Of a stretch of DNA of 64,000 nt, positions 1-64,000 are shown in pieces. Under the pieces are notes generated by a model. That model was given only the letters and a program-made list of their open reading frames with translations, ran no database searches and had not been told where the DNA came from. A program made the translations under genes and the position numbers. Source of the stretch: Methylocella tundrae (GTDB lineage: Bacteria > Pseudomonadota > Alphaproteobacteria > Rhizobiales > Beijerinckiaceae). The stretch spans positions 2,266,501-2,330,500 of the forward strand of contig NZ_CP139089.1 in the NCBI RefSeq assembly GCF_038024855.1. Reading direction: 5' to 3'. Within the stretch, counting starts at the first letter, position 1; the number at the start of each line of letters is the position of its first letter.

Positions 1-1
1 G

Positions 2-2809
2 CAAGTCGCGTTGTCGAAACTGCCGGAGGACGTGCAGCGGCAGGGCGTGACGGTCAAAAAGCAATCCTCGGCGCTTCTTGGCGTTATCGCCCTCTATTCG
101 CCGAAGCTCACCCACGACGAACTTTTCATCTCCAATTACGCGACGATCAACCTCGTCGATGACGTCAGAAGCACCGCCGGCGTCGGCGACGCAAAACTGT
201 TTGCGCCCCAGGACTACGCCATCAGGATCTGGATCCAGACGGACAGGCTGACGGGTCTCGGGCTCACCTCGGCCGATCTTATCAAAGCCATCAAGAGCCA
301 GAACGTGCAGGCCGCGGTCGGCCGCATCGGCGCGCGGCCGATCTCCGACGATCAGCAATTGCAGCTGAACATACAGACTCTCGGCCGCCTGTCGTCGATC
401 GAGGATTTCAACAAGATCATCATCCGCACGAACCCCGACGGCTCGGTGCTCCGGCTCTCCGACGTCGCGCGCGTCGAACTCGGCGCCTCGAACCTCGACC
501 GCGCGACGCGCCTCAACGGCGCGCCAGCGACCCTCATGGGCATCTATCAATCGCCGGGCGCTAACGCCCTGCAGACGCTGAAGGCCGTCAAGCAGAAGCT
601 GGAGGAAGCCCAGAAGAACTTTCCCGAGGATCTTGCCTGGAAAGTGACTTACGATCCGACGACCTTCGTCTCGGCGACGATCGAGGTCGTGGAGCATACG
701 CTGGTCGAGGCGTTCATTCTCGTTGTGCTCGTCGTCTTTCTCTTCCTCGGCAATTTGCGGGCGACGCTGATCCCGACAATCGCCGTGCCGGTCAGCCTGA
801 TCGGAACATTCGTCGTGTTGAACGCCGTCGGCTATTCGGCCAATACCGTCTCGCTTCTCGCGCTGGTGCTGGCGATCGGCATCGTCGTCGACGACGCCAT
901 CGTCGTGGTCGAGGCGGTCGAAGCCAAGATGGAGCAGCATCCCGAACTCTCGCCCGCCGACGCGACGAAGGCCGCGATGCAGGAGATCACGGCGCCGATC
1001 ATCGCCATCACGCTGGTGCTTCTCTCGGTCTTCGTGCCGGTCGCGTTCATTCCCGGAATCAGCGGCGAATTGTTCCGGCAGTTCGCCGTCACCGTCGCTG
1101 TCTCGATGTTCCTCTCGGCGATCAACGCCTTGACCTTGTCGCCCGCGCTTTGCGCGATTTTGCTGCGGCCGCATCATGGACCTCGACGCGGTCCGATCGG
1201 CGCCGTCATGCGCGGCATCGATCATGTGCGCGACGCCTATGGCGCCGTGGTGGCGCGCCTCGTGCGCGTTTCGGTCATTGGCGCGGTGATGGTCGCCGTC
1301 GCGATTTTTGGCGTCGTCGCGCTGAGCAAGATCACCCCCACGGGCTTCTTGCCGGAGGAGGATCAGGGCGCCTTTTTCGTCGTTGTGCAATTGCCTGACG
1401 CCGCCTCGATCGGCCGCACCGAGGACGCGGTCAAGCAGGTCGAAGAGATCTTAAAGCAGGAGGAGGCGATCGCCGACTATTCGTCGATCGTCGGGCTGAA
1501 CTTCGTTGACAATTATTCGCAGCCCAACGCCGCCTTCGTCATCGTTTCACTGAAACCCTTCGATGAACGCAAGGGCGAGGCCGACTCCGCCCCGGCGATC
1601 ATCGCGCGCCTCGGCCAGAAGCTCACCGCCGTCAGAGGCGCGCGCGCCATTCCCCTCGCGCCGCCGCCGATCATCGGGCTTGGCACTGGCGGCGGCTTCA
1701 GCTATGTGCTCCGCGCCCTGGGCGGCAGCGATGCGAAGGCGCTGTCGCAGGTGCTGCGCGGCCTGCTGGTCGCCGCCAATCAGGACCCGCAGCTGTCGCG
1801 CGTGTTCAGCACCTTCTCGGCCAGCAATCCATCGATCTATCTCGACATCGATCGCGACAAGGCGCAGATCCTTGGCGTCGACATCAGCGATATTTTCCAG
1901 GCGCTGCAGACGTCGCTTGGCGGAATCTACATCAATGACGTCAATCTGTTCGGCCGGACCTGGCAGGTCCAGGCGCAGGCGGAAGCCGCCGACCGCAAGT
2001 CGATCGAGGATATCAACCGCATCAATGTCCGCAGCAAGGACGGCCAGATGATCGCGCTGCGCAGCCTCGTCGAGACGAAAGTCGTAATCGGGCCGCAAGC
2101 CCTGATCCGCTACAACAACCGCCTCGCCGTCACGGTGCAGGGATCTCCGGCGCCGGGCGTTTCGTCAGGTCAGGCGCTGAACGCCATGGAGAGCGTCGCC
2201 GCCAAGGCGCTGCCGCGCGGCTATAGCGGCGAATGGACCGACATCTCGTTCCAGGAGAAGCGCGCCGAAGGCAAGACCGCGATCATCCTCGGCTTCGCGG
2301 TGCTGTTCGCTTTTCTCTTCCTCGTCGGGCTCTATGAAAGCTGGACGATCCCGGTGCCCGTGCTCCTGTCTGTGACGATCGGCATTGTTGGCGCTTTCGC
2401 GGCGATCGTCGTCGCCCATCTGACGCTCGATCTCTATGCGCAGATCGGCATGATCGTGCTGATTGGCCTTGCCGCCAAGAACGGCATTCTCATCGTCGAA
2501 TTCGCCAAGGAACGCCGCGAGCACGGAATGCCTTTGCTCGAGGCGGCGACGGAGGGGGCGAGGCTGCGGTTCCGGCCGGTGATGATGACGTCGTTCGCCT
2601 TCATTCTCGGCCTGACGCCGCTGGTGTTTGGCACGGGTGCGGCCATGCTTGCCCGGCGCAATGTTTCGACGCCGGTGTTCGGCGGCATGCTCGCCGCATC
2701 CTTCATCGGGATTTTCGCGATTCCGGCGCTCTATGTGATGTTCCAGGCGCTGCGCGAGAAGGTCAAGGGCGGCTTCGGCAAGAAGGCCGCGGCCGCTCCG
2801 AAAGCGTGA
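2..2809 (+). CDS. RND multidrug efflux permease (HAE1/AcrB family), 5' end missing
   Basis: This is the inner-membrane proton/drug antiporter of a tripartite efflux pump. The frame is open to the window edge, so about 935 residues of a roughly 1,045-residue protein are present and the first ~110 lie upstream. The adjacent Asp pair of the proton relay in TM4 is encoded at 890-895 (context [10 protein letters not shown]), and the TM10 Lys at 2477-2479 (context LAAKNGIL). Two periplasmic porter/docking loops separate the two membrane halves. The periplasmic adaptor gene is expected just upstream, outside the window. The C-terminus ends in a Lys/Ala-rich tail. The family call is secure; the substrate cannot be read from sequence. 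Confidence 0.95.
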
Positions 2810-2817
2810 GGCGCGGG

Positions 2818-3822
2818 CTAACCGCCGACCTGCCGCCAAAAACTCTGGTCGACCCAGCGTCTCATCTGCGGCGCGGTTTCTTCGGCTGCAGACAGCGGCA
2901 GCACGGGCACGCCGATGGTGCGTTCGAAGGCGAGAATGTCCTGCGCGCGGGCGTCGGCGAAGTCGAACAGGCTCCTGCGGATGCGCCCGCTGCCGAATTC
3001 AAGATCGATCTGCAGTTCGCCACGGCTGACGATGATGGCCCCGGTCTTGGGCAGGTCCAGCAGGAATGGATCATAGACGAGAACCGCGAGAACCTCGTTT
3101 TTTGCGGCGAGGCGAATGAGGGATTCCCGGGTGCGCGGACCCTGGCCCTCGAAATCGCTGATCACCACGATGAGATGATCCTGGGGCGCAAGGCGCGCGG
3201 CCGCTTCGAGCGCGGCGTCGAGCTTTGACGGTCCCCGCGCTCGCGTCGAATCCGCCCGCAGTTCGGCGTTCTGCGTCGCCACCGCCTCGATGAGCCGCAT
3301 GGCCGCTGTGCTGCTGCAACGCGGCTCGACGCGCTCGATCAGCGCATCATTGAAGACGACGCCGCCGATCGGCGCGCCATGATCGAGAACCCCCCAAACG
3401 CAGAGCGCCGCCGCCTCCGCCGCCGCGACGGATTTCATGGAGCGGCGGGAACCGAAGAACATGTTGGGGCGCTGGTCGACGACGATCAGGGCGGGCCGGA
3501 CCTTCTCCTCGAAGCCGGGCGGCCCGAAGGCCTGCCGCGCGCGCGCGCCGGCGCGCCGCTCGATGACGCCGGTCTCTTCGCCTCCCGCCAGCGGCGGGAG
3601 CGCATCCTCGGAGGCATGGCCGTCGAACGGATGCGACGGATGACCGCCCGAATGCAGGCTCTGCACAGGGTGGCGTGGGGGAAAGCTGAACTCGCGAGCG
3701 GTCGCATGGAGGGCGACGAGATCGGCGATCGACGTATAGACTCCGTGGCGCGAGGCGGAAGAGGCTTCGCGGATCCGGCGCGGCGCCGACAGCCGGCCCA
3801 TGGCGGCGTAGGAAAGGCCCAT
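2818..3822 (-). CDS. DUF58 family protein, divergent
   Basis: A 334-residue protein of the DUF58 family, which often works beside MoxR ATPases and vWA proteins; its biochemical role is unsettled. The N-terminal VYTSIADLVAL and the later PALIVVDQRPNMFFGSRRS match the family well. Between them the usual GDD-x-R-x-IDW signature is replaced by GGEETGVIERR, so the most conserved acidic and Trp residues are lost. I checked the two other frames across this stretch and neither restores the motif, so it is divergence and not a simple frameshift. The start at 3822 is chosen for a GAGGG ribosome site. The gene is convergent with the RND gene, 8 bp apart. No MoxR partner is visible. Confidence 0.7.
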   Translation of the reverse strand: MGLSYAAMGRLSAPRRIREASSASRHGVYTSIADLVALHATAREFSFPPRHPVQSLHSGGHPSHPFDGHASEDALPPLAGGEETGVIERRAGARARQAFGPPGFEEKVRPALIVVDQRPNMFFGSRRSMKSVAAAEAAALCVWGVLDHGAPIGGVVFNDALIERVEPRCSSTAAMRLIEAVATQNAELRADSTRARGPSKLDAALEAAARLAPQDHLIVVISDFEGQGPRTRESLIRLAAKNEVLAVLVYDPFLLDLPKTGAIIVSRGELQIDLEFGSGRIRRSLFDFADARAQDILAFERTIGVPVLPLSAAEETAPQMRRWVDQSFWRQVGG

Positions 3823-4061
3823 TGCAATCCCTCGATCATGGCGCCAGCCGATCGCCCGCCGCCAGAAGCGTGAAGCTGGCGACAGAGGGAGCTGGCGATG
3901 CAGCGGAACGTTGTATGGAGCTTTCTTGACTACCGCCAAGATAGCCACGACCTTCACCCATGTGCAAGCGCTTAATGCTGCACTGCGCCCGAGGGGACGG
4001 CGCAACGTTCGCGCGGTCGTGGCGTTAATGCTTCGATCCCACTCTTTACCGGTGACGTCCA

Positions 4062-5615
4062 ATGGCGGCGAACGATAGCGAAAACGATGCCCTTGACTTC
4101 AATGAGCCAGTCCCAGTGGCCTCCATCCCGGAGGGGCGGCTCGTCAGAGGCAAATTCGACGGCAAGACGCTCGTCATTCTGCGGCGCGGCGACGACATCA
4201 GGGCTTTTCGCGGAACCTGCACCCACCTTGGAGGTCCGCTGGCCGAGGGCCTGCTTGTTGGCGACCGGGTGCGCTGCCCCTGGCATCAGGCCTGTTTCGA
4301 TCTTCGCTCGGGCGAGGCCATCGCGGCGCCCGCTTTCGCGCCCTTGAAGCGCTACGGCGTCGAGATCAAAGACGGCAAGGCGCGGCTGGAGACGCCGCAG
4401 GCGGCGCAAGCGGCGAAGCCCTCCGGCGCGGCGAGCGCAGGGCCCTTCCTCATTATCGGCGGCGGCGGCGCGGGCTTCGCCGCGGCCGACATGCTTTGCC
4501 GTGAAGGCGCCGGGGGCGCGATCACGCTTGTTTCGCAGGATGAATCGCCGCCCTATGAGCGCACCCTGCTGACCAAGGATTATCTCGAGGGGTCATGGGA
4601 CAACCCGCGCATCAACCTCGGCGCCGAGCCGCTCGACCGGCGGGGCGTCGCAATCGAGCTCCGCTCGGAAGTCGTCAGCGTCGATCCCCATCGGCATGTC
4701 GCGGCGCTGGCCGATGGCCGAGAATTGCCATACCGGAAGCTTCTTCTTGCAACAGGAGCCGAGCCGCGCCGGCCCGATTTCGAGGGGGCGGCGCTGCCGC
4801 GGGTTCATCTCCTGCGCTCGCTGGCGGATTGCCGCGCGATCATCGCGGCGGCGAAATCGGCGCGGCGCGTCGTCGTGCTGGGGTCGAGCTTCATCGGGCT
4901 CGAGGCGGCGGCGAGCTTGCGCAATCGAGGCCTTGAAGTCGATGTCGTCAGCCAGGATACGGCTCCTATGGCGCGCGTTTTCGGAGCCGAAATCGCAAAG
5001 GCCATCGTCGGCGTTCATGAAAAACATGGCGTCAGACTCCATCTTGGACGCAAAATCGCAGCCTTCGACGGGGCGTTCGTCACGCTCGACGACGGCGCGC
5101 GCCTGGCCGCCGATCTCGTGCTGGCCGGCATCGGCGTCACGCCGCGCCTTCGCCTTGCGGAAGCCGCCGGCCTCACGGTCGATCATGGCGTCGTCGTCGA
5201 TGCGTTTTTGCGCACGAGCGATCCGGATATCTTCGCCGCGGGCGACATCGCCGCCTGGCCCGATCCGCACTCCGGCCAGCGGCTTCGCGTCGAACATTGG
5301 AATGTCGCCGTCCGGCAGGGGCAGGTCGCCGCGCAGAATATGCTCGGCGCGCGAAGACCCTTTACCGACGTTCCCTTTTTTTGGACCAGGCAGTTCGACT
5401 TTTCGCCGCTCTATCTCGGCCATGCGGCGGAGTGGGACACGATCAATATGGACGGCGACGTCGAGAAGCAGGATTGCACGGCGCGCTATCTCCTCGATGG
5501 CCGGGTGATGGCGAGCGTGATGATCGGCCGAGACATGGCCTGCCTCGAAGAGCGCGAGCGCATGGAGCGCGCGGCGGCGCAAGATGGAGGCGGCGCATCA
5601 TGCGGGGCTTCCTGA
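4062..5615 (+). CDS. Rieske-domain FAD/NAD(P) oxidoreductase (AIF-like ferredoxin reductase)
   Basis: A 517-residue fusion. Residues 10-110 form a Rieske [2Fe-2S] domain with Cys53-x-His55 and Cys72-x2-His75. Residues 127-517 form a pyridine nucleotide-disulfide oxidoreductase with an FAD site at GGGGAG (133-138), a second nucleotide site (VVLGSSFIGLEAA) and the late FAD motif FAAGDIAAW. This is the layout of AIFM3-type proteins and of ferredoxin reductases of Rieske oxygenases. No oxygenase subunit lies nearby, so its electron acceptor is unknown. It is divergent from the DUF58 gene across 239 bp. Confidence 0.88.
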   Translation: MAANDSENDALDFNEPVPVASIPEGRLVRGKFDGKTLVILRRGDDIRAFRGTCTHLGGPLAEGLLVGDRVRCPWHQACFDLRSGEAIAAPAFAPLKRYGVEIKDGKARLETPQAAQAAKPSGAASAGPFLIIGGGGAGFAAADMLCREGAGGAITLVSQDESPPYERTLLTKDYLEGSWDNPRINLGAEPLDRRGVAIELRSEVVSVDPHRHVAALADGRELPYRKLLLATGAEPRRPDFEGAALPRVHLLRSLADCRAIIAAAKSARRVVVLGSSFIGLEAAASLRNRGLEVDVVSQDTAPMARVFGAEIAKAIVGVHEKHGVRLHLGRKIAAFDGAFVTLDDGARLAADLVLAGIGVTPRLRLAEAAGLTVDHGVVVDAFLRTSDPDIFAAGDIAAWPDPHSGQRLRVEHWNVAVRQGQVAAQNMLGARRPFTDVPFFWTRQFDFSPLYLGHAAEWDTINMDGDVEKQDCTARYLLDGRVMASVMIGRDMACLEERERMERAAAQDGGGASCGAS

Positions 5616-5644
5616 GCTGGACGAAACCGCGGCGAGACGCTAAG

Positions 5645-5690
5645 CATCACCTCCGAAAAGTGGATGGGGGTTTTCGGATCAAAATGGCGC
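5645..5690. repeat. Palindromic repeat with TCCGAAAA/TTTTCGGA arms
   Basis: Left arm 5652-5659 and right arm 5671-5678 are perfect complements around an 11-base loop. The wording resembles the short dispersed palindromes common in rhizobia and methylobacteria (a CCGAAAAGTGG type of element). It lies in the gap between the Rieske oxidoreductase and cdh and could also act as an mRNA hairpin. Confidence 0.5.
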
Positions 5691-5776
5691 CAAATCACGG
5701 CATTCTGAGCAAGGCGAGCCTGGCGCGCCAACACGACCTTGCTTAGTGAAGGCGTCGAAAGGATTGCCGGCGCCCG

Positions 5777-6571
5777 ATGTTGATTGAAACTCCCCCCGCG
5801 CCGGCGGCGTCCGAGGCAAAAAGCCTTCGCCGCTTTGGCGCCGCGCTTGGCGCGATCTGCCTGATCGGCGCCGCCGCGGTCGGAGTCGCGGCCGCCTCCG
5901 ACCCTAACGCCCTGTGGAGCATCGTCCACGGGCTTTGCGTGTTTGACAAGACGCACCTTCATACCTCAGCGCCCTGCGCGTCGGTCGATCTCGAGGGCGG
6001 CGAAGCGCAGGGATCGGCGGTGTTGAAGGATATTCTTGGCAAGACACAGTTCCTGCTCATTCCGACGCGCCGCCTCACCGGCATCGAAGATCCGCTCATC
6101 GGCACGGACGGATTGCCGAATTATTGGAGCGCCGCCTGGGATGCGCGCAATCTCGTCGCCAAAAACGCGCGGAGGGATCTCGCGCGCGATGAGATCGGCA
6201 TGGCGATCAACGGCGCCGGCGCGCGCACGCAGGATCAGCTGCACATTCACATCGATTGCGTGCGGCCGGACGTGCGTGACGCTCTTGCCGGCAGGTCAGC
6301 CGAAATCGGCGCGCATTGGGCCGATTTCACCTTGCTGGGCGGCCACTATCGAGCCCGCCGAATCGACGGGGAGGCGCCGGACCCCGACCCTTTCAGGCTG
6401 CTCGCCGAGGACAAACGGTCAGCGCCTTTGAGCGAGGATTCGCTCGCCGTCATCGGCGCCCGCTTTTCGGACGGAAAGCCGGGCTTTGTCCTTCTTGCGG
6501 AGCAGGCGCCGCGCGGCGCCGTTCATACGGAAAACCTCCTCGATCACAGCTGCGCCGTGGCGGCGCGATAG
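5777..6571 (+). CDS. cdh: CDP-diacylglycerol pyrophosphatase
   Basis: A 264-residue member of the Cdh family, which hydrolyses CDP-diacylglycerol to CMP and phosphatidate at the inner membrane. One membrane anchor spans about residues 24-42, followed by the family opening DPNALWSIVHGLCV and the core QFLLIPTRRLTGIEDP. The HIT-superfamily catalytic triad motif is visible as QLHIHIDCV near residue 157. The length is typical. It stands alone on this strand; the CXXC-free soluble part should face the periplasm. Function in phospholipid turnover is inferred from the family. Confidence 0.9.
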   Translation: MLIETPPAPAASEAKSLRRFGAALGAICLIGAAAVGVAAASDPNALWSIVHGLCVFDKTHLHTSAPCASVDLEGGEAQGSAVLKDILGKTQFLLIPTRRLTGIEDPLIGTDGLPNYWSAAWDARNLVAKNARRDLARDEIGMAINGAGARTQDQLHIHIDCVRPDVRDALAGRSAEIGAHWADFTLLGGHYRARRIDGEAPDPDPFRLLAEDKRSAPLSEDSLAVIGARFSDGKPGFVLLAEQAPRGAVHTENLLDHSCAVAAR

Positions 6572-6700
6572 CTGCGCGGGCGCCCGCGGCCGCGCAAACG
6601 CCGTTCGAACGCGCGAAGCAAGGCCCTGATCGCACAGCTTTGCCTATTCTTTTTGTTCATGGTTCGTGGTTGACAAAGCGGCTGCGCTCGCCGGCGCTTT

Positions 6701-7093
6701 CTAGGCCGCCTTGCGGGCGTCAAGGCTGCAGGCGCCGCCGCCAAAGGCCGCGGCCTGCAAAAAGCCGCCCGCGATAGCGAGGTCCTTCAGAAAATGAAAC
6801 ATCTCGTTCTGTTCAGCGAAGTTGTGATGAAAAACGAGGGCCGTCGCGATCGAATAGAGCGCCAGTCCGGCGGCGACGATCCGTGTCTGGTAGCCAAGGA
6901 GAAACAGGGCGCCGCCGCATAGCTCGACAAGAATCGAAACCCAGAAGGCGAGATCGGGCAACGGCAGCCCCATGGCGACGATATAGGCTTTGGTGGCCGC
7001 GGGAGCCGTCAGCTTGCCAATGGCGCTGACGAAAAACAGCGCGACCAGCAATAATCGGCCGATGGCGGCCGCGTAGCGATCGAGATTGACCAT
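6701..7093 (-). CDS. DoxX family membrane protein
   Basis: A 130-residue protein with four predicted membrane segments and the DoxX pattern (IGRLLLVALFFVSAIGKL at the start, LVELCGGALFLLGY in the middle). DoxX-like proteins are linked to quinone or thiol redox chemistry at the membrane, but the function is not defined for this subgroup. It is third in a same-strand series pirin-wrbA-doxX, 62 bp after wrbA, which suggests co-transcription. A GGACAGAG ribosome site precedes the ATG. Confidence 0.85.
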   Translation of the reverse strand: MVNLDRYAAAIGRLLLVALFFVSAIGKLTAPAATKAYIVAMGLPLPDLAFWVSILVELCGGALFLLGYQTRIVAAGLALYSIATALVFHHNFAEQNEMFHFLKDLAIAGGFLQAAAFGGGACSLDARKAA

Positions 7094-7155
7094 GGACTCT
7101 GTCCTTCGAGGCAGGGGAACCGGCGCGGGCGGGCGGACAGCCGCGAAAACGCGTC

Positions 7156-7755
7156 TCAGCCGTGAAGCTTTTTGGCGACCTCGGCGATCCTTCGGCCCTG
7201 ATAGCGCGCGCCGTCGAGTTCGTTCTGGCTTGGCTTACGCGAGCCGTCGCCGCCGGCGATCGTCGTCGCGCCATAGGGCGAACCGCCAGTCACCTCGTCA
7301 AGCTTAAGCTGGCCGCCAAAGCCATAGTCGAGCCCGACGACGACGAGGCCGAAATGGAGAAGATTGGTGATGATGGAGAACAGCGTCGTCTCCTGCCCGC
7401 CGTGCTGGCTGGCGGACGAAGCGAAGGCGCCGCCGACCTTGCCGTTCAAGGCGCCGCGCGCCCAAAGGCCGCCCGCCTGATCGAGGAAATTCGCCATTTG
7501 CGAACTGACCCGGCCAAAGCGCGTGCCCGTCCCCACGATGATCGCGTCGTAATGTTCGAGTTCGGCGACCGTTGCGACGGGCGCCGCCTGATCGAGCTTG
7601 TAATGGGACGCCTTGGCGACCTCCGGCGGCACGAGCTCGGGCACGCGCTTGATGTCGACGGTTGCGCCGGCTTCGCGAGCGCCCTCCGCGACAGCCTCCG
7701 CCATCGTCTCGATATGGCCATAGGCGGAATAATAAAGAACGAGAACTTTTGCCAT
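7156..7755 (-). CDS. wrbA: NAD(P)H:quinone oxidoreductase WrbA
   Basis: A 199-residue flavodoxin-fold FMN enzyme that reduces quinones by two electrons and avoids semiquinone radicals. The FMN phosphate loop follows the first strand ([15 protein letters not shown]), and the WrbA signatures [19 protein letters not shown] and [12 protein letters not shown] are intact. The length matches E. coli WrbA (198 aa). The ATG at 7755 is preferred over an upstream one because AGGGGAT sits at the right spacing. It lies between pirin and doxX genes on the same strand. Confidence 0.95.
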
Positions 7756-7885
7756 TTGGATCCCCTGGGAAACGTCCTGCTCGATCTTCAACAAAGGCAG
7801 GATGACGAGAGCATGACCGCTTCGGAGCCATGCTCTTCATTTTTATTCGGACATGCCGTGATCGGAAAACGTCAGGCCCCGCCGA

Positions 7886-8584
7886 TTAGGCGGCGTCGAC
7901 GAGAACGATCTCCGCATCTTCAAGCGCGGTGATCTTCAGCGCCGCCTCGTGCTGGATCGCTCCGCCGTCCCGAGCCTCGAGACGCACGCCGTTGACGTCG
8001 ACCGAGCCTGTCGCCGGCACGAGATAGCCGACGCGCTCCGCGCCGAGCGGATATTCGATCGTCTCGCCGGCCTTCAGCGTCGCCCCCAGCACCCGCGCGT
8101 CGGCGCGGATCGGCAGCGCGTCCCCGTCGCCCGCAAAGCCGCTCGCAAGGGTGACAAGGCGCCCATCGCGGCTCGTTTTCGGAAAGGGTTTCGCGCCCCA
8201 GGACGGCGCGCCGCCAGGACGCGTCGGTTCGATCCAGATCTGAAAGATCTTCGTCGATTTGGGTTCGAGATTATATTCCGAATGGCGGATGCCGGTCCCC
8301 GCGCTCATCACCTGGACGTCGCCGGCCTCCGTGCGGCCCTGATTGCCAAGGTTGTCCTTATGCGTGATCGCGCCCTCGCGGACATAGGTGATGATCTCCA
8401 TGTCGGAATGCGGGTGCGGCGGAAAGCCGGTATTCGGGGCGATTTCATCGTCGTTCCAGACGCGCAGGGCGCCGACGCCCATGCGCTTCGGGTCGTAATA
8501 GCTCGCGAATGAGAAATGATGTTTGGCCTTCAGCCAGCCGTGGTCCGCGCCGCCAAGTCCGTTGAAGTTTCTGCGCTCGATCAT
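7886..8584 (-). CDS. Pirin family protein (bicupin, probable quercetinase-like)
   Basis: A 232-residue bicupin. The N-terminal cupin carries the metal site pattern HPHSDMEIITYVREG and the later HSEYN, as in YhhW-type pirins that bind a metal and can degrade quercetin or electrophilic phenols. The start MIERRNF at 8584 follows a GGAGACC ribosome site. It heads the pirin-wrbA-doxX series and is divergent from a LysR gene 143 bp away. That arrangement is common in proteobacteria and suggests control by the LysR protein. Confidence 0.9.
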   Translation of the reverse strand: MIERRNFNGLGGADHGWLKAKHHFSFASYYDPKRMGVGALRVWNDDEIAPNTGFPPHPHSDMEIITYVREGAITHKDNLGNQGRTEAGDVQVMSAGTGIRHSEYNLEPKSTKIFQIWIEPTRPGGAPSWGAKPFPKTSRDGRLVTLASGFAGDGDALPIRADARVLGATLKAGETIEYPLGAERVGYLVPATGSVDVNGVRLEARDGGAIQHEAALKITALEDAEIVLVDAA

Positions 8585-8727
8585 TTGAGGTCTCCGTCGT
8601 GGCCTCGACGCATGACCTTTGAGATCATGCCCTAGCCGATGGGCCAAATCTATGGCATGGGCTGAAATAAAAAATAGAAAGCTTGGAAATACACCCTTTC
8701 CATTATTTAACGATTAGCCGGGTTCGA

Positions 8728-9630
8728 ATGTCAAAGCTGCCCGATCTCGAAGGACTGGCGATCTTCGCCAAAGTTGTGGAAATGCGCTCCATCGCCGCGA
8801 CGGCGGCCGATCTCGGGCTGTCCTCGCCGACCGTCTCGAAGGCGTTGAGCCGCCTTGAAAAAAGACTTGGCGCGCGGCTGTTCAACCGGACCTCGCGCCG
8901 TCTCGCGCTCACCGACGCCGGGCAACAGCTGGCCGAGCGCGCGACCCGACTCGTCACCGATGCGGAGGCGGCGGAAAATGACCTCCTCGCGCAGTCCGCG
9001 AACCCGCGCGGCCTCGTGCGGCTCGCAGCGCCGATGTCGTTTGGCCTGCGGGAAGTCGCGCCGATCCTGCCGGATTTTCTCAACCTTTACCCGGAAGTCT
9101 CGGTCGATCTCCATCTCAGCGACGCGATCGTCGATCTGATCGGCGACGGCTTCGACGCCGCCCTTCGCCTCGGTTTCCTGCCGGATTCCTCGCTCATTGC
9201 GCGAAGGCTCTGCGCCTCGCCGCGCTATACCGTCGCCGCGCCCTCCTATCTCGCGCGGCGCGGATGTCCGGCGCATCCAGCCGAGCTGGCGCGCCATGTC
9301 TGTCTTGGCTACACCTATTTGCAGACGCCCGATATCTGGCGCTTTTCCAACGCAGCCGGGGAAGAAGTCGCCGTCAAACCGAAAGGCCAGCTCCGCGCCA
9401 ATAATGGCGACGCTCTGATGCCGGCGCTGATCGCGGGCCTTGGCATTGGCGACCTGCCGGAGTTCATCGTCAAGGAAGCCCTCGCGGACGGCCGGCTCAA
9501 AAGGGTGCTGACGGATTGGCTGACCCAGCAGGGCAGTCTCTTTCTGGTGACGCCGCCGGGCGGACCGCGCCCCGCCCGCGTCGAAGTGCTGGCTGATTTT
9601 CTCGGCGAGCGTCTCGCCAGGCGAGGTTGA
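8728..9630 (+). CDS. LysR family transcriptional regulator
   Basis: A 300-residue LysR protein. The N-terminal winged helix (LEGLAIFAKVVEMRSIAATAADLGLSS) is followed by the effector-binding domain. The start at 8728 (MSKLPDLEGL) is preferred because it places the helix-turn-helix at the usual distance; an in-frame ATG at 8683 would add 15 residues unlike the family. It is divergent from pirin-wrbA-doxX, so it probably regulates that operon in response to a quinone or electrophile. The effector is unknown. Confidence 0.9.
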   Translation: MSKLPDLEGLAIFAKVVEMRSIAATAADLGLSSPTVSKALSRLEKRLGARLFNRTSRRLALTDAGQQLAERATRLVTDAEAAENDLLAQSANPRGLVRLAAPMSFGLREVAPILPDFLNLYPEVSVDLHLSDAIVDLIGDGFDAALRLGFLPDSSLIARRLCASPRYTVAAPSYLARRGCPAHPAELARHVCLGYTYLQTPDIWRFSNAAGEEVAVKPKGQLRANNGDALMPALIAGLGIGDLPEFIVKEALADGRLKRVLTDWLTQQGSLFLVTPPGGPRPARVEVLADFLGERLARRG

Positions 9631-9646
9631 GTTTCCTGGTCGCGCC

Positions 9647-10351
9647 CTAATCGCCGATGTCGTCCGCGATGCGCTTGATCCCGGACGGTCTTAAAATCGT
9701 CACGCGCTGACGATCACTGGAAACCAGCCCCGCCTTTTCCCAGGCGCTCAGAATCCGGCTCGCCGTGTGCAGCGTCGTTCCCGCCAGTTCGGCGACATCT
9801 TTTCGAGTCAATGGAAACTCAATCCGGGCTTCGCCGGCGCTGCGTCCGTCCTCTCCGGCAAGACGCAGCAGGGCGTTGGCGAGGCGCCGCCCGACGCGCT
9901 GGGTCGAGAGTTCGCGCACCCTGTCCTGCGCCTCCCCGAGGCGGGCGCCGATAATTTTGACGAGGTTCAAGCCGATGCCCGGATAAAGGGCGATGAGATC
10001 GATGAGATCGGCTTTGCTCCAGCTGATCTCGACGCAATCGGTCAAGGCGACCGCCTCGGCCGGAGCGCGGCCGTCGGTGAACAGCGCAACCGAACCAAAC
10101 ATTTCGCGGGCGCCGATAAAACGCATGACGACTTCGGCGCCCTCGCCCGCGGTTTGCGAAATGCGAACGGAACCGTCGATCAGCGCATGGCAACGTCCGA
10201 TCGCATCGCCCTGCGCAAAAATGCGCGTGTCTTTCGGAATATGCCGGAGGCGCGCCCGGCCGCCGACGTCGGTGAGCGCGGCAGCCGTCAACCCTGTGAA
10301 CAGGTCCAGCGCGGCGAGGACGCTGGGGGTCAAGGGAGGAGAAGCTCTCAT
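9647..10351 (-). CDS. Crp/Fnr family transcriptional regulator
   Basis: A 234-residue regulator with an N-terminal cyclic-nucleotide-type beta barrel (about 15-130) and a C-terminal winged helix (FPLTRKDVAELAGTTLHTASR, about 177-197). It lacks the Cys cluster that holds the Fe-S centre in FNR, so it belongs with the NnrR/DNR-like or other non-Fe-S branches. The divergent neighbours (CopD-like protein, DUF488, truncated globin) suggest a low-oxygen or nitric oxide response. A TTG-N8-CAA site lies between them. The effector is inferred only from this context. Confidence 0.88.
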   Translation of the reverse strand: MRASPPLTPSVLAALDLFTGLTAAALTDVGGRARLRHIPKDTRIFAQGDAIGRCHALIDGSVRISQTAGEGAEVVMRFIGAREMFGSVALFTDGRAPAEAVALTDCVEISWSKADLIDLIALYPGIGLNLVKIIGARLGEAQDRVRELSTQRVGRRLANALLRLAGEDGRSAGEARIEFPLTRKDVAELAGTTLHTASRILSAWEKAGLVSSDRQRVTILRPSGIKRIADDIGD

Positions 10352-10363
10352 TCACGCTATCCT

Positions 10364-10455
10364 AGAGCATAACGCCGAAAAGTTGCAAACTTTTCGGACC
10401 CGCATCATGCGTTAAAACAAAGACTTAAGGAGCGGAATGCGATTCCGCTCAAACG
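10364..10455 (+). repeat. Dispersed palindromic repeat, copy A (two hairpins)
   Basis: Two perfect hairpins lie in tandem. The first has arms CCGAAAAGTT (10375-10384) and AACTTTTCGG (10388-10397) with a 3-base loop. The second has arms GAGCGGAAT (10430-10438) and ATTCCGCTC (10442-10450), also with a 3-base loop. They are joined by CATCATGCGTTAAAACAAAG. Diverged copies occur at 13071, 42539 and 62177, so this is a multi-copy intergenic element and not a gene-specific terminator. Confidence 0.75.
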
Positions 10456-10495
10456 CCCTCTGCTCTATGACGAGAGCAGCAAATGTGGGAAAGGT

Positions 10496-10509
10496 TTGTG
10501 CTGGAGCAA
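10496..10509. promoter_or_regulatory. Candidate Crp/Fnr-type operator, TTG-N8-CAA
   Basis: The site reads TTGTGCTGGAGCAA and keeps the TTG and CAA half-sites at the FNR/NnrR spacing. It lies 71 bp before the start of the CopD-like gene, in the region shared with the divergent Crp/Fnr gene. A degenerate 6-base match can occur by chance, so support comes mainly from position. Confidence 0.4.
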
Positions 10510-10579
10510 CGACGCCGCGCCGCCTTCGCGCAATGTTTTGCGCGTCGCGCCGAGTTGGACGCCAAGTTGAGGATCGCCC

Positions 10580-11056
10580 ATGAACGACATTATCGCCGCG
10601 AGGGCGATTCATGTTCTCGCCGTCGTGATCTGGATCGGCGGCGTCGCCCTGATTACGCTGTCGGTCCTGCCGGCGGCGCGGCGCGGCGATCTCGGCCCCA
10701 ACCGCATTGCGGCTTTCGAGGCGATCGAGCGCCGTTTTTCCGGCCATGCGCGCATCGCCGTCTTGCTGGTCGGGCTCAGCGGTCTCTATATGCTCTACCG
10801 ACTGGATATTTGGGCGCGGTTTCGTCTCGCCGAATTCTGGTGGATGCACGCCATGGTTTTTGTCTGGCTCGTCTTCGCCATTTTGCTGTTCATCGCGGAG
10901 CCGCTGATTTTGCATAGGCGCTTCCATGAGTGGGGGCGCCGCGATCCGGACGGCGCCTTGGCCGCTTTGCAGCGCGGTCATTGGGTTTTGCTCGCGCTGA
11001 GCCTCGTCACGATCTTCGGCGCTGTCGCCGGAAGTCAGGGATGGTCTTTATTCTGA
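10580..11056 (+). CDS. CopD-like four-helix membrane protein
   Basis: A 158-residue integral membrane protein with four hydrophobic segments (about 8-30, 53-72, 86-112, 132-152). Histidines occur near helix starts (RAIHVLAVVIWIGG, SGHARIAVLL, WWMHAMVFV), a pattern of CopD/DUF2269-like proteins that may bind haem or copper. No enzymatic function is established. It is first in a run with the DUF488 and globin genes and divergent from a Crp/Fnr gene, so it is probably part of a low-oxygen or NO-responsive operon. Confidence 0.75.
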   Translation: MNDIIAARAIHVLAVVIWIGGVALITLSVLPAARRGDLGPNRIAAFEAIERRFSGHARIAVLLVGLSGLYMLYRLDIWARFRLAEFWWMHAMVFVWLVFAILLFIAEPLILHRRFHEWGRRDPDGALAALQRGHWVLLALSLVTIFGAVAGSQGWSLF

Positions 11057-11121
11057 ATGGTCGCGGCGGCGCGCTCCGAGGATTGCGCCTTATCGCAGCG
11101 GCGTCCTCTATGGGGGATTGC

Positions 11122-11520
11122 ATGAGCATCGAAATCAAACTGAAGCGCGCTTACGAGCCTGCCGGCGCCGATGATGGAATGCGCATTCTGGTCGATCGCT
11201 TGTGGCCGAGAGGATTGAGCAAAGCCGCCGCCGCGCTGACGCTGTGGATGAAAGACATCGCGCCCAGCACCGAGCTGCGCGAATGGTTTGCTCACGATCC
11301 CGCGCTATGGCCGGAATTTCAGCGGCGCTATCGCGCCGAGCTCGACGCCAACGGGGAGGCTGTTGAACGTATGCGCGATCTCTTGCAAAAAGGCCCCGCG
11401 ACGCTGCTCTACGCCGCGCATGATCGTGAGCATAATCAGGCGGTCGTCCTTGCGTCCTACCTCCAAAAGCGCGGGAGCCATCCGCGCGTTTCTCACCAGA
11501 GAGGCCGCCATGGCGGATGA
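11122..11520 (+). CDS. DUF488 family protein (YeaO-like)
   Basis: A 132-residue protein with the DUF488 pattern KRAYEPAGADDGMRILVDRLWPRG, then WMKDIAPSTELREWF and LLYAAHDREHNQAVVL. The family's function is unknown; such genes often sit beside globins and nitrite/NO genes. The ATG at 11122 follows GGGGGAT. The last 11 bases overlap the globin gene start, which indicates translational coupling. The tail after residue 118 (GSHPRVSHQRGRHGG) is low complexity and not conserved as far as I can judge. Confidence 0.88.
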   Translation: MSIEIKLKRAYEPAGADDGMRILVDRLWPRGLSKAAAALTLWMKDIAPSTELREWFAHDPALWPEFQRRYRAELDANGEAVERMRDLLQKGPATLLYAAHDREHNQAVVLASYLQKRGSHPRVSHQRGRHGG

Positions 11521-12073
11521 ACCTAACGAATTCGCATCGCCCGCCTGTTTCGCACATGAAGCGGACGCCGCCTATATGGGATATGCACGCCCGGCGCTTG
11601 CACAGAAAGATCATGAAATGCCGCCGGCGACAGAGACTGCCGCCACGCGTCGCGCGCAGGCCGTCGAAAGGCTCAAAGCCGAGACGGGAATTGACGATAT
11701 GATGATCGAAAAGCTGGTGCGCGCTTTCTACGGCCGCGTGCGGGAGGACGCCTTTATCGGCCCGGTTTTCGCCGAGAAGATCAAAGATTGGGAGCCGCAT
11801 CTGCACCGCATGTTTTCCTTCTGGTCATCGCTCATGCTGATGAGCGGAAGCTATCATGGCCAGCCGATGCGCATGCATCTTCCGCTGCCGATCGAAGGCG
11901 CCCACTTCGATCGCTGGCTTGCCTTGTTCGAAGCAACGGCGCGCGAGACCTGTCCGCCCGCGGCCGCCGATCAATTCATCGAGCGGGCGCGCCGCGTCGC
12001 CGAAAGTCTGGAGCTCGGAATCGCCGGCGCGCAGGGCGTGATCCTCGGCAAGGGCGAACGCTTCGCGCCCTAG
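11510..12073 (+). CDS. Group III truncated haemoglobin with N-terminal extension
   Basis: A 187-residue protein. The globin domain begins near residue 50 (DDMMIEKLVRAFYGRVREDAFIGPVF) and continues with EKIKDWEPHLHRMFSFWSSLMLMSG, MRMHLPLP and HFDRWLALF, a typical group III truncated globin pattern with the proximal His in the MHLPLP stretch. About 45 extra residues precede the domain. These globins are linked to NO or oxygen chemistry. The ATG at 11510 overlaps the DUF488 gene; translation could also begin at the Met near residue 37 (EMPPATE). Confidence 0.88.
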   Translation: MADEPNEFASPACFAHEADAAYMGYARPALAQKDHEMPPATETAATRRAQAVERLKAETGIDDMMIEKLVRAFYGRVREDAFIGPVFAEKIKDWEPHLHRMFSFWSSLMLMSGSYHGQPMRMHLPLPIEGAHFDRWLALFEATARETCPPAAADQFIERARRVAESLELGIAGAQGVILGKGERFAP

Positions 12074-12119
12074 CGTTGATCCCTCTTGGCCGTTGGGCGC
12101 GGCCTGATAAAAAGGGCGC

Positions 12120-12593
12120 ATGTCAAGAAGCACGCCCGCCGTCATCGCCCTTGAGCGCGCCGCAATCGCCTTTACGACGCGAAGCTACGTCTACGATCCC
12201 GGCGCCGCCAGCATAGGGATGCAGGCGGCGGAAGCGATCGGCGAGCCGCCGCATCGCGTTCTCAAGACATTAATGGCGGAAGTTGACGGCAGGCCGGTCT
12301 GCGTCATCATTCCCTCGGATCGCGAAGTCAGCATGAAGAAGCTGGCGGCGGCTTTCAGCGGCAAATCAGCGAGGATGATGCGCCCCGCCGACGCTGAGCG
12401 GATGACGGGCTACCACGTCGGCGGAATCAGCCCGTTCGGCCAGAAGCGCAAGGTCGAAACGGCGATCGAGGAAACCGCCCTGAGACAGGACTTTGTGTTC
12501 GTCAACGGCGGCCAGCGCGGCTTGCAGCTGCGGCTCGACCCGCGGGAGGCGAGCGCCCTTCTCAAAGCAAAGGTCGCGTCTTTGACGGCGTGA
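12120..12593 (+). CDS. ybaK: Cys-tRNA(Pro)/Cys-tRNA(Cys) deacylase YbaK
   Basis: A 157-residue YbaK/EbsC protein that hydrolyses mischarged Cys-tRNA(Pro). The single YbaK domain shows the conserved VLKTLMAEVDG, SMKKLAAAFSGKSARMM and GGISPFGQKRKV segments, with the catalytic Lys in VLKTLM. The length matches the free-standing family. It is 46 bp after the globin gene on the same strand; there is no evident functional link. Confidence 0.93.
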   Translation: MSRSTPAVIALERAAIAFTTRSYVYDPGAASIGMQAAEAIGEPPHRVLKTLMAEVDGRPVCVIIPSDREVSMKKLAAAFSGKSARMMRPADAERMTGYHVGGISPFGQKRKVETAIEETALRQDFVFVNGGQRGLQLRLDPREASALLKAKVASLTA

Positions 12594-12681
12594 CCGCCTG
12601 GCCTTTGCGCTCGCGCGCTCTGGACAATCGAGCCGCTCCAGGCTTACGGAAAAGACCCTGTCAATCCAAGAGGCGCCTCTT

Positions 12682-13062
12682 ATGCCGCTCGTTCGCATCG
12701 ATCTTGCCCGCGGCAAGACGGAACATTATCGCCAGACCGTCGGCGACGTGGTCTATGAAGCCATGATCGCCACCTTGAACGTGCCCGCCGACGATCGCTT
12801 CCAGATCATCGCCGAGCATTCGCCAAACGACTTCATCGTCGATCAGAATTATCTCGGCATCAAACGCACCGACGACGTGATCGTCATTCAGGTGACTCTC
12901 AACGCTGGAAGATCGGTGGATCTGAAGCGCGCCTTCTACAAGGCGGTCGCGGACGGATTGCATCAGCGCCTCGATCTGCGTCGCGAGGACGTCTTCATCA
13001 ACCTCGTCGAGACGGCTAAGGAGAACTGGTCCTTCGGCAATGGCGAGGCGCAATACGCATAG
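12682..13062 (+). CDS. Tautomerase superfamily protein
   Basis: A 126-residue protein of the 4-oxalocrotonate tautomerase/MIF superfamily. The N-terminus MPLVRIDL places the catalytic Pro directly after the initiator Met. The fused-length form (about 125 residues, two beta-alpha-beta units) matches a family of uncharacterised tautomerases, with FQIIAEHSPNDFIVDQNYLGI in the centre. The natural substrate is unknown. A possible terminator lies downstream at 13125. Confidence 0.88.
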   Translation: MPLVRIDLARGKTEHYRQTVGDVVYEAMIATLNVPADDRFQIIAEHSPNDFIVDQNYLGIKRTDDVIVIQVTLNAGRSVDLKRAFYKAVADGLHQRLDLRREDVFINLVETAKENWSFGNGEAQYA

Positions 13063-13070
13063 CAAGCCTC

Positions 13071-13124
13071 GCGAAAAGTTGCGCATGCCCGGACGAGATC
13101 ATGCGTTACACAGCCAAGCTGAGG
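13071..13124 (+). repeat. Dispersed palindromic repeat, diverged copy D
   Basis: GCGAAAAGTTGCGCATG, a C-rich centre and ATCATGCGTTACAC follow the order of copy A at 10364, but the hairpin arms have decayed. It lies in the same orientation as copy A. Confidence 0.45.
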
Positions 13125-13154
13125 GGCGCTGCCGGCAGCGCCTGAGTTTTTCAA
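13125..13154 (+). terminator. Probable rho-independent terminator after the tautomerase gene
   Basis: A perfect palindrome GGCGCTGCC/GGCAGCGCC (13125-13142) is followed within four bases by TTTTT. It sits 62 bp after the tautomerase stop and before the aldo/keto reductase gene. Confidence 0.5.
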
Positions 13155-13178
13155 AATCTCAAAGTAAAGAGGCCGCAC

Positions 13179-14204
13179 ATGGAATATAGACGTCTTGGCG
13201 GATCCGGCTTCAGCGTTCCGGTCTTGAGCTTCGGCACAGGCACATTTGGCGGCAAGGGAGAGTTTTTCTCGGCCTGGGGCGCGACCGACGTCAAAGAGGC
13301 GAGCCGCCTCGTCGATATTTGCCTTGAGGCCGGCCTGACGCTCTTTGACAGCGCCGACATCTATTCGTCGGGCGCGGCCGAAGAGATCCTTGGCGAAGCC
13401 CTCAAGGGACGGCGCAACGAAGCGCTGATCTCCACGAAAGCGACCTTCCGGTCGGGCGAAGGTCCAAACGACGTAGGCGCGTCGCGGTTTCATCTGATCG
13501 AAGCGGTGGAAGCCGCCTTGCGGCGCTTGCAGACCGATCATATCGACTTGTTTCAGCTGCATGGCTTCGACGCCATGACTCCCGTGGACGAGACGCTATC
13601 GGCGCTCGACGACCTCGTGCGAGCCGGAAAAATCCGCTATGTCGGCTGCTCGAATTTCTCCGGCTGGCATCTCATGAAGTCGCTGGCCGTGGCGGATCGC
13701 TACAATCTGCCGCGCTATATCGCCAATCAGGCCTATTATTCGCTTGTTGGGCGCGACTATGAATGGGAGCTGATGCCGCTCGGGCTCGACCAGAAAGTGG
13801 GCGCGATGGTGTGGAGCCCGCTCGGCTGGGGGCGGCTTACCGGAAAGATCCGGCGCGGCCAGCCGCTTCCCGAGACCAGCCGGCTCCATAAGACCGGCGA
13901 CAAGGGCCCGCAGATCGAGGAGGAATACCTCTATCGCGTTGTCGACGCTCTCGACGAAATCGCGAAGGAGACCGGCAAATCCGTGCCGCAGATCGCGTTG
14001 AACTGGCTGCTTCAGAGGCCGACCGTATCGAGCGTCATCATCGGCGCGCGCGACGAGACGCAACTGCGGCAAAACCTCGGCGCCGTCGGCTGGTCCTTGA
14101 CCCCTGAACAGATCGCCAGACTGGACGCGGCGAGCCATCGGACGCCGGCCTATCCTTATTGGCATCAGCACGATTTTGCCGAACGCAATCCTCCGCCCGT
14201 CTGA
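13179..14204 (+). CDS. Aldo/keto reductase
   Basis: A 341-residue TIM-barrel NADPH oxidoreductase. The catalytic tetrad is visible: Asp and Tyr in FDSADIYSSG, Lys in ALISTKATF and His in DLFQLHGFD. The NADPH-binding C-terminal part contains VSSVIIGARDETQL. It resembles the YajO/Tas-like branch that acts on small aldehydes and ketones. The substrate cannot be told from sequence. Good start at ATG 13179 shortly after a putative terminator, so it is probably transcribed on its own. Confidence 0.93.
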   Translation: MEYRRLGGSGFSVPVLSFGTGTFGGKGEFFSAWGATDVKEASRLVDICLEAGLTLFDSADIYSSGAAEEILGEALKGRRNEALISTKATFRSGEGPNDVGASRFHLIEAVEAALRRLQTDHIDLFQLHGFDAMTPVDETLSALDDLVRAGKIRYVGCSNFSGWHLMKSLAVADRYNLPRYIANQAYYSLVGRDYEWELMPLGLDQKVGAMVWSPLGWGRLTGKIRRGQPLPETSRLHKTGDKGPQIEEEYLYRVVDALDEIAKETGKSVPQIALNWLLQRPTVSSVIIGARDETQLRQNLGAVGWSLTPEQIARLDAASHRTPAYPYWHQHDFAERNPPPV

Positions 14205-14224
14205 GCCATCGCCGCCGTTGCGCC

Positions 14225-14611
14225 TCACGCCTTGAGGCGCAACGCGCCCATATAGTCGCGCTTGCCAAGGGGCGCGCCTTTCATCCGAAGGATGTCGTAG
14301 GCTGTTGTCGCGTGGAAATGGAAATTGGGCAGGGAGAACGACATCAAAAATCCCTCGGCCGTGAAAAGCCGTTCGGAGTCGCCGACCTTGAATAAGACGT
14401 CGGCTCCTTCGCGGGCGTTGATTTCTTCCGACGTGAGCTTCCGTAAGGCGCTCCGCGCATCGTTGACGAGCCCTTGCAGGCCTGCGTAGTCATGGAGCGG
14501 CCTCTCGCCCGGCAGACCGATCAGGCCGCTTCTGATGGCCTCGATCGCGTTTACGGAATGGTAGACGAGAAATCGTAAACAGCCTTGGAGATGTCTGATG
14601 GAACAGAGCAA
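14225..14611 (-). pseudogene. 5'-truncated DUF1993 remnant
   Basis: The open frame encodes 128 residues, and the last ~105 match the C-terminal two thirds of DUF1993 proteins (LFTAEGFLMSFSLPNFHFHATTAYDILR and GKRDYMGAL are diagnostic). The family normally has about 170 residues and begins with roughly 60 residues (MYQASVPVF type) that are absent here. The lost region would lie where the MaoC gene starts at 14598, and the frame overlaps that start by 14 bases. I read it as a remnant cut by an old deletion or rearrangement; a short expressed protein cannot be excluded. Confidence 0.6.
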
Positions 14612-15077
14612 GGGCGAGGAAAGCAGCCTGTTTTATCTCGACGATCTCAAAATCGGCCAGCGCTTCGTCAGTGGCTCGCACACGATGGACGAGGCCGAGA
14701 TCAAGGCTTTCGCCGCCAAATTCGATCCTCAGCCCTTCCATCTCGACGATGAGTCGGCGAAAGACTCGCTCTTCGGCGGGCTCGCCGCCAGCGGCTGGCA
14801 TACGGCGTCTATCACGATGAAGCTTCTCGTCGAAGGCGGCGCGCCGCTCGCAGGCGGCGTCATCGGCGCTGGCGGCGAGGTCGCGTGGCCGCGGCCAACC
14901 CGGCCGGGCGACCGGCTTCAGGTCGAAAGCGAAATCATCGACATAAAGCCTTCGCGCTCACGGCCCGAACGCGGAATGGTCACGGTGCGCAGCGAAACGC
15001 GCAATCAGCGCGGCGAAGTCGTGCAGATCCTCACGGCGAAACTGGTCGTCGCGCGCCGGCCGGCCTCATCGGTCTGA
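14598..15077 (+). CDS. MaoC family dehydratase
   Basis: A 159-residue single hot-dog-fold protein. The hydratase motif is present as AAKFDPQPFHLDDESAKDS followed by FGGLAASGWHTASI, with the catalytic Asp and His. Such proteins hydrate enoyl-CoA or beta-methylmalyl/mesaconyl-type thioesters. No CoA pathway genes are adjacent, so the substrate is open. Its start overlaps the divergent DUF1993 remnant. Confidence 0.88.
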   Translation: MEQSKGEESSLFYLDDLKIGQRFVSGSHTMDEAEIKAFAAKFDPQPFHLDDESAKDSLFGGLAASGWHTASITMKLLVEGGAPLAGGVIGAGGEVAWPRPTRPGDRLQVESEIIDIKPSRSRPERGMVTVRSETRNQRGEVVQILTAKLVVARRPASSV

Positions 15078-15257
15078 GACGCCGCCGGAGTTGACGCGAC
15101 CGGTTCGCCGACGGCGACGCGGCCCGCACGCCTGACACGAATCAACATGAGCCGCAATCTTGTCGCGCTTTGCGAGGAGAGTTATTGTCTTTTTCATCGC
15201 GCGCCCGCGCTTTGTCTAGTTTTATACATATCAAGCGTGGACGAACTGGCGCTTTGA

Positions 15258-15291
15258 CAAGTATTCTTCATGTGCAAGTATTCTTCATGTG
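15258..15291 (+). repeat. Perfect 17-bp tandem duplication upstream of the histidine kinase
   Basis: CAAGTATTCTTCATGTG occurs at 15258-15274 and again at 15275-15291 with no mismatch and no spacer. It ends 32 bp before the kinase start. It could be a tandem binding site or a replication slippage product. Confidence 0.85.
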
Positions 15292-15323
15292 AGGGGCGCC
15301 GGCGCCGCGAAAAGGGACTTTTG

Positions 15324-17192
15324 ATGCCGACCTTCCTGAGGAAGCGCTCCATTGTCTCCCTGCTTATCGCTTTCACGCTGTTGCTCGGCGTCATCGTCGC
15401 CACCGTCCTTATCAACGCGCGCCAGCAGCACGATCAGGCGAATGTTCAGCGCTCCCTCGACATCGAACTTCGTCTCGCCCACGTTTTCTCATTGGTGCAG
15501 GACGCCGAAACGGGCCAGCGCGGCTTTCTCCTGACTGAAAAGGAAAGCTATCTTCTCCCCTATGAAGCCGCCGTGCGGGAACTCGACGCCGAATTCGCCG
15601 CTCTCGGCGCCAGGGTCTCCGATAACCAACATCGGGTCGCGGCGCTGGCGGCGCTCCGCGTCGACGTCCAGGAAAAACTTGCTGAACTGCGCAAAACGAT
15701 AGAACTCGTTCGCGACGGCAGGATGGAGGACGCGCTTGAGGAGGTGCGCAGCGACAGAGGCCAGGCCTTGATGCGCCGCGCGCGCGAAGCGGTGCAGCGC
15801 ATGAGCGCCGCCGAACAGCAAATCCTGGTGGAAAGGCAGGCCTATTCGGCTGGCGCCGCGGCTCTGACCCGCACCGGAGAAATATTGGCGCTGCTCCTCG
15901 CGATCGCGCTCGGCGCGCTGACGATCAAAGACAGCCAGCGGCTCTTCGCAAAGATCGCCGACGCCAACGAAGCGCTTCGAGTAGCCAACACGAAAGTGCT
16001 TGAAGAATCACAGCAAAAGGAGCGCCTCGAACAACAGTTGCGGCAATCACAAAAGCTCGAGGCGATCGGCCATCTGACCGGCGGCATAGCGCATGATTTC
16101 AACAATATGCTGGCGGTGATCATTAGCAGCCTGAACCTGTTGAAACGACGGGCGGAGCGCGGCGAAAAAGATTTCCTGAAATTCGCAGATAGCGCGCTCG
16201 ACGGCGCGGAGCGCGCCGCGATGCTGACGCACCGTCTGCTCGCTTTCGCCCGCCAGCAGCCGCTTTCGCCGCAGGCCGTCGATTGCAACAAATTCGTCGC
16301 GGGCATGTCCGATCTGCTCCGCCGCACGCTCGGTGAGATGGTCAAGGTCGAGACCGTTCTGGCCGGCGGCCTGTGGCGCACATTCGTCGACCCGAGCGAA
16401 CTCGAAAGCGCCGTCCTCAATCTCGCCGTCAATGGACGCGACGCCATGCCGGACGGCGGCAGGCTCACGATCGAAACCGGAAACGCCAGTCTCGACGACG
16501 TTTACGCCGCGCAGCATGTCGGCGTTCCGGCGGGCCAGTATGTTCTCGTCACAGTGACTGACACCGGAGTCGGCATGGCGCCAGAAGTCGCCGCCAAAGC
16601 GTTCGATCCCTTCTACACGACCAAGGGGATCGGCAAGGGAACCGGGCTCGGCTTGAGCCAGGTGTTCGGCTTCGTGAAGCAGTCGGGCGGCCACGTCAAA
16701 ATCTACTCCGAGCCTGAACAGGGAACAGCGATCAAGATCTACCTGCCGCGCTTTTTCGGCGATGATACCGAGCCGGCGTCCTCGCCCGCGGCGGCGGCCA
16801 CCGTCGTTCCGATGGGAAGCCCCGATATTGTCGTCCTTGTTGTCGAGGACGAAGAACGAATGCTTCGCCTCGCGTCCGAGGCTTTCCATGATCTCGGCTA
16901 CACCGCGCTTCAGGCTGATGGTCCCGCGACAGCGCTGCGGATCATCGCTGAACGTCCCGACATCAGTCTTTTGTTCACGGATGTCGTGATGCCCGAGATG
17001 AGCGGGCGCAGTCTGGCGGAGGAGGCTCTGCGCCAGCGCCCCGGCCTGAAAGTTATCTATACGACAGGCTTCAGCCGCAACGCCGTGATTCACAATGGCG
17101 TGCTGGATCGCGACGTTAATTTCCTGACAAAGCCGTTTACCCTGGAGCAATTGGCGCGAAAGGTCCGCGCCGTGTTGAAGGGGGCGGAATAA
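15324..17192 (+). CDS. CHASE3-domain hybrid sensor histidine kinase
   Basis: A 622-residue membrane kinase. A first membrane helix (about 8-30) and a second (about 188-208) flank an extracytoplasmic CHASE3 domain (DAETGQRGFLLTEKESYLLPYE). A coiled coil leads to the HisKA domain with the phospho-acceptor His in GHLTGGIAHDFNN. The ATPase domain shows NLAVNGRDAMPDGG, DTGVGMAPEV and GKGTGLGLS. A C-terminal receiver domain has the acidic pair VVEDEE, the phospho-acceptor Asp in LFTDVVMP and Lys in FLTKPF. The start at 15324 follows AAAGGGA. No partner regulator gene is adjacent; the signal is unknown. Confidence 0.93.
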   Translation: MPTFLRKRSIVSLLIAFTLLLGVIVATVLINARQQHDQANVQRSLDIELRLAHVFSLVQDAETGQRGFLLTEKESYLLPYEAAVRELDAEFAALGARVSDNQHRVAALAALRVDVQEKLAELRKTIELVRDGRMEDALEEVRSDRGQALMRRAREAVQRMSAAEQQILVERQAYSAGAAALTRTGEILALLLAIALGALTIKDSQRLFAKIADANEALRVANTKVLEESQQKERLEQQLRQSQKLEAIGHLTGGIAHDFNNMLAVIISSLNLLKRRAERGEKDFLKFADSALDGAERAAMLTHRLLAFARQQPLSPQAVDCNKFVAGMSDLLRRTLGEMVKVETVLAGGLWRTFVDPSELESAVLNLAVNGRDAMPDGGRLTIETGNASLDDVYAAQHVGVPAGQYVLVTVTDTGVGMAPEVAAKAFDPFYTTKGIGKGTGLGLSQVFGFVKQSGGHVKIYSEPEQGTAIKIYLPRFFGDDTEPASSPAAAATVVPMGSPDIVVLVVEDEERMLRLASEAFHDLGYTALQADGPATALRIIAERPDISLLFTDVVMPEMSGRSLAEEALRQRPGLKVIYTTGFSRNAVIHNGVLDRDVNFLTKPFTLEQLARKVRAVLKGAE

Positions 17193-17267
17193 GGCCCGCC
17201 ACGCGAAGCAGCCGCAGCCTCGCGTGAAACAGAAATGCAAGGCGTTGCGCCCAGGAGTTGGAGGAGC

Positions 17268-17861
17268 TCAGGCGGCTGCTTTGCGCGCCGCCAGCGCCAG
17301 GCTGATGATGGAGACGCCGCCGAAAATGAGATCGATGCCGACGAGCAGGCCCAGCGCCCAAAGGACAGAACCCGGAAGGCCGGATATAAGGATGGCGGCG
17401 AGCACCAGGTCGATGACGCCGTTGACGACGATCCATTGCCACCGGTCCGTCAATTCGCGGCGATGCTCGAGTCCGAGCAGGATAGTGAGCACGCCGTCGA
17501 CGATGAAATAGGCGATCAACACCACTGTCAGAGTAAAAAGACCGGCAAGGGGGCTCCACAGCAGGGCGATGCCCGCCAGCAACGCGACCGCAGATGAGAG
17601 CAACGCCCACCAGAAGCCGGGCGCCGTCCGCGACTGGTAGGAGAATATCAATCCGGAGACGCCCGCGAACAGAAACAGCCAGCCGATGAAGATCGTGGCG
17701 GCGACGCCGGCGAGGAAGGGAGCAAGCACCGCGAGGATGCCGAGCACGACAAGGATGGCCCCTTCGGCGAGAAAGAGCTTCCAATGCCCGCCTATGGATT
17801 TGCCGAACGCGGCTGAAATGCCGGACGGACCGAGTGGTCTCGCCGCTGGTGAGTCGATCAT
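17268..17861 (-). CDS. HdeD family membrane protein (DUF308)
   Basis: A 197-residue protein with six predicted membrane segments in three repeated helix pairs (for example LFLAEGAILVVLGILAVLAP and ATIFIGWLFLFAGVSGLIF). This matches HdeD, which contributes to acid resistance in E. coli at high cell density; the mechanism is not known. It is convergent with the histidine kinase gene (75 bp apart) and alone on its strand. Confidence 0.9.
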   Translation of the reverse strand: MIDSPAARPLGPSGISAAFGKSIGGHWKLFLAEGAILVVLGILAVLAPFLAGVAATIFIGWLFLFAGVSGLIFSYQSRTAPGFWWALLSSAVALLAGIALLWSPLAGLFTLTVVLIAYFIVDGVLTILLGLEHRRELTDRWQWIVVNGVIDLVLAAILISGLPGSVLWALGLLVGIDLIFGGVSIISLALAARKAAA

Positions 17862-18452
17862 GATGTTTCTCCTATTCTAATCGTTGGCGGTCTTGATCAA
17901 TGGCGTGATCGGCGGCGCGATGCGTCAAACCACGGGAAGCAATCGTCGGCCGCAACCCTGCGCCGCAACGATTTCAGCGGAAGATTAAGCTCATGCCAGC
18001 GCGCACAACGGCGACAAAGGCCGCAAGACGCACGATGTTTCGACGCCGAATCGATCATGCTCGTTATCTCATTCTTCGGGCGCATGAGACTACGCGAAAA
18101 AGTCTACACCTTTTCCAGGATTGCGCTCCAGAGTTCTTTATTCTGTCGCACTATCTCTAAACAAATTGGCGGCGATTTCGCGCGATAATGCTTTGATCGA
18201 GTCTTTATCGCGTGACGCCCGGCAACAATTCTGGAGCGCTCCTTTGCAAGCCCCGGTAAAGGCGGCCGCCTTCTTAAAAAACCATAAGGGCGTATTTCGA
18301 TCACGGATTGATCAGCGTCAACGCTTACGTCATGTATCATGAGTAGGCCAGTGTCGGCGTGGTTTCGAGCCGCTCGCTAAATCGTCAAGACAGCTTCAAA
18401 TCATCAAGGCCCAAGACGCCTTCAAATCATCAAGACCAAGGAGGAAGCCCCC
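17862..18452. other. 591-bp intergenic region with a short direct repeat
   Basis: No convincing gene is present between hdeD and usp. Short open frames at 17897-18085 and 18104-18340 have no ribosome site or recognisable sequence. A 15-bp direct repeat CTTCAAATCATCAAG occurs at 18394-18408 and 18420-18434 (26-bp period), just before the usp ribosome site. The region should hold divergent promoters for hdeD and usp. Confidence 0.7.
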
Positions 18453-18890
18453 GTGTATAGCAACATCCTTATCCCGACCGATGGTTCTGAACTGGCGTCG
18501 AAGGCGGTCAGCCACGGCGTCGAGCTGGCGAAGGCGATCGGCGCGAAGGTCACGATTCTCACGGTCACCCTGCCCTTCCGCGTTTTCTCGGCTGAAGCTG
18601 CGATGATTGAAGACACGCCCGATGACTATACCACCCGCCTCGCAGAACAGGCGGAAAAAACCCTCGGCGAGGCCTCAGCCGTGGCGGTGGCGGCCGGCGT
18701 TCCCGTCGAGACGCTTCAGGTCGAGGATGACCGCCCCTATCAGGCGATCATCGACACGGCGGCCTCAAAAGGCGCCGATTTGATCATCATGGCCTCACAT
18801 GGCCGCAAAGGCATCTCGGCGCTGATCCTCGGCAGCGAGACTTCGAAGGTGCTGACCCATTGCAAGGTGCCGGTGCTCGTCCATCGGTGA
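18453..18890 (+). CDS. Universal stress protein (UspA family)
   Basis: A 145-residue single-domain Usp. The fold is shown by YSNILIPTDGSELASKAV at the N-terminus and the ATP-binding pattern IMASHGRKGISALILGSETSKVL (G-2x-G-9x-G-S/T type) near the C-terminus, ending in CKVPVLVHR. The start is GTG at 18453, set by a strong AAGGAGG ribosome site. The leader carries a short direct repeat. Confidence 0.95.
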   Translation: MYSNILIPTDGSELASKAVSHGVELAKAIGAKVTILTVTLPFRVFSAEAAMIEDTPDDYTTRLAEQAEKTLGEASAVAVAAGVPVETLQVEDDRPYQAIIDTAASKGADLIIMASHGRKGISALILGSETSKVLTHCKVPVLVHR

Positions 18891-18938
18891 GAGCGGAACG
18901 TTTCAAGCCGAAGCTTGATCTGATCGGAACCGGCGACG

Positions 18939-20675
18939 TCAATGCCGATGCAGGGCGAGCGCCGCAATGAGCGCCGCCGCCAGCATCGCTGAGATTGCCT
19001 TCCAGACGATCAGCGGGTTGCGCTCATAGAGCGGCGCAGGCGCGTCATCGATGGGCCGCGCGCGGTCGGCGCCATGTTCGAGCTCGAAGATCAGCTCCAG
19101 CACATCGTCGAACCTGTCTTCCGGCCGGAGCGCGAAGGCGCGGGCAAGAAGCCTGTCGAGCCAGGCCGGGAGATCCGGGCGCAATTTCGTCAGCGCCACA
19201 GCCCGGCCGAAGCGCGGATGCGAAAACGGCTCGATTTCGCCATAGGGCAGCGCGCCCGTAAACATCCGAAAGATTGTGACGCCCAGCGCAAACTGATCCG
19301 ACTTCTCATCCCCCGCCGCTCCCGCGATCAATTCGGGCGCCATGAAGCTCGGCGTGCCAGGCGCCGCGGCCATCGGCACATCCTCCAGTTGCGGCAGCCG
19401 GGCGACGCCGAGATCAACCAGCTTCAATCCGCCGTCCGGCTGAAGGATGACATTATCCGGCTTCACATCGCGATGGATGACGCCCGCGCGGTGCAGCGCC
19501 GCCACCGCCTTGGCGAGCTTGATCGCAATGCCGAGCCCGGAAGCGAGGCGGATCGTCGGCGCGCGCAGCAGCCGGCGCTCCAGCGTCTCGCCCTGGTAGA
19601 GCGGCATCACCGTATAGAGGCAGCTTCGCCGCTGCGATGGAACCTCGACGCACTCAGCCACAAAGGGGCTGCGCACGCGCGTCGCGATCCAGCTTTCGCG
19701 CAGAAAAGCTTGCCGCAGAATGGCGTCGGCGGCGACCAGCGGTTTCGGAAACTTGACAATAACCGGCTGGTGCGTCGCCTCGTCGATCCCGCTAAACACG
19801 CGGCTGTAGGGGCCATCGGAGATCATGGCGCCTAAAAAATAATCATCGACGCGTGCGCCGGCGTTCGGCGGCGGCGCGATCGGAATGGCGGCGGCCGCCA
19901 GTTGCAAATCCGCGAGATTGGCGGCCGGAAGACTCAATACGTCAATCACCAGGGCTGTGGCGTTGTCGCCGCCGCGGGCGTCGATCGCCGCATCGACGAT
20001 TTGCGCCGCCGTCTCCTCCGGGGCGGCGCGGCGCGCGAGTTCCGCCTCCAGCGCCCGCTCGGACAGAACGCCGTGAACGCCGTCGCTGCACAGAAGGAAG
20101 CGGTCATGCGGGCGCGCGTCCTCCATCACATAATCAATCTGGAGCCCCGCCGCCGGCCCGATCGCGCGCGTCAATATGTGGTTGCGTCCCGCCCCTCTCA
20201 GCGTGTGGTCATTGGTCAAAAGGCTCAATCGATCGTCTCGCAGACGATAGAGCCGGGAATCGCCGACGTGGAGAATATGGGCCTGGCGCCCGCGTAAAAT
20301 CAAAGCGGTGAAGGTCGAGCCCATGCCCTGCAGGCCGGCGTCGGCGCGTCCCATCGCATGGGTCCAGCGATTGATCGCCTCGAGGCATCTTGCGCCGGCG
20401 AGCCGCACGCCGCGCGTCTCCGATTGGCTGAGATAACCGTCGATGAAGCTGCGCACGGCGAGCTCCGCCGCGACGCGCCCGCCCTTGGCGCCGCCGATTC
20501 CGTCGGCGATCGCCGCGACGACGCCAAGCCGCGCCCTTTGATCCGGCGTGCCGAAATAGACGCCCGCGTAATCCTCGTTGCGCTCACGACGGCCGCGCTC
20601 GCTTTTGAGGCCGGCTTGCACGTCGAGGCGGCCAGATCCGCTATCGGCGATGGGAGGCGGCGCATCTCGGGTCAA
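18939..20675 (-). CDS. Bifunctional PP2C phosphatase / Ser-Thr protein kinase with C-terminal membrane anchor
   Basis: A 578-residue fusion. Residues 17-250 form a PP2C phosphatase with metal-binding motifs RRERNEDYAG, AIADGIGG, LHVGDSRLYRL, LLCSDGVHG and GGDNATAL. Residues 280-540 form a Hanks-type kinase with a Lys in VIVKFPKP, the catalytic loop HRDVKPDN, a DLG metal motif and GTPSFMAPE. The glycine-rich loop is weak (ISDGPYSRVF). One membrane helix closes the chain (about 556-575), so both enzymes face the cytoplasm. The start is probably TTG at 20675. It is divergent from a NarK porter gene, a pairing I have seen in related methylotrophs and rhizobia. Confidence 0.92.
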   Translation of the reverse strand: MTRDAPPPIADSGSGRLDVQAGLKSERGRRERNEDYAGVYFGTPDQRARLGVVAAIADGIGGAKGGRVAAELAVRSFIDGYLSQSETRGVRLAGARCLEAINRWTHAMGRADAGLQGMGSTFTALILRGRQAHILHVGDSRLYRLRDDRLSLLTNDHTLRGAGRNHILTRAIGPAAGLQIDYVMEDARPHDRFLLCSDGVHGVLSERALEAELARRAAPEETAAQIVDAAIDARGGDNATALVIDVLSLPAANLADLQLAAAAIPIAPPPNAGARVDDYFLGAMISDGPYSRVFSGIDEATHQPVIVKFPKPLVAADAILRQAFLRESWIATRVRSPFVAECVEVPSQRRSCLYTVMPLYQGETLERRLLRAPTIRLASGLGIAIKLAKAVAALHRAGVIHRDVKPDNVILQPDGGLKLVDLGVARLPQLEDVPMAAAPGTPSFMAPELIAGAAGDEKSDQFALGVTIFRMFTGALPYGEIEPFSHPRFGRAVALTKLRPDLPAWLDRLLARAFALRPEDRFDDVLELIFELEHGADRARPIDDAPAPLYERNPLIVWKAISAMLAAALIAALALHRH

Positions 20676-20811
20676 TGGCGAAGGCTCCGCGGCTCGGCGG
20701 CGAGGAGGCGCCCGTTTGTTTCAACCGGCACAACGATTGCTTTCTTCAAGAACGGTCCGATGCGCCAAGATTTGGCGGGAGGCCATCCATAATAACGATA
20801 CGCGAGGGGCG

Positions 20812-22026
20812 ATGATCAAGCGAGAGTTCTTAAAAGCAGGCCATTTACCGACTCTCCTTTCTGCTTTCTTCTATTTCGACATGAGCTTCATGGTGTGGGT
20901 GATCCTCGGCCCGCTCGGCGTTCAGATCGCCAGCAGCCTGCATCTTGATCCCGCCCAGAAAGGCTTGATGGTGGCGGTCCCCATTCTCGCCGGGGCCTTG
21001 CTGCGCGTCGTCATGGGCGTGCTCGTCGATCGCGTGAAGCCGAAGGCCGCCGGCCTCATCGGCCAGACGATCGTGATCCTTGGCGTCGTCGCCGCCTGGC
21101 TGATCGGCATAGACAGCTTCGCCCAGATCCTGCTGTTCGGGCTCGTGCTCGGCTTCGCCGGCGCGTCCTTCGCCGTCGCGCTTCCGCTCGCCTCGCGCTG
21201 GTATCCGCCGCAATATCAGGGAATCGCGCTCGGCATCGCAGGCGCCGGCAATTCCGGCACGGTCTTCGCCGCGCTTTTCGCGCCGGCGCTCGCCGCCGCC
21301 TATGGCTGGATGAATGTCATTGGCCTTGCCGCGATACCGCTCATCATCGCCTTCATCGTCTATGCGGTCTTCGCCAAAGACAGCCCGACGACGCCGCCGC
21401 CGAAAACCTTGAAGGAATATATGGCGGTGCTGAAAATCCCGGACAGCTGGTGGTTCATGTTCTTCTACGCCGTGACGTTCGGCGGCTTTTCCGGCCTCGC
21501 GTCATCCCTGACCATCTACTTCAATACAGAATATAGCCTCAGCGCGATCAGCGCTGGCTATTTCACGGCCGCGGCGGTTTTCGCCGGTTCAATGGTGCGC
21601 CCGATCGGCGGCGCGCTCGCCGACCGCATCGGCGGCATCAGAACGCTGACCATCATGTATTCCGTCGCCGCGGCGGTGCTCGCCATCGTCAGCTTCCATC
21701 TGCCCCAGGCGGGCATGGCGCTGGCGATCTTCATCATCGGGATGCTGGCGCTCGGCATGGGCAATGGCGCCGTTTTTCAGCTCGTGCCTCAGCGATTCAG
21801 GGCCGAAATGGGGGTGATGACGGGCCTTATCGGCATGACCGGCGGCGTCGGCGGCTTTTTCCTCGCCTCGAGCCTTGGCTTTTCAAAGCAGTTGACCGGC
21901 AGCTATCAGCTCGGCCTCATGGTCTTCGCCGCGCTTGCTGTGCTGGCTCTCGTCGGCCTGACGTCGGTGAAAACGCGCTGGCGCACGACCTGGGGGTCGG
22001 CGAGCCTCACCGCCGCGAGGATCTGA
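20812..22026 (+). CDS. NarK-type nitrate/nitrite MFS transporter
   Basis: A 404-residue MFS permease with 12 predicted membrane segments. The nitrate porter signature is present (GIAGAGNSGTVFAALFAP), and a second similar Gly-rich stretch occurs in the C-terminal half (LALGMGNGAVFQLVP). The start at 20812 follows GAGGGGC. It is divergent from the phosphatase/kinase fusion, which could control porter activity or expression. No nitrate or nitrite reductase gene is in the window. Whether it imports nitrate or exports nitrite is not clear. Confidence 0.9.
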   Translation: MIKREFLKAGHLPTLLSAFFYFDMSFMVWVILGPLGVQIASSLHLDPAQKGLMVAVPILAGALLRVVMGVLVDRVKPKAAGLIGQTIVILGVVAAWLIGIDSFAQILLFGLVLGFAGASFAVALPLASRWYPPQYQGIALGIAGAGNSGTVFAALFAPALAAAYGWMNVIGLAAIPLIIAFIVYAVFAKDSPTTPPPKTLKEYMAVLKIPDSWWFMFFYAVTFGGFSGLASSLTIYFNTEYSLSAISAGYFTAAAVFAGSMVRPIGGALADRIGGIRTLTIMYSVAAAVLAIVSFHLPQAGMALAIFIIGMLALGMGNGAVFQLVPQRFRAEMGVMTGLIGMTGGVGGFFLASSLGFSKQLTGSYQLGLMVFAALAVLALVGLTSVKTRWRTTWGSASLTAARI

Positions 22027-22205
22027 CCTCAATCGACGGCCTGCGCCCCACTTCCTTTGCAAAACCGGCTATGATGCGCAAAAGACGCCGTCGGCGCGGC
22101 TGATTTTTCGCGTCAGACTGCGATCGCCCATCATGCAAGGAGCCGGCCCGCCGTGCAGCACAGCGGAGGCAAAGAATCGCGCGCGCGCAGGCAGCCGTTG
22201 ACACT

Positions 22206-22916
22206 ATGAATCTCGGCCTCGCCTTCATCGCTGGATTGCTCAGCGTTTTCAGCCCCTGCGTGCTGCCGCTGGCGCCAATCATCATCGCCGGCGCGCGATC
22301 GCGCGATCCGCGCGGTCCGATCGCGCTGGCTTTGGGGCTCGCCCTGACCTTTGGCGTCGTTGGCGGCGCCATCGCGTCTTTTGGCGTCGGGCTTGGCGAG
22401 GCGCGCGTCGTGCGCGCCATCGCCGCGGCGATCATGGTGGCCGCCGGCGTCATCATCCTGATCCCGGCGCTCGGCCTTGGATCGGAGCGCGCGCTTTCCT
22501 CCCTGTCGCAATGGGGCGAAGGTCTTTCAAAACATTTGCCATCCGCGGGCCTCTGGGGCTTCGCCGGGGCGGGAGTCGTGCTGGCTTTCGCCTGGGCCCC
22601 TTGCGTTGGCCCGACCCTCGGGGCGGCCTTTGCGCTCGCCGCCAGCGGCGGCTCGGTCGCCGCTGCGATCGCGACCATGTTTCTGTTTTCGCTGGGGGCG
22701 GCGCTCGCGCTGCTTGGCGTCGGCTACGGCTTTGGCCGGCTTGCCGCGCGCGGGCGCTGGATGGCCGGACGGACGGCGCGGCTCGGGCGCGCCGCCTTCG
22801 CGATCGTCCTGATCGCCGCCGGCCTCGCGATTCTCACGGGGTTCGACCGCGCATTGGAGGCGGCGGCGCTTTCGGCAAGCCCTGCTTGGCTCATCGCCTT
22901 GACGACGCGGTTCTGA
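22206..22916 (+). CDS. CcdA-like thiol-disulfide membrane protein
   Basis: A 236-residue protein with six membrane segments and the two buried Cys of the CcdA/DsbD family, in VFSPCVLPLAP and AWAPCVGPTLG. These proteins move electrons from cytoplasmic thioredoxin to periplasmic thiol proteins, for example in cytochrome c maturation. No periplasmic thioredoxin partner is adjacent; the thioredoxin at 40602 is far away. Ordinary composition for the window. Confidence 0.88.
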   Translation: MNLGLAFIAGLLSVFSPCVLPLAPIIIAGARSRDPRGPIALALGLALTFGVVGGAIASFGVGLGEARVVRAIAAAIMVAAGVIILIPALGLGSERALSSLSQWGEGLSKHLPSAGLWGFAGAGVVLAFAWAPCVGPTLGAAFALAASGGSVAAAIATMFLFSLGAALALLGVGYGFGRLAARGRWMAGRTARLGRAAFAIVLIAAGLAILTGFDRALEAAALSASPAWLIALTTRF

Positions 22917-22966
22917 ACGTCCCTCACGGAACTGGCGTCGCAAACACCCTTGCGCAGCAACATAAG

Positions 22967-22982
22967 CATACAATATACATAC
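22967..22982. promoter_or_regulatory. Candidate MocR operator with CATACAAT and a second ATACA
   Basis: CATACAAT at 22967-22974 is followed by a second ATACA, giving a short direct repeat 43 bp before the MocR start. The same octamer recurs at 24538 and 24635. MocR proteins commonly bind direct repeats near their own promoters, so this is a plausible site; no binding evidence exists here. Confidence 0.35.
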
Positions 22983-23024
22983 ATTGATAGAATTTGCCGC
23001 AGGGAACCGCAGCAAGGAACCGCG

Positions 23025-24419
23025 ATGGACGATATTGACGCAGGCGTCTGGACGCCGTCGATCAGAAAAGCGGCGGGCCCTCTCTATCTCGCCATCGCCG
23101 ACGCCATCGCCGCCGACATTGCTTCGGGCGCGCTTGCAGGCGGCGTCCGCCTGCCGCCGCAGAGGACGCTCGCCGATTCGCTGGGGATCGACTTCACGAC
23201 GGTCAGCCGCGCCTATGCCGAGGCGCGCCGGCGCGGCCTCATCGAGGGCAGAGTCGGGCAAGGCACCTATGTCCGCCAGAAGCGGGCGGCGCCTCAGGGG
23301 GGTCCCGCGAGCGGCCTCATCGACATGAGCATGAATCTGCCGCCGCGCTTTGACGATCCAGCTTTGTCCTCGCGGATGTGGGAAGCCATGGCCAAACTCG
23401 AAGCGAGCCACGGCCTTGGTCTCCTGATGCGCTACCAGGAGCCGGGCGGCGCGAGCGCCGACCGCGCGGCCGGCGCGCATTGGCTCTCGGGGCGCCTGCC
23501 GGGGCTTTTGAGCGAGCGCGTGCTGGTCGCTCCCGGCGCGCAAGGCGCCCTGCTCGCCATCTTGAGCCTCATCGCCGCGCCCGGAGAAACCATCTGCGCC
23601 GAGGCGCTGACCTATCCCGGCTTTCGCGCGCTGGCGGCGCATTTGCGCATCAAGCTTACTGAGGTCGCAATCGACGCGGAAGGCGTCGTGCCGGAGGCCT
23701 TCGACGCAATCTGCCGCAAGGAGCGGCCCAAAGCCCTCTATTGCACGCCGACCCTGCATAATCCGACCACCGCCACCATGTCGCTCGGGCGGCGCGAGGC
23801 GCTCGCCGCGCTGGCGCTGCGCCATAAGGTTCCGATCATCGAGGACGACGCATACGGCCTGCTGCCAAGGAAGGCGCCGCCGCCGCTCGCAGCTCTGGCG
23901 CCCGATCTCGTCTATCATATCGCGGGCCTCGGCAAATGCCTGTCGCCGGCGCTGCGCATCGCCTATCTCGTCGCCCCGGACGCCAGGATGGCCGCCCGTC
24001 TCGCCGGCGCCATCCGCGCCACAATGGGGATGGCCTCGCCGCTGACCGCCGCGATCGCGACACGCTGGATCGACGACGGCGTCGCCGAGGCCGCGCTCGC
24101 CGCCATCCGTAAGGAGACCGCGGCGCGGCAGGCGATCGTCGCAGAGAAGCTCCCAATCGCGGCGCGCGGCGCCAATAAAGAAGCGTTTCATCTCTGGCTC
24201 AGGCTGCCGGCGCCCTGGACGCGCGGCGAATTCGTCAGCTTGCTGCGCACGGCCGGCGTCAGCGTCGTCGCCAGCGACGCCTTTGCGCTGTCGGCGCCGC
24301 CGGAAGCGGTGCGGCTTGGCCTCGGCGCGGCGGCGACGCGGCAGGAGCTTGCGCAAAGCCTCGAGATCGTCGCTGATCTTCTCGCGCAATCGCCAGCGAT
24401 GTCCTCGACGGTGGTTTAG
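23025..24419 (+). CDS. MocR family regulator (GntR winged helix fused to PLP aminotransferase-like domain)
   Basis: A 464-residue MocR protein. The GntR winged helix occupies residues 17-88 (LPPQRTLADSLGIDFTTVSRAYAEARRRGLI). A fold-type I aminotransferase-like domain follows, with the PLP Lys in AGLGKCLSPALRIAYL and the Asp/Asn motifs CTPTLHNPTT and EDDAYG. MocR proteins sense PLP or an amine/amino-acid ligand; the regulon here is unknown. The start at 23025 follows AAGGAACC. The repeated octamer CATACAAT occurs upstream of it and of the next gene. Confidence 0.92.
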   Translation: MDDIDAGVWTPSIRKAAGPLYLAIADAIAADIASGALAGGVRLPPQRTLADSLGIDFTTVSRAYAEARRRGLIEGRVGQGTYVRQKRAAPQGGPASGLIDMSMNLPPRFDDPALSSRMWEAMAKLEASHGLGLLMRYQEPGGASADRAAGAHWLSGRLPGLLSERVLVAPGAQGALLAILSLIAAPGETICAEALTYPGFRALAAHLRIKLTEVAIDAEGVVPEAFDAICRKERPKALYCTPTLHNPTTATMSLGRREALAALALRHKVPIIEDDAYGLLPRKAPPPLAALAPDLVYHIAGLGKCLSPALRIAYLVAPDARMAARLAGAIRATMGMASPLTAAIATRWIDDGVAEAALAAIRKETAARQAIVAEKLPIAARGANKEAFHLWLRLPAPWTRGEFVSLLRTAGVSVVASDAFALSAPPEAVRLGLGAAATRQELAQSLEIVADLLAQSPAMSSTVV

Positions 24420-24537
24420 CCGCGGCCAGCGATCCAGCGCCCATCTCCAGGCGATCACCTGGGCGAGCGGCGCACTGCGACATTCGCGCCGCCGGGCCGA
24501 CCCACGGCTGCGCTTGACAAGGCGGAGCGCCTGTCCA

Positions 24538-24545
24538 CATACAAT
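24538..24545. promoter_or_regulatory. CATACAAT octamer, second copy
   Basis: This copy lies after the MocR gene, 22 bp downstream of a TTGACA hexamer at about 24514, so it occupies the place of a -10 region in front of the DUF983 gene. See also 22967 and 24635. Confidence 0.3.
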
Positions 24546-24634
24546 CTGAGAGCAATTCTGCCCTTGTGGAATGTTTCCGGACTCCGGCGGGGCGGGTTTG
24601 GCGTCGGGCGAGCTACGGGCGCGCAAATTGATTG

Positions 24635-24642
24635 CATACAAT
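24635..24642. promoter_or_regulatory. CATACAAT octamer, third copy
   Basis: This copy lies 23 bp before the DUF983 gene start. Three copies in 1.7 kb, all in leader positions around the MocR gene, suggest a shared operator. Confidence 0.3.
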
Positions 24643-24664
24643 TTGCCGGGATTGGAACAGGCCG

Positions 24665-25105
24665 ATGATTGATGAATCCAAGACGAACGAGGAGTGGCCG
24701 CCGCTCAGCCCGATCCGCACGGGCGTCAGAGGGCGGTGTCCGCGCTGCGGCAAGGGGCATCTCTTCCAGGGTTTTCTGAAGCTGCGACGAGAGTGCGAGA
24801 TCTGCCATCTCGATTATTCGTTCGCGGACCCGGCCGATGGCCCGGCCTTCTTCGTCATCTGCTTCTTCTGCGTCCCCGCGGTTTTCTTCGCCGTCTGGCT
24901 CGACTACGCCTATGCGCCGCCGCTCTGGGTTCATCTCGTGACCAGCCTGCCCGTGCTGCTGATCTCCTGCATTTTGCCGCTCCGACCGCTCAAAGGCTGG
25001 CTGGTGGCGAGCCAATATTTCTACAAGGCCGAGGAAGGCCGCTTCGCGGCGTCTCCGAGGGAAAGCGTGCGCGGACCGGACGTCGAGGCCAAGAGCGTCC
25101 TTTGA
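24665..25105 (+). CDS. DUF983 zinc-ribbon membrane protein
   Basis: A 146-residue protein. The N-terminal zinc ribbon is visible as CPRCGKGHLFQGF then CEICHLDYSF, and two membrane segments follow (about 59-82 and 88-108). This is the DUF983 pattern, in alphaproteobacteria sometimes near cytochrome oxidase genes; the function is unknown. The start at 24665 is preferred over TTG/ATG alternatives upstream because the family begins shortly before the zinc ribbon. It follows the MocR gene and may be regulated with it. Confidence 0.85.
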   Translation: MIDESKTNEEWPPLSPIRTGVRGRCPRCGKGHLFQGFLKLRRECEICHLDYSFADPADGPAFFVICFFCVPAVFFAVWLDYAYAPPLWVHLVTSLPVLLISCILPLRPLKGWLVASQYFYKAEEGRFAASPRESVRGPDVEAKSVL

Positions 25106-25111
25106 GGACGC

Positions 25112-26035
25112 TCATCCGGCGATCTTCCGGATTTCCGTCAACCCGGCGAGATGATTGAGCAGCCATCGCCCGGCTGGACCCGGCGGCCGATCGCGGCGAT
25201 AGGCGGAGCAGAGCGGCAGCGTCACAGTCTCGACTGCGCCGTCCTCCGCCAGAATCTCGATCCGGCGCAATTGGCCCGCCGCCAGATCCTCTTCGACAAG
25301 GTGAGCCGGCAGGCTCCCCCAGCCAAGCCCGGCCTTCAGCATGGCGTGCTTCGCGCCAAGATCGGCGAGCCGCCATGTCTTCGGCGAGAACACGCCATAA
25401 TCTCGGCTGCCCGAGAGCCCCGAGCGGTCCGAAAGGACGAGCTGCACATGCTGGCGAAGCTCTTCCTTGCCGACGGCGCGGCCCATGAGCCCGAGCGGAT
25501 GATCTGGCGCGGCGACGGGAATCATGGCGATTTCCATGAGCTTCTGCCGTTGCAGCGATTCAAAATCGCTGTTGAAGCCCAAGAGCAGCCCAATGGCGCA
25601 GGTCTCGTTCAGCACCAGTTCGGTTGCAGAGCCCAAAGTCTCGACGAAAATGCGCGGCGGGGCCGAAGGAAAGCGCCCGCTGAAATCGCGCAGCGCCTCG
25701 ACAAGGGCGCACATCGGGAACATTGCGTCGACAACAAGCCGCAGTTCAGGCTCAATGCCCGCGTTGACCCCCTCTGCATGATTGCAAAGAGCCTGCATCT
25801 CGTCCGCGATGAGCCGCGCGCGCGGCAGCAGCGTTTGCCCGGCTTCCGTCAGGATCGGACGGTAGCCCGCGCGGTCGAAAAGGACGACGCCGAGTTGCTC
25901 CTCCAGTCGCTGGACGGCGTAGGTGATCGCCGATTGCGCCCGGTTCAGCCGCCGCGCGGCGCCGGAAAAGCTGCCTTCCTCGACAACCGCCAGCAAGACG
26001 CGCAACTGGTCGAACGACGGGGCCGAGACGGACAT
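25112..26035 (-). CDS. LysR family transcriptional regulator
   Basis: A 307-residue LysR protein with an N-terminal winged helix (LRVLLAVVEEGSFSGAARRLNRAQSAITYAVQ) and a substrate-binding-like effector domain. It is convergent with the DUF983 gene, only 6 bp apart, and divergent from the yceI gene. A GATA-N5-TATC inverted repeat at 26049-26061 lies directly upstream and could be its operator. The divergent LysR-yceI pair suggests that it regulates yceI; the effector is unknown. Confidence 0.9.
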   Translation of the reverse strand: MSVSAPSFDQLRVLLAVVEEGSFSGAARRLNRAQSAITYAVQRLEEQLGVVLFDRAGYRPILTEAGQTLLPRARLIADEMQALCNHAEGVNAGIEPELRLVVDAMFPMCALVEALRDFSGRFPSAPPRIFVETLGSATELVLNETCAIGLLLGFNSDFESLQRQKLMEIAMIPVAAPDHPLGLMGRAVGKEELRQHVQLVLSDRSGLSGSRDYGVFSPKTWRLADLGAKHAMLKAGLGWGSLPAHLVEEDLAAGQLRRIEILAEDGAVETVTLPLCSAYRRDRPPGPAGRWLLNHLAGLTEIRKIAG

Positions 26036-26048
26036 TATCGAACTTTCG

Positions 26049-26061
26049 GATAGAGCTTATC
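26049..26061. promoter_or_regulatory. Candidate LysR operator, GATA-N5-TATC
   Basis: The inverted repeat GATAGAGCTTATC lies 14 bp before the LysR start and 90 bp before the yceI start, in an AT-rich divergent promoter region. The arms are short, so chance occurrence is possible. Confidence 0.35.
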
Positions 26062-26150
26062 AATTCTTTATCAGTTTTTTTGGCACAAAGATGCGGCTAT
26101 GTCACGCCGATCTGGGGCGCATTCAGCCCCACGGAGAGCGAGCCAAAGCC

Positions 26151-26789
26151 ATGTTGCAAAAACTCTTTCCAGTCCTCCTCGGCGCGGCCCTTCTGACGTC
26201 GCCCCTCGCCGGGTCGAGCGTCAAGGCCGAGCCGCCCGCCACGTCCGCGCGCAAGACCAATCCCGCCGCCGTCCAGCCCGGCGCCTATGCGGTCGATCCT
26301 ATTCATACCCGCGTTCTGTTCAGCGTTTCGCATATGGGCTTTACGACCTGGTACGGCGAATTCACCAATGTCACCGGCACGCTGGACCTCGACCCGAAAG
26401 CGCCGGCAAAAAGCGCCGTCGAGATCCACATTCCAACCAACACGGTCTCGACCAGCAACGCCAAGCTCGACGGCGAGCTGAAGGGCGACCAATGGTTCGA
26501 CGCGGCGAAATTTCCCGACATTACGTTCAAGTCGGTCAAAGTCGTCGAGACCGGCAAGGGAACCGGCAAGCTCACCGGCGATCTGACCTTTCACGGCGTC
26601 ACCAAGCCCGTCACGCTCGCCGTCACATTCAACGACGCCGGGGTCAACCCGCTGAACAAGAAATATACCGCCGGCTTCAATGCGACGGGCTCGATCAAGC
26701 GCAGCGATTTCGGCGTGAAGACCTATCTGCCGCTCATCGGCGACGAGGTCGATCTCATTATCAGCGCGGGGTTCGAGCGGCAGGAGTAA
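26151..26789 (+). CDS. YceI family periplasmic lipid-binding protein
   Basis: A 212-residue secreted protein. A Sec signal peptide covers about residues 1-27 (MLQKLFPVLLGAALL, cleavage near VKA-EP). The mature part is the YceI lipocalin-like barrel that binds polyisoprenoid chains: VDPIHTRVLFSVSHMGFTTWYG, PDITFKSVKV, LTGDLTFHGVTKPV and FNATGSIKRSDFGV. The start at 26151 is set by a GGAGAG site and the signal peptide. YceI proteins respond to stress or oxidised isoprenoids in other bacteria; the exact role is unknown. Confidence 0.93.
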   Translation: MLQKLFPVLLGAALLTSPLAGSSVKAEPPATSARKTNPAAVQPGAYAVDPIHTRVLFSVSHMGFTTWYGEFTNVTGTLDLDPKAPAKSAVEIHIPTNTVSTSNAKLDGELKGDQWFDAAKFPDITFKSVKVVETGKGTGKLTGDLTFHGVTKPVTLAVTFNDAGVNPLNKKYTAGFNATGSIKRSDFGVKTYLPLIGDEVDLIISAGFERQE

Positions 26790-26864
26790 GCGGTCCGCAA
26801 TCCTCTCGACCGCCCGCGCCGCCGCGAGTCTGCTTTGCCGGCGGCGCGACGCTGCACGTTCGGA

Positions 26865-27110
26865 TCAAAAACCGTCTTCAGGACGGCCCCAGGGATGCGA
26901 TCCGGGCACGAACCGCGTCTTCAGTCCGGCCTTCTCGACATCGGCCAGGGTCTTGTAGAGCGTGCCCTCATGCACCAGCGCGCCGCTCCTGGTCGTGACG
27001 GCGACATAGCGGGCTGGAACGTCGATCTCGCAGAGATAGCCGCCCCCTGGATCCGAGGTGCTGCGCGTATTTCCGTCCCAATCCACGAAGAAACCCGAAT
27101 CTGCTGGCAT
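26865..27110 (-). CDS. Small protein of unknown function
   Basis: An 81-residue protein that I do not recognise. It has no signal peptide or membrane segment and a mixed charged composition; GGGYLCEIDVPARYVAV and GALVHEGTLYKTL look like a small beta-rich domain. It is supported as a gene by a good GGGGATG ribosome site, balanced amino-acid composition, and no overlapping better frame. It is divergent from the dioxygenase gene across 206 bp. Confidence 0.6.
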   Translation of the reverse strand: MPADSGFFVDWDGNTRSTSDPGGGYLCEIDVPARYVAVTTRSGALVHEGTLYKTLADVEKAGLKTRFVPGSHPWGRPEDGF

Positions 27111-27316
27111 GTAACATCCCCGTCAATTGTCTTGCGACTCCGCCTTGCCGGCGCGCCCGCGCGGCCCATAAGCAAGGTTCTTGCCGCATTGGATCAGAGG
27201 CGTTCGCGCAAGGGCGTGTCGCAAACAGGACAATGGACTTGAGCCGATCGGGCTCAGGCCGCTATCATGGCCGAATTGTTTGGCCGCCAAAAAAGTGAAA
27301 AAAGAAAGCTGGCTCC

Positions 27317-28135
27317 ATGACTGCAACAAACCGCCTGCCCGTCTGGTTTATCCCGCATGGCGGCGGCCCGTGTTTCTTCATGGACCCGCCAGCCAAAGCC
27401 CCGAACGCATGGAAAGCCATGGAGGCTTACCTGCGCGGCATCCCGGCCGCCGTCGGCCAGCGCCCGCGCGCGATCCTGATTATTTCCGGCCATTGGCAGG
27501 AAAACCGTCCGACCGTTACGGCGGCCGCCAATCCGCCGCTGATCTATGATTATTTTGGCTTTCCGCCGCACACCTACGAATTGCGTTACGCCGCGCCCGG
27601 CGATCCAGAACTTGCCGCCGAGGTCGTCGCTCGCCTGAAAGCCGCCGGGATCGACAGCGGCGAGGATTTGTCGCGCGGCTTCGATCATGGCGTCTTCATC
27701 CCGCTGCTGCTGTTATATCCAGACGCCGATATTCCGGTGGTTCAGCTCTCCATGGTCCATCCGCTTGATCCCGCGCGCCATATCGCCATCGGCCGCGCTC
27801 TGGCGCCCTTGCGCGACGAGGGCGTGCTGATTATCGGGAGCGGCCTCAGCTTCCACAATCTGCAAAATTTCTATGGCGCCGACCGCCGCGTGCTCGCCGT
27901 CGCCGAAACATTCGACGCATGGCTGACCAAAGCCGTGACGAACCCTGACCCCGCCGCCCGCGACGCCGCTTTGGCCGCGTGGGATCAGGCGCCCGGCGCA
28001 CGCATCAGCCAGCCTTATGAGGATCATCTGATCCCGCTGATGGTCGCGGCGGGCGCCGCCGGGGCCGATCAGGGCGTCAGGGACTATAGCGACCATGTTT
28101 TCGGCGCCGCTATTTCCGGCTACCGTTTTGGCTGA
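27317..28135 (+). CDS. DODA-type extradiol dioxygenase (YgiD family)
   Basis: A 272-residue class III extradiol dioxygenase-like protein. Metal-binding His positions appear in IPHGGGPCFF and ISGHWQEN, and HGVFIPLLLL and IGSGLSFHNL complete the family pattern. Related enzymes cleave DOPA or other catechols, and many bacterial members remain uncharacterised. The length fits. It is followed 117 bp later by an OsmC gene on the same strand. Confidence 0.9.
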   Translation: MTATNRLPVWFIPHGGGPCFFMDPPAKAPNAWKAMEAYLRGIPAAVGQRPRAILIISGHWQENRPTVTAAANPPLIYDYFGFPPHTYELRYAAPGDPELAAEVVARLKAAGIDSGEDLSRGFDHGVFIPLLLLYPDADIPVVQLSMVHPLDPARHIAIGRALAPLRDEGVLIIGSGLSFHNLQNFYGADRRVLAVAETFDAWLTKAVTNPDPAARDAALAAWDQAPGARISQPYEDHLIPLMVAAGAAGADQGVRDYSDHVFGAAISGYRFG

Positions 28136-28252
28136 CCGGCTGAGCCGCGCTGTTGCTTGCAGCTTGGAACCCTCTTGTCACGCCGCCGGTTTTAGGTCAT
28201 CGCTCGGTGCGGCGGGCAGGATGCGCGCCGAACGAGCGCAAGGAGAACATCC

Positions 28253-28675
28253 ATGAAAAAAACCGGATCGGCCGCCTGGCAGGGCGGCATAAAGGACGGC
28301 AAAGGCTCCATCTCGACCGAAAGCGGCGCATTGAAAGCCTATCCTTACGGCTTCGCCAGCCGCTTCGAGGGTCAGCCCGGCACCAATCCGGAGGAACTCA
28401 TCGGCGCCGCGCACGCCGGCTGCTTCACCATGGCGCTCTCGCTTATTCTCGGCGAGGCCAAGCTCACTGCCGAACAGATGGACACGACAGCGGAAGTGAC
28501 GCTCGAGAAAGAGGGCGACGGTTTCACCATCACCAAGGTCCACCTCACCTTGCGCGCGCAAGTGCCGGGGGCCGATCAGGCGACTTTCCTCGAACTCGCC
28601 AACAAGGCCAAACAAGGCTGCCCGGTTTCCAAACTTCTGAAAGCGGAAATCACGCTCGACGCGGCTCTCGTCTGA
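28253..28675 (+). CDS. osmC: OsmC family peroxiredoxin
   Basis: A 140-residue OsmC protein that reduces organic hydroperoxides. Both catalytic Cys are present: the peroxidatic one in AAHAGCFTMALS and the resolving one in KQGCPVSKLL. The N-terminus (SAAWQGGIKDGKGSIS) and length match the OsmC branch more than Ohr. A GGAGAAC ribosome site precedes the ATG. Confidence 0.94.
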   Translation: MKKTGSAAWQGGIKDGKGSISTESGALKAYPYGFASRFEGQPGTNPEELIGAAHAGCFTMALSLILGEAKLTAEQMDTTAEVTLEKEGDGFTITKVHLTLRAQVPGADQATFLELANKAKQGCPVSKLLKAEITLDAALV

Positions 28676-28828
28676 CGCGGACGCGGTGCCGGCCTGAGGC
28701 AGGCCGCGGCGGCGCCCCGCCCCGGGCCCTGTGTTGTGCGAACGGGACGCCGCTAACCTCATAGCGGCCATATCCCTGTTGGATGCCCCTGTTGGATTTC
28801 AGCGTCCCGAACGATTCGTTCATACAGG

Positions 28829-28856
28829 AAAAACGGGCGAGCCTGACGCTCGCCCG
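28829..28856 (-). terminator. Rho-independent terminator of the phosphoesterase gene
   Basis: A perfect 9-bp stem (CGGGCGAGC at 28834-28842 with GCTCGCCCG at 28848-28856, loop CTGAC) is followed on the minus strand by five T residues. It lies 26 bp beyond the stop of the minus-strand phosphoesterase gene. A CCCTGTTGGAT direct repeat (28774 and 28787) sits just beyond it. Confidence 0.8.
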
Positions 28857-28881
28857 CCAGAACCCGCCCGCAAAAGCCGAA

Positions 28882-30144
28882 TTATCGGCGCTGCCTGCAA
28901 GTAGAGAACTGATCTTCAGTGTTCACGGTGATGTCCGAAGAGACGCAACCAAAGAAGCCGACAAGGCCAGGCTGGGCCGCGTAACCGAGGTAATCGAGGC
29001 CGAATATATCCTCCACGGTCTTCAGCAGAGAATAGTGGTTAAAGGGCGTGTTGGAGACGGAGCCCGGCTTGATGAAAGGCGAAAGCAACAGGGCGCCCGA
29101 CCTATCGCCGCCAAACCCCTGATTGGTGAGCGAATACGAGCCGATCTTGATGGTTTGCGGAAACGATCCGAGATTGGGTCCCGGCTGTTCGCTACAGCAG
29201 CTCTCTCCCGGGGTGCTGATAACATAGCCGCCGGACGCATTTTTGGCGACGCTCCCAATTCCGCCTTCGTCAAAATTGATGACCAAAAGGCCGCCGCGCT
29301 GATAGGCAGGCGACGACATGATGATTGGAACCCACTTTTGCAGAAATTGATCCGCCGAAACGAGGCCGCCAGGCTGACCGTTGACGCAAGGCGCGTCATG
29401 CCCGTCATTGCAAAGATTGGGCGTGATGAAAACAAAATTGGGCGTCGTCGCCTCAAATGCGATGTCGTGAGACAGGCGATCGAGATTGACGACATTGGCC
29501 TCGCAATCGGCGGAGTCGATGATGGAATGGAAATAAACGAAAGGATTATGCCGGCTCGCGTATTGATCGCCTCGAGGCGCTTTGGCGTTCGGCGCTTCGG
29601 CGTTCTGTGTGTTGTCAGCCGCGTTGAGAACGGGATGACCGCAGGTTGACGCTTCCCGGCTGGGATCGGCGCCCATATCCTCCATATAGGCGCGCCACGT
29701 CTTGCCGGCCGCTCTCATCTGATCCGGCAGGGTTTTGATCGTTCTTGGGTAAACGCAGCCGATGCCGATCGCCTGGCCGTCCGCCGTCATGCCGCTTAGC
29801 TGGAAATCGGCGTAGGTCTGGCAGTCAGCGCGTGTCTCGTTGGTCGCCGCCTGACCGCTGATCATGGCGATATAGTTATCAAGGCTAAAATGCCCCGTGC
29901 CGAAATATTGCGTCAGCAACGCGCCTTTCGCCTTCAGGGTCTGCGACAGATAGGGCGCCTTCGAGGCGGCGCCGAAGGTGACGTCATAGCCCTCGTTCTC
30001 CAACGTTATGACGAACACATGTTCGATTCGGTGAGAGCCGCCAGGACCATGCCAATCCCAATCCCGCGACGACGCGATCCCGGGCATCGCCAAGGCCGCG
30101 GCGAAAGCCAGCGACGCAAACGCCAACCGAAGCAACCTGATCAT
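28882..30144 (-). CDS. Secreted phosphoesterase (acid phosphatase/phospholipase C-like)
   Basis: A 420-residue exported protein with a signal peptide (about 1-26, LRLAFASLAFAAALAMPGIASS). The domain is the PF04185-type phosphoesterase, alkaline phosphatase superfamily: HVFVITLENEGYD at the start with the metal/nucleophile region, SLDNYIAMISG, and LLVINFDEGG late. Members include phospholipase C and acid phosphatase AcpA. The substrate may be a phospholipid head group or another phosphoester. Several Cys pairs suggest disulfides. A strong terminator follows. Confidence 0.88.
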   Translation of the reverse strand: MIRLLRLAFASLAFAAALAMPGIASSRDWDWHGPGGSHRIEHVFVITLENEGYDVTFGAASKAPYLSQTLKAKGALLTQYFGTGHFSLDNYIAMISGQAATNETRADCQTYADFQLSGMTADGQAIGIGCVYPRTIKTLPDQMRAAGKTWRAYMEDMGADPSREASTCGHPVLNAADNTQNAEAPNAKAPRGDQYASRHNPFVYFHSIIDSADCEANVVNLDRLSHDIAFEATTPNFVFITPNLCNDGHDAPCVNGQPGGLVSADQFLQKWVPIIMSSPAYQRGGLLVINFDEGGIGSVAKNASGGYVISTPGESCCSEQPGPNLGSFPQTIKIGSYSLTNQGFGGDRSGALLLSPFIKPGSVSNTPFNHYSLLKTVEDIFGLDYLGYAAQPGLVGFFGCVSSDITVNTEDQFSTCRQRR

Positions 30145-30284
30145 TTAGCCCCCCGTTAAAAAAAGACGCCCGCCCAGTACGGCCTGAGCGCGTCAGTTCA
30201 ACATGAGGCGGTTGCATATAACTCCGATATGACAACTTCACTTCCGAAGTGTGGAATTCGGCATTATCACGCGTCGGCGAAGCC

Positions 30285-31010
30285 TCAATCCGCGATCGAA
30301 TGCGCCGCGATATAGCTGCCAATAGCGCTCGCAGCGTTCAGCATATGCGCCCGCATCCGCCGCGAGGCCTCCTCGCCATCGCCTTGCGCGATGGCGACCA
30401 TGATGCCCTCATGTTCGTCCCGCGAGCGATGGATGCGGTCGGCCTGGCGCAATTGCGTGCGGCGGAATGATTTGAGCCGCGCGCGGATCGCGAGCGCCTG
30501 CTCGGCCATGAAACTGTTGTGGGTTGCGAGATAGATCGCCTCGTGGAAACGGCTGTTGAAGGCGTCATAGCCGTCGATGTCGCCCTTTTCGACCAGACTG
30601 CGCGAAGCCTCGTGCAGATCGAGCAAATGGCTGCGTTCGAGCGGCGTCATGCGATAGGTGGCGAGCCTCACGCACATCGCCTCAACTTCCGCCGTCGTCT
30701 CGAACATATCCATGATCTGCTCCGGCGTCAGGCGCGTGACGACGACCCCTCGCCTCGGCCTTATCTCGACTAGGCCGCTGACCGATAATTGGCGAAGCGC
30801 CTCTCGCACCGGCGTGCGCGAGGCCCCGAAGCGATTGGCGAGATCCTGCTCGTCGAGCGCCGCGCCGGCGGGGAGCTTGCCCGACGCGATTTCATCGGTA
30901 AGAGCGTTGCGGATCTGATCCGACAGCAGGCCTGGGTCCTCGCGGTCGCGTTTTGCCGAGAGTGGCGACGACTCAATCTTGTCGTTGCTGCTTTGCGTGA
31001 TCCTGGCCAT
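30285..31010 (-). CDS. mdcY: GntR family (FCD) regulator of the malonate locus, MdcY-like
   Basis: A 241-residue regulator with an N-terminal GntR winged helix (LANRFGASRTPVREALRQLSVSGLVEI) and a C-terminal FCD ligand domain whose metal-binding Asp/His pattern is visible (NSRFHEAIYLATHN, RSRDEHEGIMVAI, AHMLNA). It begins at or just inside the end of madM (ATG at 31010 or 31016) and should be co-transcribed with madLM. Acinetobacter MdcY, as I recall, recognises a TTGTATACAA-type palindrome, and four GTATAC sites occur at the divergent promoter here. Confidence 0.85.
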   Translation of the reverse strand: MARITQSSNDKIESSPLSAKRDREDPGLLSDQIRNALTDEIASGKLPAGAALDEQDLANRFGASRTPVREALRQLSVSGLVEIRPRRGVVVTRLTPEQIMDMFETTAEVEAMCVRLATYRMTPLERSHLLDLHEASRSLVEKGDIDGYDAFNSRFHEAIYLATHNSFMAEQALAIRARLKSFRRTQLRQADRIHRSRDEHEGIMVAIAQGDGEEASRRMRAHMLNAASAIGSYIAAHSIAD

Positions 31011-31012
31011 AG

Positions 31013-31783
31013 TCATCCTGTTATCGCGCGGACCGCCAGATAGAGAATGGACGGTCCGACAAGGCAACCGATGCCTGTATGAAATGTCGCCGTCAAAGCG
31101 CCATAGGGCACCAGTTTCGGATCTGTCGCGGCGAGGCCGCCGGCGACGCCGCTCACCGTTCCCATCAAGCCGCCGAAAGCCATCGCGGAGCGCGGATTGT
31201 CGAGGCCGACGAAGCGCGCGAGCATCGGCGTCGTCACCATGATGAGCACGGCTTTCAGCACGCCTGTTGCGATCGCAAGCGCGATGACGGTCGAACTCGC
31301 GCCGAGCGCCGCTCCGGTGACGGGGCCGACGATATAGGTGATCGCGCCGGCGCCGATCGTCGTGATGCTCACGGCGTCCGAATAGCCGAAGGCCACCGCG
31401 GCCGCGGCGCCGATGATGAAGGGAAGCACGGTGCCGATCACGAGAGCGAAAACGCCGAGCATTCCCGCTTTGCGCGCCTCAACGACATCGACCTCGAAGG
31501 CCGTCGCGACGATCGCGAAATCGCGCAGCATGGCGCCGCCGAGAAGGCCGATTCCGGCAAAGACGGGAATGTCGGCGATCCCTTTCTGGCCGCCGGTGAC
31601 AAGGCCGCCGACATAGGCAAGGCCAAGGCCCATGACGATCGCGATGGCCGAGCCGTGGATGCGCCCCATGGTCAGCCGTTTTGAAATAATGAGCGAAACC
31701 CACATGACGACGCCGACGAAGGCGAAGGCGGCGACGAGGCTTTGCTCGATGAAGATGTGCTGGATCATATGCATCATGAGCAT
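31013..31783 (-). CDS. madM: Malonate transporter subunit MadM
   Basis: A 256-residue integral membrane protein, the large subunit of the two-component Na+-coupled malonate importer MadLM. About eight membrane segments are seen, with Gly-rich stretches such as MGLGLAYVGGLVTGGQKG and GGLMGTVSGVAGGLAATDPK. Its ATG overlaps the madL stop (ATGA at 31783), and its stop overlaps the start of the GntR gene. It supplies malonate to the decarboxylase encoded on the divergent arm. Confidence 0.93.
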   Translation of the reverse strand: MLMMHMIQHIFIEQSLVAAFAFVGVVMWVSLIISKRLTMGRIHGSAIAIVMGLGLAYVGGLVTGGQKGIADIPVFAGIGLLGGAMLRDFAIVATAFEVDVVEARKAGMLGVFALVIGTVLPFIIGAAAAVAFGYSDAVSITTIGAGAITYIVGPVTGAALGASSTVIALAIATGVLKAVLIMVTTPMLARFVGLDNPRSAMAFGGLMGTVSGVAGGLAATDPKLVPYGALTATFHTGIGCLVGPSILYLAVRAITG

Positions 31784-32232
31784 CAGGCCTTTTTGCTCGG
31801 TGCATCGGGAACGAGATCGCCGGAAATAATCTCCCCGCCACGTTCGACCTCGGCTTCATCATGGACGTCCGAGGGCCGCTCTCTGCCGATCCGCCCGATG
31901 AGCGCCGTCGCGCCGAAACAGGCGATGACGGTCCCGATCGCCGTCACAAGCACCAGCGGGCCGCCGCGAAGCGCCGCTACGACATTTTGCTGAGACGCCA
32001 TTGCGACGACGATGGGGATATACATCGTGCCCCAGAACTCGACGCCCAGCTTGACGCCGTGGGAGAGGGCGCCTGACTTCTGCAGCCAGACGCGCGCCGC
32101 GATCAGCAGCATCATCGCAAGGCCGACGCCGCCGACATTCGCCTTGACGCCGAGAAGGAGACCAAGAACATCGCCGAGAAAGACGCCGATGAGGGTGCAG
32201 ATCGAAAGAAGGGCGACGCCGAAAATCGTCAT
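31783..32232 (-). CDS. madL: Malonate transporter subunit MadL
   Basis: A 149-residue membrane protein, the small subunit of the MadLM malonate transporter. Four hydrophobic segments precede a charged cytoplasmic tail of about 35 residues (RERPSDVHDEAEVERGG). VALLSICTLIGVFLGDVLG and EFWGTMYIPIVVAMASQQNVV are typical. An AGGAGCG ribosome site precedes the ATG. First gene of madL-madM-mdcY, divergent from mdcA. Confidence 0.93.
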   Translation of the reverse strand: MTIFGVALLSICTLIGVFLGDVLGLLLGVKANVGGVGLAMMLLIAARVWLQKSGALSHGVKLGVEFWGTMYIPIVVAMASQQNVVAALRGGPLVLVTAIGTVIACFGATALIGRIGRERPSDVHDEAEVERGGEIISGDLVPDAPSKKA

Positions 32233-32753
32233 GATCCCGCGCTCCTGGCAAAGTCACGGCGCGACGCGCCAATGATGAGACGGCTAGGGCTCATTCCGCG
32301 TTTCCTCCTGCAAAAGCGCCGCTCTTGCTGGCGGCGACAGAAGTATACGTGATCATCCTAAAAACGCAATCTTGTATACGCAACCAGCGCGAAAAAGATC
32401 CAGGCGCGCGGGCGAACTGTAACTTCGCAAGCCAGCAAATCCTTTTGATTTGATCCATGCGACAGCCGGGCGAGCTATTCTATGTCTCCAATTTATTGAT
32501 TACACGGTGCTTTATGCCACTCATCGATAAGTTTGACCGAGCTGGATAAGATTAAGCTCGCGCTTGGAGCAGCTGGGAATACGTAAGCGGAGCTGTCGGC
32601 TTTTTACGGACTTTGTGTATACGGCGTATTGATTTTCTCATATTTTTGTATACAACACGAGCAGGCGCGGCGCCTGACGCGGCGGCCGAGGGCGCCGGCA
32701 CATTGGCCGTCGCCCGAAGCCCGCGCCAACCAATGAATGTCGAGGGGCGAAGC
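32233..32753. promoter_or_regulatory. 521-bp divergent control region of the malonate locus
   Basis: No gene is present. Four copies of GTATAC occur at 32343-32348, 32374-32379, 32617-32622 and 32648-32653, two before each arm. The last is a perfect TTGTATACAA (32646-32655), close to the operator I recall for Acinetobacter MdcY. A minus-strand promoter for madL can be read as TTGCGT (32364-32369) and TATACT (32342-32347) with a 16-bp spacer. On the plus strand TTGATT (32629-32634) with TACAAC (32651-32656) is possible for mdcA. Operator copies overlap both -10 regions, consistent with repression. Confidence 0.7.
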
Positions 32754-34400
32754 ATGAGCCAATGGGGCGCGGAGCGGGCGGCGCGGGCGCAGCGGATCAC
32801 AGCGGGGGCATCGCTGGCGGCGGGCAAGATCGTCGGCGTGGACAAGGCCGTTTCCCTTCTCGAAGCGGTGATAAAACCCTTCGATCGCGTCTGCCTCGAA
32901 GGCGACAATCAGAAACAGGCGGATCTGCTCGCAAGGGCGCTCGCGGACGTCGACCCGGCCAAGATCCACGATCTCCATATGGTGCAGTCGGGCGTCGTGC
33001 TGCCCGAGCACCTCGACGTCTTTGAAACCGGCGTCGCCAGGCGGCTCGATTACGCTTATTCCGGCCCGCAGGCGGCGCGCATCGCGAAAATGCTGTTCGG
33101 CGGCCAGATCGAGCTTGGCGCCGTCCATACCTACCTCGAGCTGTTCGCACGCTACTTCATTGATCTGACCCCCAATGTCGCGCTGATCGCGGCGGTCAGC
33201 GCGGACCGCAACGGCAATCTCTACACCGGACCCAATACGGAGGACACTCCGACCGTCGTCGAGGCGACGGCCTTCAAGAGCGGCGTCGTCATCGCGCAAG
33301 TGAACGCTATCGTCGACAAGGTGCCGCGCGTCGACATCCCGGGCGACCGCGTTGATTTCGTCATCGAGGCGCGTAAACCCTTTTATGTTGAGCCGCTGTT
33401 TACGCGCGATCCCGGCGCCATCACCGAAACGCAGATCCTCACCGCGATGCTGGCGATAAAAGGCATTTACGCCCCCTATGGCGTGAAGCGGCTGAACCAT
33501 GGCATTGGCTTCAACACGGCGGCGATCGAACTGTTGCTGCCGACCTTCGCCGAGCGTCTTGGCCTCAAAGGCAAAATTGCGACGCGCTGGGCGCTGAACC
33601 CGCATCCGACATTGATTCCGGCGATCGAATCCGGCTTCGTCGAGCAGATCCATTGCTTCGGCTCCGAGGTCGGCATGGATGATTATATCGAGGCGCGCTC
33701 CGACATTTATTTCACCGGGCCCGATGGATCGCTGCGCTCCAACCGCGCCTTCTGCCAGACCGCCGGGCTTTACGCATGCGACATGTTCATCGGCTCGACC
33801 CTGCAGATCGACCTCAACGGCAACAGCTCGACGGTCACGACTTCGCGCATCGCCGGCTTTGGCGGCGCGCCGAACATGGGTTCCGACGCACGCGGACGGC
33901 GCCATCCAAGCCAGCCCTGGCTACAGGCTGGCAAGGAGGCGGACCCCGACGGCAGCCCCGCTCTGCGTCGGGGCCGGAAACTCGTCGTCCAGATCGGTGA
34001 GACCTTTGGCGAGGGCAATGCGCCGACATTCGTTGAAAAGCTCGACGCCATCGCGCTCGCCGAAAAACTGCATCTCGATCTGGCGCCGGTGATGATCTAC
34101 GCCGACGATGTGACCCATATTGTGACCGAGGAAGGAATCGCCAATCTCCTCCTCTGCCGCGACAGGGATGAGCGCGAACAGGCCGTGCGGGGCGTCGCGG
34201 GTTATACAGAAGTCGGCCGCGGGCGCGACGCCAAAATGGTGCGGCGCCTGCGCGAACGCGGCGTCATTCAGCGCCCGGAAGATCTTGGCGTCGACGTGCT
34301 CGACGCCGACCGCAGCCTGCTCGCGGCGCGATCAATCAAGGACCTTGTGCGCTGGTCGGGCGGTCTCTACCGGCCGCCGTCGAAATTCCGCAACTGGTGA
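32754..34400 (+). CDS. mdcA: Malonate decarboxylase alpha subunit (malonate:acetyl-ACP transferase)
   Basis: A 548-residue CoA-transferase-fold subunit that exchanges malonate for the acetyl group on the MdcC carrier. Family segments include RVCLEGDNQKQADLLARAL, TPNVALIAAVSADRNGNLYTGPNTEDTP, GFGGAPNMGSDARGRRHPS and YADDVTHIVTEEGIANLL. The length matches MdcA. The ATG at 32754 follows GAGGGG and agrees with family N-termini. First gene of mdcACDEGBH. Confidence 0.96.
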   Translation: MSQWGAERAARAQRITAGASLAAGKIVGVDKAVSLLEAVIKPFDRVCLEGDNQKQADLLARALADVDPAKIHDLHMVQSGVVLPEHLDVFETGVARRLDYAYSGPQAARIAKMLFGGQIELGAVHTYLELFARYFIDLTPNVALIAAVSADRNGNLYTGPNTEDTPTVVEATAFKSGVVIAQVNAIVDKVPRVDIPGDRVDFVIEARKPFYVEPLFTRDPGAITETQILTAMLAIKGIYAPYGVKRLNHGIGFNTAAIELLLPTFAERLGLKGKIATRWALNPHPTLIPAIESGFVEQIHCFGSEVGMDDYIEARSDIYFTGPDGSLRSNRAFCQTAGLYACDMFIGSTLQIDLNGNSSTVTTSRIAGFGGAPNMGSDARGRRHPSQPWLQAGKEADPDGSPALRRGRKLVVQIGETFGEGNAPTFVEKLDAIALAEKLHLDLAPVMIYADDVTHIVTEEGIANLLLCRDRDEREQAVRGVAGYTEVGRGRDAKMVRRLRERGVIQRPEDLGVDVLDADRSLLAARSIKDLVRWSGGLYRPPSKFRNW

Positions 34401-34411
34401 GGAGCGGACCA

Positions 34412-34729
34412 ATGGAAAATCTCACATTTCGTCATAAAGCCAGAAAGCCCGCATCGGGAACGAAGCGCGAGGCGATCGTCGGCGTCGTCGCCTCCGGCAA
34501 TCTCGAAGTGCTGGTCGAGCGCATGCTGCCGGATGAGGATTGCCTGATCGACGTCGCCACCGCCGCGCATGGCTTCGGGGAAGTCTGGTCGGCGGTCGTC
34601 GCCGATTTCGTCGAGCGCTATTCGCCCGGAGGATTGCGCATGTCGATCAATGATGGCGGCGCGCGGCCGGATACCGTCGCCTTGCGGCTCGCCCAGGGGC
34701 TGCGGCTGATCGAGGAGGAAAGCGCTTGA
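34412..34729 (+). CDS. mdcC: Malonate decarboxylase acyl carrier protein (delta subunit)
   Basis: A 105-residue acyl carrier protein. The Ser that carries the 2'-(5''-phosphoribosyl)-3'-dephospho-CoA group lies in VVASGNLEVLVE. The C-terminal half (RYSPGGLRMSINDGGARPDTVALRLAQGL) is typical of MdcC. A GGAG ribosome site precedes ATG 34412, 11 bp after mdcA, and the stop overlaps the TTG start of mdcD. Confidence 0.94.
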   Translation: MENLTFRHKARKPASGTKREAIVGVVASGNLEVLVERMLPDEDCLIDVATAAHGFGEVWSAVVADFVERYSPGGLRMSINDGGARPDTVALRLAQGLRLIEEESA

Positions 34730-35646
34730 GCGCCTTGCTGAACGCCAATCCCGCCCTTGTGAGCTGGTACGAGGCGAGCGCCCGCGCGCGCATCGCGGGC
34801 CTCGTCGATCCCGGCAGTTTCCAGGAATTCATCGGCCCGGCGGAGCGCGAAGAAAGCCCGCATCTCGATATCTTCGACCTGCCCAAGCAGTTCGACGACG
34901 GCATGGTCGTCGGGCGCGGGACGCTCAAAGGCAAAAAATTTTTCATCGCCGCGCAGGAAGGCCGCTTCATGGGCGGCGCCTTCGGCGAAGTGCATGGCGC
35001 GAAGCTTGTCGGGCTTTTGCGCGCCGCCCGCGCAAATGTCAGCGACGTGCTCATCCTGTTCGATACGGGCGGGGTTCGGCTGCAGGAAGCGAACGCCGGG
35101 GAACTGGCGATCGCTGAAATCATGCGCGCAGTCCTTGACTTGCGCGCCGCTGGCGGGCGCGTCATCGGACTGATCGGCGGCCGCGCCGGCTGTTATGGCG
35201 GCGGCGGATTGATCTCCGGCTGTTGCAGCGCTCTTGTGGTCTCCGAGCAAGGCCGCATCAGCGTCTCAGGCCCCGAAGTGATCGAGACCAACAAAGGCGT
35301 CGAGGAATTCGATTCACAAGACCGCGCGCTCGTCTGGCGGACGATGGGCGGCAAGAGCCGCCGCCTGCTTGGCGTCGCCGACGGTTTTGCCGATGATTCG
35401 ATCGAGAGTTTTCGCCAGGCGGCGCTGGAACTGATCCAAACCGCTCCGCGCTTCGATCTCGCCTCCATGCTGGCCGAGCAGGCGCGGCTCGAACAAAGGC
35501 TGGAGCGCTTCGGCGCCTGCGCGGACGCGACGGAAATCTGGGCCAAGCTCGGCGTCGCCGCGCCCGAAAAAATTCCCGACATGGAAACCGACGCCTTCAT
35601 CGAGATCGCCGACAAGGTTCAGGAGAAAAGCCATGACGCCCGATGA
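34726..35646 (+). CDS. mdcD: Malonate decarboxylase beta subunit
   Basis: A 306-residue carboxyltransferase-fold subunit which, with MdcE, decarboxylates malonyl-S-ACP to acetyl-S-ACP. Family features are SPHLDIFDLPKQFDDGMVVGRG, GGAFGEVHGAKLVG, DTGGVRLQEANAGELA and RISVSGPEVIETNKGVEEFD. The start is TTG at 34726, supported by GGAGG at proper spacing and by overlap with the mdcC stop. Downstream it overlaps mdcE by 14 bases. Confidence 0.95.
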   Translation: MSALLNANPALVSWYEASARARIAGLVDPGSFQEFIGPAEREESPHLDIFDLPKQFDDGMVVGRGTLKGKKFFIAAQEGRFMGGAFGEVHGAKLVGLLRAARANVSDVLILFDTGGVRLQEANAGELAIAEIMRAVLDLRAAGGRVIGLIGGRAGCYGGGGLISGCCSALVVSEQGRISVSGPEVIETNKGVEEFDSQDRALVWRTMGGKSRRLLGVADGFADDSIESFRQAALELIQTAPRFDLASMLAEQARLEQRLERFGACADATEIWAKLGVAAPEKIPDMETDAFIEIADKVQEKSHDAR

Positions 35647-36361
35647 AATCCTGGCCTCGCTCTTTCCCCAAGGCCATGATGTCGTGGTCGACGATGAAGG
35701 GCTTGTCTTCGGTTCGGGGCCTTCAGAAAACGGCGCCCGCACTGAAGTGATCGGCATTGCGCACAGGGCCGCGCTCGGCGTCGACGGCGCGGTGAAATTG
35801 GCGCGAAAGGTGCTGGCGGTCATCGAGGCGGGCCACACGGGGCCCCTGCTCGTTCTCGTCGACAGCGACAGCCAGCGCATGAGCAAGCGCGACGAGATGC
35901 TGGGCCTCAGCGAATATCTCGCGCATCTGTCAAAAAGCCTCATTCTCGCTGATCTCCGCGGCATAGCGACGATCGGCCTGCTCTATGGCCACACCGCCGC
36001 AGGCGCCTTCATCGCCACCGCGCTTTCGACGCGCGTTCTGGTCGCCCTGCCGGGCGCCGACCCCGAAGTGATGGACCTGCCATCCATGTCGCGCGTGACG
36101 AAGCTTTCAATCGACGTGTTGAAAGAGAAGGCGAAATCGACCCCCGTCTTTGCGCCGGGGCTCGATAATCTCGCGCAGACCGGCGCCGTGCTCGAAAGCT
36201 GGGACCCGAATAAATCGCTTGCCGCGCAGCTATCGGAGCTGCTTCAACGCCAACCGACCGCCGGCGATCACCGCGACGCCCTCGGCAAGGCGCGCGGCGG
36301 GAGACCCAAAGCCGCGGACATAGCGTTGCGCGTCCAGTCCCTCGCGGCCAGCGATGTCTGA
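35633..36361 (+). CDS. mdcE: Malonate decarboxylase gamma subunit
   Basis: A 242-residue carboxyltransferase-fold partner of MdcD. Recognisable parts are LVLVDSDSQRMSKRDEMLGLSEYLAHL, YGHTAAGAFIATAL and MDLPSMSRVTKLSIDVLKE. The ATG at 35633 has AGGAGAAA upstream and overlaps mdcD. The stop overlaps mdcG by 8 bases, so the two catalytic subunits and the activation enzymes are translated from one coupled message. Confidence 0.95.
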   Translation: MTPDEILASLFPQGHDVVVDDEGLVFGSGPSENGARTEVIGIAHRAALGVDGAVKLARKVLAVIEAGHTGPLLVLVDSDSQRMSKRDEMLGLSEYLAHLSKSLILADLRGIATIGLLYGHTAAGAFIATALSTRVLVALPGADPEVMDLPSMSRVTKLSIDVLKEKAKSTPVFAPGLDNLAQTGAVLESWDPNKSLAAQLSELLQRQPTAGDHRDALGKARGGRPKAADIALRVQSLAASDV

Positions 36362-37076
36362 TCGTTTGTTCGCGGCGTGGGGAACGCCAGCTTCGCCCGC
36401 GCGCCACGCGCTGCTTCGCGTCGAGGCGCAAGCTTACGCCTTGATGCTCGCCGAGCGGCCGGACCTCACGGACCCGCTCTTAAAAGATTGGGTGCTGGCG
36501 GACCGCCCGCTGATCGCCCGCCGCCGCGCGCCTTGCGACGCAAGAGACCTCGTTCCGGCCGGCATTCCGTTGCCGCCCGCGCATGGCAAGAAGCGCATCG
36601 CCTTGCAACTCGCGCCCGGCGCGATTTTGAGCCTTGAGCCGCCGCCGCTCCTCGCCGATTGCGCAGCCTTCGCGCCAGCAGGGTGGCGCCCGGCGATCGA
36701 GGCGATCTTCCACTTTTGCAATGGCGTTGGCGTTGAGCCGCGCGTTTTCGGCGCCCTTGCCTGGTCCGCCCTGACAGGCCTCGATTATTTGAGCCCCTCC
36801 TCCGACCTCGATCTTCTTTTCGCCGTCGCGCCCGACGCTGACGTCGCGGCGCTGCTTGAAGGGCTGGCGCGGATCGAGGCCGGCGCTCCCATGCGGCTCG
36901 ACGGAGAGATCCTCCGGCTCGATGCGGGCTTGGCGGCAAACTGGCGCGAACTCGCCGCTGGAGCCGAAGAAATCCTGGTCAAGACCATCAAAGACGTCGC
37001 TCTATGGCCGCGGCGCGCATTCCTTACTCCGGGCGTCGCGACTCGGGGAGCGCGAGACTGGCGCGCCGCCTCGTGA
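36354..37076 (+). CDS. mdcG: Phosphoribosyl-dephospho-CoA transferase (holo-ACP synthase) MdcG
   Basis: A 240-residue nucleotidyltransferase-fold enzyme that attaches the prosthetic group to apo-MdcC. The catalytic Asp pair is visible in LSPSSDLDLLFAV near residue 150. NGVGVEPRVFGALAWSALTGLDYL and KDVALWPRRAFL are typical of the family. It overlaps mdcE at its start and mdcB at its end (GTGA). Confidence 0.93.
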   Translation: MSDRLFAAWGTPASPARHALLRVEAQAYALMLAERPDLTDPLLKDWVLADRPLIARRRAPCDARDLVPAGIPLPPAHGKKRIALQLAPGAILSLEPPPLLADCAAFAPAGWRPAIEAIFHFCNGVGVEPRVFGALAWSALTGLDYLSPSSDLDLLFAVAPDADVAALLEGLARIEAGAPMRLDGEILRLDAGLAANWRELAAGAEEILVKTIKDVALWPRRAFLTPGVATRGARDWRAAS

Positions 37077-37993
37077 GCGCCGCGCTTGCTCTGCGCGTCA
37101 GCCCGGAAGCGCCCCAAAACCCGGCGAGCGGCGAAAAGGCCGCCTTGACGCCGGAAGCGATCGGCGCGCTCGCCACGGCCTGTCTTCGCCTCGAGGTCGA
37201 CACCTGGCCAAAGCCCGGCCTCGTCAGCCATGTCGATAATGGCAGCCACGCCGATATGGACGCCGCTTTGCTTCATCGCAGCGCGGGTGTTCTTGAACCG
37301 TTTTTTGCGGCGATCGCAAAGGCCGCCGGCGCCGGCGCCGATATGGATCGCCTGCGCGGCGTCGGCATGGCGGCGGAAGCCGAGATGCTGGCGGCGACCG
37401 GCGGCGTCAACACCCATAGAGGCGCGATCTTCGGCCTTGGCCTCCTTTGCGCCGCCGCCGCCTTGCGCAACGCCCGCGAACCAACGCTTGGCGCGACCGT
37501 CAGCCGCCGTTGGGGGCGGGCGATCCACGAGGGCCCCGCCGCGCTGCATAGCCACGGATCGCGGGCCGGCCGCAGATATGGCGCGAGCGGCGCGAGGGGC
37601 GAAGCGGCGACGGGATTTCCAAGCGTTTACATGTTGGGCGCGCCCGCTCTCGACGAAGGCCTAAGGCTTGCGCCGCATGATCTGGAAGCCGCGCGGGTGC
37701 AGGCGATCTTCGCGCTCATCGCTGGCGTCGCGGACACCAATATTCTGCATCGCGGCGGCGCCGAGGGCCTCGCCTTCGCGCAAAGGCGCGCGGCGGAGTT
37801 TCTGGACCGGGGCGGCGTCGGCGCACCAGGCTGGCGCGAAAGCGCCGCCCGCGTCCATGACGAATTTGTCCTTCGCCAGCTCAGCCCCGGCGGTTCGGCT
37901 GATCTGCTGAGCATGAGCCTCTTTGTCCGCGCGGTCGAGCGACCTGCCCGATCCGTGCGGAGCGAATTCGATCATGCGCGCGAGGCGCAATGA
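37073..37993 (+). CDS. mdcB: Triphosphoribosyl-dephospho-CoA synthase MdcB
   Basis: A 306-residue CitG/MdcB enzyme that makes the prosthetic-group precursor from ATP and dephospho-CoA. The core is LEVDTWPKPGLVSHVDNGSH and ATGGVNTHRGAIFGLGLL, with DTNILHRGG late. The start is GTG at 37073 overlapping the mdcG stop; an in-frame ATG at 37004 inside mdcG is less likely. The stretch RAGRRYGASGARGEAATGFP matches the conserved Gly-rich segment before the late helices. It overlaps mdcH by ATGA. Confidence 0.92.
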   Translation: MSAALALRVSPEAPQNPASGEKAALTPEAIGALATACLRLEVDTWPKPGLVSHVDNGSHADMDAALLHRSAGVLEPFFAAIAKAAGAGADMDRLRGVGMAAEAEMLAATGGVNTHRGAIFGLGLLCAAAALRNAREPTLGATVSRRWGRAIHEGPAALHSHGSRAGRRYGASGARGEAATGFPSVYMLGAPALDEGLRLAPHDLEAARVQAIFALIAGVADTNILHRGGAEGLAFAQRRAAEFLDRGGVGAPGWRESAARVHDEFVLRQLSPGGSADLLSMSLFVRAVERPARSVRSEFDHAREAQ

Positions 37994-38931
37994 CGCTCGC
38001 CATCCTCTGCTCGGGCCAGGGAACCCAGCATCGCGACATGTTCGCTCTGACGGCGGACGCGCCGGAAGCCGCCGGCGTCTTCGCGGCAGCGACTGAGGCG
38101 CTCGGCTGCGATCCACGCGCCTTCGTTCATGAAAGCAGCGATGCGACGATGCACGCCAACGCGGCCGGGCAAATTCTTTGCGTGACGCAGGCGCTCGCGG
38201 GCTTCGCGGCTCTCACGTCTGTCGTCGAATCCCTTTCCGGACGCACCACGATCGCGGGCTACAGCATAGGGGAGCTGGCGGCCTGGGGCTGCGCGGGGCT
38301 TTTTACACCGGCGGCGACGATTGATCTTGCTCGGCAACGGGCGGCGATGATGGATGAAGCGGGCGCTCCCGGCGATGGCCTCGCCTTCGTCCGCGGCCTC
38401 CACGGCCAGCGCATCGACGCGCTCTGCGCGCGTCACGCTTGCGCCGTCGCCATCATCAACCCCGGCGAAACCTTTATTCTCGGCGGCGATCGCATTGAAC
38501 TCGGCGCGTTGTGCGATGAGGCGCTGCGCCAGGGAGCCTCCAAGGCGGGCGCGCTCAAAGTCAACGCCGCCTCTCACACCCCCCGCCTCAAAGCCGCCAG
38601 CGCGCGCTATCGCCAAGCTTTAGCGGCAGAGCGGCCGCTGCAACGCCCACCGTCGCGCATACGCCTCATCAGCGGCATTGACGCCGCGGCCGTGCTGAAT
38701 GTCGAAGCGGGGCTCGACAAGCTCGCCGCTCAGATTTCGCAAACGATCGACTGGGCGGCCTGCCTTGAGGCCTGCGTCGAGGCAGGCGTCGATAGATTTA
38801 TCGAGCTTGGCCCCGGCCGGGCGCTAGCGAATATGACGAGCGAGGCCTATCCCAAAATCCCGGCGCGCGGTCTCGAAGATTTCCGCGGTCTTGATGGGGT
38901 CAGAGCCTGGCTCGCGAAAAGTCAGGGCTGA
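37990..38931 (+). CDS. mdcH: Malonate decarboxylase epsilon subunit (malonyl-CoA:ACP transacylase) MdcH
   Basis: A 313-residue acyltransferase of the FabD type that loads malonate from malonyl-CoA onto the carrier. The oxyanion motif CSGQGTQHRDM and the nucleophile motif AGYSIGELAAWG are intact, and ASHTPRLKAASARY and FIELGPGRALANM follow in the usual order. Last gene of the mdc series; its ATG overlaps the mdcB stop. Confidence 0.94.
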   Translation: MTLAILCSGQGTQHRDMFALTADAPEAAGVFAAATEALGCDPRAFVHESSDATMHANAAGQILCVTQALAGFAALTSVVESLSGRTTIAGYSIGELAAWGCAGLFTPAATIDLARQRAAMMDEAGAPGDGLAFVRGLHGQRIDALCARHACAVAIINPGETFILGGDRIELGALCDEALRQGASKAGALKVNAASHTPRLKAASARYRQALAAERPLQRPPSRIRLISGIDAAAVLNVEAGLDKLAAQISQTIDWAACLEACVEAGVDRFIELGPGRALANMTSEAYPKIPARGLEDFRGLDGVRAWLAKSQG

Positions 38932-38952
38932 CAGGGCGCTGTCTTGCTTTTT
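38930..38952 (+). terminator. Possible terminator after mdcH
   Basis: A short GACAG/CTGTC stem with a GGCG loop overlaps the mdcH stop and is followed by TTGCTTTTT. The stem is only 5 bp, so support is weak, but the position suits the end of the mdc series. Confidence 0.35.
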
Positions 38953-39095
38953 AAGGCGAGAACCCACATTTGTTTGGAGGCGGGAACAGATATGGCGAAG
39001 TTGCCTGTCCCCGTTTATACGTTCAAAATCAAAAAATATCGGCGGCGCGCATCCGGCGTCCACAAGACCGATGAGACCGCTTGGAGGAGATGAAA

Positions 39096-39929
39096 ATGCG
39101 GGCATTTTTCGCGCCAAGGGCCGTTGCTTCCTTCGGCTTTGCGGTGGCGGCGTTGACGGCCGCCTTCATGGCCTCGCCTCCCGCGCGGGCGGCGGCGGGC
39201 GATGATCCGGCGGAGCGGGAAGCCCGCTGGCAGGACATCGCCAAGACGGTGTTCGGCGATCGCGCGCCGAAGGATGGCGCGGGCGTCATAGAGCTCGGAA
39301 CGTCGCTTCGCGCGGAGGACGCCTCTCTCGTGCCGATGACCGTCACACTCCCCGGCAAAGAGCCGATCAAAGGCATGTATCTCATCATCGACGACAATCC
39401 CTCGCCCGTCGCCGCGCATTTCATCTTCGGACCCGCCGCCGATCCCCGCGAAATCAAGCTTCGCGTGCGCGTCAACACCTACACGAATGTCCATGCCATA
39501 GCGGAAACGGCGGACGGCGGACTTTACGAGGCCGTCAGGTTCATCAAGGCGGCGGGCGGATGCTCCGCGCCGATGGGCATGTCCAATGAAGAAGCGATGA
39601 AGGACATAGGCGACATCCGACTGAAATTCCCGCCGGACGCCGCGCCGGGCAAGGCGACGCAAGCGACGCTGATGGTGCGCCATCCAAACTTCAACGGGAT
39701 GCAGATGGATCAGATCAGCCGCATGTATACACCGGCGCGCTATATCCAGTCGATCAGCGTCACGACTGGCGATAAAAAAGTGTTCGACCTTTCAACCGAT
39801 ATTTCGCTCGCCAGCAACCCGGTGATCAGCTTCGGCCTCGTGCCGCAGGGCGAGGTGAAAATCGCGGTCGACGACAGCAACAAAGCCCATTGGGAAAAGA
39901 GTTTTCCCGGGCCGCAGCTGAGCAATTGA
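39096..39929 (+). CDS. Quinoprotein-dehydrogenase-associated SoxYZ-like carrier protein
   Basis: A 277-residue exported protein with a signal peptide (about 1-33, ending ARAAA). It fuses a SoxY-like domain (about 45-165) carrying the conserved Cys in AAGGCSAPMGM with a SoxZ-like domain (KATQATLMVRHPNFNGMQMD to the end). The family is known beside PQQ-dependent alcohol dehydrogenases in methylotrophs; its chemical role is unproven. The ATG at 39096 lies 6 bases after GGAGGAG. It is followed 11 bp later by a CXXCW protein gene. No dehydrogenase gene is in the window. Confidence 0.88.
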   Translation: MRAFFAPRAVASFGFAVAALTAAFMASPPARAAAGDDPAEREARWQDIAKTVFGDRAPKDGAGVIELGTSLRAEDASLVPMTVTLPGKEPIKGMYLIIDDNPSPVAAHFIFGPAADPREIKLRVRVNTYTNVHAIAETADGGLYEAVRFIKAAGGCSAPMGMSNEEAMKDIGDIRLKFPPDAAPGKATQATLMVRHPNFNGMQMDQISRMYTPARYIQSISVTTGDKKVFDLSTDISLASNPVISFGLVPQGEVKIAVDDSNKAHWEKSFPGPQLSN

Positions 39930-39940
39930 GATCGGCGAAC

Positions 39941-40516
39941 ATGCGCCATTTCACTGCGATTGCTTTCGGCCTCGCCTTGATCGCCGCGGCGCCGGCCGAC
40001 AGTCCTGGCCATGTGCCGGAGCCAACCGGCCTGTGGCAGGGGCCGATGCACGGTTATACGCCGAACACGGTCGAAGGCGCGAGCGTCCTCGACACCGCGG
40101 CTCTGACCAGGCTCCTCGCTGAAAAAAAGCCCGTGCTGATCGATGTCGCGCTCGCCGACAAGAAGCCGCCATCCATGTCCGATTCGACGCCATGGATGCC
40201 GGCGCACAGGTCGATCCCGGGCGCTGTGTGGATGCCGGGCGCTGGCGGCGGATCGTCCGACGCGCCCTTTGCAGACGCATTCGCCCGCCGCATCGCGGAT
40301 CTGACGGGCGGAGATCTGTCGCGCCCTATCGTCACCTTCTGCCATCCCGAATGCTGGGGCAGCTGGAACGCCGCCAAACGTCTGGTCGGGCTCGGCTACA
40401 AAGAGGTTTACTGGTACCCGGAAGGACTGGAGGGCTGGCAGGCCGAGCGCGACCCCGCCACCGTCAAGGCCGATCCGGTCTGGGCGGAGGCGGACCCGGC
40501 AGATCAGCCGCGATAA
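39941..40516 (+). CDS. PQQ-dependent catabolism-associated CXXCW motif protein (rhodanese-like)
   Basis: A 191-residue exported protein with a short signal peptide (about 1-20). It has a rhodanese-like fold with the family motif as FCHPECWGSWNAAKR, followed by GYKEVYWYPEGLEGWQ; the two Cys are separated by three residues. The family is named for its association with PQQ-dependent catabolism; its function is unknown, perhaps redox maintenance or sulfur transfer. The start at 39941 gives a normal signal peptide. It is linked to the SoxYZ-like gene. Confidence 0.88.
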   Translation: MRHFTAIAFGLALIAAAPADSPGHVPEPTGLWQGPMHGYTPNTVEGASVLDTAALTRLLAEKKPVLIDVALADKKPPSMSDSTPWMPAHRSIPGAVWMPGAGGGSSDAPFADAFARRIADLTGGDLSRPIVTFCHPECWGSWNAAKRLVGLGYKEVYWYPEGLEGWQAERDPATVKADPVWAEADPADQPR

Positions 40517-40601
40517 CCGACGGCGCGGCTGCAATCAGGGGCCCTCGGGCGGATGGCGCCCGCGGCCGCCAGGTCGAGGATCAGCCCAAAGGGGTTAAGC
40601 C

Positions 40602-40991
40602 ATGCTCAGTCGCCGCGCTTTGCTTGCCGCCTCGATCGCCGCTCTCAGCTTCCGCGCGGCTCTCGCCGGAGGGCCGCCAACGCCCTTCGATCAAAGCGCT
40701 TTTGAAGCGGCGCAAAAGGCGGGCAAGCCGATCCTCGTGGAAATCACCGCGCCTTGGTGTCCAGTGTGCGCGGCGCAAAAGCCGATCATCGAAAAGCTGC
40801 GCACGGATCCGCGCTTCAAGGAACTCGAGATTTTCAACGTAGATTTCGACACGCAAAAGGAGCTGATGCGCCGCTTTGGCGCGCATCTGCAAAGCACGTT
40901 GATCTGCTTCAAGGGGACGCAGGAGACAGGCCGCTCCATTGGCGAGACGCAAGCCGAATGGATCGAGCAACTCCTTGAAAAGACGCTTTAG
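40602..40991 (+). CDS. Periplasmic thioredoxin-like protein
   Basis: A 129-residue exported thioredoxin-fold protein. A signal peptide of about 22 residues (LLAASIAALSFRAALAG) precedes the active site APWCPVCAAQKP near residue 50 and the late PTL-like STLICFKG. It differs from cytoplasmic thioredoxin (WCGPC) and resembles thiol reductants of periplasmic partners. With the two preceding genes it forms a trio on one strand (86-bp gap). A redox partnership with their Cys residues is an inference. Confidence 0.88.
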   Translation: MLSRRALLAASIAALSFRAALAGGPPTPFDQSAFEAAQKAGKPILVEITAPWCPVCAAQKPIIEKLRTDPRFKELEIFNVDFDTQKELMRRFGAHLQSTLICFKGTQETGRSIGETQAEWIEQLLEKTL

Positions 40992-41272
40992 CTGGATGCG
41001 TCCCGACGAAAGCGGCGCGCCCGGCGCCGCGATGAGCATGGGCTGGCCGGAGCTGACGGCGCGCTCGCTCTGCTGGCATGGCGCCTCAACCTGCGTCCTC
41101 GGCGTTTTTCAACCCGCTGATTACCCATTCGCGTCAAGACTTTGAAAAAACGGCGGGATATACTGAATATTGCGCCGCTGATCCTTGGCGAATCGCAAAA
41201 TATTCGATTCGATATCTAACGCTTATTGAACTTTATTCATATTTATTAGTCATTCGTATTCGTGAGGCTGCT

Positions 41273-42448
41273 ATGCTGTCAATTTGGCGGCGCAAAAAGA
41301 CGCGCCCGGTCATCTGCATGCTCGAGACCTATTCATGCGTTGGCGGCCTGCAGAATTTCAACCGGCGAGTGCTGGTCAATGTAGCGTCGCGCTCACGCGA
41401 TGGCCGGCAAAAGCAGTCCGCGCTTGCAATATTGGCTGGCGACGACGGGGTCGAGATTCCAACCTTCGACGGGCTCGATATTGCGACGCCCAAAGGACGG
41501 TGGCGATTTTTCATCGCGTCCGTTTGGGCCGGAGTCATGGAAGCCGATATTCTGGTTCTGGGCCTTATCAATCTGCTTCCCATCGCCGTAGCGGTCCGAC
41601 TATTTCGCCCCAAACTGCCGATTTTGCTGTTCGTGCATGGAGACGATGTATGGAATCAGCAAATCCACCGCAAGAAGCGTTTCTACGAAACGCCGTTGAT
41701 CGGCGTGCTGACGCGGATCGCCTCGGTTAGCCAGTTCACGGCAGATGTCATGGCGCGGGAATTTCATGTCGCGCCAGAAAAATTCAGGGTGCTGCCGAAC
41801 GCGGTCGATCCGTTGGAAGGCGCGGCCGCCGCTTCCGCCGGGCAGCCTCTCACAATTTTGACGGTCTCCCGTCTCGGCTCCGCCGATCGCGAGAAAAACG
41901 TCGGCTTGATGATCACCGCCGTGGCCGCTCTGAAAGAGAGACTGCCAGGCGTCAGATATGAGATCGTGGGCGACGGCACCCTACGGCCCGAGCTTGAAGC
42001 GATGGCGAGGGGACTGGGTCTTGACGACAATGTCACATTTCACGGGCGTCTCGACGATCAGGATTTGCAAAAGGCCTACGCGCGGGCCTCGGTCTTCGCC
42101 ATGCCGTCCAACAAGGAGGGATTCGGCATTGTCTATCTCGAGGCGTGGCAACACGGTTTGCCGGTCATCTGCAGTTCGGTTGGCGCGCCAAGTGAAATCA
42201 TATCGGATGGCGTTGATGGATACGTCATCGATCCGACCAATGTTCCAGCGTTGGCGGATCGGCTCCACGACCTGCTGACGCAGCCCGGGCTGGCGAAGGC
42301 GATGGGCGAACGCGGCCGTCAGAAGGTCGAGCGGAAATATCTCAACACGAATTTTCGCCTTCACCTCGAGGCCATCCTGGAGGAATTGTCCAGCGATGCG
42401 CTCCAGCACGAATTTGCTTCAGACGGAAAGGTGTCATTGCAGCCTTGA
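41273..42448 (+). CDS. Glycosyltransferase family 4 protein
   Basis: A 391-residue GT-B glycosyltransferase. The N-terminal domain shows LETYSCVGGLQNFNRRV (donor-side Gly loop). The C-terminal domain has ILTVSRLGSADREKNVGLMI, YEIVGDGTLRPELE and the E-x7-E motif SNKEGFGIVYLEAWQHGLPVI. It probably adds a hexose to a lipid-linked or polysaccharide acceptor. It is convergent with the sugar phosphotransferase gene, and together they suggest exopolysaccharide synthesis. The 281-bp leader before it is AT-rich compared with the window. Confidence 0.9.
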   Translation: MLSIWRRKKTRPVICMLETYSCVGGLQNFNRRVLVNVASRSRDGRQKQSALAILAGDDGVEIPTFDGLDIATPKGRWRFFIASVWAGVMEADILVLGLINLLPIAVAVRLFRPKLPILLFVHGDDVWNQQIHRKKRFYETPLIGVLTRIASVSQFTADVMAREFHVAPEKFRVLPNAVDPLEGAAAASAGQPLTILTVSRLGSADREKNVGLMITAVAALKERLPGVRYEIVGDGTLRPELEAMARGLGLDDNVTFHGRLDDQDLQKAYARASVFAMPSNKEGFGIVYLEAWQHGLPVICSSVGAPSEIISDGVDGYVIDPTNVPALADRLHDLLTQPGLAKAMGERGRQKVERKYLNTNFRLHLEAILEELSSDALQHEFASDGKVSLQP

Positions 42449-42538
42449 ACGCGATGGGCGCGATAGCGTGAGGACTGAAGCGGCCTCTTCTATGCCACGC
42501 GCCTCGCGTCCGTGGCTATCCCGACTCATTCGTTCGTC

Positions 42539-42611
42539 GCGGAATCGCATTCCTCTCTTTAAGCGTTTGTATTAACGCGCGTTATTGGTCCGAAGAGCCT
42601 GCAACTTCCGG
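42539..42611 (-). repeat. Dispersed palindromic repeat, copy C (reverse orientation)
   Basis: Read on the minus strand, this stretch follows copy A at 10364 almost word for word: a GGAAGTTGCA-like first hairpin, TCGGACC, GCGTTAATACAAA, CTTAAAGAG and GGAATGCGATTCC at the end. Hairpin arms carry several mismatches. It lies between the convergent glycosyltransferase and sugar transferase genes. Confidence 0.6.
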
Positions 42612-42639
42612 CATCGCGCTGCGGAATAAAGCAATCTGG

Positions 42640-44094
42640 TCAGAATGCGTTTTCACTATGAATCTCGCGCAGGATGGTCATGACGCCAATCTTGATATCG
42701 AAAAGCACAGACCAATTGTCGATATAAAACAGATCGCAGCGCACGCGGTTCTCTACCTGTTCGATGGTTGTCGTCTCGCCGCGCCAGCCATTGACCTGCG
42801 CCCAGCCGGTAATGCCAGGCTTGACGCGATGACGTAGCGCATATTGTTGCACCACATCCGCGAACAGCCGATCGGCCGCCTTGGTGTTTGGCGCATGTGG
42901 TCGTGGTCCGACCAACGACATCGTGCCATTCATCACATTGAAAAGTTGCGGCAGCTCGTCAAGACTGGATTTGCGCAGCCATTTTCCAACCCGCGTGATG
43001 CGTGGATCGTCGCGCTTCGTTTGGCGATCCGCCATGACATCCGTCATATCCGCATACATGGTGCGAAATTTATAGCAGACGAACATCCTGTTGTTGAAAC
43101 CGAGGCGAGGTTGGCGGAACAGGATCGGTCCGGGGCTGTCGAGCCGGATGATCAAAGCGAGCATGGCAAACAGAGGCGAAAGAAAAATGAGGGCCAGCCC
43201 GCCGACGGCATAGTCGAAACAGAGCTTCTTCGCGGCCCGCCAGTCCTTCAGAGGATTTTCGCCGATCGAGATGACCGGGTTCGAGCCGACGACGCGGAAC
43301 TGATGTCCGCGATAGGCGAGGCCGGCAAGGTCCGTGGTGAGGCAGACATCCGCGACCGTGCTGCTCAATTGCTCCAATACATCCGATATGCGCTGCGCCG
43401 CGCTGAGCGGCAGCGCAACGGCGATCAACTCGATTTTCTCTTCGCGGCTATCGCGCACGAGATCGGCGACCGAACCCCGAACGGCGACATTGGCGTGCGT
43501 CGCAGGGACTCGGCCGGAGCGCAGGCGGTCGTCGTAGATCCCAACGATCTCGAAGGCCTCCGGCTCAGTTCGCAGCCGCTCGATGAATTCACGGCTGAAG
43601 TCGCTGACGGCGACGACGGCGATGCGGCGGCGAAAGCGTCCAGCCTGTATCCAGCGCCGCATCAACGCCGCAAGGGCAAAGCGGAAGCCGGCCAGCGTCA
43701 AAAGCCCCGAAGCCGCGAAGGCGAAGGGAAAGGCGCGAAGCGGCGGCGCCTGCGCATTGGCGAGGAACAGGCAGGCGATCACGGCGCCATCCGCGAAAAC
43801 AACCGCTTTCAGGATCCCCCACATCTGCGTTTGCGCGACGCGCAGGCGATCAATCGCATAGCAGCCCGTCGAGGCGAGGATGGCGCAACCGATCGACGCG
43901 CCGATGATTGCGGCGAGCATGGAAGGACCAGGCAAAGGCGCCTCGAAGCAGGCGGCGAGTCCATTCGCCGCGAGGCAGGCGGCGAAAAGAAAAAGCGCGA
44001 AATCGAGGACGCGCACGATGCCAATAAAGACAGGCGTCGAGAACGGCTTCGCGGCGCGTCTGCCGATCGTGCTTTGGACTAGGCTGACCATCAC
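42640..44094 (-). CDS. Undecaprenyl-phosphate sugar-1-phosphate transferase (WcaJ-type)
   Basis: A 484-residue polyprenyl glycosylphosphotransferase that starts exopolysaccharide repeat synthesis by moving a hexose-1-phosphate to undecaprenyl phosphate. Four or five membrane helices lie in residues 1-150, a CoA-binding-like domain in 155-280, and the catalytic bacterial sugar transferase domain follows a further membrane helix (RLDSPGPILFRQPRLGFNN, YKFRTM, DELPQLFNVMNGTMSLVGPRPH, KPGITGWAQVNGWRGET). No polymerase or flippase genes are in the window. Confidence 0.93.
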   Translation of the reverse strand: MMVSLVQSTIGRRAAKPFSTPVFIGIVRVLDFALFLFAACLAANGLAACFEAPLPGPSMLAAIIGASIGCAILASTGCYAIDRLRVAQTQMWGILKAVVFADGAVIACLFLANAQAPPLRAFPFAFAASGLLTLAGFRFALAALMRRWIQAGRFRRRIAVVAVSDFSREFIERLRTEPEAFEIVGIYDDRLRSGRVPATHANVAVRGSVADLVRDSREEKIELIAVALPLSAAQRISDVLEQLSSTVADVCLTTDLAGLAYRGHQFRVVGSNPVISIGENPLKDWRAAKKLCFDYAVGGLALIFLSPLFAMLALIIRLDSPGPILFRQPRLGFNNRMFVCYKFRTMYADMTDVMADRQTKRDDPRITRVGKWLRKSSLDELPQLFNVMNGTMSLVGPRPHAPNTKAADRLFADVVQQYALRHRVKPGITGWAQVNGWRGETTTIEQVENRVRCDLFYIDNWSVLFDIKIGVMTILREIHSENAF

Positions 44095-44370
44095 TCGATG
44101 TCCTTGGCGCGGAAATAATAAAGCGGCGCAATGCCGGGCGAGCCGAGGCCAGTGCGGATGTCATGCCGTTTGCGGCCGCATGGGGAGTTGAGTTTTGAGC
44201 CTGTGCTGCGCGTCGCCGATATTGCTTCAATGCTTGCGATCGCGGAGACAGTGCTTCAGAAACCTTGCGCGAAGCTGCACATTAAGCGGTCGGTCCATCA
44301 GCCGAGCGACAATACGGGCTGGCAAGCGCAGATAGCTCGCCGCCCCTTAACGCGCCCTGCGAGAAAACCC

Positions 44371-45156
44371 TCACATCGCGAAAGCTTCGCCAAATTCGGC
44401 GTGATTCGCGTCTAAAAACCGGGCGGCGCAGTTCGGCTCGTCAATTTCAGGATGTTTCACCGGATCGATATGAAACGGCCTGCCGCGCCTATGCGTAAAC
44501 TCGTGGGCGTGCACGCGGAACCAGCGGCTCAGAGCCTTGGCTCCACCGGCTTCGGCGCTGTATGGCGGATCGCCCCCTCGCTTCGCCCGAGCATGAAGAT
44601 GCCCGGCCGGAACGAAAGCGTGACGATCGTCGAAAACATCGATGACGATCCAGTGGTCGGCGTGAAGCCGATGGAATTGCATAACTGCGAGGCCCCAGAT
44701 CTCGTCCGGGTCCAAGGTCGTCTGAAACCAAGCTTCATATTCTTCCGGTTTCCACTGCCGCAGGGTTTCCTTGCCGATCTCATAAAGCGACTGATGGCCC
44801 GTCGCCGCGCCCGACGGCATTCTGTCAAAGATTCGATCGAACACGACGGCGACGGCGGCCCATTCCGTTGTATCTTCGTACCAGCGGTCCTCTGTCCGCA
44901 GATAGCGCGGCAAGGCTTTCTGACGCGAGGGAGAAAGCTGGTAGCCGCTTCTCGTTTGCGTCGCAAACCACATGATGCCCGGGGCGATTTCCCTCGCATC
45001 GGCGACCTCGCCCCACGGGCTCAAAGCCGGCTTCGGCGAAGGACGGGCCGCCAGCCTGCTCCAAAGCGAAGGCGTCGGACCCTGATCGGCGCCTCCGATC
45101 TCGGCCAGCGTCAGAGGAGGCGACTCCACCTCCAGCCGATCAAAAAAATAGGGCAT
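44371..45156 (-). CDS. DUF7007-like protein of unknown function
   Basis: A 261-residue soluble protein. GIMWFATQTRSGYQLSPSRQKALP and EWAAVAVVFDRIFD resemble DUF7007-type proteins, which occur in rhizobial plasmids and accessory regions; I hold this call loosely. No catalytic motif is evident, though the C-terminal third is rich in His and acidic residues (ADHWIVIDVFDDRHAFVPAGHLH, HAHEFTHRRGRPFHIDP). A GGAGGGA ribosome site supports the start. Its position between polysaccharide genes and an unusual intergenic repeat suggests accessory DNA. Confidence 0.6.
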   Translation of the reverse strand: MPYFFDRLEVESPPLTLAEIGGADQGPTPSLWSRLAARPSPKPALSPWGEVADAREIAPGIMWFATQTRSGYQLSPSRQKALPRYLRTEDRWYEDTTEWAAVAVVFDRIFDRMPSGAATGHQSLYEIGKETLRQWKPEEYEAWFQTTLDPDEIWGLAVMQFHRLHADHWIVIDVFDDRHAFVPAGHLHARAKRGGDPPYSAEAGGAKALSRWFRVHAHEFTHRRGRPFHIDPVKHPEIDEPNCAARFLDANHAEFGEAFAM

Positions 45157-45577
45157 AACCGCATCCCTCCAAATATGAACCGCCGATCAAAAGCGTTTCG
45201 GGGGCCTTTGACGATCAAAGCTAGAGCTTTGTAAAAAACTGCGCCGTCTCAATAACCAGTCTGAAAAACCCATCGAAAATATATTACATCATTTCGATGG
45301 GATCGCAGTTTTTAATAATCATTTATTCTCTACGGTAAATCGCCAAGATCCCGCCTGCCTTATTCACTCAATTTTAAGTTGCGCCGCTGCCTGGTCAGCG
45401 CTGGCAAGGTAAGATGACCTTGAAACTTTGCCGCTGATCTAAAAAGATGTTCGGCATTTGAATGAAAGGGAGACGTTCGCCGCCGCCGGCTCAAGCCCGA
45501 CCGCGCGGCCCCCCGGGACGCTTCCAAAGACGACGATCGGCGCGCTGGCGCCTGGACGCTCCGCTAAGGCGTCGTCG
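45157..45577. other. 421-bp AT-richer intergenic region with nested inverted repeats
   Basis: No gene is apparent. The region holds two perfect nested inverted repeats (described at 45234-45313) and runs of A and T unusual for the window. The part from 45440 onward is GC-rich and reads as leader or spacer next to the convergent 3' end of the secreted protein gene. Confidence 0.65.
45234..45313. repeat. Nested perfect inverted repeats
   Basis: Outer arms AAAAACTGCG (45234-45243) and CGCAGTTTTT (45304-45313) enclose inner arms CCCATCGAAA (45269-45278) and TTTCGATGGG (45292-45301). The inner loop is 13 bases and AT-rich. The gap between arms is 25 bases on the left and 2 on the right. It could be a structured transcript, a terminator acting in either direction, or a decayed mobile element end. 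Confidence 0.7.
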
Positions 45578-46960
45578 TCACCGGCAGGACGCCGTGACCA
45601 CCGCGTCAACGGGCTGGCCGCCGTCGGCGGGCGTGAGCTTGCTCAGGGTAAGCTTCAGCCGGCCCGCGCTCGCAAGGCTCTTCAGCCTGATGATCATGAC
45701 GTTCGACCAGAACTCAGGCGGAGCGTCGACAGCCGCGACGCCTTCGCTTGCAGCCTCGCCCGCCTTGATCGCCCTGTCGAAGGCGACCAGCACCGACCCA
45801 TCGGCGCCGACGCCGCCGAAGCCGCAATTCACGGAAGGCGGCGCGGCGGCGGCTGGATCCGATGAAACCGCCGCCATCGCATCATTGACCTTGGCTGTGG
45901 GATCGGGGCCGGGGCGGATGAAAGCGCCAAGAGGCGTCATTGGCTGGTCTGGCGTCAGCGGCGGCATATTGCCCGTGGCGGCGTAAGCGCGCCAGACCTT
46001 CGCGGCGCGTTCGCTCGGCAGCCAGATGAACGGCCGCGGATCGTGGTAGCTGTCGCGCGGGCTGATCGCAACATTGACCATGCGCTCGCCGTCGCTCCAG
46101 GGCTGCGTCGACGTCCTGACCGCGACATCGTAAGTCCCAAGCCATCCGGCGTGGTTCCGCCAGTCCGGCGCAAGAGCGGGGCCGGCGAGCGGAGGCGTCG
46201 CGGGCAGGCGCAGCTTCAGCACTTCCTCAAGCCAGACCCGCAGAAACCGAAAGTCGATTCTATGCTGATATCCATGCACCGAGCCGCCATGCCAATGCCC
46301 CGGCTGGCTGATCAAGGTGAGGGGCGCGCCGGCTTTTGCGACGAGGTTGCGGGCGAAGGCGTCGTGCGTAATCTTGGGGTTTGCATCCTCGACGTCGGTT
46401 AAAAGTCCGCCAAAGCCGTCGTCCGGATCGGAAAGGAATAATTGCGGAACCCACGCCGGCGCCTGATAGGGCGGCTGATCGAGTTCATCGAGGCCGATGA
46501 CCGCGAGAACCCTTTGCGGCGGCAGTCGCGAATCGGCGTTTGAGAGAAGCGGGCTGGACGCGGTTCCGCCCGCCGCCGCCGCGCCGACCGAAAAGCCGAA
46601 CAATACGACGTTGAGATTCTCGATCTCGGGGTGGTTCGGGAGTCGGCGGGCCGCCGCCCGCAGCGTGTCGAGAATCTTCTTTGCGTTGCCCTCAGGGTCG
46701 GAATAGGTCAGCGGCAAATCGAGCTGGATGCTGTTGAACTCGGCGGCGACGGCGCGCCAGTTTGGCTCGCCGTCGGGCAGCCACACCGGGCTGATATTGA
46801 TGAAAGCCGCCCGCGCGGGTTTTGCGAGGTCAGGAAGGTAAGCGTCATACCCATTGATCTTGCCCCTCCACGGTTTCGGCTCGGACGCGTCAGGGGCCGC
46901 GGAGGCCCCCGCGAGGCCAAGGGCAATCGCGAAAGCGAGGGTCAAAGCGCGTAAGCTCAT
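45578..46960 (-). CDS. Secreted alpha/beta-hydrolase-fold protein of unknown function
   Basis: A 460-residue exported protein with a signal peptide (about 1-22, ALTLAFAIALGLAGASA). The N-terminal part looks like an alpha/beta hydrolase: a nucleophile elbow NVVLFGFSVGAAAAGG with Ser near residue 125, an acidic residue in LFLSDPDDGFGG, and a His in SQPGHWHGGSVHG. The C-terminal ~180 residues (from about 270) form a separate region that I do not recognise. Substrate unknown. The ATG at 46960 follows GGGAGC. Confidence 0.7.
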   Translation of the reverse strand: MSLRALTLAFAIALGLAGASAAPDASEPKPWRGKINGYDAYLPDLAKPARAAFINISPVWLPDGEPNWRAVAAEFNSIQLDLPLTYSDPEGNAKKILDTLRAAARRLPNHPEIENLNVVLFGFSVGAAAAGGTASSPLLSNADSRLPPQRVLAVIGLDELDQPPYQAPAWVPQLFLSDPDDGFGGLLTDVEDANPKITHDAFARNLVAKAGAPLTLISQPGHWHGGSVHGYQHRIDFRFLRVWLEEVLKLRLPATPPLAGPALAPDWRNHAGWLGTYDVAVRTSTQPWSDGERMVNVAISPRDSYHDPRPFIWLPSERAAKVWRAYAATGNMPPLTPDQPMTPLGAFIRPGPDPTAKVNDAMAAVSSDPAAAAPPSVNCGFGGVGADGSVLVAFDRAIKAGEAASEGVAAVDAPPEFWSNVMIIRLKSLASAGRLKLTLSKLTPADGGQPVDAVVTASCR

Positions 46961-47238
46961 GTTTGCTCCCAACCTGTTCTTCGCCAGGGGCGCTTCGAAG
47001 GCATCCTAATTCGCGGCGTCCGGCCAAAATGGGTGGACAGGATCATAAACCGTGCGTAACGCATTGAGGAACATTCCAGCGGCCTGAACCAACACAAGCT
47101 CGCGAGCCGGGCGGCGGGACCACGCTGCCTCCGGCGTTTGCGTGATGGTGTTCGGGCGGTTAAAAGCATATCGGCGGCGGTCACACGAGGCCGCCGCCCG
47201 CAAAGGTCCGCCCGAGCCCTACTGACGGAGGAATTGGC

Positions 47239-47646
47239 ATGAAGAACCCGGATGCGCGGGCCTGGATGTGGTCCGACGCGGTGGATATGCTGGCGCGCGC
47301 GGACCGTCTTCATCGCCAGCTCTTCCAGCTCGCCTCGAGCCAAAGCCGCAAATCCAGCTGGGAGCCGCCCGTCGACGTCGTCGAGACCGACCGCGAACTG
47401 ATCGTGCTGGCGGCGCTGCCCGGCGTCGATCCGCAAAACATCAAGGTGGCGATCGAGAACGGTCAACTGGTGATCGCGGGCGAACGGCTGCTGCCGCCAG
47501 AGTTCAGAACCGCCGCGATCCATCGCCTGGAGCTGCCGCAGGGACGCTTCGAACGGACGCTGCCGCTGCCGCCCGGCCGCTATGAAGTTTTGCGACCTTC
47601 GGCGGCCAATGGCTGTCTCGCCATCGTCCTGCGTAAAGTGATTTAG
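47239..47646 (+). CDS. Hsp20/alpha-crystallin family small heat shock protein
   Basis: A 135-residue small heat shock protein. The alpha-crystallin domain starts near residue 43 (WEPPVDVVETDRELIVLAALPGVDPQNIKV) and ends at LAIVLRKV. The C-terminal I-x-I/V tail that drives oligomer assembly is short or absent (the chain ends at KVI). A GGAGGAA ribosome site is present. It lies 110 bp before lon on the same strand, so chaperone and protease may be co-induced. Confidence 0.92.
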   Translation: MKNPDARAWMWSDAVDMLARADRLHRQLFQLASSQSRKSSWEPPVDVVETDRELIVLAALPGVDPQNIKVAIENGQLVIAGERLLPPEFRTAAIHRLELPQGRFERTLPLPPGRYEVLRPSAANGCLAIVLRKVI

Positions 47647-47651
47647 AGCGC

Positions 47652-47677
47652 GATGAGCTAAATCCGTCCTGCTCATC
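47652..47677. repeat. Hairpin between hsp20 and lon
   Basis: GATGAGC (47652-47658) pairs with GCTCATC (47671-47677) across 12 bases, with a CCCTATTTT stretch shortly after. It could attenuate read-through from hsp20 into lon or be part of another intergenic repeat family. Confidence 0.4.
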
Positions 47678-47756
47678 ACTTCCCTATTTTGACGAATGAT
47701 CTCAGCTAGGCGCCGGCTATTTCCTGCAAGATCATCGTCCAACCGGAAATCCCGCC

Positions 47757-50192
<2,436 letters not shown>

Positions 50193-50216
50193 GACGAGGC
50201 GTGAGGAACGGCGCCG

Positions 50217-51173
50217 TCAGTCTTTCAGGGAGACGCGATGTTCCAGCTCCTCGCCCTTCATGAAGCGCACGAGGTTGCGTTCGACGATGGCCGCGAGGCG
50301 GCGTGAGGGAAGCTCCCCGCCCATCACCGCGACATGCGGCGTGATGACGACATTCCTGCAAGTCCACAGCGGATCGTCGGATGGCGGCGGCTCAGGATCG
50401 GTGACGTCGAGACCCGCCCCGGCGATGACGCCCTTTTTGAGCGCCGCGGAAAGAGCGCCCGCGTCGATGATCTCGCCGCGGGCGATATTGACGACAACCG
50501 CGCGCCGGGGCAGCGCGGCGAGCTCATCGGCGCCGATGGCATGGCGCGTGCTCTCCGTCAGCGGGGCCGCGACGATAAGGGCATCGCTGACCTTCAGCGC
50601 CTCGCCGAGCTGATCGCGGGAGAACGTTTCATCAGCGAGCGGCTGCGGCGTTCCGGCGCGGTTCACCGCGATGATGCGCGCTCCAAAAGGGCGCAGCCTT
50701 GCGGCGATCTCCCGCCCGATGTTGCCGAAGCCGAAAATCGTCACGACGGCCTCATCGAGCGTTTTCATCCCCGCGCCGATCGCAGGGTCCCATTCGTGCT
50801 TGGCCATCTGGCCGAGGGCGTCGGGGAGCCGGCGAAAGAGCGCCAGTAGCAGGGCGAGCGCATGTTCGGCGACAAATGGCGCATAGGCGTCCCCCGCATT
50901 GGTGACGACAACGCCGCCGGGCGCGCCGTAACGCTTTACGATGTCGAACCCCATGCTCTTTAGTTGAATCCATTTGAGACGGCCGGCGTCGCGTTTGAGG
51001 GCGGCCGCGCGTTCGGCGTCATAAACGGTCGGGTCGGTCCAGAGCGCATCGGCCTCGGGCAGCTCTCTGACAAAATCGGCAAGACTATCGACGCTCACAA
51101 GTTCAACGCCGTGGCGGGCCGCGACATCCTGCAACTCAGCGCGGCTGGGGGCGCCCTCAAGAATGATTTTCAT
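50217..51173 (-). CDS. D-2-hydroxyacid dehydrogenase family protein
   Basis: A 318-residue NAD(P)-dependent dehydrogenase. The Rossmann motif is VTIFGFGNIGREIAARL. The catalytic residues are in NIARGEIIDA (Arg), TDPEPPPSDDPLW (Glu) and VVITPHVAVMGG (His). Related enzymes reduce glyoxylate, hydroxypyruvate or phosphoglycerate derivatives; the exact substrate is unclear. The start at 51173 follows GGAG. It is convergent with lon, 24 bp apart. Confidence 0.92.
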   Translation of the reverse strand: MKIILEGAPSRAELQDVAARHGVELVSVDSLADFVRELPEADALWTDPTVYDAERAAALKRDAGRLKWIQLKSMGFDIVKRYGAPGGVVVTNAGDAYAPFVAEHALALLLALFRRLPDALGQMAKHEWDPAIGAGMKTLDEAVVTIFGFGNIGREIAARLRPFGARIIAVNRAGTPQPLADETFSRDQLGEALKVSDALIVAAPLTESTRHAIGADELAALPRRAVVVNIARGEIIDAGALSAALKKGVIAGAGLDVTDPEPPPSDDPLWTCRNVVITPHVAVMGGELPSRRLAAIVERNLVRFMKGEELEHRVSLKD

Positions 51174-51328
51174 CAATAGCTCCTTCGAGCGCGTCGCAAA
51201 GCCGGAGACCGCCGCGCCATTGTCGTTTTCAGGACAAAAAGCCCGGCGCAAAAGTTGCTTCGATCCCGTGCTCCCGCCGCCGAAGAAAGGGCGGCGCCAG
51301 TCACGTCGACGAGCAACGCGAGGATTTT

Positions 51329-51565
51329 ATGCCGCTCTACGCTTACAAATGCCAGGACTGCGATGCCGACTTCGAGCTCCTGGTTCGGACTTCCGATGTC
51401 CCGGCGTGTCCGTCCTGCGCCGGCGAGAAACTGCAACAGCAGGTCGCCAGGATCTGCGTCGACATAAAATATCCAGCCGTCGCAAAATCATGGCGCAAGG
51501 CCGCGGCGCGAGAAGGAGACCTTTCAAATTTCAGCAAGCAGGAGCTGCAAACGAAGAAGGCTTAG
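51329..51565 (+). CDS. FmdB family zinc-ribbon protein
   Basis: A 78-residue protein that opens with MPLYAYKCQDCDADFELLV and continues with PACPSCAGEKLQQQV, giving two CxxC knuckles of the FmdB zinc ribbon. The family was named from a regulator of formamidase in Methylophilus; a general function is not known. The C-terminal half is charged and variable. It is divergent from the hydroxyacid dehydrogenase gene. Confidence 0.9.
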   Translation: MPLYAYKCQDCDADFELLVRTSDVPACPSCAGEKLQQQVARICVDIKYPAVAKSWRKAAAREGDLSNFSKQELQTKKA

Positions 51566-51640
51566 CCGAAGCGGCGCATTCGCGATCAGTTAAAATGACT
51601 GTCTGAAATGATCCAATCCGGCTGACGACGTCATCCCGCC

Positions 51641-53032
51641 TCAAAGCAGCGGGTCGAGCATCCGCGCGACTCCTTCAATCGTATCGCGTAAATCCGAGAC
51701 GGGCGTCACGCCCTTTTGCGTCGTGTCGTGCAGGTTCTCGATCCATGCCGCGACGGCGCCGACCTGTTCGGCGCCATAGACAATGGCGTTCGCCTCAAAA
51801 TTCAGGAACAGGCTGCGCGGGTCGATATTGACCGAGCCGACCATAGCGAGACCATCGTCGACGACGAGGATTTTCGCATGCACCATGCCGCCGATGAAAC
51901 GGATGACGCTGACGCCCGCCGCCGCGGCGTCGCGCAGCGGCTGGCCGCGGGCAAGGTCCGCGATGAAATGATTGGAGGGGTCCGGCACGTAAACGCGCAC
52001 GTCGACGCCGCGATGAGCCGCGAGAGCCAGCGCTTCCGCGAGGCCCTCCGGCGGAATGAAATAAGGCGTCACGATCCAAAGGCGCCGCCGCGCCGCGAAA
52101 GCGGCCGATACGATGGCGGCATAGACGGGATCGCCCGGAACATCGGGGCCTGAAGGCGCGATCTGCACCACGGCTTCTCCGAAACCCGGCGCCGCTGGCG
52201 GCGGGGACGAAGTTTTGATGCGCTCGCCGGTAACGAATTGCCAGTCGGCTGCAAACAGCGCCGCGTAATCGCGGACGGCCGGACCTTCGAGCAGAAAAGA
52301 CAAATCGCGCCACCGCTTCGGATCCGGCGCTGGACCCATATATTCGACCGCGACATTGGCGCCCCCGGCGACGACCCTCACATCGTCGGCGATCAGCATC
52401 TTGCGATGATTGCGCATATTGGTGCGGGTGAAATGCGCCAGGCGCACGGGAAGAAAGAAGGCGACCTCGCCGCCGGCCCGCACCAACGGATCGAGCGAGC
52501 GCTTCGACGTCGAAAACGATCCGACGCCGTCGAGCATAAGGCGCACGTCGAGGCCGGAGCGTGCGCGCCGCGCCAGCGCCTCGACAATGGCGAGGCCAAC
52601 CGGGTCCGGATGCAGGATGAAGCTCGCCATATGGATATGCTTTTCGGCGCCGTCGATCGTCTCCATGAAGCGGTGGTAGATGTCGACGCCATCGGCGCAA
52701 AGGGTAAACCGGTTGCCAAAACGCGCCGGCGGCAGGCCATAGCTCTGCACCAGCCGGTCGGCGCTGGCCTCGCCGGGCGGCAGCCCGACAACCGGCTCGG
52801 CCGAGCCGAGCGGCGGCTTCAGCAGCTGGGCGCCCTTGAGCTTGCGTCCGCCCAGCACGAAATAGGCGGGAATGCCGAGCCAGGGGATCAGCAGGATCGC
52901 CAGCATCCATGCCGTCGTGCTGGCGGCCGAACGGCGCTGGCGCAGCATGCGCGGGATGATGAGGAGGGTCATCGCCACGCCCGCGATCATCGAAAAATTG
53001 GAAGCGATAATCGAATCAAACATCGCGATCAC
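51641..53032 (-). CDS. cls: Cardiolipin synthase (phospholipase D family)
   Basis: A 463-residue membrane enzyme that condenses phosphatidylglycerol to cardiolipin. Two N-terminal membrane helices (about 10-30 and 38-60) precede two HKD phospholipase D motifs: HRKMLIADDVRVVAGGAN near residue 210 and HAKILVVDDGLAMVGSVN near residue 390. The start may be ATG 53032 or the Met four codons later. It is alone on its strand; 355 bp separate it from the next divergent gene. Confidence 0.93.
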   Translation of the reverse strand: MIAMFDSIIASNFSMIAGVAMTLLIIPRMLRQRRSAASTTAWMLAILLIPWLGIPAYFVLGGRKLKGAQLLKPPLGSAEPVVGLPPGEASADRLVQSYGLPPARFGNRFTLCADGVDIYHRFMETIDGAEKHIHMASFILHPDPVGLAIVEALARRARSGLDVRLMLDGVGSFSTSKRSLDPLVRAGGEVAFFLPVRLAHFTRTNMRNHRKMLIADDVRVVAGGANVAVEYMGPAPDPKRWRDLSFLLEGPAVRDYAALFAADWQFVTGERIKTSSPPPAAPGFGEAVVQIAPSGPDVPGDPVYAAIVSAAFAARRRLWIVTPYFIPPEGLAEALALAAHRGVDVRVYVPDPSNHFIADLARGQPLRDAAAAGVSVIRFIGGMVHAKILVVDDGLAMVGSVNIDPRSLFLNFEANAIVYGAEQVGAVAAWIENLHDTTQKGVTPVSDLRDTIEGVARMLDPLL

Positions 53033-53387
53033 TGAGCCTAACCTGCCCCAATTGACAAGAGGCGCCTCTTGCGCGGGCGCATTCCTTCTAGGCGAGCACG
53101 ACGCATTCTATCGCCTGAAAATGGTTTATGACGCGATAAGCCCCGTCCGCGGACCCCGCGCGCAGGCCTTCCGGCGCAGGCTTTCCGGCGCAGGCTTGGC
53201 ATTCATTGAATTCCTCGCTCCACATGAAGACGCATCAGCTTCCGCTTTCCAGCCCGGCGGCTGAAATTTTAACCTTACGCGCTTACCAAGAGGCAAGCGT
53301 CAATCCCCTATTGCCGCCGCAAATTGGAGAGATACAAGATAAATCCGGCTCTGGCGGAGCCAAAGCCGGGAGGCCGCATCCTCAAGC
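53033..53387. other. 355-bp intergenic region with a 14-bp tandem duplication
   Basis: No gene is visible between the divergent cls and L,D-transpeptidase genes. TTCCGGCGCAGGCT is perfectly duplicated at 53169-53182 and 53183-53196, with a partial third copy before it. Both promoters should lie here; I could not identify them. Confidence 0.65.
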
Positions 53388-54644
53388 ATGATGGAGATCA
53401 TGCTCCAGCTTATTGATAAGACACGGATTGAGCCTTTGAAGGAATCGCGCCGCGCCGCCGCTTTGATCGCCGCTCTGCTGGCCGCGCTGTTCATGGCGGG
53501 GGCCGCCGCCGCCGGCGCGTCAAAGGGCGAGCTGCCCATACCGGCGGCGACGCTCGCGCTGATGGCGGCGCGCGACACGACGCCCGACGCCCCGATCCTG
53601 ATGCGCGCCTACAAGAAAGAATCGGAGATCGAGGTCTGGAAGCTGAACAAGAGCGGACGTTATGTCTTCCTGAAAAGCTTCCCGATCTGCCGCTGGTCGG
53701 GCGCGCTGGGACCGAAGACACGGCAGGGCGACCGCCAGACGCCGGAGGGCTTCTACGCCGTCGGGCCGCACCAGATGAACCCCTATTCGCACTATTACCT
53801 TTCCTTCGACACCGGCTATCCGAACGCCTATGACCGCGCGCACGGCGGTTCGGGGTCGGACGTTATGGTGCATGGCACGTGCTCCTCGGCCGGATGCTTC
53901 GCCATGACCGACAGGCAGGTCGCGGAGATCTTCGCCCTCGCGCGGGAGGCGCTGCGGGGCGGCCAGAGCGCCTTCCAGTTCCAGTCCTATCCTTTCCGCA
54001 TGAGCGCGCAAAACATGGCGCGCTACCGCTCCGACCCCAACATCGCCTTCTGGCGCGAATTGAAGGAGGGGTCCGACCGGTTCGAGGCGACGGGCGAGGA
54101 GCTCGACGTCAGCGTCGTCAACGGCCGCTACGCCTTTGCGCCCTCGAAGGACCCGGCCAACGAGCTTCTCGCCGCCGCCCGCCATGCGCGCGAGCAGGCG
54201 CGCGTCGCCGCCTTCATCAAGGAGGGAAGCGCCGCCGTGCGCACGACCTATTCGGACGGCGGGCAGAACCCCTATTTCGCCGCGCTGCTGCGCAAAGGCG
54301 CCCATGTTGGCGACGTCAGCCGGCCGGAGGCGCTCGCCTTCGCCGGGGTGGACGAGGTTCTCTCTCCGGCACGAGGCGTTTGCGCGCGCAAGGGCGGCTG
54401 TCCCGACGCGATCGGCAGGGGACCGGAAGCCACGAAGGCCGCGGCGGATCAACCGAGGATGGACGCGCCGGCGGCGGACCAGCCGCGGATCATCCTCGCG
54501 GCGGCTCGCGTGGCGCCGATGCCGCAAACCGAACCGATAACCCTCGCCCCGGCGCCGTTTTGCTATAGCCTCGGACGCCCGGCGCCCCCGCAATCCACCA
54601 TCGCGGGCGGCATGCCGGTGCTGCCGGCGGTTTGGTTCGATTGA
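53388..54644 (+). CDS. L,D-transpeptidase family protein (YafK-like)
   Basis: A 418-residue protein anchored or exported through an N-terminal hydrophobic segment (about 23-43). The YkuD catalytic domain occupies about residues 60-215, with the active-site motif HGTCSSAGCFAMTD near residue 165, as in YafK/DpaA-type enzymes that act on peptidoglycan-protein or peptidoglycan cross-links. The C-terminal ~200 residues are low-complexity and Pro/Ala-rich, with an exact short duplication of AADQPR. The start is one of three close ATGs from 53388. Confidence 0.88.
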   Translation: MMEIMLQLIDKTRIEPLKESRRAAALIAALLAALFMAGAAAAGASKGELPIPAATLALMAARDTTPDAPILMRAYKKESEIEVWKLNKSGRYVFLKSFPICRWSGALGPKTRQGDRQTPEGFYAVGPHQMNPYSHYYLSFDTGYPNAYDRAHGGSGSDVMVHGTCSSAGCFAMTDRQVAEIFALAREALRGGQSAFQFQSYPFRMSAQNMARYRSDPNIAFWRELKEGSDRFEATGEELDVSVVNGRYAFAPSKDPANELLAAARHAREQARVAAFIKEGSAAVRTTYSDGGQNPYFAALLRKGAHVGDVSRPEALAFAGVDEVLSPARGVCARKGGCPDAIGRGPEATKAAADQPRMDAPAADQPRIILAAARVAPMPQTEPITLAPAPFCYSLGRPAPPQSTIAGGMPVLPAVWFD

Positions 54645-54914
54645 GGGTTTCGGTTTGATGTCGCTTCCCGACCCGCTGGGGTCATAGGACGGCCCGTTAC
54701 GCGATCTCTGGAACGGACGTTCAGCGCCGGTCGACGCCGACGGCTTCGCGCGCGTTTGGGCAGTAGCGGCGACCATAGCCATTTCTCCAAGTGGACGTCC
54801 GCTCTAGGCAGTTCAAAGCTTAAACGGGGCCTGAAGGCAGACGTGGGCTTTTCGGCCAAAATGACCGGTCCGGAAGTTTGTGTTGCGACCGGCGCCAAGC
54901 ATTTTGCGCTAGCA

Positions 54915-57149
54915 TCATTTGTTCAGCGTGTCCGCCATGCTCCACAATGGATCGGTCGACGATCTGAGCTGCTCAAGGATCGTGGTGATGCGGGGACCTT
55001 GGCTGCGGCTTGGACTATAGATCCATCCCTCGTCACCTTTGTGCCTCGTCAAAATCTCTTCCTGCATTAGTATATTTAGAATTGATGAGGCTAATTTCTT
55101 CGATGCGCCCGCACCGAAACCGCGCAACAATGCCTCTTCCTTGCGCCCAGCGCCTTTTTGCTTGAATGTTTTCTTCAAAATAGCTACAAAAATCTCGTGA
55201 GCTGGTGAAAGGCCAGCTTTCTTAATTTGGGCAACGGTCTGAACACTATCAAAGCGGTCAACTGTCTCAAGCTGCACCCAACTTGGAAGTCCCGCATACG
55301 AAGCAGCTCCAGATACTGAGCCGGCAAGAGACTTCGAGATCGTGAGATTCGTCGGCGGTGAATTCGGTAACACCAGCCGTTCAATCGTAGCTTCCGAAAT
55401 GACCAAATTGCCGAGAGGTGTGTTGTTTAGGGCAAGTTCTGTGAAAGCCCCTCCGGTGATGTTCAAGCCTTGCATGTCAACACTCGCTGTGTCGACACGC
55501 GTCATGGCGCTCGTAATGTCAGCAGCTAGAGTAGGGTTCTGCCTCGCGCTAGCTCTGCTGGCTATCTGTCGGTACGGTTCGATGCGCCCTTTTATATCGA
55601 CCGCAAGAATAGTTTGGCCGAGGGTCCCTAGAGGGTTGATCCAATTTTCGGTGAATACGTGTTGTCGTTTTGCTTCATCGATCTCTGGCAGGCCTGCGAC
55701 GTCCTTTGCTCGTAGCCCATCGAGAATGAACATGTCGACGAACTGCCGGTCCTGCGACTCAGCTCCAATTCGACCCAAACTCGGTAGTCTCTGCAACATT
55801 GCAGAAGCTTCCTCGACGGGCAGTTGTCCTACAACGGCCTCGAAAGCGTCTTGTAAATCTCTTTGTGAGATAGGACCGATATTTGCGGGCCGCCTTCGTG
55901 TTATCCGACTAAGAGCCACAAAAACGCGGTAGATAGTATCTGCATCAAAGAACGCATTAATGCGCGCGTCTCGTTGGCACACCACTTTCATGAAGTGGTT
56001 CCAAAACTCGACTCCCTCGCTAGTTATACCAAACATGCTACCTAGTTCGTCATCGGAGAGAAGCGCTATCGTCTGGCAAATTAGGGGTCTTTTGGGTAGC
56101 CACGATGGTAGCTCCACAATTAGACCAGCAGCATCGAAATAAGCTTCGAGTTCGTCACTGGTGAACTCGTCCTTCGCTTTGACGATAACGGCATTGGCTT
56201 TCGTCAAGCCCAAAGCAGTCATCATCTCCTCGTTCGAGGAAAAATAGTGCTCTCGCCCTGCTACAAGACAGCCGGACTTCGTTTTCCCGACGAGATCCTT
56301 CACTCCCTTGAGCGCCCGTGCACGCAGTTGGCGCAATCTGCTTTCATCTGTGCTCCAAGATTGACTACCTAATTCGTCAAATCCGTCCAAAAGCAGAATA
56401 AGACTGTCCCGGTTCAGTGCCCGTACCGCAGGCCCTGCGAGATCATCTAAGCCGAGGAGAGTGATGCCTCGGCGCACAATTTCATCGGCCCGGTCAAGGC
56501 CCCAACATTCTCTCAGGTTTACCGCGAAGGGGAACTTAAAAGTCACGTTCCAATTCTCAGCTAAAGCATTAAATACCTCGCGAACGCATCGGCTTTTGCC
56601 TGCGCCAAATTCGCCGAGGAGAATGACATTGCGGCCAGAAAGCAGGATCTCCGCGAGATCAGCGATACTTAACTCTTTTCCTCCATCAACACGCTCATAC
56701 ATCACAGGGACGTAGCTAACGGCGTCGACACGACCCGTGATGGGGTCGATGGAGCTTCCAAAAGACGCTGCAACTCTAGCGTTCTTGTAGATCGGAAACT
56801 GGAAGAAAAGTGCAGCGAACTGGCCTGCCGAACCAACAGTAAGCTTGGCTGCTGTCGCTGCATCTAACATGGCCTGCGTTGGGACCTTGCTCAACACGAT
56901 ATAACCTCGGAGAAGGACGCCTTCAGCACTGAGCGTCTGGCGGGCCAAGGTCATACGAGTTATGCCTTGCCTGACCTTTTCGAGGTCGTTCTGCTGGCTA
57001 ATCTCGATAACGACTGTCTCGAGCTCTCCGCGTTGTATGACTCCATCAAAATTTACGCCAGCGATTCGACCGGGCAAACAAGGCTGCCAAAATATTAGTT
57101 CGGCGATGCCGCGAACTTGTTCCTCGAATGTCTTCCACTTTGGTTGCAT
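54915..57149 (-). CDS. NACHT-domain STAND ATPase with N-terminal nuclease-like domain (candidate anti-phage NLR)
   Basis: A 744-residue protein. Residues 5-115 resemble a PD-(D/E)xK nuclease fold (Asp35, then Glu49 in VVIEISQ, with Ser51 where Lys is expected). Residues 155-330 form a NACHT-type ATPase: Walker A GEFGAGKS at 179-186, the NACHT Walker [10 protein letters not shown] at 252-260 and a sensor Arg in [11 protein letters not shown] helical region follows, then a short beta-rich stretch with pentapeptide-like spacing (about 555-610) and a C-terminal winged-helix-like part (ending near residue 740). Base and codon use are less GC-rich than both flanks (ATA, CTA, GTA codons), which indicates transfer. 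The ATG is set by GGAAGAG. No partner gene is adjacent, so the protein probably acts alone. Function in phage defence is inferred from family. Confidence 0.8.
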
Positions 57150-57365
57150 AATTTCGCTCTTCCGCTTTCGGCCGGGTCCGCCGTACGCCGAATGTCCGGT
57201 TTTTCATCTTGCGCCCGCATAAAGGGCCAGTCCAGTTTCCGCCCTTCGCAGACATTCAAACTAAGCCCCGCTCTCCGCTCACGTCCGCATAGCCATTGCC
57301 TAAATCTGCCGCTATGGTCGCGCGTCCTTAAATCAACCGGCCCGCCGGCTCGAGCGCGAAAATTC

Positions 57366-58115
57366 ATGTCCGAAGAGACGCATTTCGGTTTTTCCCGCGT
57401 CCCCCTGCAAGACAAGCAGGCCCGGGTCGACGAGGTTTTCCACAAGGTCGCGTCGCGCTACGACCTGATGAACGATCTGATGTCCGCCGGCCTGCACCGC
57501 GTCTGGAAGGATATTTTCGCCGCAAAAGTCCATCCTTCGCGAAAGGCGCCGTTCCGCCATCTCGACGTCGCGGGCGGCACCGGCGACATCGCTTTCCGCA
57601 TCGCCAAGGCGGGCTCGAAGCTGACCGAAATCGTGGTGCTCGACATCAACGCCGACATGCTGGAGGTTGGGCGCCAGCGTGCGGCCAAGCGCCCTTTCGA
57701 CGCAAAGCTCGAATTCGTGCAGGCCAACGCCGAGGATCTGCCGTTCCCGGACAATTCCTTCGACGCCTATACGATCGCTTTCGGCATCCGCAACGTGCCG
57801 CGCATCGACGTCGCGCTGGCGGAGGCGCGGCGCGTCCTGAAACGCGGCGGCCGGTTTCTCTGCCTCGAATTCTCCAACGTCGACGTGCCGTTCCTCGACC
57901 GCCTCTATGAAGCCTATTCGTTCAGCGCCATTCCGCGCCTTGGCCAATGGGTGACGGGAGACGCCGACGCCTATCGCTATCTCGTCGAATCGATCGCGCG
58001 CTTTCCCGACGCCGAAAGTTTTCGCGACAAGATCGCCGCCGCCGGACTGGAGCGCGCCACATTCACGCGCCTTTCCGGCGGCGTCGTCGCTATCCATTCC
58101 GGCTGGAAGCTCTAG
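57366..58115 (+). CDS. ubiE: Demethylmenaquinone/ubiquinone methyltransferase UbiE
   Basis: A 249-residue SAM-dependent C-methyltransferase of ubiquinone synthesis. Family markers are [28 protein letters not shown], the SAM motif [27 protein letters not shown]-like AFGIRNVPR, and [14 protein letters not shown] at the C-terminus. The start at 57366 (MSEETHFGF) matches alphaproteobacterial UbiE. It is 61 bp before ubiB on the same strand and 216 bp from the divergent NACHT gene. Confidence 0.96.
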
Positions 58116-58176
58116 ATCATGGTCGATTCGCAAGGCCCCGCGCCGTTTCGCCTGAAAACGCTGTAGGCGGGGCGGC

Positions 58177-59742
58177 GTGGTTTTTCTCTTCGGCTCCCTT
58201 TACCGATTGACCCGCGCCGGTTTCGTGCTGGCGCGCGCCGGCGTCTTCAGCGATGTCGATCCCGCCATTCTGCCGCCGGCCGCGCGGCTGCCGCTGGCGA
58301 TGGCGAAGCTCGTCGCGCGGCGCACGGGACGGCCTGGCCTCAGCAATCTTCCCGCCGCGATCAGCGCGCTCGGGCCGTCCTACGTCAAGCTCGGCCAGTT
58401 CCTCGCGACGCGGCCGGACGTCGTCGGCGCGGATGTCGTGCGCCATCTCGAGCTGCTGCAGGACCGGATGGCGCCGTTTCCGCGCGAAATCGCCATCGCA
58501 ACGATCGAAGCGGCCTTCGGCCGGCCGCTCGCGGAGGTCTTCGTCAGCCTCGGCGAGCCGGTCGCCGCCGCCTCGATCGCGCAGGTCCACAAGGGCCGCG
58601 TGAAAGATGAAACCGGCGAGCGCGACGTCGCCGTCAAAGTGCTGCGCCCCGGCGTCGAACGGCGGTTCCGGCGCGATCTCGGCGATATGTATTTCGCCGC
58701 GCGGCTGGCCGAGCGCTGGATCGACGACATCCGCCGCCTGAAGCCCGTCGAAGTGATCGACACCATGGCCCGCTCGGTCAAAATGGAGATGGACTTTCGC
58801 CTGGAGGCCGCGGCCGCGTCGGAATTTGCCGAGAACGCGGCTGCCGATCAGGATTTCCGGATCCCGAAAATCGACTGGGACCGGACGGCGAAGGAGGTGC
58901 TGACCCTCGAATGGGTCGATGGCGTCCCTTTGTCCGATATTTCCGCGCTTGCCGCCAAGGGCTATGACCTGCCGGACCTCGGGCGCATCGTCATCCAGTC
59001 GTTTCTGCGCCACGCGATGCGCGACGGATTTTTTCATGCCGACATGCATCAGGGCAATCTCTTCGTCGATTCCGAGGGCCGTCTGACCGCCGTCGATTTC
59101 GGCATCATGGGGCGCCTTGGCTTCAATGAGCGGCGGTTTCTGGCGGAGATTCTCTACGGTTTCATCAAGCGCGATTACCGGCGCGTCGCCGAGGTGCATT
59201 TCGAGGCGGGCTATGTGCCGCGCATCCATAAGGTCGAGGATTTCGCGCAGGCCATTCGCGCCATCGGCGAGCCGATCCATGCCCGCACAGCCGATCAAAT
59301 CTCGATGGCGAAGCTTCTGACGCTTCTTTTCGAGATCACCGGGCTGTTCGACATGAAGACGCGGACCGAACTCGTGCTGCTGCAAAAAACCATGGTGGTC
59401 GTCGAAGGCGTCGGCCGCACGCTCGATCCAAAACTCAACATGTGGGCGACGGCCGAACCCGTCGTCCGCGCCTGGATCGAGCAGAATCTCGGGCCGATCG
59501 GCAAGTTGCAGGACGCCGGCCGCGCCGCGCAGACGCTGGGGCGCTTTGCTTCTCAACTGCCTTCGGCGCTCCTGCGCGCGGAAAATGTCTTGACGCAGAT
59601 AGAGGATATGGCGGAAGGGGGACTTGAACTCTCCGATAACGCTCTCAGCCGCATGGGAGAGGCGGCCGCGCGCGGCGCCCGTCTTGGCCATATCGCCCTG
59701 TGGATTATTGCCGGCGCCGCGCTCTTGCTGCTGCTGCGATAG
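58177..59742 (+). CDS. ubiB: UbiB family protein kinase-like ATPase for ubiquinone synthesis
   Basis: A 521-residue ABC1/ADCK protein needed for ubiquinone biosynthesis. Atypical kinase motifs are present: the KxGQ helix YVKLGQFLATRPDVV, the Ala-rich nucleotide loop AAASIAQVHKG, HADMHQGNLFV and DFGIMGRL. A C-terminal membrane helix (WIIAGAALLLLLR) ends the protein. The start is GTG at 58177 just after a G-rich ribosome site. It follows ubiE, as in many alphaproteobacteria. Confidence 0.95.
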   Translation: MVFLFGSLYRLTRAGFVLARAGVFSDVDPAILPPAARLPLAMAKLVARRTGRPGLSNLPAAISALGPSYVKLGQFLATRPDVVGADVVRHLELLQDRMAPFPREIAIATIEAAFGRPLAEVFVSLGEPVAAASIAQVHKGRVKDETGERDVAVKVLRPGVERRFRRDLGDMYFAARLAERWIDDIRRLKPVEVIDTMARSVKMEMDFRLEAAAASEFAENAAADQDFRIPKIDWDRTAKEVLTLEWVDGVPLSDISALAAKGYDLPDLGRIVIQSFLRHAMRDGFFHADMHQGNLFVDSEGRLTAVDFGIMGRLGFNERRFLAEILYGFIKRDYRRVAEVHFEAGYVPRIHKVEDFAQAIRAIGEPIHARTADQISMAKLLTLLFEITGLFDMKTRTELVLLQKTMVVVEGVGRTLDPKLNMWATAEPVVRAWIEQNLGPIGKLQDAGRAAQTLGRFASQLPSALLRAENVLTQIEDMAEGGLELSDNALSRMGEAAARGARLGHIALWIIAGAALLLLLR

Positions 59743-59888
59743 GCGAAAGCCGCCGCAAGGCCGTATTTCAACCATCGTGTCCGCCTAAAGCCCCCGGCTT
59801 CAGCCGAATTTTCGGTCCAAGGCCCGAACCAACGCCATCGCGTGAGTTGCAGATTTCGCGCCTTGCGTTAGAAACAGATAAAAAAGGT

Positions 59889-59913
59889 ATCGAGGTTCAA
59901 ATCAAACCTCGAT
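59889..59913. repeat. Hairpin in the ubiB-coaBC gap
   Basis: ATCGAGGTT (59889-59897) pairs perfectly with AACCTCGAT (59905-59913) around a 7-base loop, with A-runs on both sides. Read on the minus strand it is followed by T residues. It lies 64 bp before coaBC and could be an mRNA structure in its leader. Confidence 0.45.
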
Positions 59914-59976
59914 CATGCGTAAAAAAGAAACAATGAGCGCGCGCTGTCGTAATCCGCGCTTGTTCGCCCGGGGGGG

Positions 59977-61245
59977 ATGTTTGGCCGCATGAGCCAATTG
60001 CCAGGAAAACGAATCCTTCTCGTCATAGGCGGCGGCGTCGCGGCGTATAAGACGCTCGATCTTATCCGGCGCCTGCTCGAAAGGGGCGCCTTTGTGCGCG
60101 CCGTCATGACCGCCGCGGCGCATCATTTCGTGACGCCGCTTTCCGTCGCAAGTCTTTCGGGCGAGCAGGTCTTCGCCGATCTTTTCGCTCTGACCAGCGA
60201 GGCGACGATGGGCCATATCGAATTGTCCCGCGACGCCGATCTCGTCGTCGTTGCTCCCGCCACGGCCGACCTTCTGGCCAAGATGGCGCATGGCCTCGCC
60301 GATGATCTCGCCTCGACCCTGCTCCTCGCCACCGACAAGAAAATTCTCGTCGCGCCGGCAATGAATCTGCGCATGTGGCTTGCGAAGCCGACCCAGCGCA
60401 ACATCGCCGCCTTGCAAGGGGACGGGGTGATCTTCGAGGGGCCTCAGAACGGCGACATGGCCTGCGGCGAATATGGCCCCGGCCGGATGAGCGAGCCGCT
60501 TGAAATCATCGCCGCCATCGAGGCCGCTCTCGCTACGGACACGGTTCTGCCGCTGCCGGAAGGTTTTGCGCGTCCGTCAACCGCCGCGCTCAAGGGGCGC
60601 CGCGTGATCGTGACCTCGGGTCCGACTCATGAGCCGATCGATCCGGTGCGCTATATCGGCAATCGCTCGTCCGGCAAGCAGGGTCATGCGATCGCCGCCG
60701 CCGCGCGCGAAGCCGGAGCTGAAGTGACGCTCGTTAGCGGGCCGGTGGCGCTCGCCGATCCCTGGGGCGTGACGACGATCCATGTCGAGACCGCGCGCGA
60801 GATGCAGCAGGCGGTCGAGCAGGCGCTTCCGGCCGATATTTTCGTCGGCGCCGCGGCGGTCGCGGACTGGCGCGTCGTGGAAGCCGCTCCCGAGAAGATC
60901 AAGAAGGGGGCTAAAAATCCGCCGAGCCTCGCGCTCGTCGAAAACCCGGATATTCTCGCGGCCATAGGGCGGCGCAAACGCGACCGGCCCGCGCTTGTCG
61001 CCGGCTTCGCCGCCGAGACGGATAGGCTGATCGAACACGCCGAAGCCAAGCGTCTCAGCAAAGGCTGCGACATCATCGTCGCCAATCACGTCGGAGCGGG
61101 CGCCAATGTTTTCGGCGGCGATCGCAATGAGGTGACGCTGATCAGCGCGGCAGGCAGGGAAAGCTGGCCGAACCTCACCAAGACGGAAGTGGCGGCGCGG
61201 CTCGTCGCGGCATTCGCCAAAAAGCTAAGCGAGGCGCGCCAATGA
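59977..61245 (+). CDS. coaBC: Bifunctional phosphopantothenoylcysteine decarboxylase / phosphopantothenate-cysteine ligase
   Basis: A 422-residue fusion for two steps of coenzyme A synthesis. The N-terminal flavoprotein decarboxylase (CoaC, about 1-190) shows [16 protein letters not shown], the catalytic His in [22 protein letters not shown] and the Cys in [13 protein letters not shown]. The ligase (CoaB, about 200-422) shows [24 protein letters not shown] and [11 protein letters not shown]. Start at ATG 59977 or four codons later at 59989, which has better ribosome-site spacing. It overlaps dut by ATGA. Confidence 0.95.
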
Positions 61246-61724
61246 GCCAGCCGCTCGCTGTTGGCGTGAAGATCCTGCCGAACGGCATGGGCCTTCCCTT
61301 ACCCTCCTACCAAAGCGCGGGAGCGGCCGGAATTGATCTTCTCGCCGCCCTGCCGACCGCGACGACGGTCACGCTGCCGCCTGGCGGGCGTCTTGTCATC
61401 CCGACCGGCATCGCGCTTGCGATCCCTTCCGATTATGAAGGTCAGATCAGGCCAAGATCGGGCCTCGCGGCGAAGGCCGGGGTCACAGTCCTCAACGCGC
61501 CGGGCACGATCGATGCTGATTATCGCGGCGAAATCGGCGTCATCCTGATCAATCATGGCGCCGCGCCCTTCGAGATCGCCCGGGGCGACCGCATCGCGCA
61601 ACTTGTCTTCGCCCCGGTGATCAGGGCCGGCCTTTTTACGACGCTGGAGCTGGCGGACACCGCGCGCGGCGCGAACGGCTTCGGATCGACCGGCCAGATG
61701 ACCGACAAGGAAACGCCGCGATGA
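61242..61724 (+). CDS. dut: Deoxyuridine 5'-triphosphate nucleotidohydrolase
   Basis: A 160-residue trimeric dUTPase that removes dUTP and makes dUMP for thymidylate synthesis. All five motifs are present, including [60 protein letters not shown] and the C-terminal [10 protein letters not shown] that closes on the substrate. The ATG overlaps the coaBC stop, and the stop overlaps the Rrf2 gene start, so three unrelated functions are translationally coupled. Confidence 0.97.
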
Positions 61725-62170
61725 TTGTGCTTTCGCGCCGCGCTCTTCTCGCCATTGCGGCGGTGGCCGACATCGCCATCCATTCCCGCCCGCTTCCCGT
61801 CGCCGCGAAATCCCTCGCCGCCCGTCTCGATCTGCCGCCGCGCCACCTCGAAACTTTGCTTCAGGCGCTCGTGCGGGCGAACATTTTGAAGGGTCTGCGC
61901 GGCCCGCGCGGGGGCTATGAGCTGGCGCGCGAGAGGCGCAAGATCACGGCGGCGGACATCCTTCGCGCGGTGTTGAACGAAACGACGATCGAAAGCAGCG
62001 AGGGCGTTGCCTGCAAGCTGATCGGCGATGTCATCGCGCCGATGGTAGAGTTGGCAGGCGCCGCCTTCCTGAAAGAGCTCGACATCATCACCATCGACGA
62101 TATCTGCCATCGCGCCGAAGAGCTGAAACTCACCGACGATGCGCCGCCGGGGACCGATTTCACGATATAG
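61721..62170 (+). CDS. Rrf2 family transcriptional regulator
   Basis: A 149-residue Rrf2 protein. The winged helix spans about residues 5-75 ([48 protein letters not shown]). Only two Cys occur (GVACKLIG and DDICHRAEE), so the three-Cys [2Fe-2S] site of IscR is not present in the usual form. It overlaps dut by ATGA and ends the coaBC-dut series. The target genes and signal are unknown. Confidence 0.88.
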
Positions 62171-62176
62171 AGCGGA

Positions 62177-62233
62177 ACGCGTTCAGGCGGAATCGCATTC
62201 CGCTCTTTACGCCATTGTTTTAACGCATGATGT
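62177..62233 (-). repeat. Dispersed palindromic repeat, copy B (reverse orientation)
   Basis: Arms GCGGAAT (62187-62193) and ATTCCGC (62197-62203) flank a CGC loop. Read on the minus strand, CATCATGCGTTAAAACAA leads into this hairpin exactly as in copy A at 10364. It lies between the convergent Rrf2 and nitroreductase genes and could double as their terminator. Confidence 0.65.
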
Positions 62234-62256
62234 TCATATCGCGCGCGCCCCCAAGT

Positions 62257-62856
62257 TCAGGACGCCGGAAAGCCGCCTTCAAAAACAAAGTCCGACTGCG
62301 GATTGCGGCTGTTCGGTTTTTCTCTTTCGCGCGCGGCTTCTGGCAGAATGGATTTGTCGCCGACGCGTCCGATGGCGATTGCGGCCTCCACCCGGCAATC
62401 GTCGGGGGCGTTGAGTTCGATCGCCGCGCGGGGAATGTCAAAGCCGGTCATGGCATGCGCGGCATAACCCGAACGCCAGGCCTGGAGAGCCAGATAGCCC
62501 CAGGCCGCGCCGGCGTCGAATGAATGACTATGCGATGCGACGGCCTCCGTTTTGCCCGGCGGCGTGAAGGCTTCCTTTGACAGAACGATGATCAGCATCG
62601 AGGCGTTTTTGGCCCACGACTGATTGAATTCGCTGAGAAGCCCCAGGAATTTCGTGAATGCCGGCGTGTCGCGCTTGGCGTAAAGAAAGCGCCAGGGCTG
62701 CGAATTATACGAGGAGGGCGCCCAGCGCGCCGCCTCGAAAATCGTCCGGAGATCGGCGTCGGGGATCGCTTCTCCGGTAAAGGCGCGCGGCGACCAGCGT
62801 TCAAGGAACAACGCTTCGATCGGATAATCGGCGGCGCGTGAATTGGCGGTTGTCAT
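62257..62856 (-). CDS. Nitroreductase family protein
   Basis: A 199-residue FMN-dependent nitroreductase-fold protein. FMN-binding stretches are ERWSPRAFTGEAIPD with RWAPSSYNSQPWRF at the N-terminus and AAIAIGRVGDKSILP at the C-terminus. Members reduce nitro compounds, quinones or flavins; the natural substrate is unknown. Length and start (MTTANSRAADYPIEALFLERWSP region) fit the family. Confidence 0.9.
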   Translation of the reverse strand: MTTANSRAADYPIEALFLERWSPRAFTGEAIPDADLRTIFEAARWAPSSYNSQPWRFLYAKRDTPAFTKFLGLLSEFNQSWAKNASMLIIVLSKEAFTPPGKTEAVASHSHSFDAGAAWGYLALQAWRSGYAAHAMTGFDIPRAAIELNAPDDCRVEAAIAIGRVGDKSILPEAAREREKPNSRNPQSDFVFEGGFPAS

Positions 62857-62984
62857 ATCGGGGAACTCCGTCCGGCCCTCCTGTCAGAAGAGCGCATCAG
62901 CGTGCAGGACTCCGCCGTCTCAAGCGAGCCCGGAAACATGCTTGGCCCTTCTAGCGAAGACGCCGGCCCGTGTCGCGAATGACC

Positions 62985-64000
62985 TCAGTGACCCGCGTAG
63001 ATTTGATCGAATACGCCGCCATTGGCGAAGAATTTCGCCTGCGCTTTTTGCCACCCGCCAAAGTCGCCATCGACCGTGACCAGCGGAATATGGGCGAGAC
63101 GCGCAAGGTCCCTGGGGTCGGCGAATTCCGGCTTGACAGGGTGATAATAGTTCTTGGCGATGATCGCCTGCGCCTTCGGCGAATAAAGGAAATCCAGAAA
63201 GGCCTCGGCCACCTTACGGCTATTATTGGCGTCGACATTGCCATCGACGAGGGCGACGGGCGGCTCGGTCAGAACCGAGATCGAAGGCGCGACGACCTCG
63301 AATTTGTCTTTGCCGAACTCCTCAGAGGCGAGAAAGGCGTCGTTTTCCCAGGAAATCAGCACATCGCCCTGCCCGCGTTGCGCGAAGCTGATGGTCGAAC
63401 CGCGCGCGCCTGTGTCAAGAACCGGCGTGTTCTTGTAGATCGCCGCAACGAAGTCTTTGATCCGGGCCTCGTCCCCGTTGAATTTTCTGGCGGCGTAGCC
63501 CCAGGCGGCCAGAAAATTCCAGCGCGCGCCGCCCGACGTCTTGGGATTTGGCGTAATGACGGAGACGCCCGGCCTGATCAGATCGTCCCAGTCCTTGATC
63601 CCCTTGGGATTGCCTTTGCGGACAAGGAACACGATCGTCGATGTGTAGGGGGTCGAATTGTTCGGCAGCCGTTTCTGCCAGTCGGCTGGAATCTTCCCCG
63701 TCTTGCCGGCGATGGCGTCGATATCGGCGGCGAGCGCCAGAGTGACGACGTCAGCTGGCAAGCCGTCGATCACCGCGCGCGCCTGCCCGCCCGAGCCGGC
63801 ATGGGAGCTGCGCACGGCCACCGTCTCTCCCGTCTTGGCTTTCCACTCGGCGCTGAAAGCTTCGCTGATCGCGCGGTAAAGCTCGCGCGTCGGATCATAT
63901 GAGGCGTTGAGCAATTCGCTCGCGGCCTGCGCCTGCCACCCGGGGAAAAGGGGCGACGGCGCCATGAGGGCCAAAGCCGCGCCGAAAATCGCAAAGGTGA
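62985..64000 (-). CDS. Sulfate ABC transporter substrate-binding protein, 5' end beyond the window
   Basis: At least 338 residues of a periplasmic sulfate/thiosulfate-binding protein (Sbp/CysP family). The frame stays open to the window edge and the visible N-terminal part ([21 protein letters not shown]) is a signal peptide whose beginning lies outside. The mature protein opens with [21 protein letters not shown] and contains [22 protein letters not shown], the family's sulfate-binding loop, then [10 protein letters not shown] and [15 protein letters not shown]. The permease and ATPase genes are not in the window. Confidence 0.92.

Follow-up and report, generated by a model that had tools for sequence, protein, structure and literature searches.

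A horizontally acquired NACHT gene of Methylocella tundrae as a probable one-gene phage defence with a predicted PD-(D/E)xK-fold effector domain and a putatively displaced lysine

What might a single gene for a NACHT ATPase, lying beside ubiE in Methylocella tundrae, do for the cell that carries it, and could its N-terminal domain serve as an active effector? The gene (Table 1) was analysed within a window, that is, the whole stretch of 64,000 nucleotides, and its open reading frame, starting with ATG at 57149, is real; it lies on the minus strand, a detail omitted in the first-pass annotation of this DNA, and the plus strand exhibits many stops in the frame translated over the same interval. 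A GGAAGAG purine run is seen by eye ∼8–14 nt 5' of the start. On one side, in divergent orientation, is a gene which we take to be ubiE (start near 57366); on the other, in convergent orientation, is what is presumably an L,D-transpeptidase-like gene (end at 54644), both named by recognition rather than by family search; we likewise take the flanks to be housekeeping genes, and recognised no phage gene around the window copy. Elsewhere in the window, a malonate decarboxylase cluster (32613–38931) was recognised by eye, again not by family search. ARAGORN found no tRNA in the 64-kb window, a promoter scan yielded 0 sigma-70-type sites (1.4 expected), and terminator-like matches (8 observed vs 3.2 expected) are given here without interpretation.

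Table 1. Features of the NACHT gene and of the stretch that contains it, in window positions.
Feature	Position	Strand	Basis
NACHT gene, 744 aa	54915..57149	-	ORF and Pfam NACHT
N-terminal PD-(D/E)xK-fold domain (predicted), residues 4-112, helix-strand-strand-strand-helix-strand	56814..57140	-	predicted model and fold searches
E9, putative active-site acid, first helix	57123..57125	-	200-row alignment
D35, putative metal ligand	57045..57047	-	200-row alignment
E49, putative metal ligand	57003..57005	-	200-row alignment
K58, proposed helix-borne catalytic lysine (E+9)	56976..56978	-	alignments
Walker A GEFGAGKS, residues 179-186	56592..56615	-	translation and Pfam
NACHT Walker B, residues 252-260	56370..56396	-	translation and Pfam
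NACHT nucleotide-binding module (residues 130-550) including helical and winged-helix parts; NLRC4-like fold	55500..56762	-	model, fold search
Pentapeptide-like beta stretch, residues 551-635; candidate sensor	55245..55499	-	profile match, model, conservation
C-terminal winged-helix-like domain, residues 636-744	54915..55244	-	model, conservation
Stretch absent from same-species genome G129, GC 0.522	54752..57238	.	genome alignment

The central part of the protein is that of a NACHT/STAND ATPase. Pfam NACHT is the sole module above its cut-off (E 2.3e-7; 31.2 bits vs 26.7), NCBIfam having returned nothing useful for the query; the Walker A and the DGxDE-type NACHT Walker B motifs are intact and as first named, with K185, D255, D258 and E259 each invariant (200/200) in our alignment, and the model exhibits the NLR-like fold of a nucleotide-binding domain followed by helical and winged-helix parts. 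Searched against about 5.8 billion proteins, the query yielded 400 relatives at E ≤ 1e-3; a profile search gave 399. Among the best 120, 103 are 741–755 aa long, and the family is spread over several phyla, with genome titles including Novosphingobium, Burkholderia, Aeromonas, Bacteroidales, Mycetocola and Paenibacillus; close named relatives are from Sphingopyxis (76%), Novosphingobium (74%) and Bosea (71%, with a broken gene). The alignment of 200 rows comprises 164 proteins and 36 loci, query included; proteins no longer than 650 aa are omitted, as are 10 of the 35 genome loci (L004, L005, L006, L009, L022, L033, and the broken or cut L008, L028, L016 and L037). Six locus rows are >98% identical to a protein row, and the pairs L057/L058 and L061/L062 are each redundant, so that the rows are not independent. 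Before tree building, P0041, P0050, P0105 and P0153 (chimera or lacking the N-terminus) and L007 (a repeat of P0070) were dropped; P0041 is an interrupted copy, its first residues being replaced by transposase-like sequence (PF01609).

Since the N-terminal domain was barely probed in the fold search with the whole protein, it was modelled separately. The predicted model (H4–20, E25–29, E32–40, E44–51, H56–75, E79–86) constitutes an α-β-β-β-α-β core, and the domain alone is predicted with confidence to adopt the PD-(D/E)xK nuclease fold. Fold searches, which the first-pass annotation had proposed as a way to overturn its view, returned mostly nucleases rather than a non-effector family, with EndoMS, AF1548 and Cdn1/Can2/Card1 among the higher Z-scores (the differences in Z being small), and BFVD gave generic nuclease-like and unnamed matches. 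The proposal made there, that a NACHT/STAND protein stands alone and bears an effector domain of predicted nuclease fold at its N-terminus, agrees with both the NACHT and the fold searches. At the level of sequence, no PDB chain matched the whole protein at E ≤ 1 or the N-domain profile at E ≤ 10, and, although Pfam models for NA-iREase (inactive REase) exist, none matched among the best 25 of 37 families listed for 33 members. With residues 1–130 alone as query, 35 proteins of 629–831 aa were found (E ≤ 0.01), 34 of them already among the full-length relatives, and no other partner architecture for the domain was seen in that search.

The putative active site is strongly conserved. In the readable rows of the 200-row alignment we find E9 in 183/192, D35 in 197/197, E49 in 190/198, K58 in 192/199 and R60 in 188/199; without a six-member clade (see below), the duplicate L007 and the chimera P0041, the remaining 192 rows yield D35 189/189, E49 190/190, K58 191/191, E9 183/185 (two Gln) and R60 188/191 (P0084, P0100 and L038 differ). 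All five residues are also kept at the eleven loci from plasmids, IMG/VR and phages that the alignment includes. What the family does not exhibit is the canonical (D/E)xK lysine: at E+2 the 198 readable rows have Thr (143), Ser (49), Ala (5) or Asn (1), and never Lys. The earlier description placed D35, E49 and Ser51 correctly, but its emphasis on the serine was misleading, since Ser51 occupies an E+2 position that is Ser or Thr in 192 of these 198 rows and is thus no lesion. That E+2 is never lysine points to a probable shift of this residue to K58, which the predicted model places on the helix that follows the E49 strand. K58 would thus probably be a displaced catalytic lysine as in some viral cap-snatching endonucleases, which supply it from a helix (Hantaan K124, influenza K134) or from a strand (La Crosse K94), as reported in PMC4909276. 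We therefore classify the domain as a predicted PD-(D/E)xK nuclease fold of non-canonical type, with a lysine that is probably displaced; the protein seems unusual mainly in where its predicted nuclease keeps the catalytic lysine. Judged from its sequence, the N-domain of the query is not visibly degenerate, contrary to what had been claimed, with all of E9, D35, E49, K58 and R60 present and conserved; a degenerate effector in this copy is thereby rejected.

Loss of the site did occur elsewhere in the family. P0061, P0066, P0067, P0069, P0070 and P0071 have all lost E9, E49 and R60, five of the six have lost K58 (P0066 keeps it), and all six retain D35. They form one clade with FastTree support 1.0 in a 195-member tree built from residues 130–744 only, so that the loss is one evolutionary event, not six; the nodes just below have low support (0.18 and 0.43), so that the clade is placed only tentatively. 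In eight of the 15 pairs within this clade (NACHT identity 0.61–0.64), N-domain identity is 0.34–0.44, vs a control mean of 0.538 (sd 0.068; 801 non-independent pairs) in the 0.60–0.65 NACHT bin, whereas the C-terminal identity of the same pairs (0.53–0.60) is like the control mean of 0.552. Two further pairs have NACHT identity 0.65 and N-domain identity 0.41, and the closer pairs (NACHT 0.68–0.81) have N-domain identities of 0.36–0.64, below the control bin means where a bin exists. This combination indicates that the N-domain is less constrained in the clade, which probably represents a natural nuclease-dead receptor lineage. The first-pass alternative of a variant nuclease or a domain that has lost catalysis agrees with the putative variant site, but the loss seems to have taken place in this other clade and not in the query. 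The gene of Sphingomonas sp. R-74633 (L007) repeats P0070 of the clade.

The C-terminal half is less readily assigned. A profile of 33 relatives matches the pentapeptide-repeat protein 6fls (E 0.0022, profile positions 538–604), Pentapeptide_4 matched 5 of the 33 members at E ≤ 1 (best 0.022), and the model of the query has strands over 557–633; the proposed pentapeptide-like stretch is thus weakly supported, and its region, residues 551–635, is the least conserved of the protein. A helix/strand pattern over 649–713, which we read from the model as of winged-helix type, agrees with the winged-helix-like end named before, and a strongly conserved stretch lies around residues 660–677.

The NACHT gene is a foreign, horizontally acquired single gene. 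Its GC content is 0.517, compared with 0.632–0.681 for eight neighbouring genes, and its GC3 is 0.53 vs 0.81 for ubiE. Counting its own genome each time, the gene is present in 1/15 genomes of the genus and in 1/119 sampled from the family, and the gene family in 5/385 sampled from the class (E ≤ 1e-40). When the same-species genome G129 is aligned to the window, the match breaks off at position 54751 and resumes at 57239; at this site G129 holds about 4.3 kb of other DNA (L066:2365-6653) with, by eye, ORFs for a molybdopterin oxidoreductase-like protein and a MocR-type regulator, and in G103 the matching gap spans about 0.8 kb and contains a 94-aa ORF that looks like an HTH protein. Different cargo at one site within the species makes the interval beside ubiE look like an integration spot. 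The counts for genus and family, together with the gap in G129, rule out a conserved core gene, the reading that had been named as fatal to a role in defence. Clearly broken genes at 2 of the 35 genome loci (L008, L028), and a stop near the end in L016, are as expected of accessory DNA. The genome's weak second match to the NACHT profile (L002, contig C1 of G000) scores 23.4 bits, below the cut-off; it lies in a long frame for which the PDB yields TraI relaxase as a match (E about 5e-6), and C1 may hence be a conjugative plasmid.

Relatives are also carried by phages and plasmids. CDS0030 of Pseudomonas phage Haddon (29% identity, 99% covered) lies near excisionase and methyltransferase genes. 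Another relative, carried by a plasmid of Erwinia persicina, has an integrase and a toxin-antitoxin pair nearby. IMG/VR contributes nine loci of about six kinds (L057 and L058 hold the same gene, L060 is close to both, and L061 and L062 are 99% alike). Phage genes nearby are terminase and tail genes at L056, DNA polymerase at L057 and L059, integrase at L060, and terminase and portal at L061 and L064; the comparison with PHROGs covered 58 of the 66 listed viral neighbours (the eight of L058 being omitted as repeats of L057). At L063 only an acetyltransferase family was found nearby, and we would not count this locus as securely viral. Capsid genes come first in L061, followed by terminase, a P2-type portal, the NACHT gene, a 415-aa gene (no PHROGs match at E ≤ 1e-10) and a gpA-type origin nickase. 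In L062, portal and terminase are as in L061, and the NACHT gene is likewise followed by that 415-aa gene, then by three further ORFs and gpA. This placement corresponds to the gpQ–gpA interval, where, according to PMC9122126, P2-like prophages of E. coli have a hotspot for anti-phage systems.

No recurrent partner gene emerged: among 402 neighbour ORFs from 44 loci (simple ORF caller), no neighbour family occurs in more than three loci, and those common to three are from related phages. Seven of ten chosen neighbours of chromosomal relatives are housekeeping genes. L006 (58% identity to the query) and L022 (50%) both lie directly downstream of uvrA, which suggests a recurrent chromosomal insertion point; the PADLOC hits mad3/mad8 were rejected as a partner system, being UvrA itself (in L006, and by similarity in L022). 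The relative in L013 adjoins a SIR2-HerA pair. PADLOC, applied to sets of 122 and 136 genome neighbours, lists RM, SIR2, HerA, PtuA and RT families; with matches given by family rather than by protein, and 20 neighbours checked singly, no enrichment is claimed. A one-gene defence system, as first proposed, is hence probable by context, that is, from foreign DNA, patchy distribution, some phage-borne relatives and no recurrent partner seen.

Taken together, we consider it probable that the gene encodes a horizontally acquired one-gene NLR-type phage defence whose effector is a nuclease of PD-(D/E)xK fold with a displaced lysine. From the computed architecture, predicted folds, residue conservation, mobility and phage-borne relatives, we infer a course of defence in which trigger, oligomerisation, catalysis and the role of K58 are all conditional. 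In the resting cell the NACHT ATPase would keep the protein closed. A phage product, or a change caused by the phage, might then be sensed by the C-terminal half, through the variable β stretch and/or the winged-helix end, upon which the NACHT module would exchange nucleotide and oligomerise, thus gathering several N-terminal domains. E9, D35 and E49 may bind metal, with K58 replacing the E+2 lysine, and the gathered domains would cleave nucleic acid so that the phage could no longer multiply, probably as a form of abortive infection. Sensing, NACHT switching, nuclease activation and abortive infection appear as the likely course by analogy with bNACHT25/32 as described in PMC12169576.

The next question is whether the N-domain cuts, and what. 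A receptor of NLR type whose nuclease fold lacks catalysis and binds nucleic acid or protein instead, serving as decoy, sensor or for oligomerisation, with K58 structural or contacting nucleic acid, would account for the complete absence of an E+2 lysine (0/198 readable rows) and for the persistence of the six-member clade devoid of E9, E49 and R60; moreover, inactive enzyme domains feature in some prokaryotic conflict systems (PMC7159879). We regard it as unlikely, however, since the five residues are invariant or nearly so outside that clade, since four of them decay largely together within it, as fits one catalytic site, and since helix-borne catalytic lysines have precedent (PMC4909276). 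That RNA rather than DNA is cut is a variant of the preferred reading, and not exclusive of it, suggested by a helix-borne lysine and a layout that recall cap-snatching endonucleases; the DNA enzyme EndoMS, AF1548 and Cdn1/Can2/Card1 give higher, if only slightly different, Z-scores, the fold does not give the substrate, and we hold the RNA variant to be quite unlikely.

Two further readings depart from host defence. The gene might be cargo of phages and plasmids that is selfish or serves counter-defence, e.g., by keeping out rival phages for the good of a resident prophage, and chromosomal only incidentally, as phage Haddon, the nine IMG/VR loci and the Erwinia plasmid copy would suggest; yet in the window itself the copy lies between recognised housekeeping genes, with no phage gene seen there, the mechanism would still be anti-phage exclusion, and the reading appears improbable. 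Even less probable, to the point of being remote, is a STAND transcription regulator whose NACHT module senses a metabolite and whose C-terminal winged helix binds DNA. It would explain the good conservation of the winged-helix-like C-terminus and the metabolic genes near several relatives, but it accords poorly with the predicted nuclease fold of the N-terminus, with relatives at accessory positions of phages, and with the lack of any neighbour family shared beyond three of the 44 loci.

Bacterial NLRs are good working models of NACHT receptors that turn detection into killing, and here one compact gene of about 744 aa comes with natural controls in the form of a related, site-decayed clade. 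Comparison of the intact proteins with that clade would provide a direct test of whether cutting is needed for protection or another route exists. Should K58 be catalytic, the displaced-lysine site of viral cap-snatching enzymes would gain a counterpart in a cellular immune protein.

Among known systems, the animal NLRs (NLRC4, NLRP3) share with the query the NACHT fold, which is NLRC4-like, and differ by its nuclease-fold N-terminus; no LRR, CARD or PYD was recognised in Pfam scans of the query and of 33 members (best 25 of 37 families listed). EndoMS/NucS and Can2/Card1/Cdn1 have the same predicted N-domain fold, are activated by mismatch recognition or cyclic oligonucleotides and, in the case of EndoMS and Card1, carry the canonical ExK lysine absent in the query. 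Avs (AVAST) proteins are likewise STAND NTPases with an N-terminal effector, and PADLOC 2.0.0 contains Avs models; the query matched none of Avs1-5, its sole PADLOC match being a P-loop match to mad8 (E 0.024). The nuclease-STAND proteins of P4 satellite hotspots, with Mrr_cat or BpuSI_N N-termini and C-terminal repeats (PMC9122126), resemble it, by description, in joining a STAND NTPase to an N-terminal nuclease fold and in having relatives in a phage hotspot. Clade 14 (bNACHT02/11/12, with the SNaCT C-terminus) is described in PMC12169576 as carrying a short domain after NACHT, with an effector that is not easily discerned; this matches how sequence libraries see the query, so that kinship is conceivable, whereas structure prediction makes the effector fold of the query visible. 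DNA-level BLAST of an Erwinia and an Aeromonas member against E. coli genomes gave 0 matches, which is silent on distant protein kinship to the E. coli bNACHTs. A literature search found no description of the architecture, which is weak evidence of absence with subscription papers mostly outside its coverage, and reports of new PD-(D/E)XK and NACHT systems are now numerous (PMC13092281). It is plausible, from comparison with the described bNACHT types by description and not by sequence, that the type is undescribed. It is tempting to speculate further, although we consider it rather unlikely, that an undescribed NLR lineage with a cap-snatching-type E-D-E...K nuclease, its lysine borne by the helix that follows the third strand and its substrate possibly RNA, is exchanged as a single gene among chromosomes and phage defence hotspots and includes a non-catalytic clade acting by a non-nuclease route. 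The closest described systems are bNACHT25 and bNACHT32 of clade 6, in which, according to PMC12169576, one gene likewise encodes a PD-(D/E)XK effector and a NACHT module, the nuclease is needed for defence, and infection triggers DNA degradation dependent on residue D48. Set apart by description only, their C-terminus is the helical NCH1, vs the predicted β stretch and winged helix of the query (no NCH match was found among the best 25 of 37 Pfam families listed for 33 members, and Pfam may lack an NCH1 model), and the query is devoid of the E+2 lysine, so that it shares with them the N-terminal PD-(D/E)xK fold and central NACHT module in a single gene, whereas its C-terminal half and its putative active site may differ.
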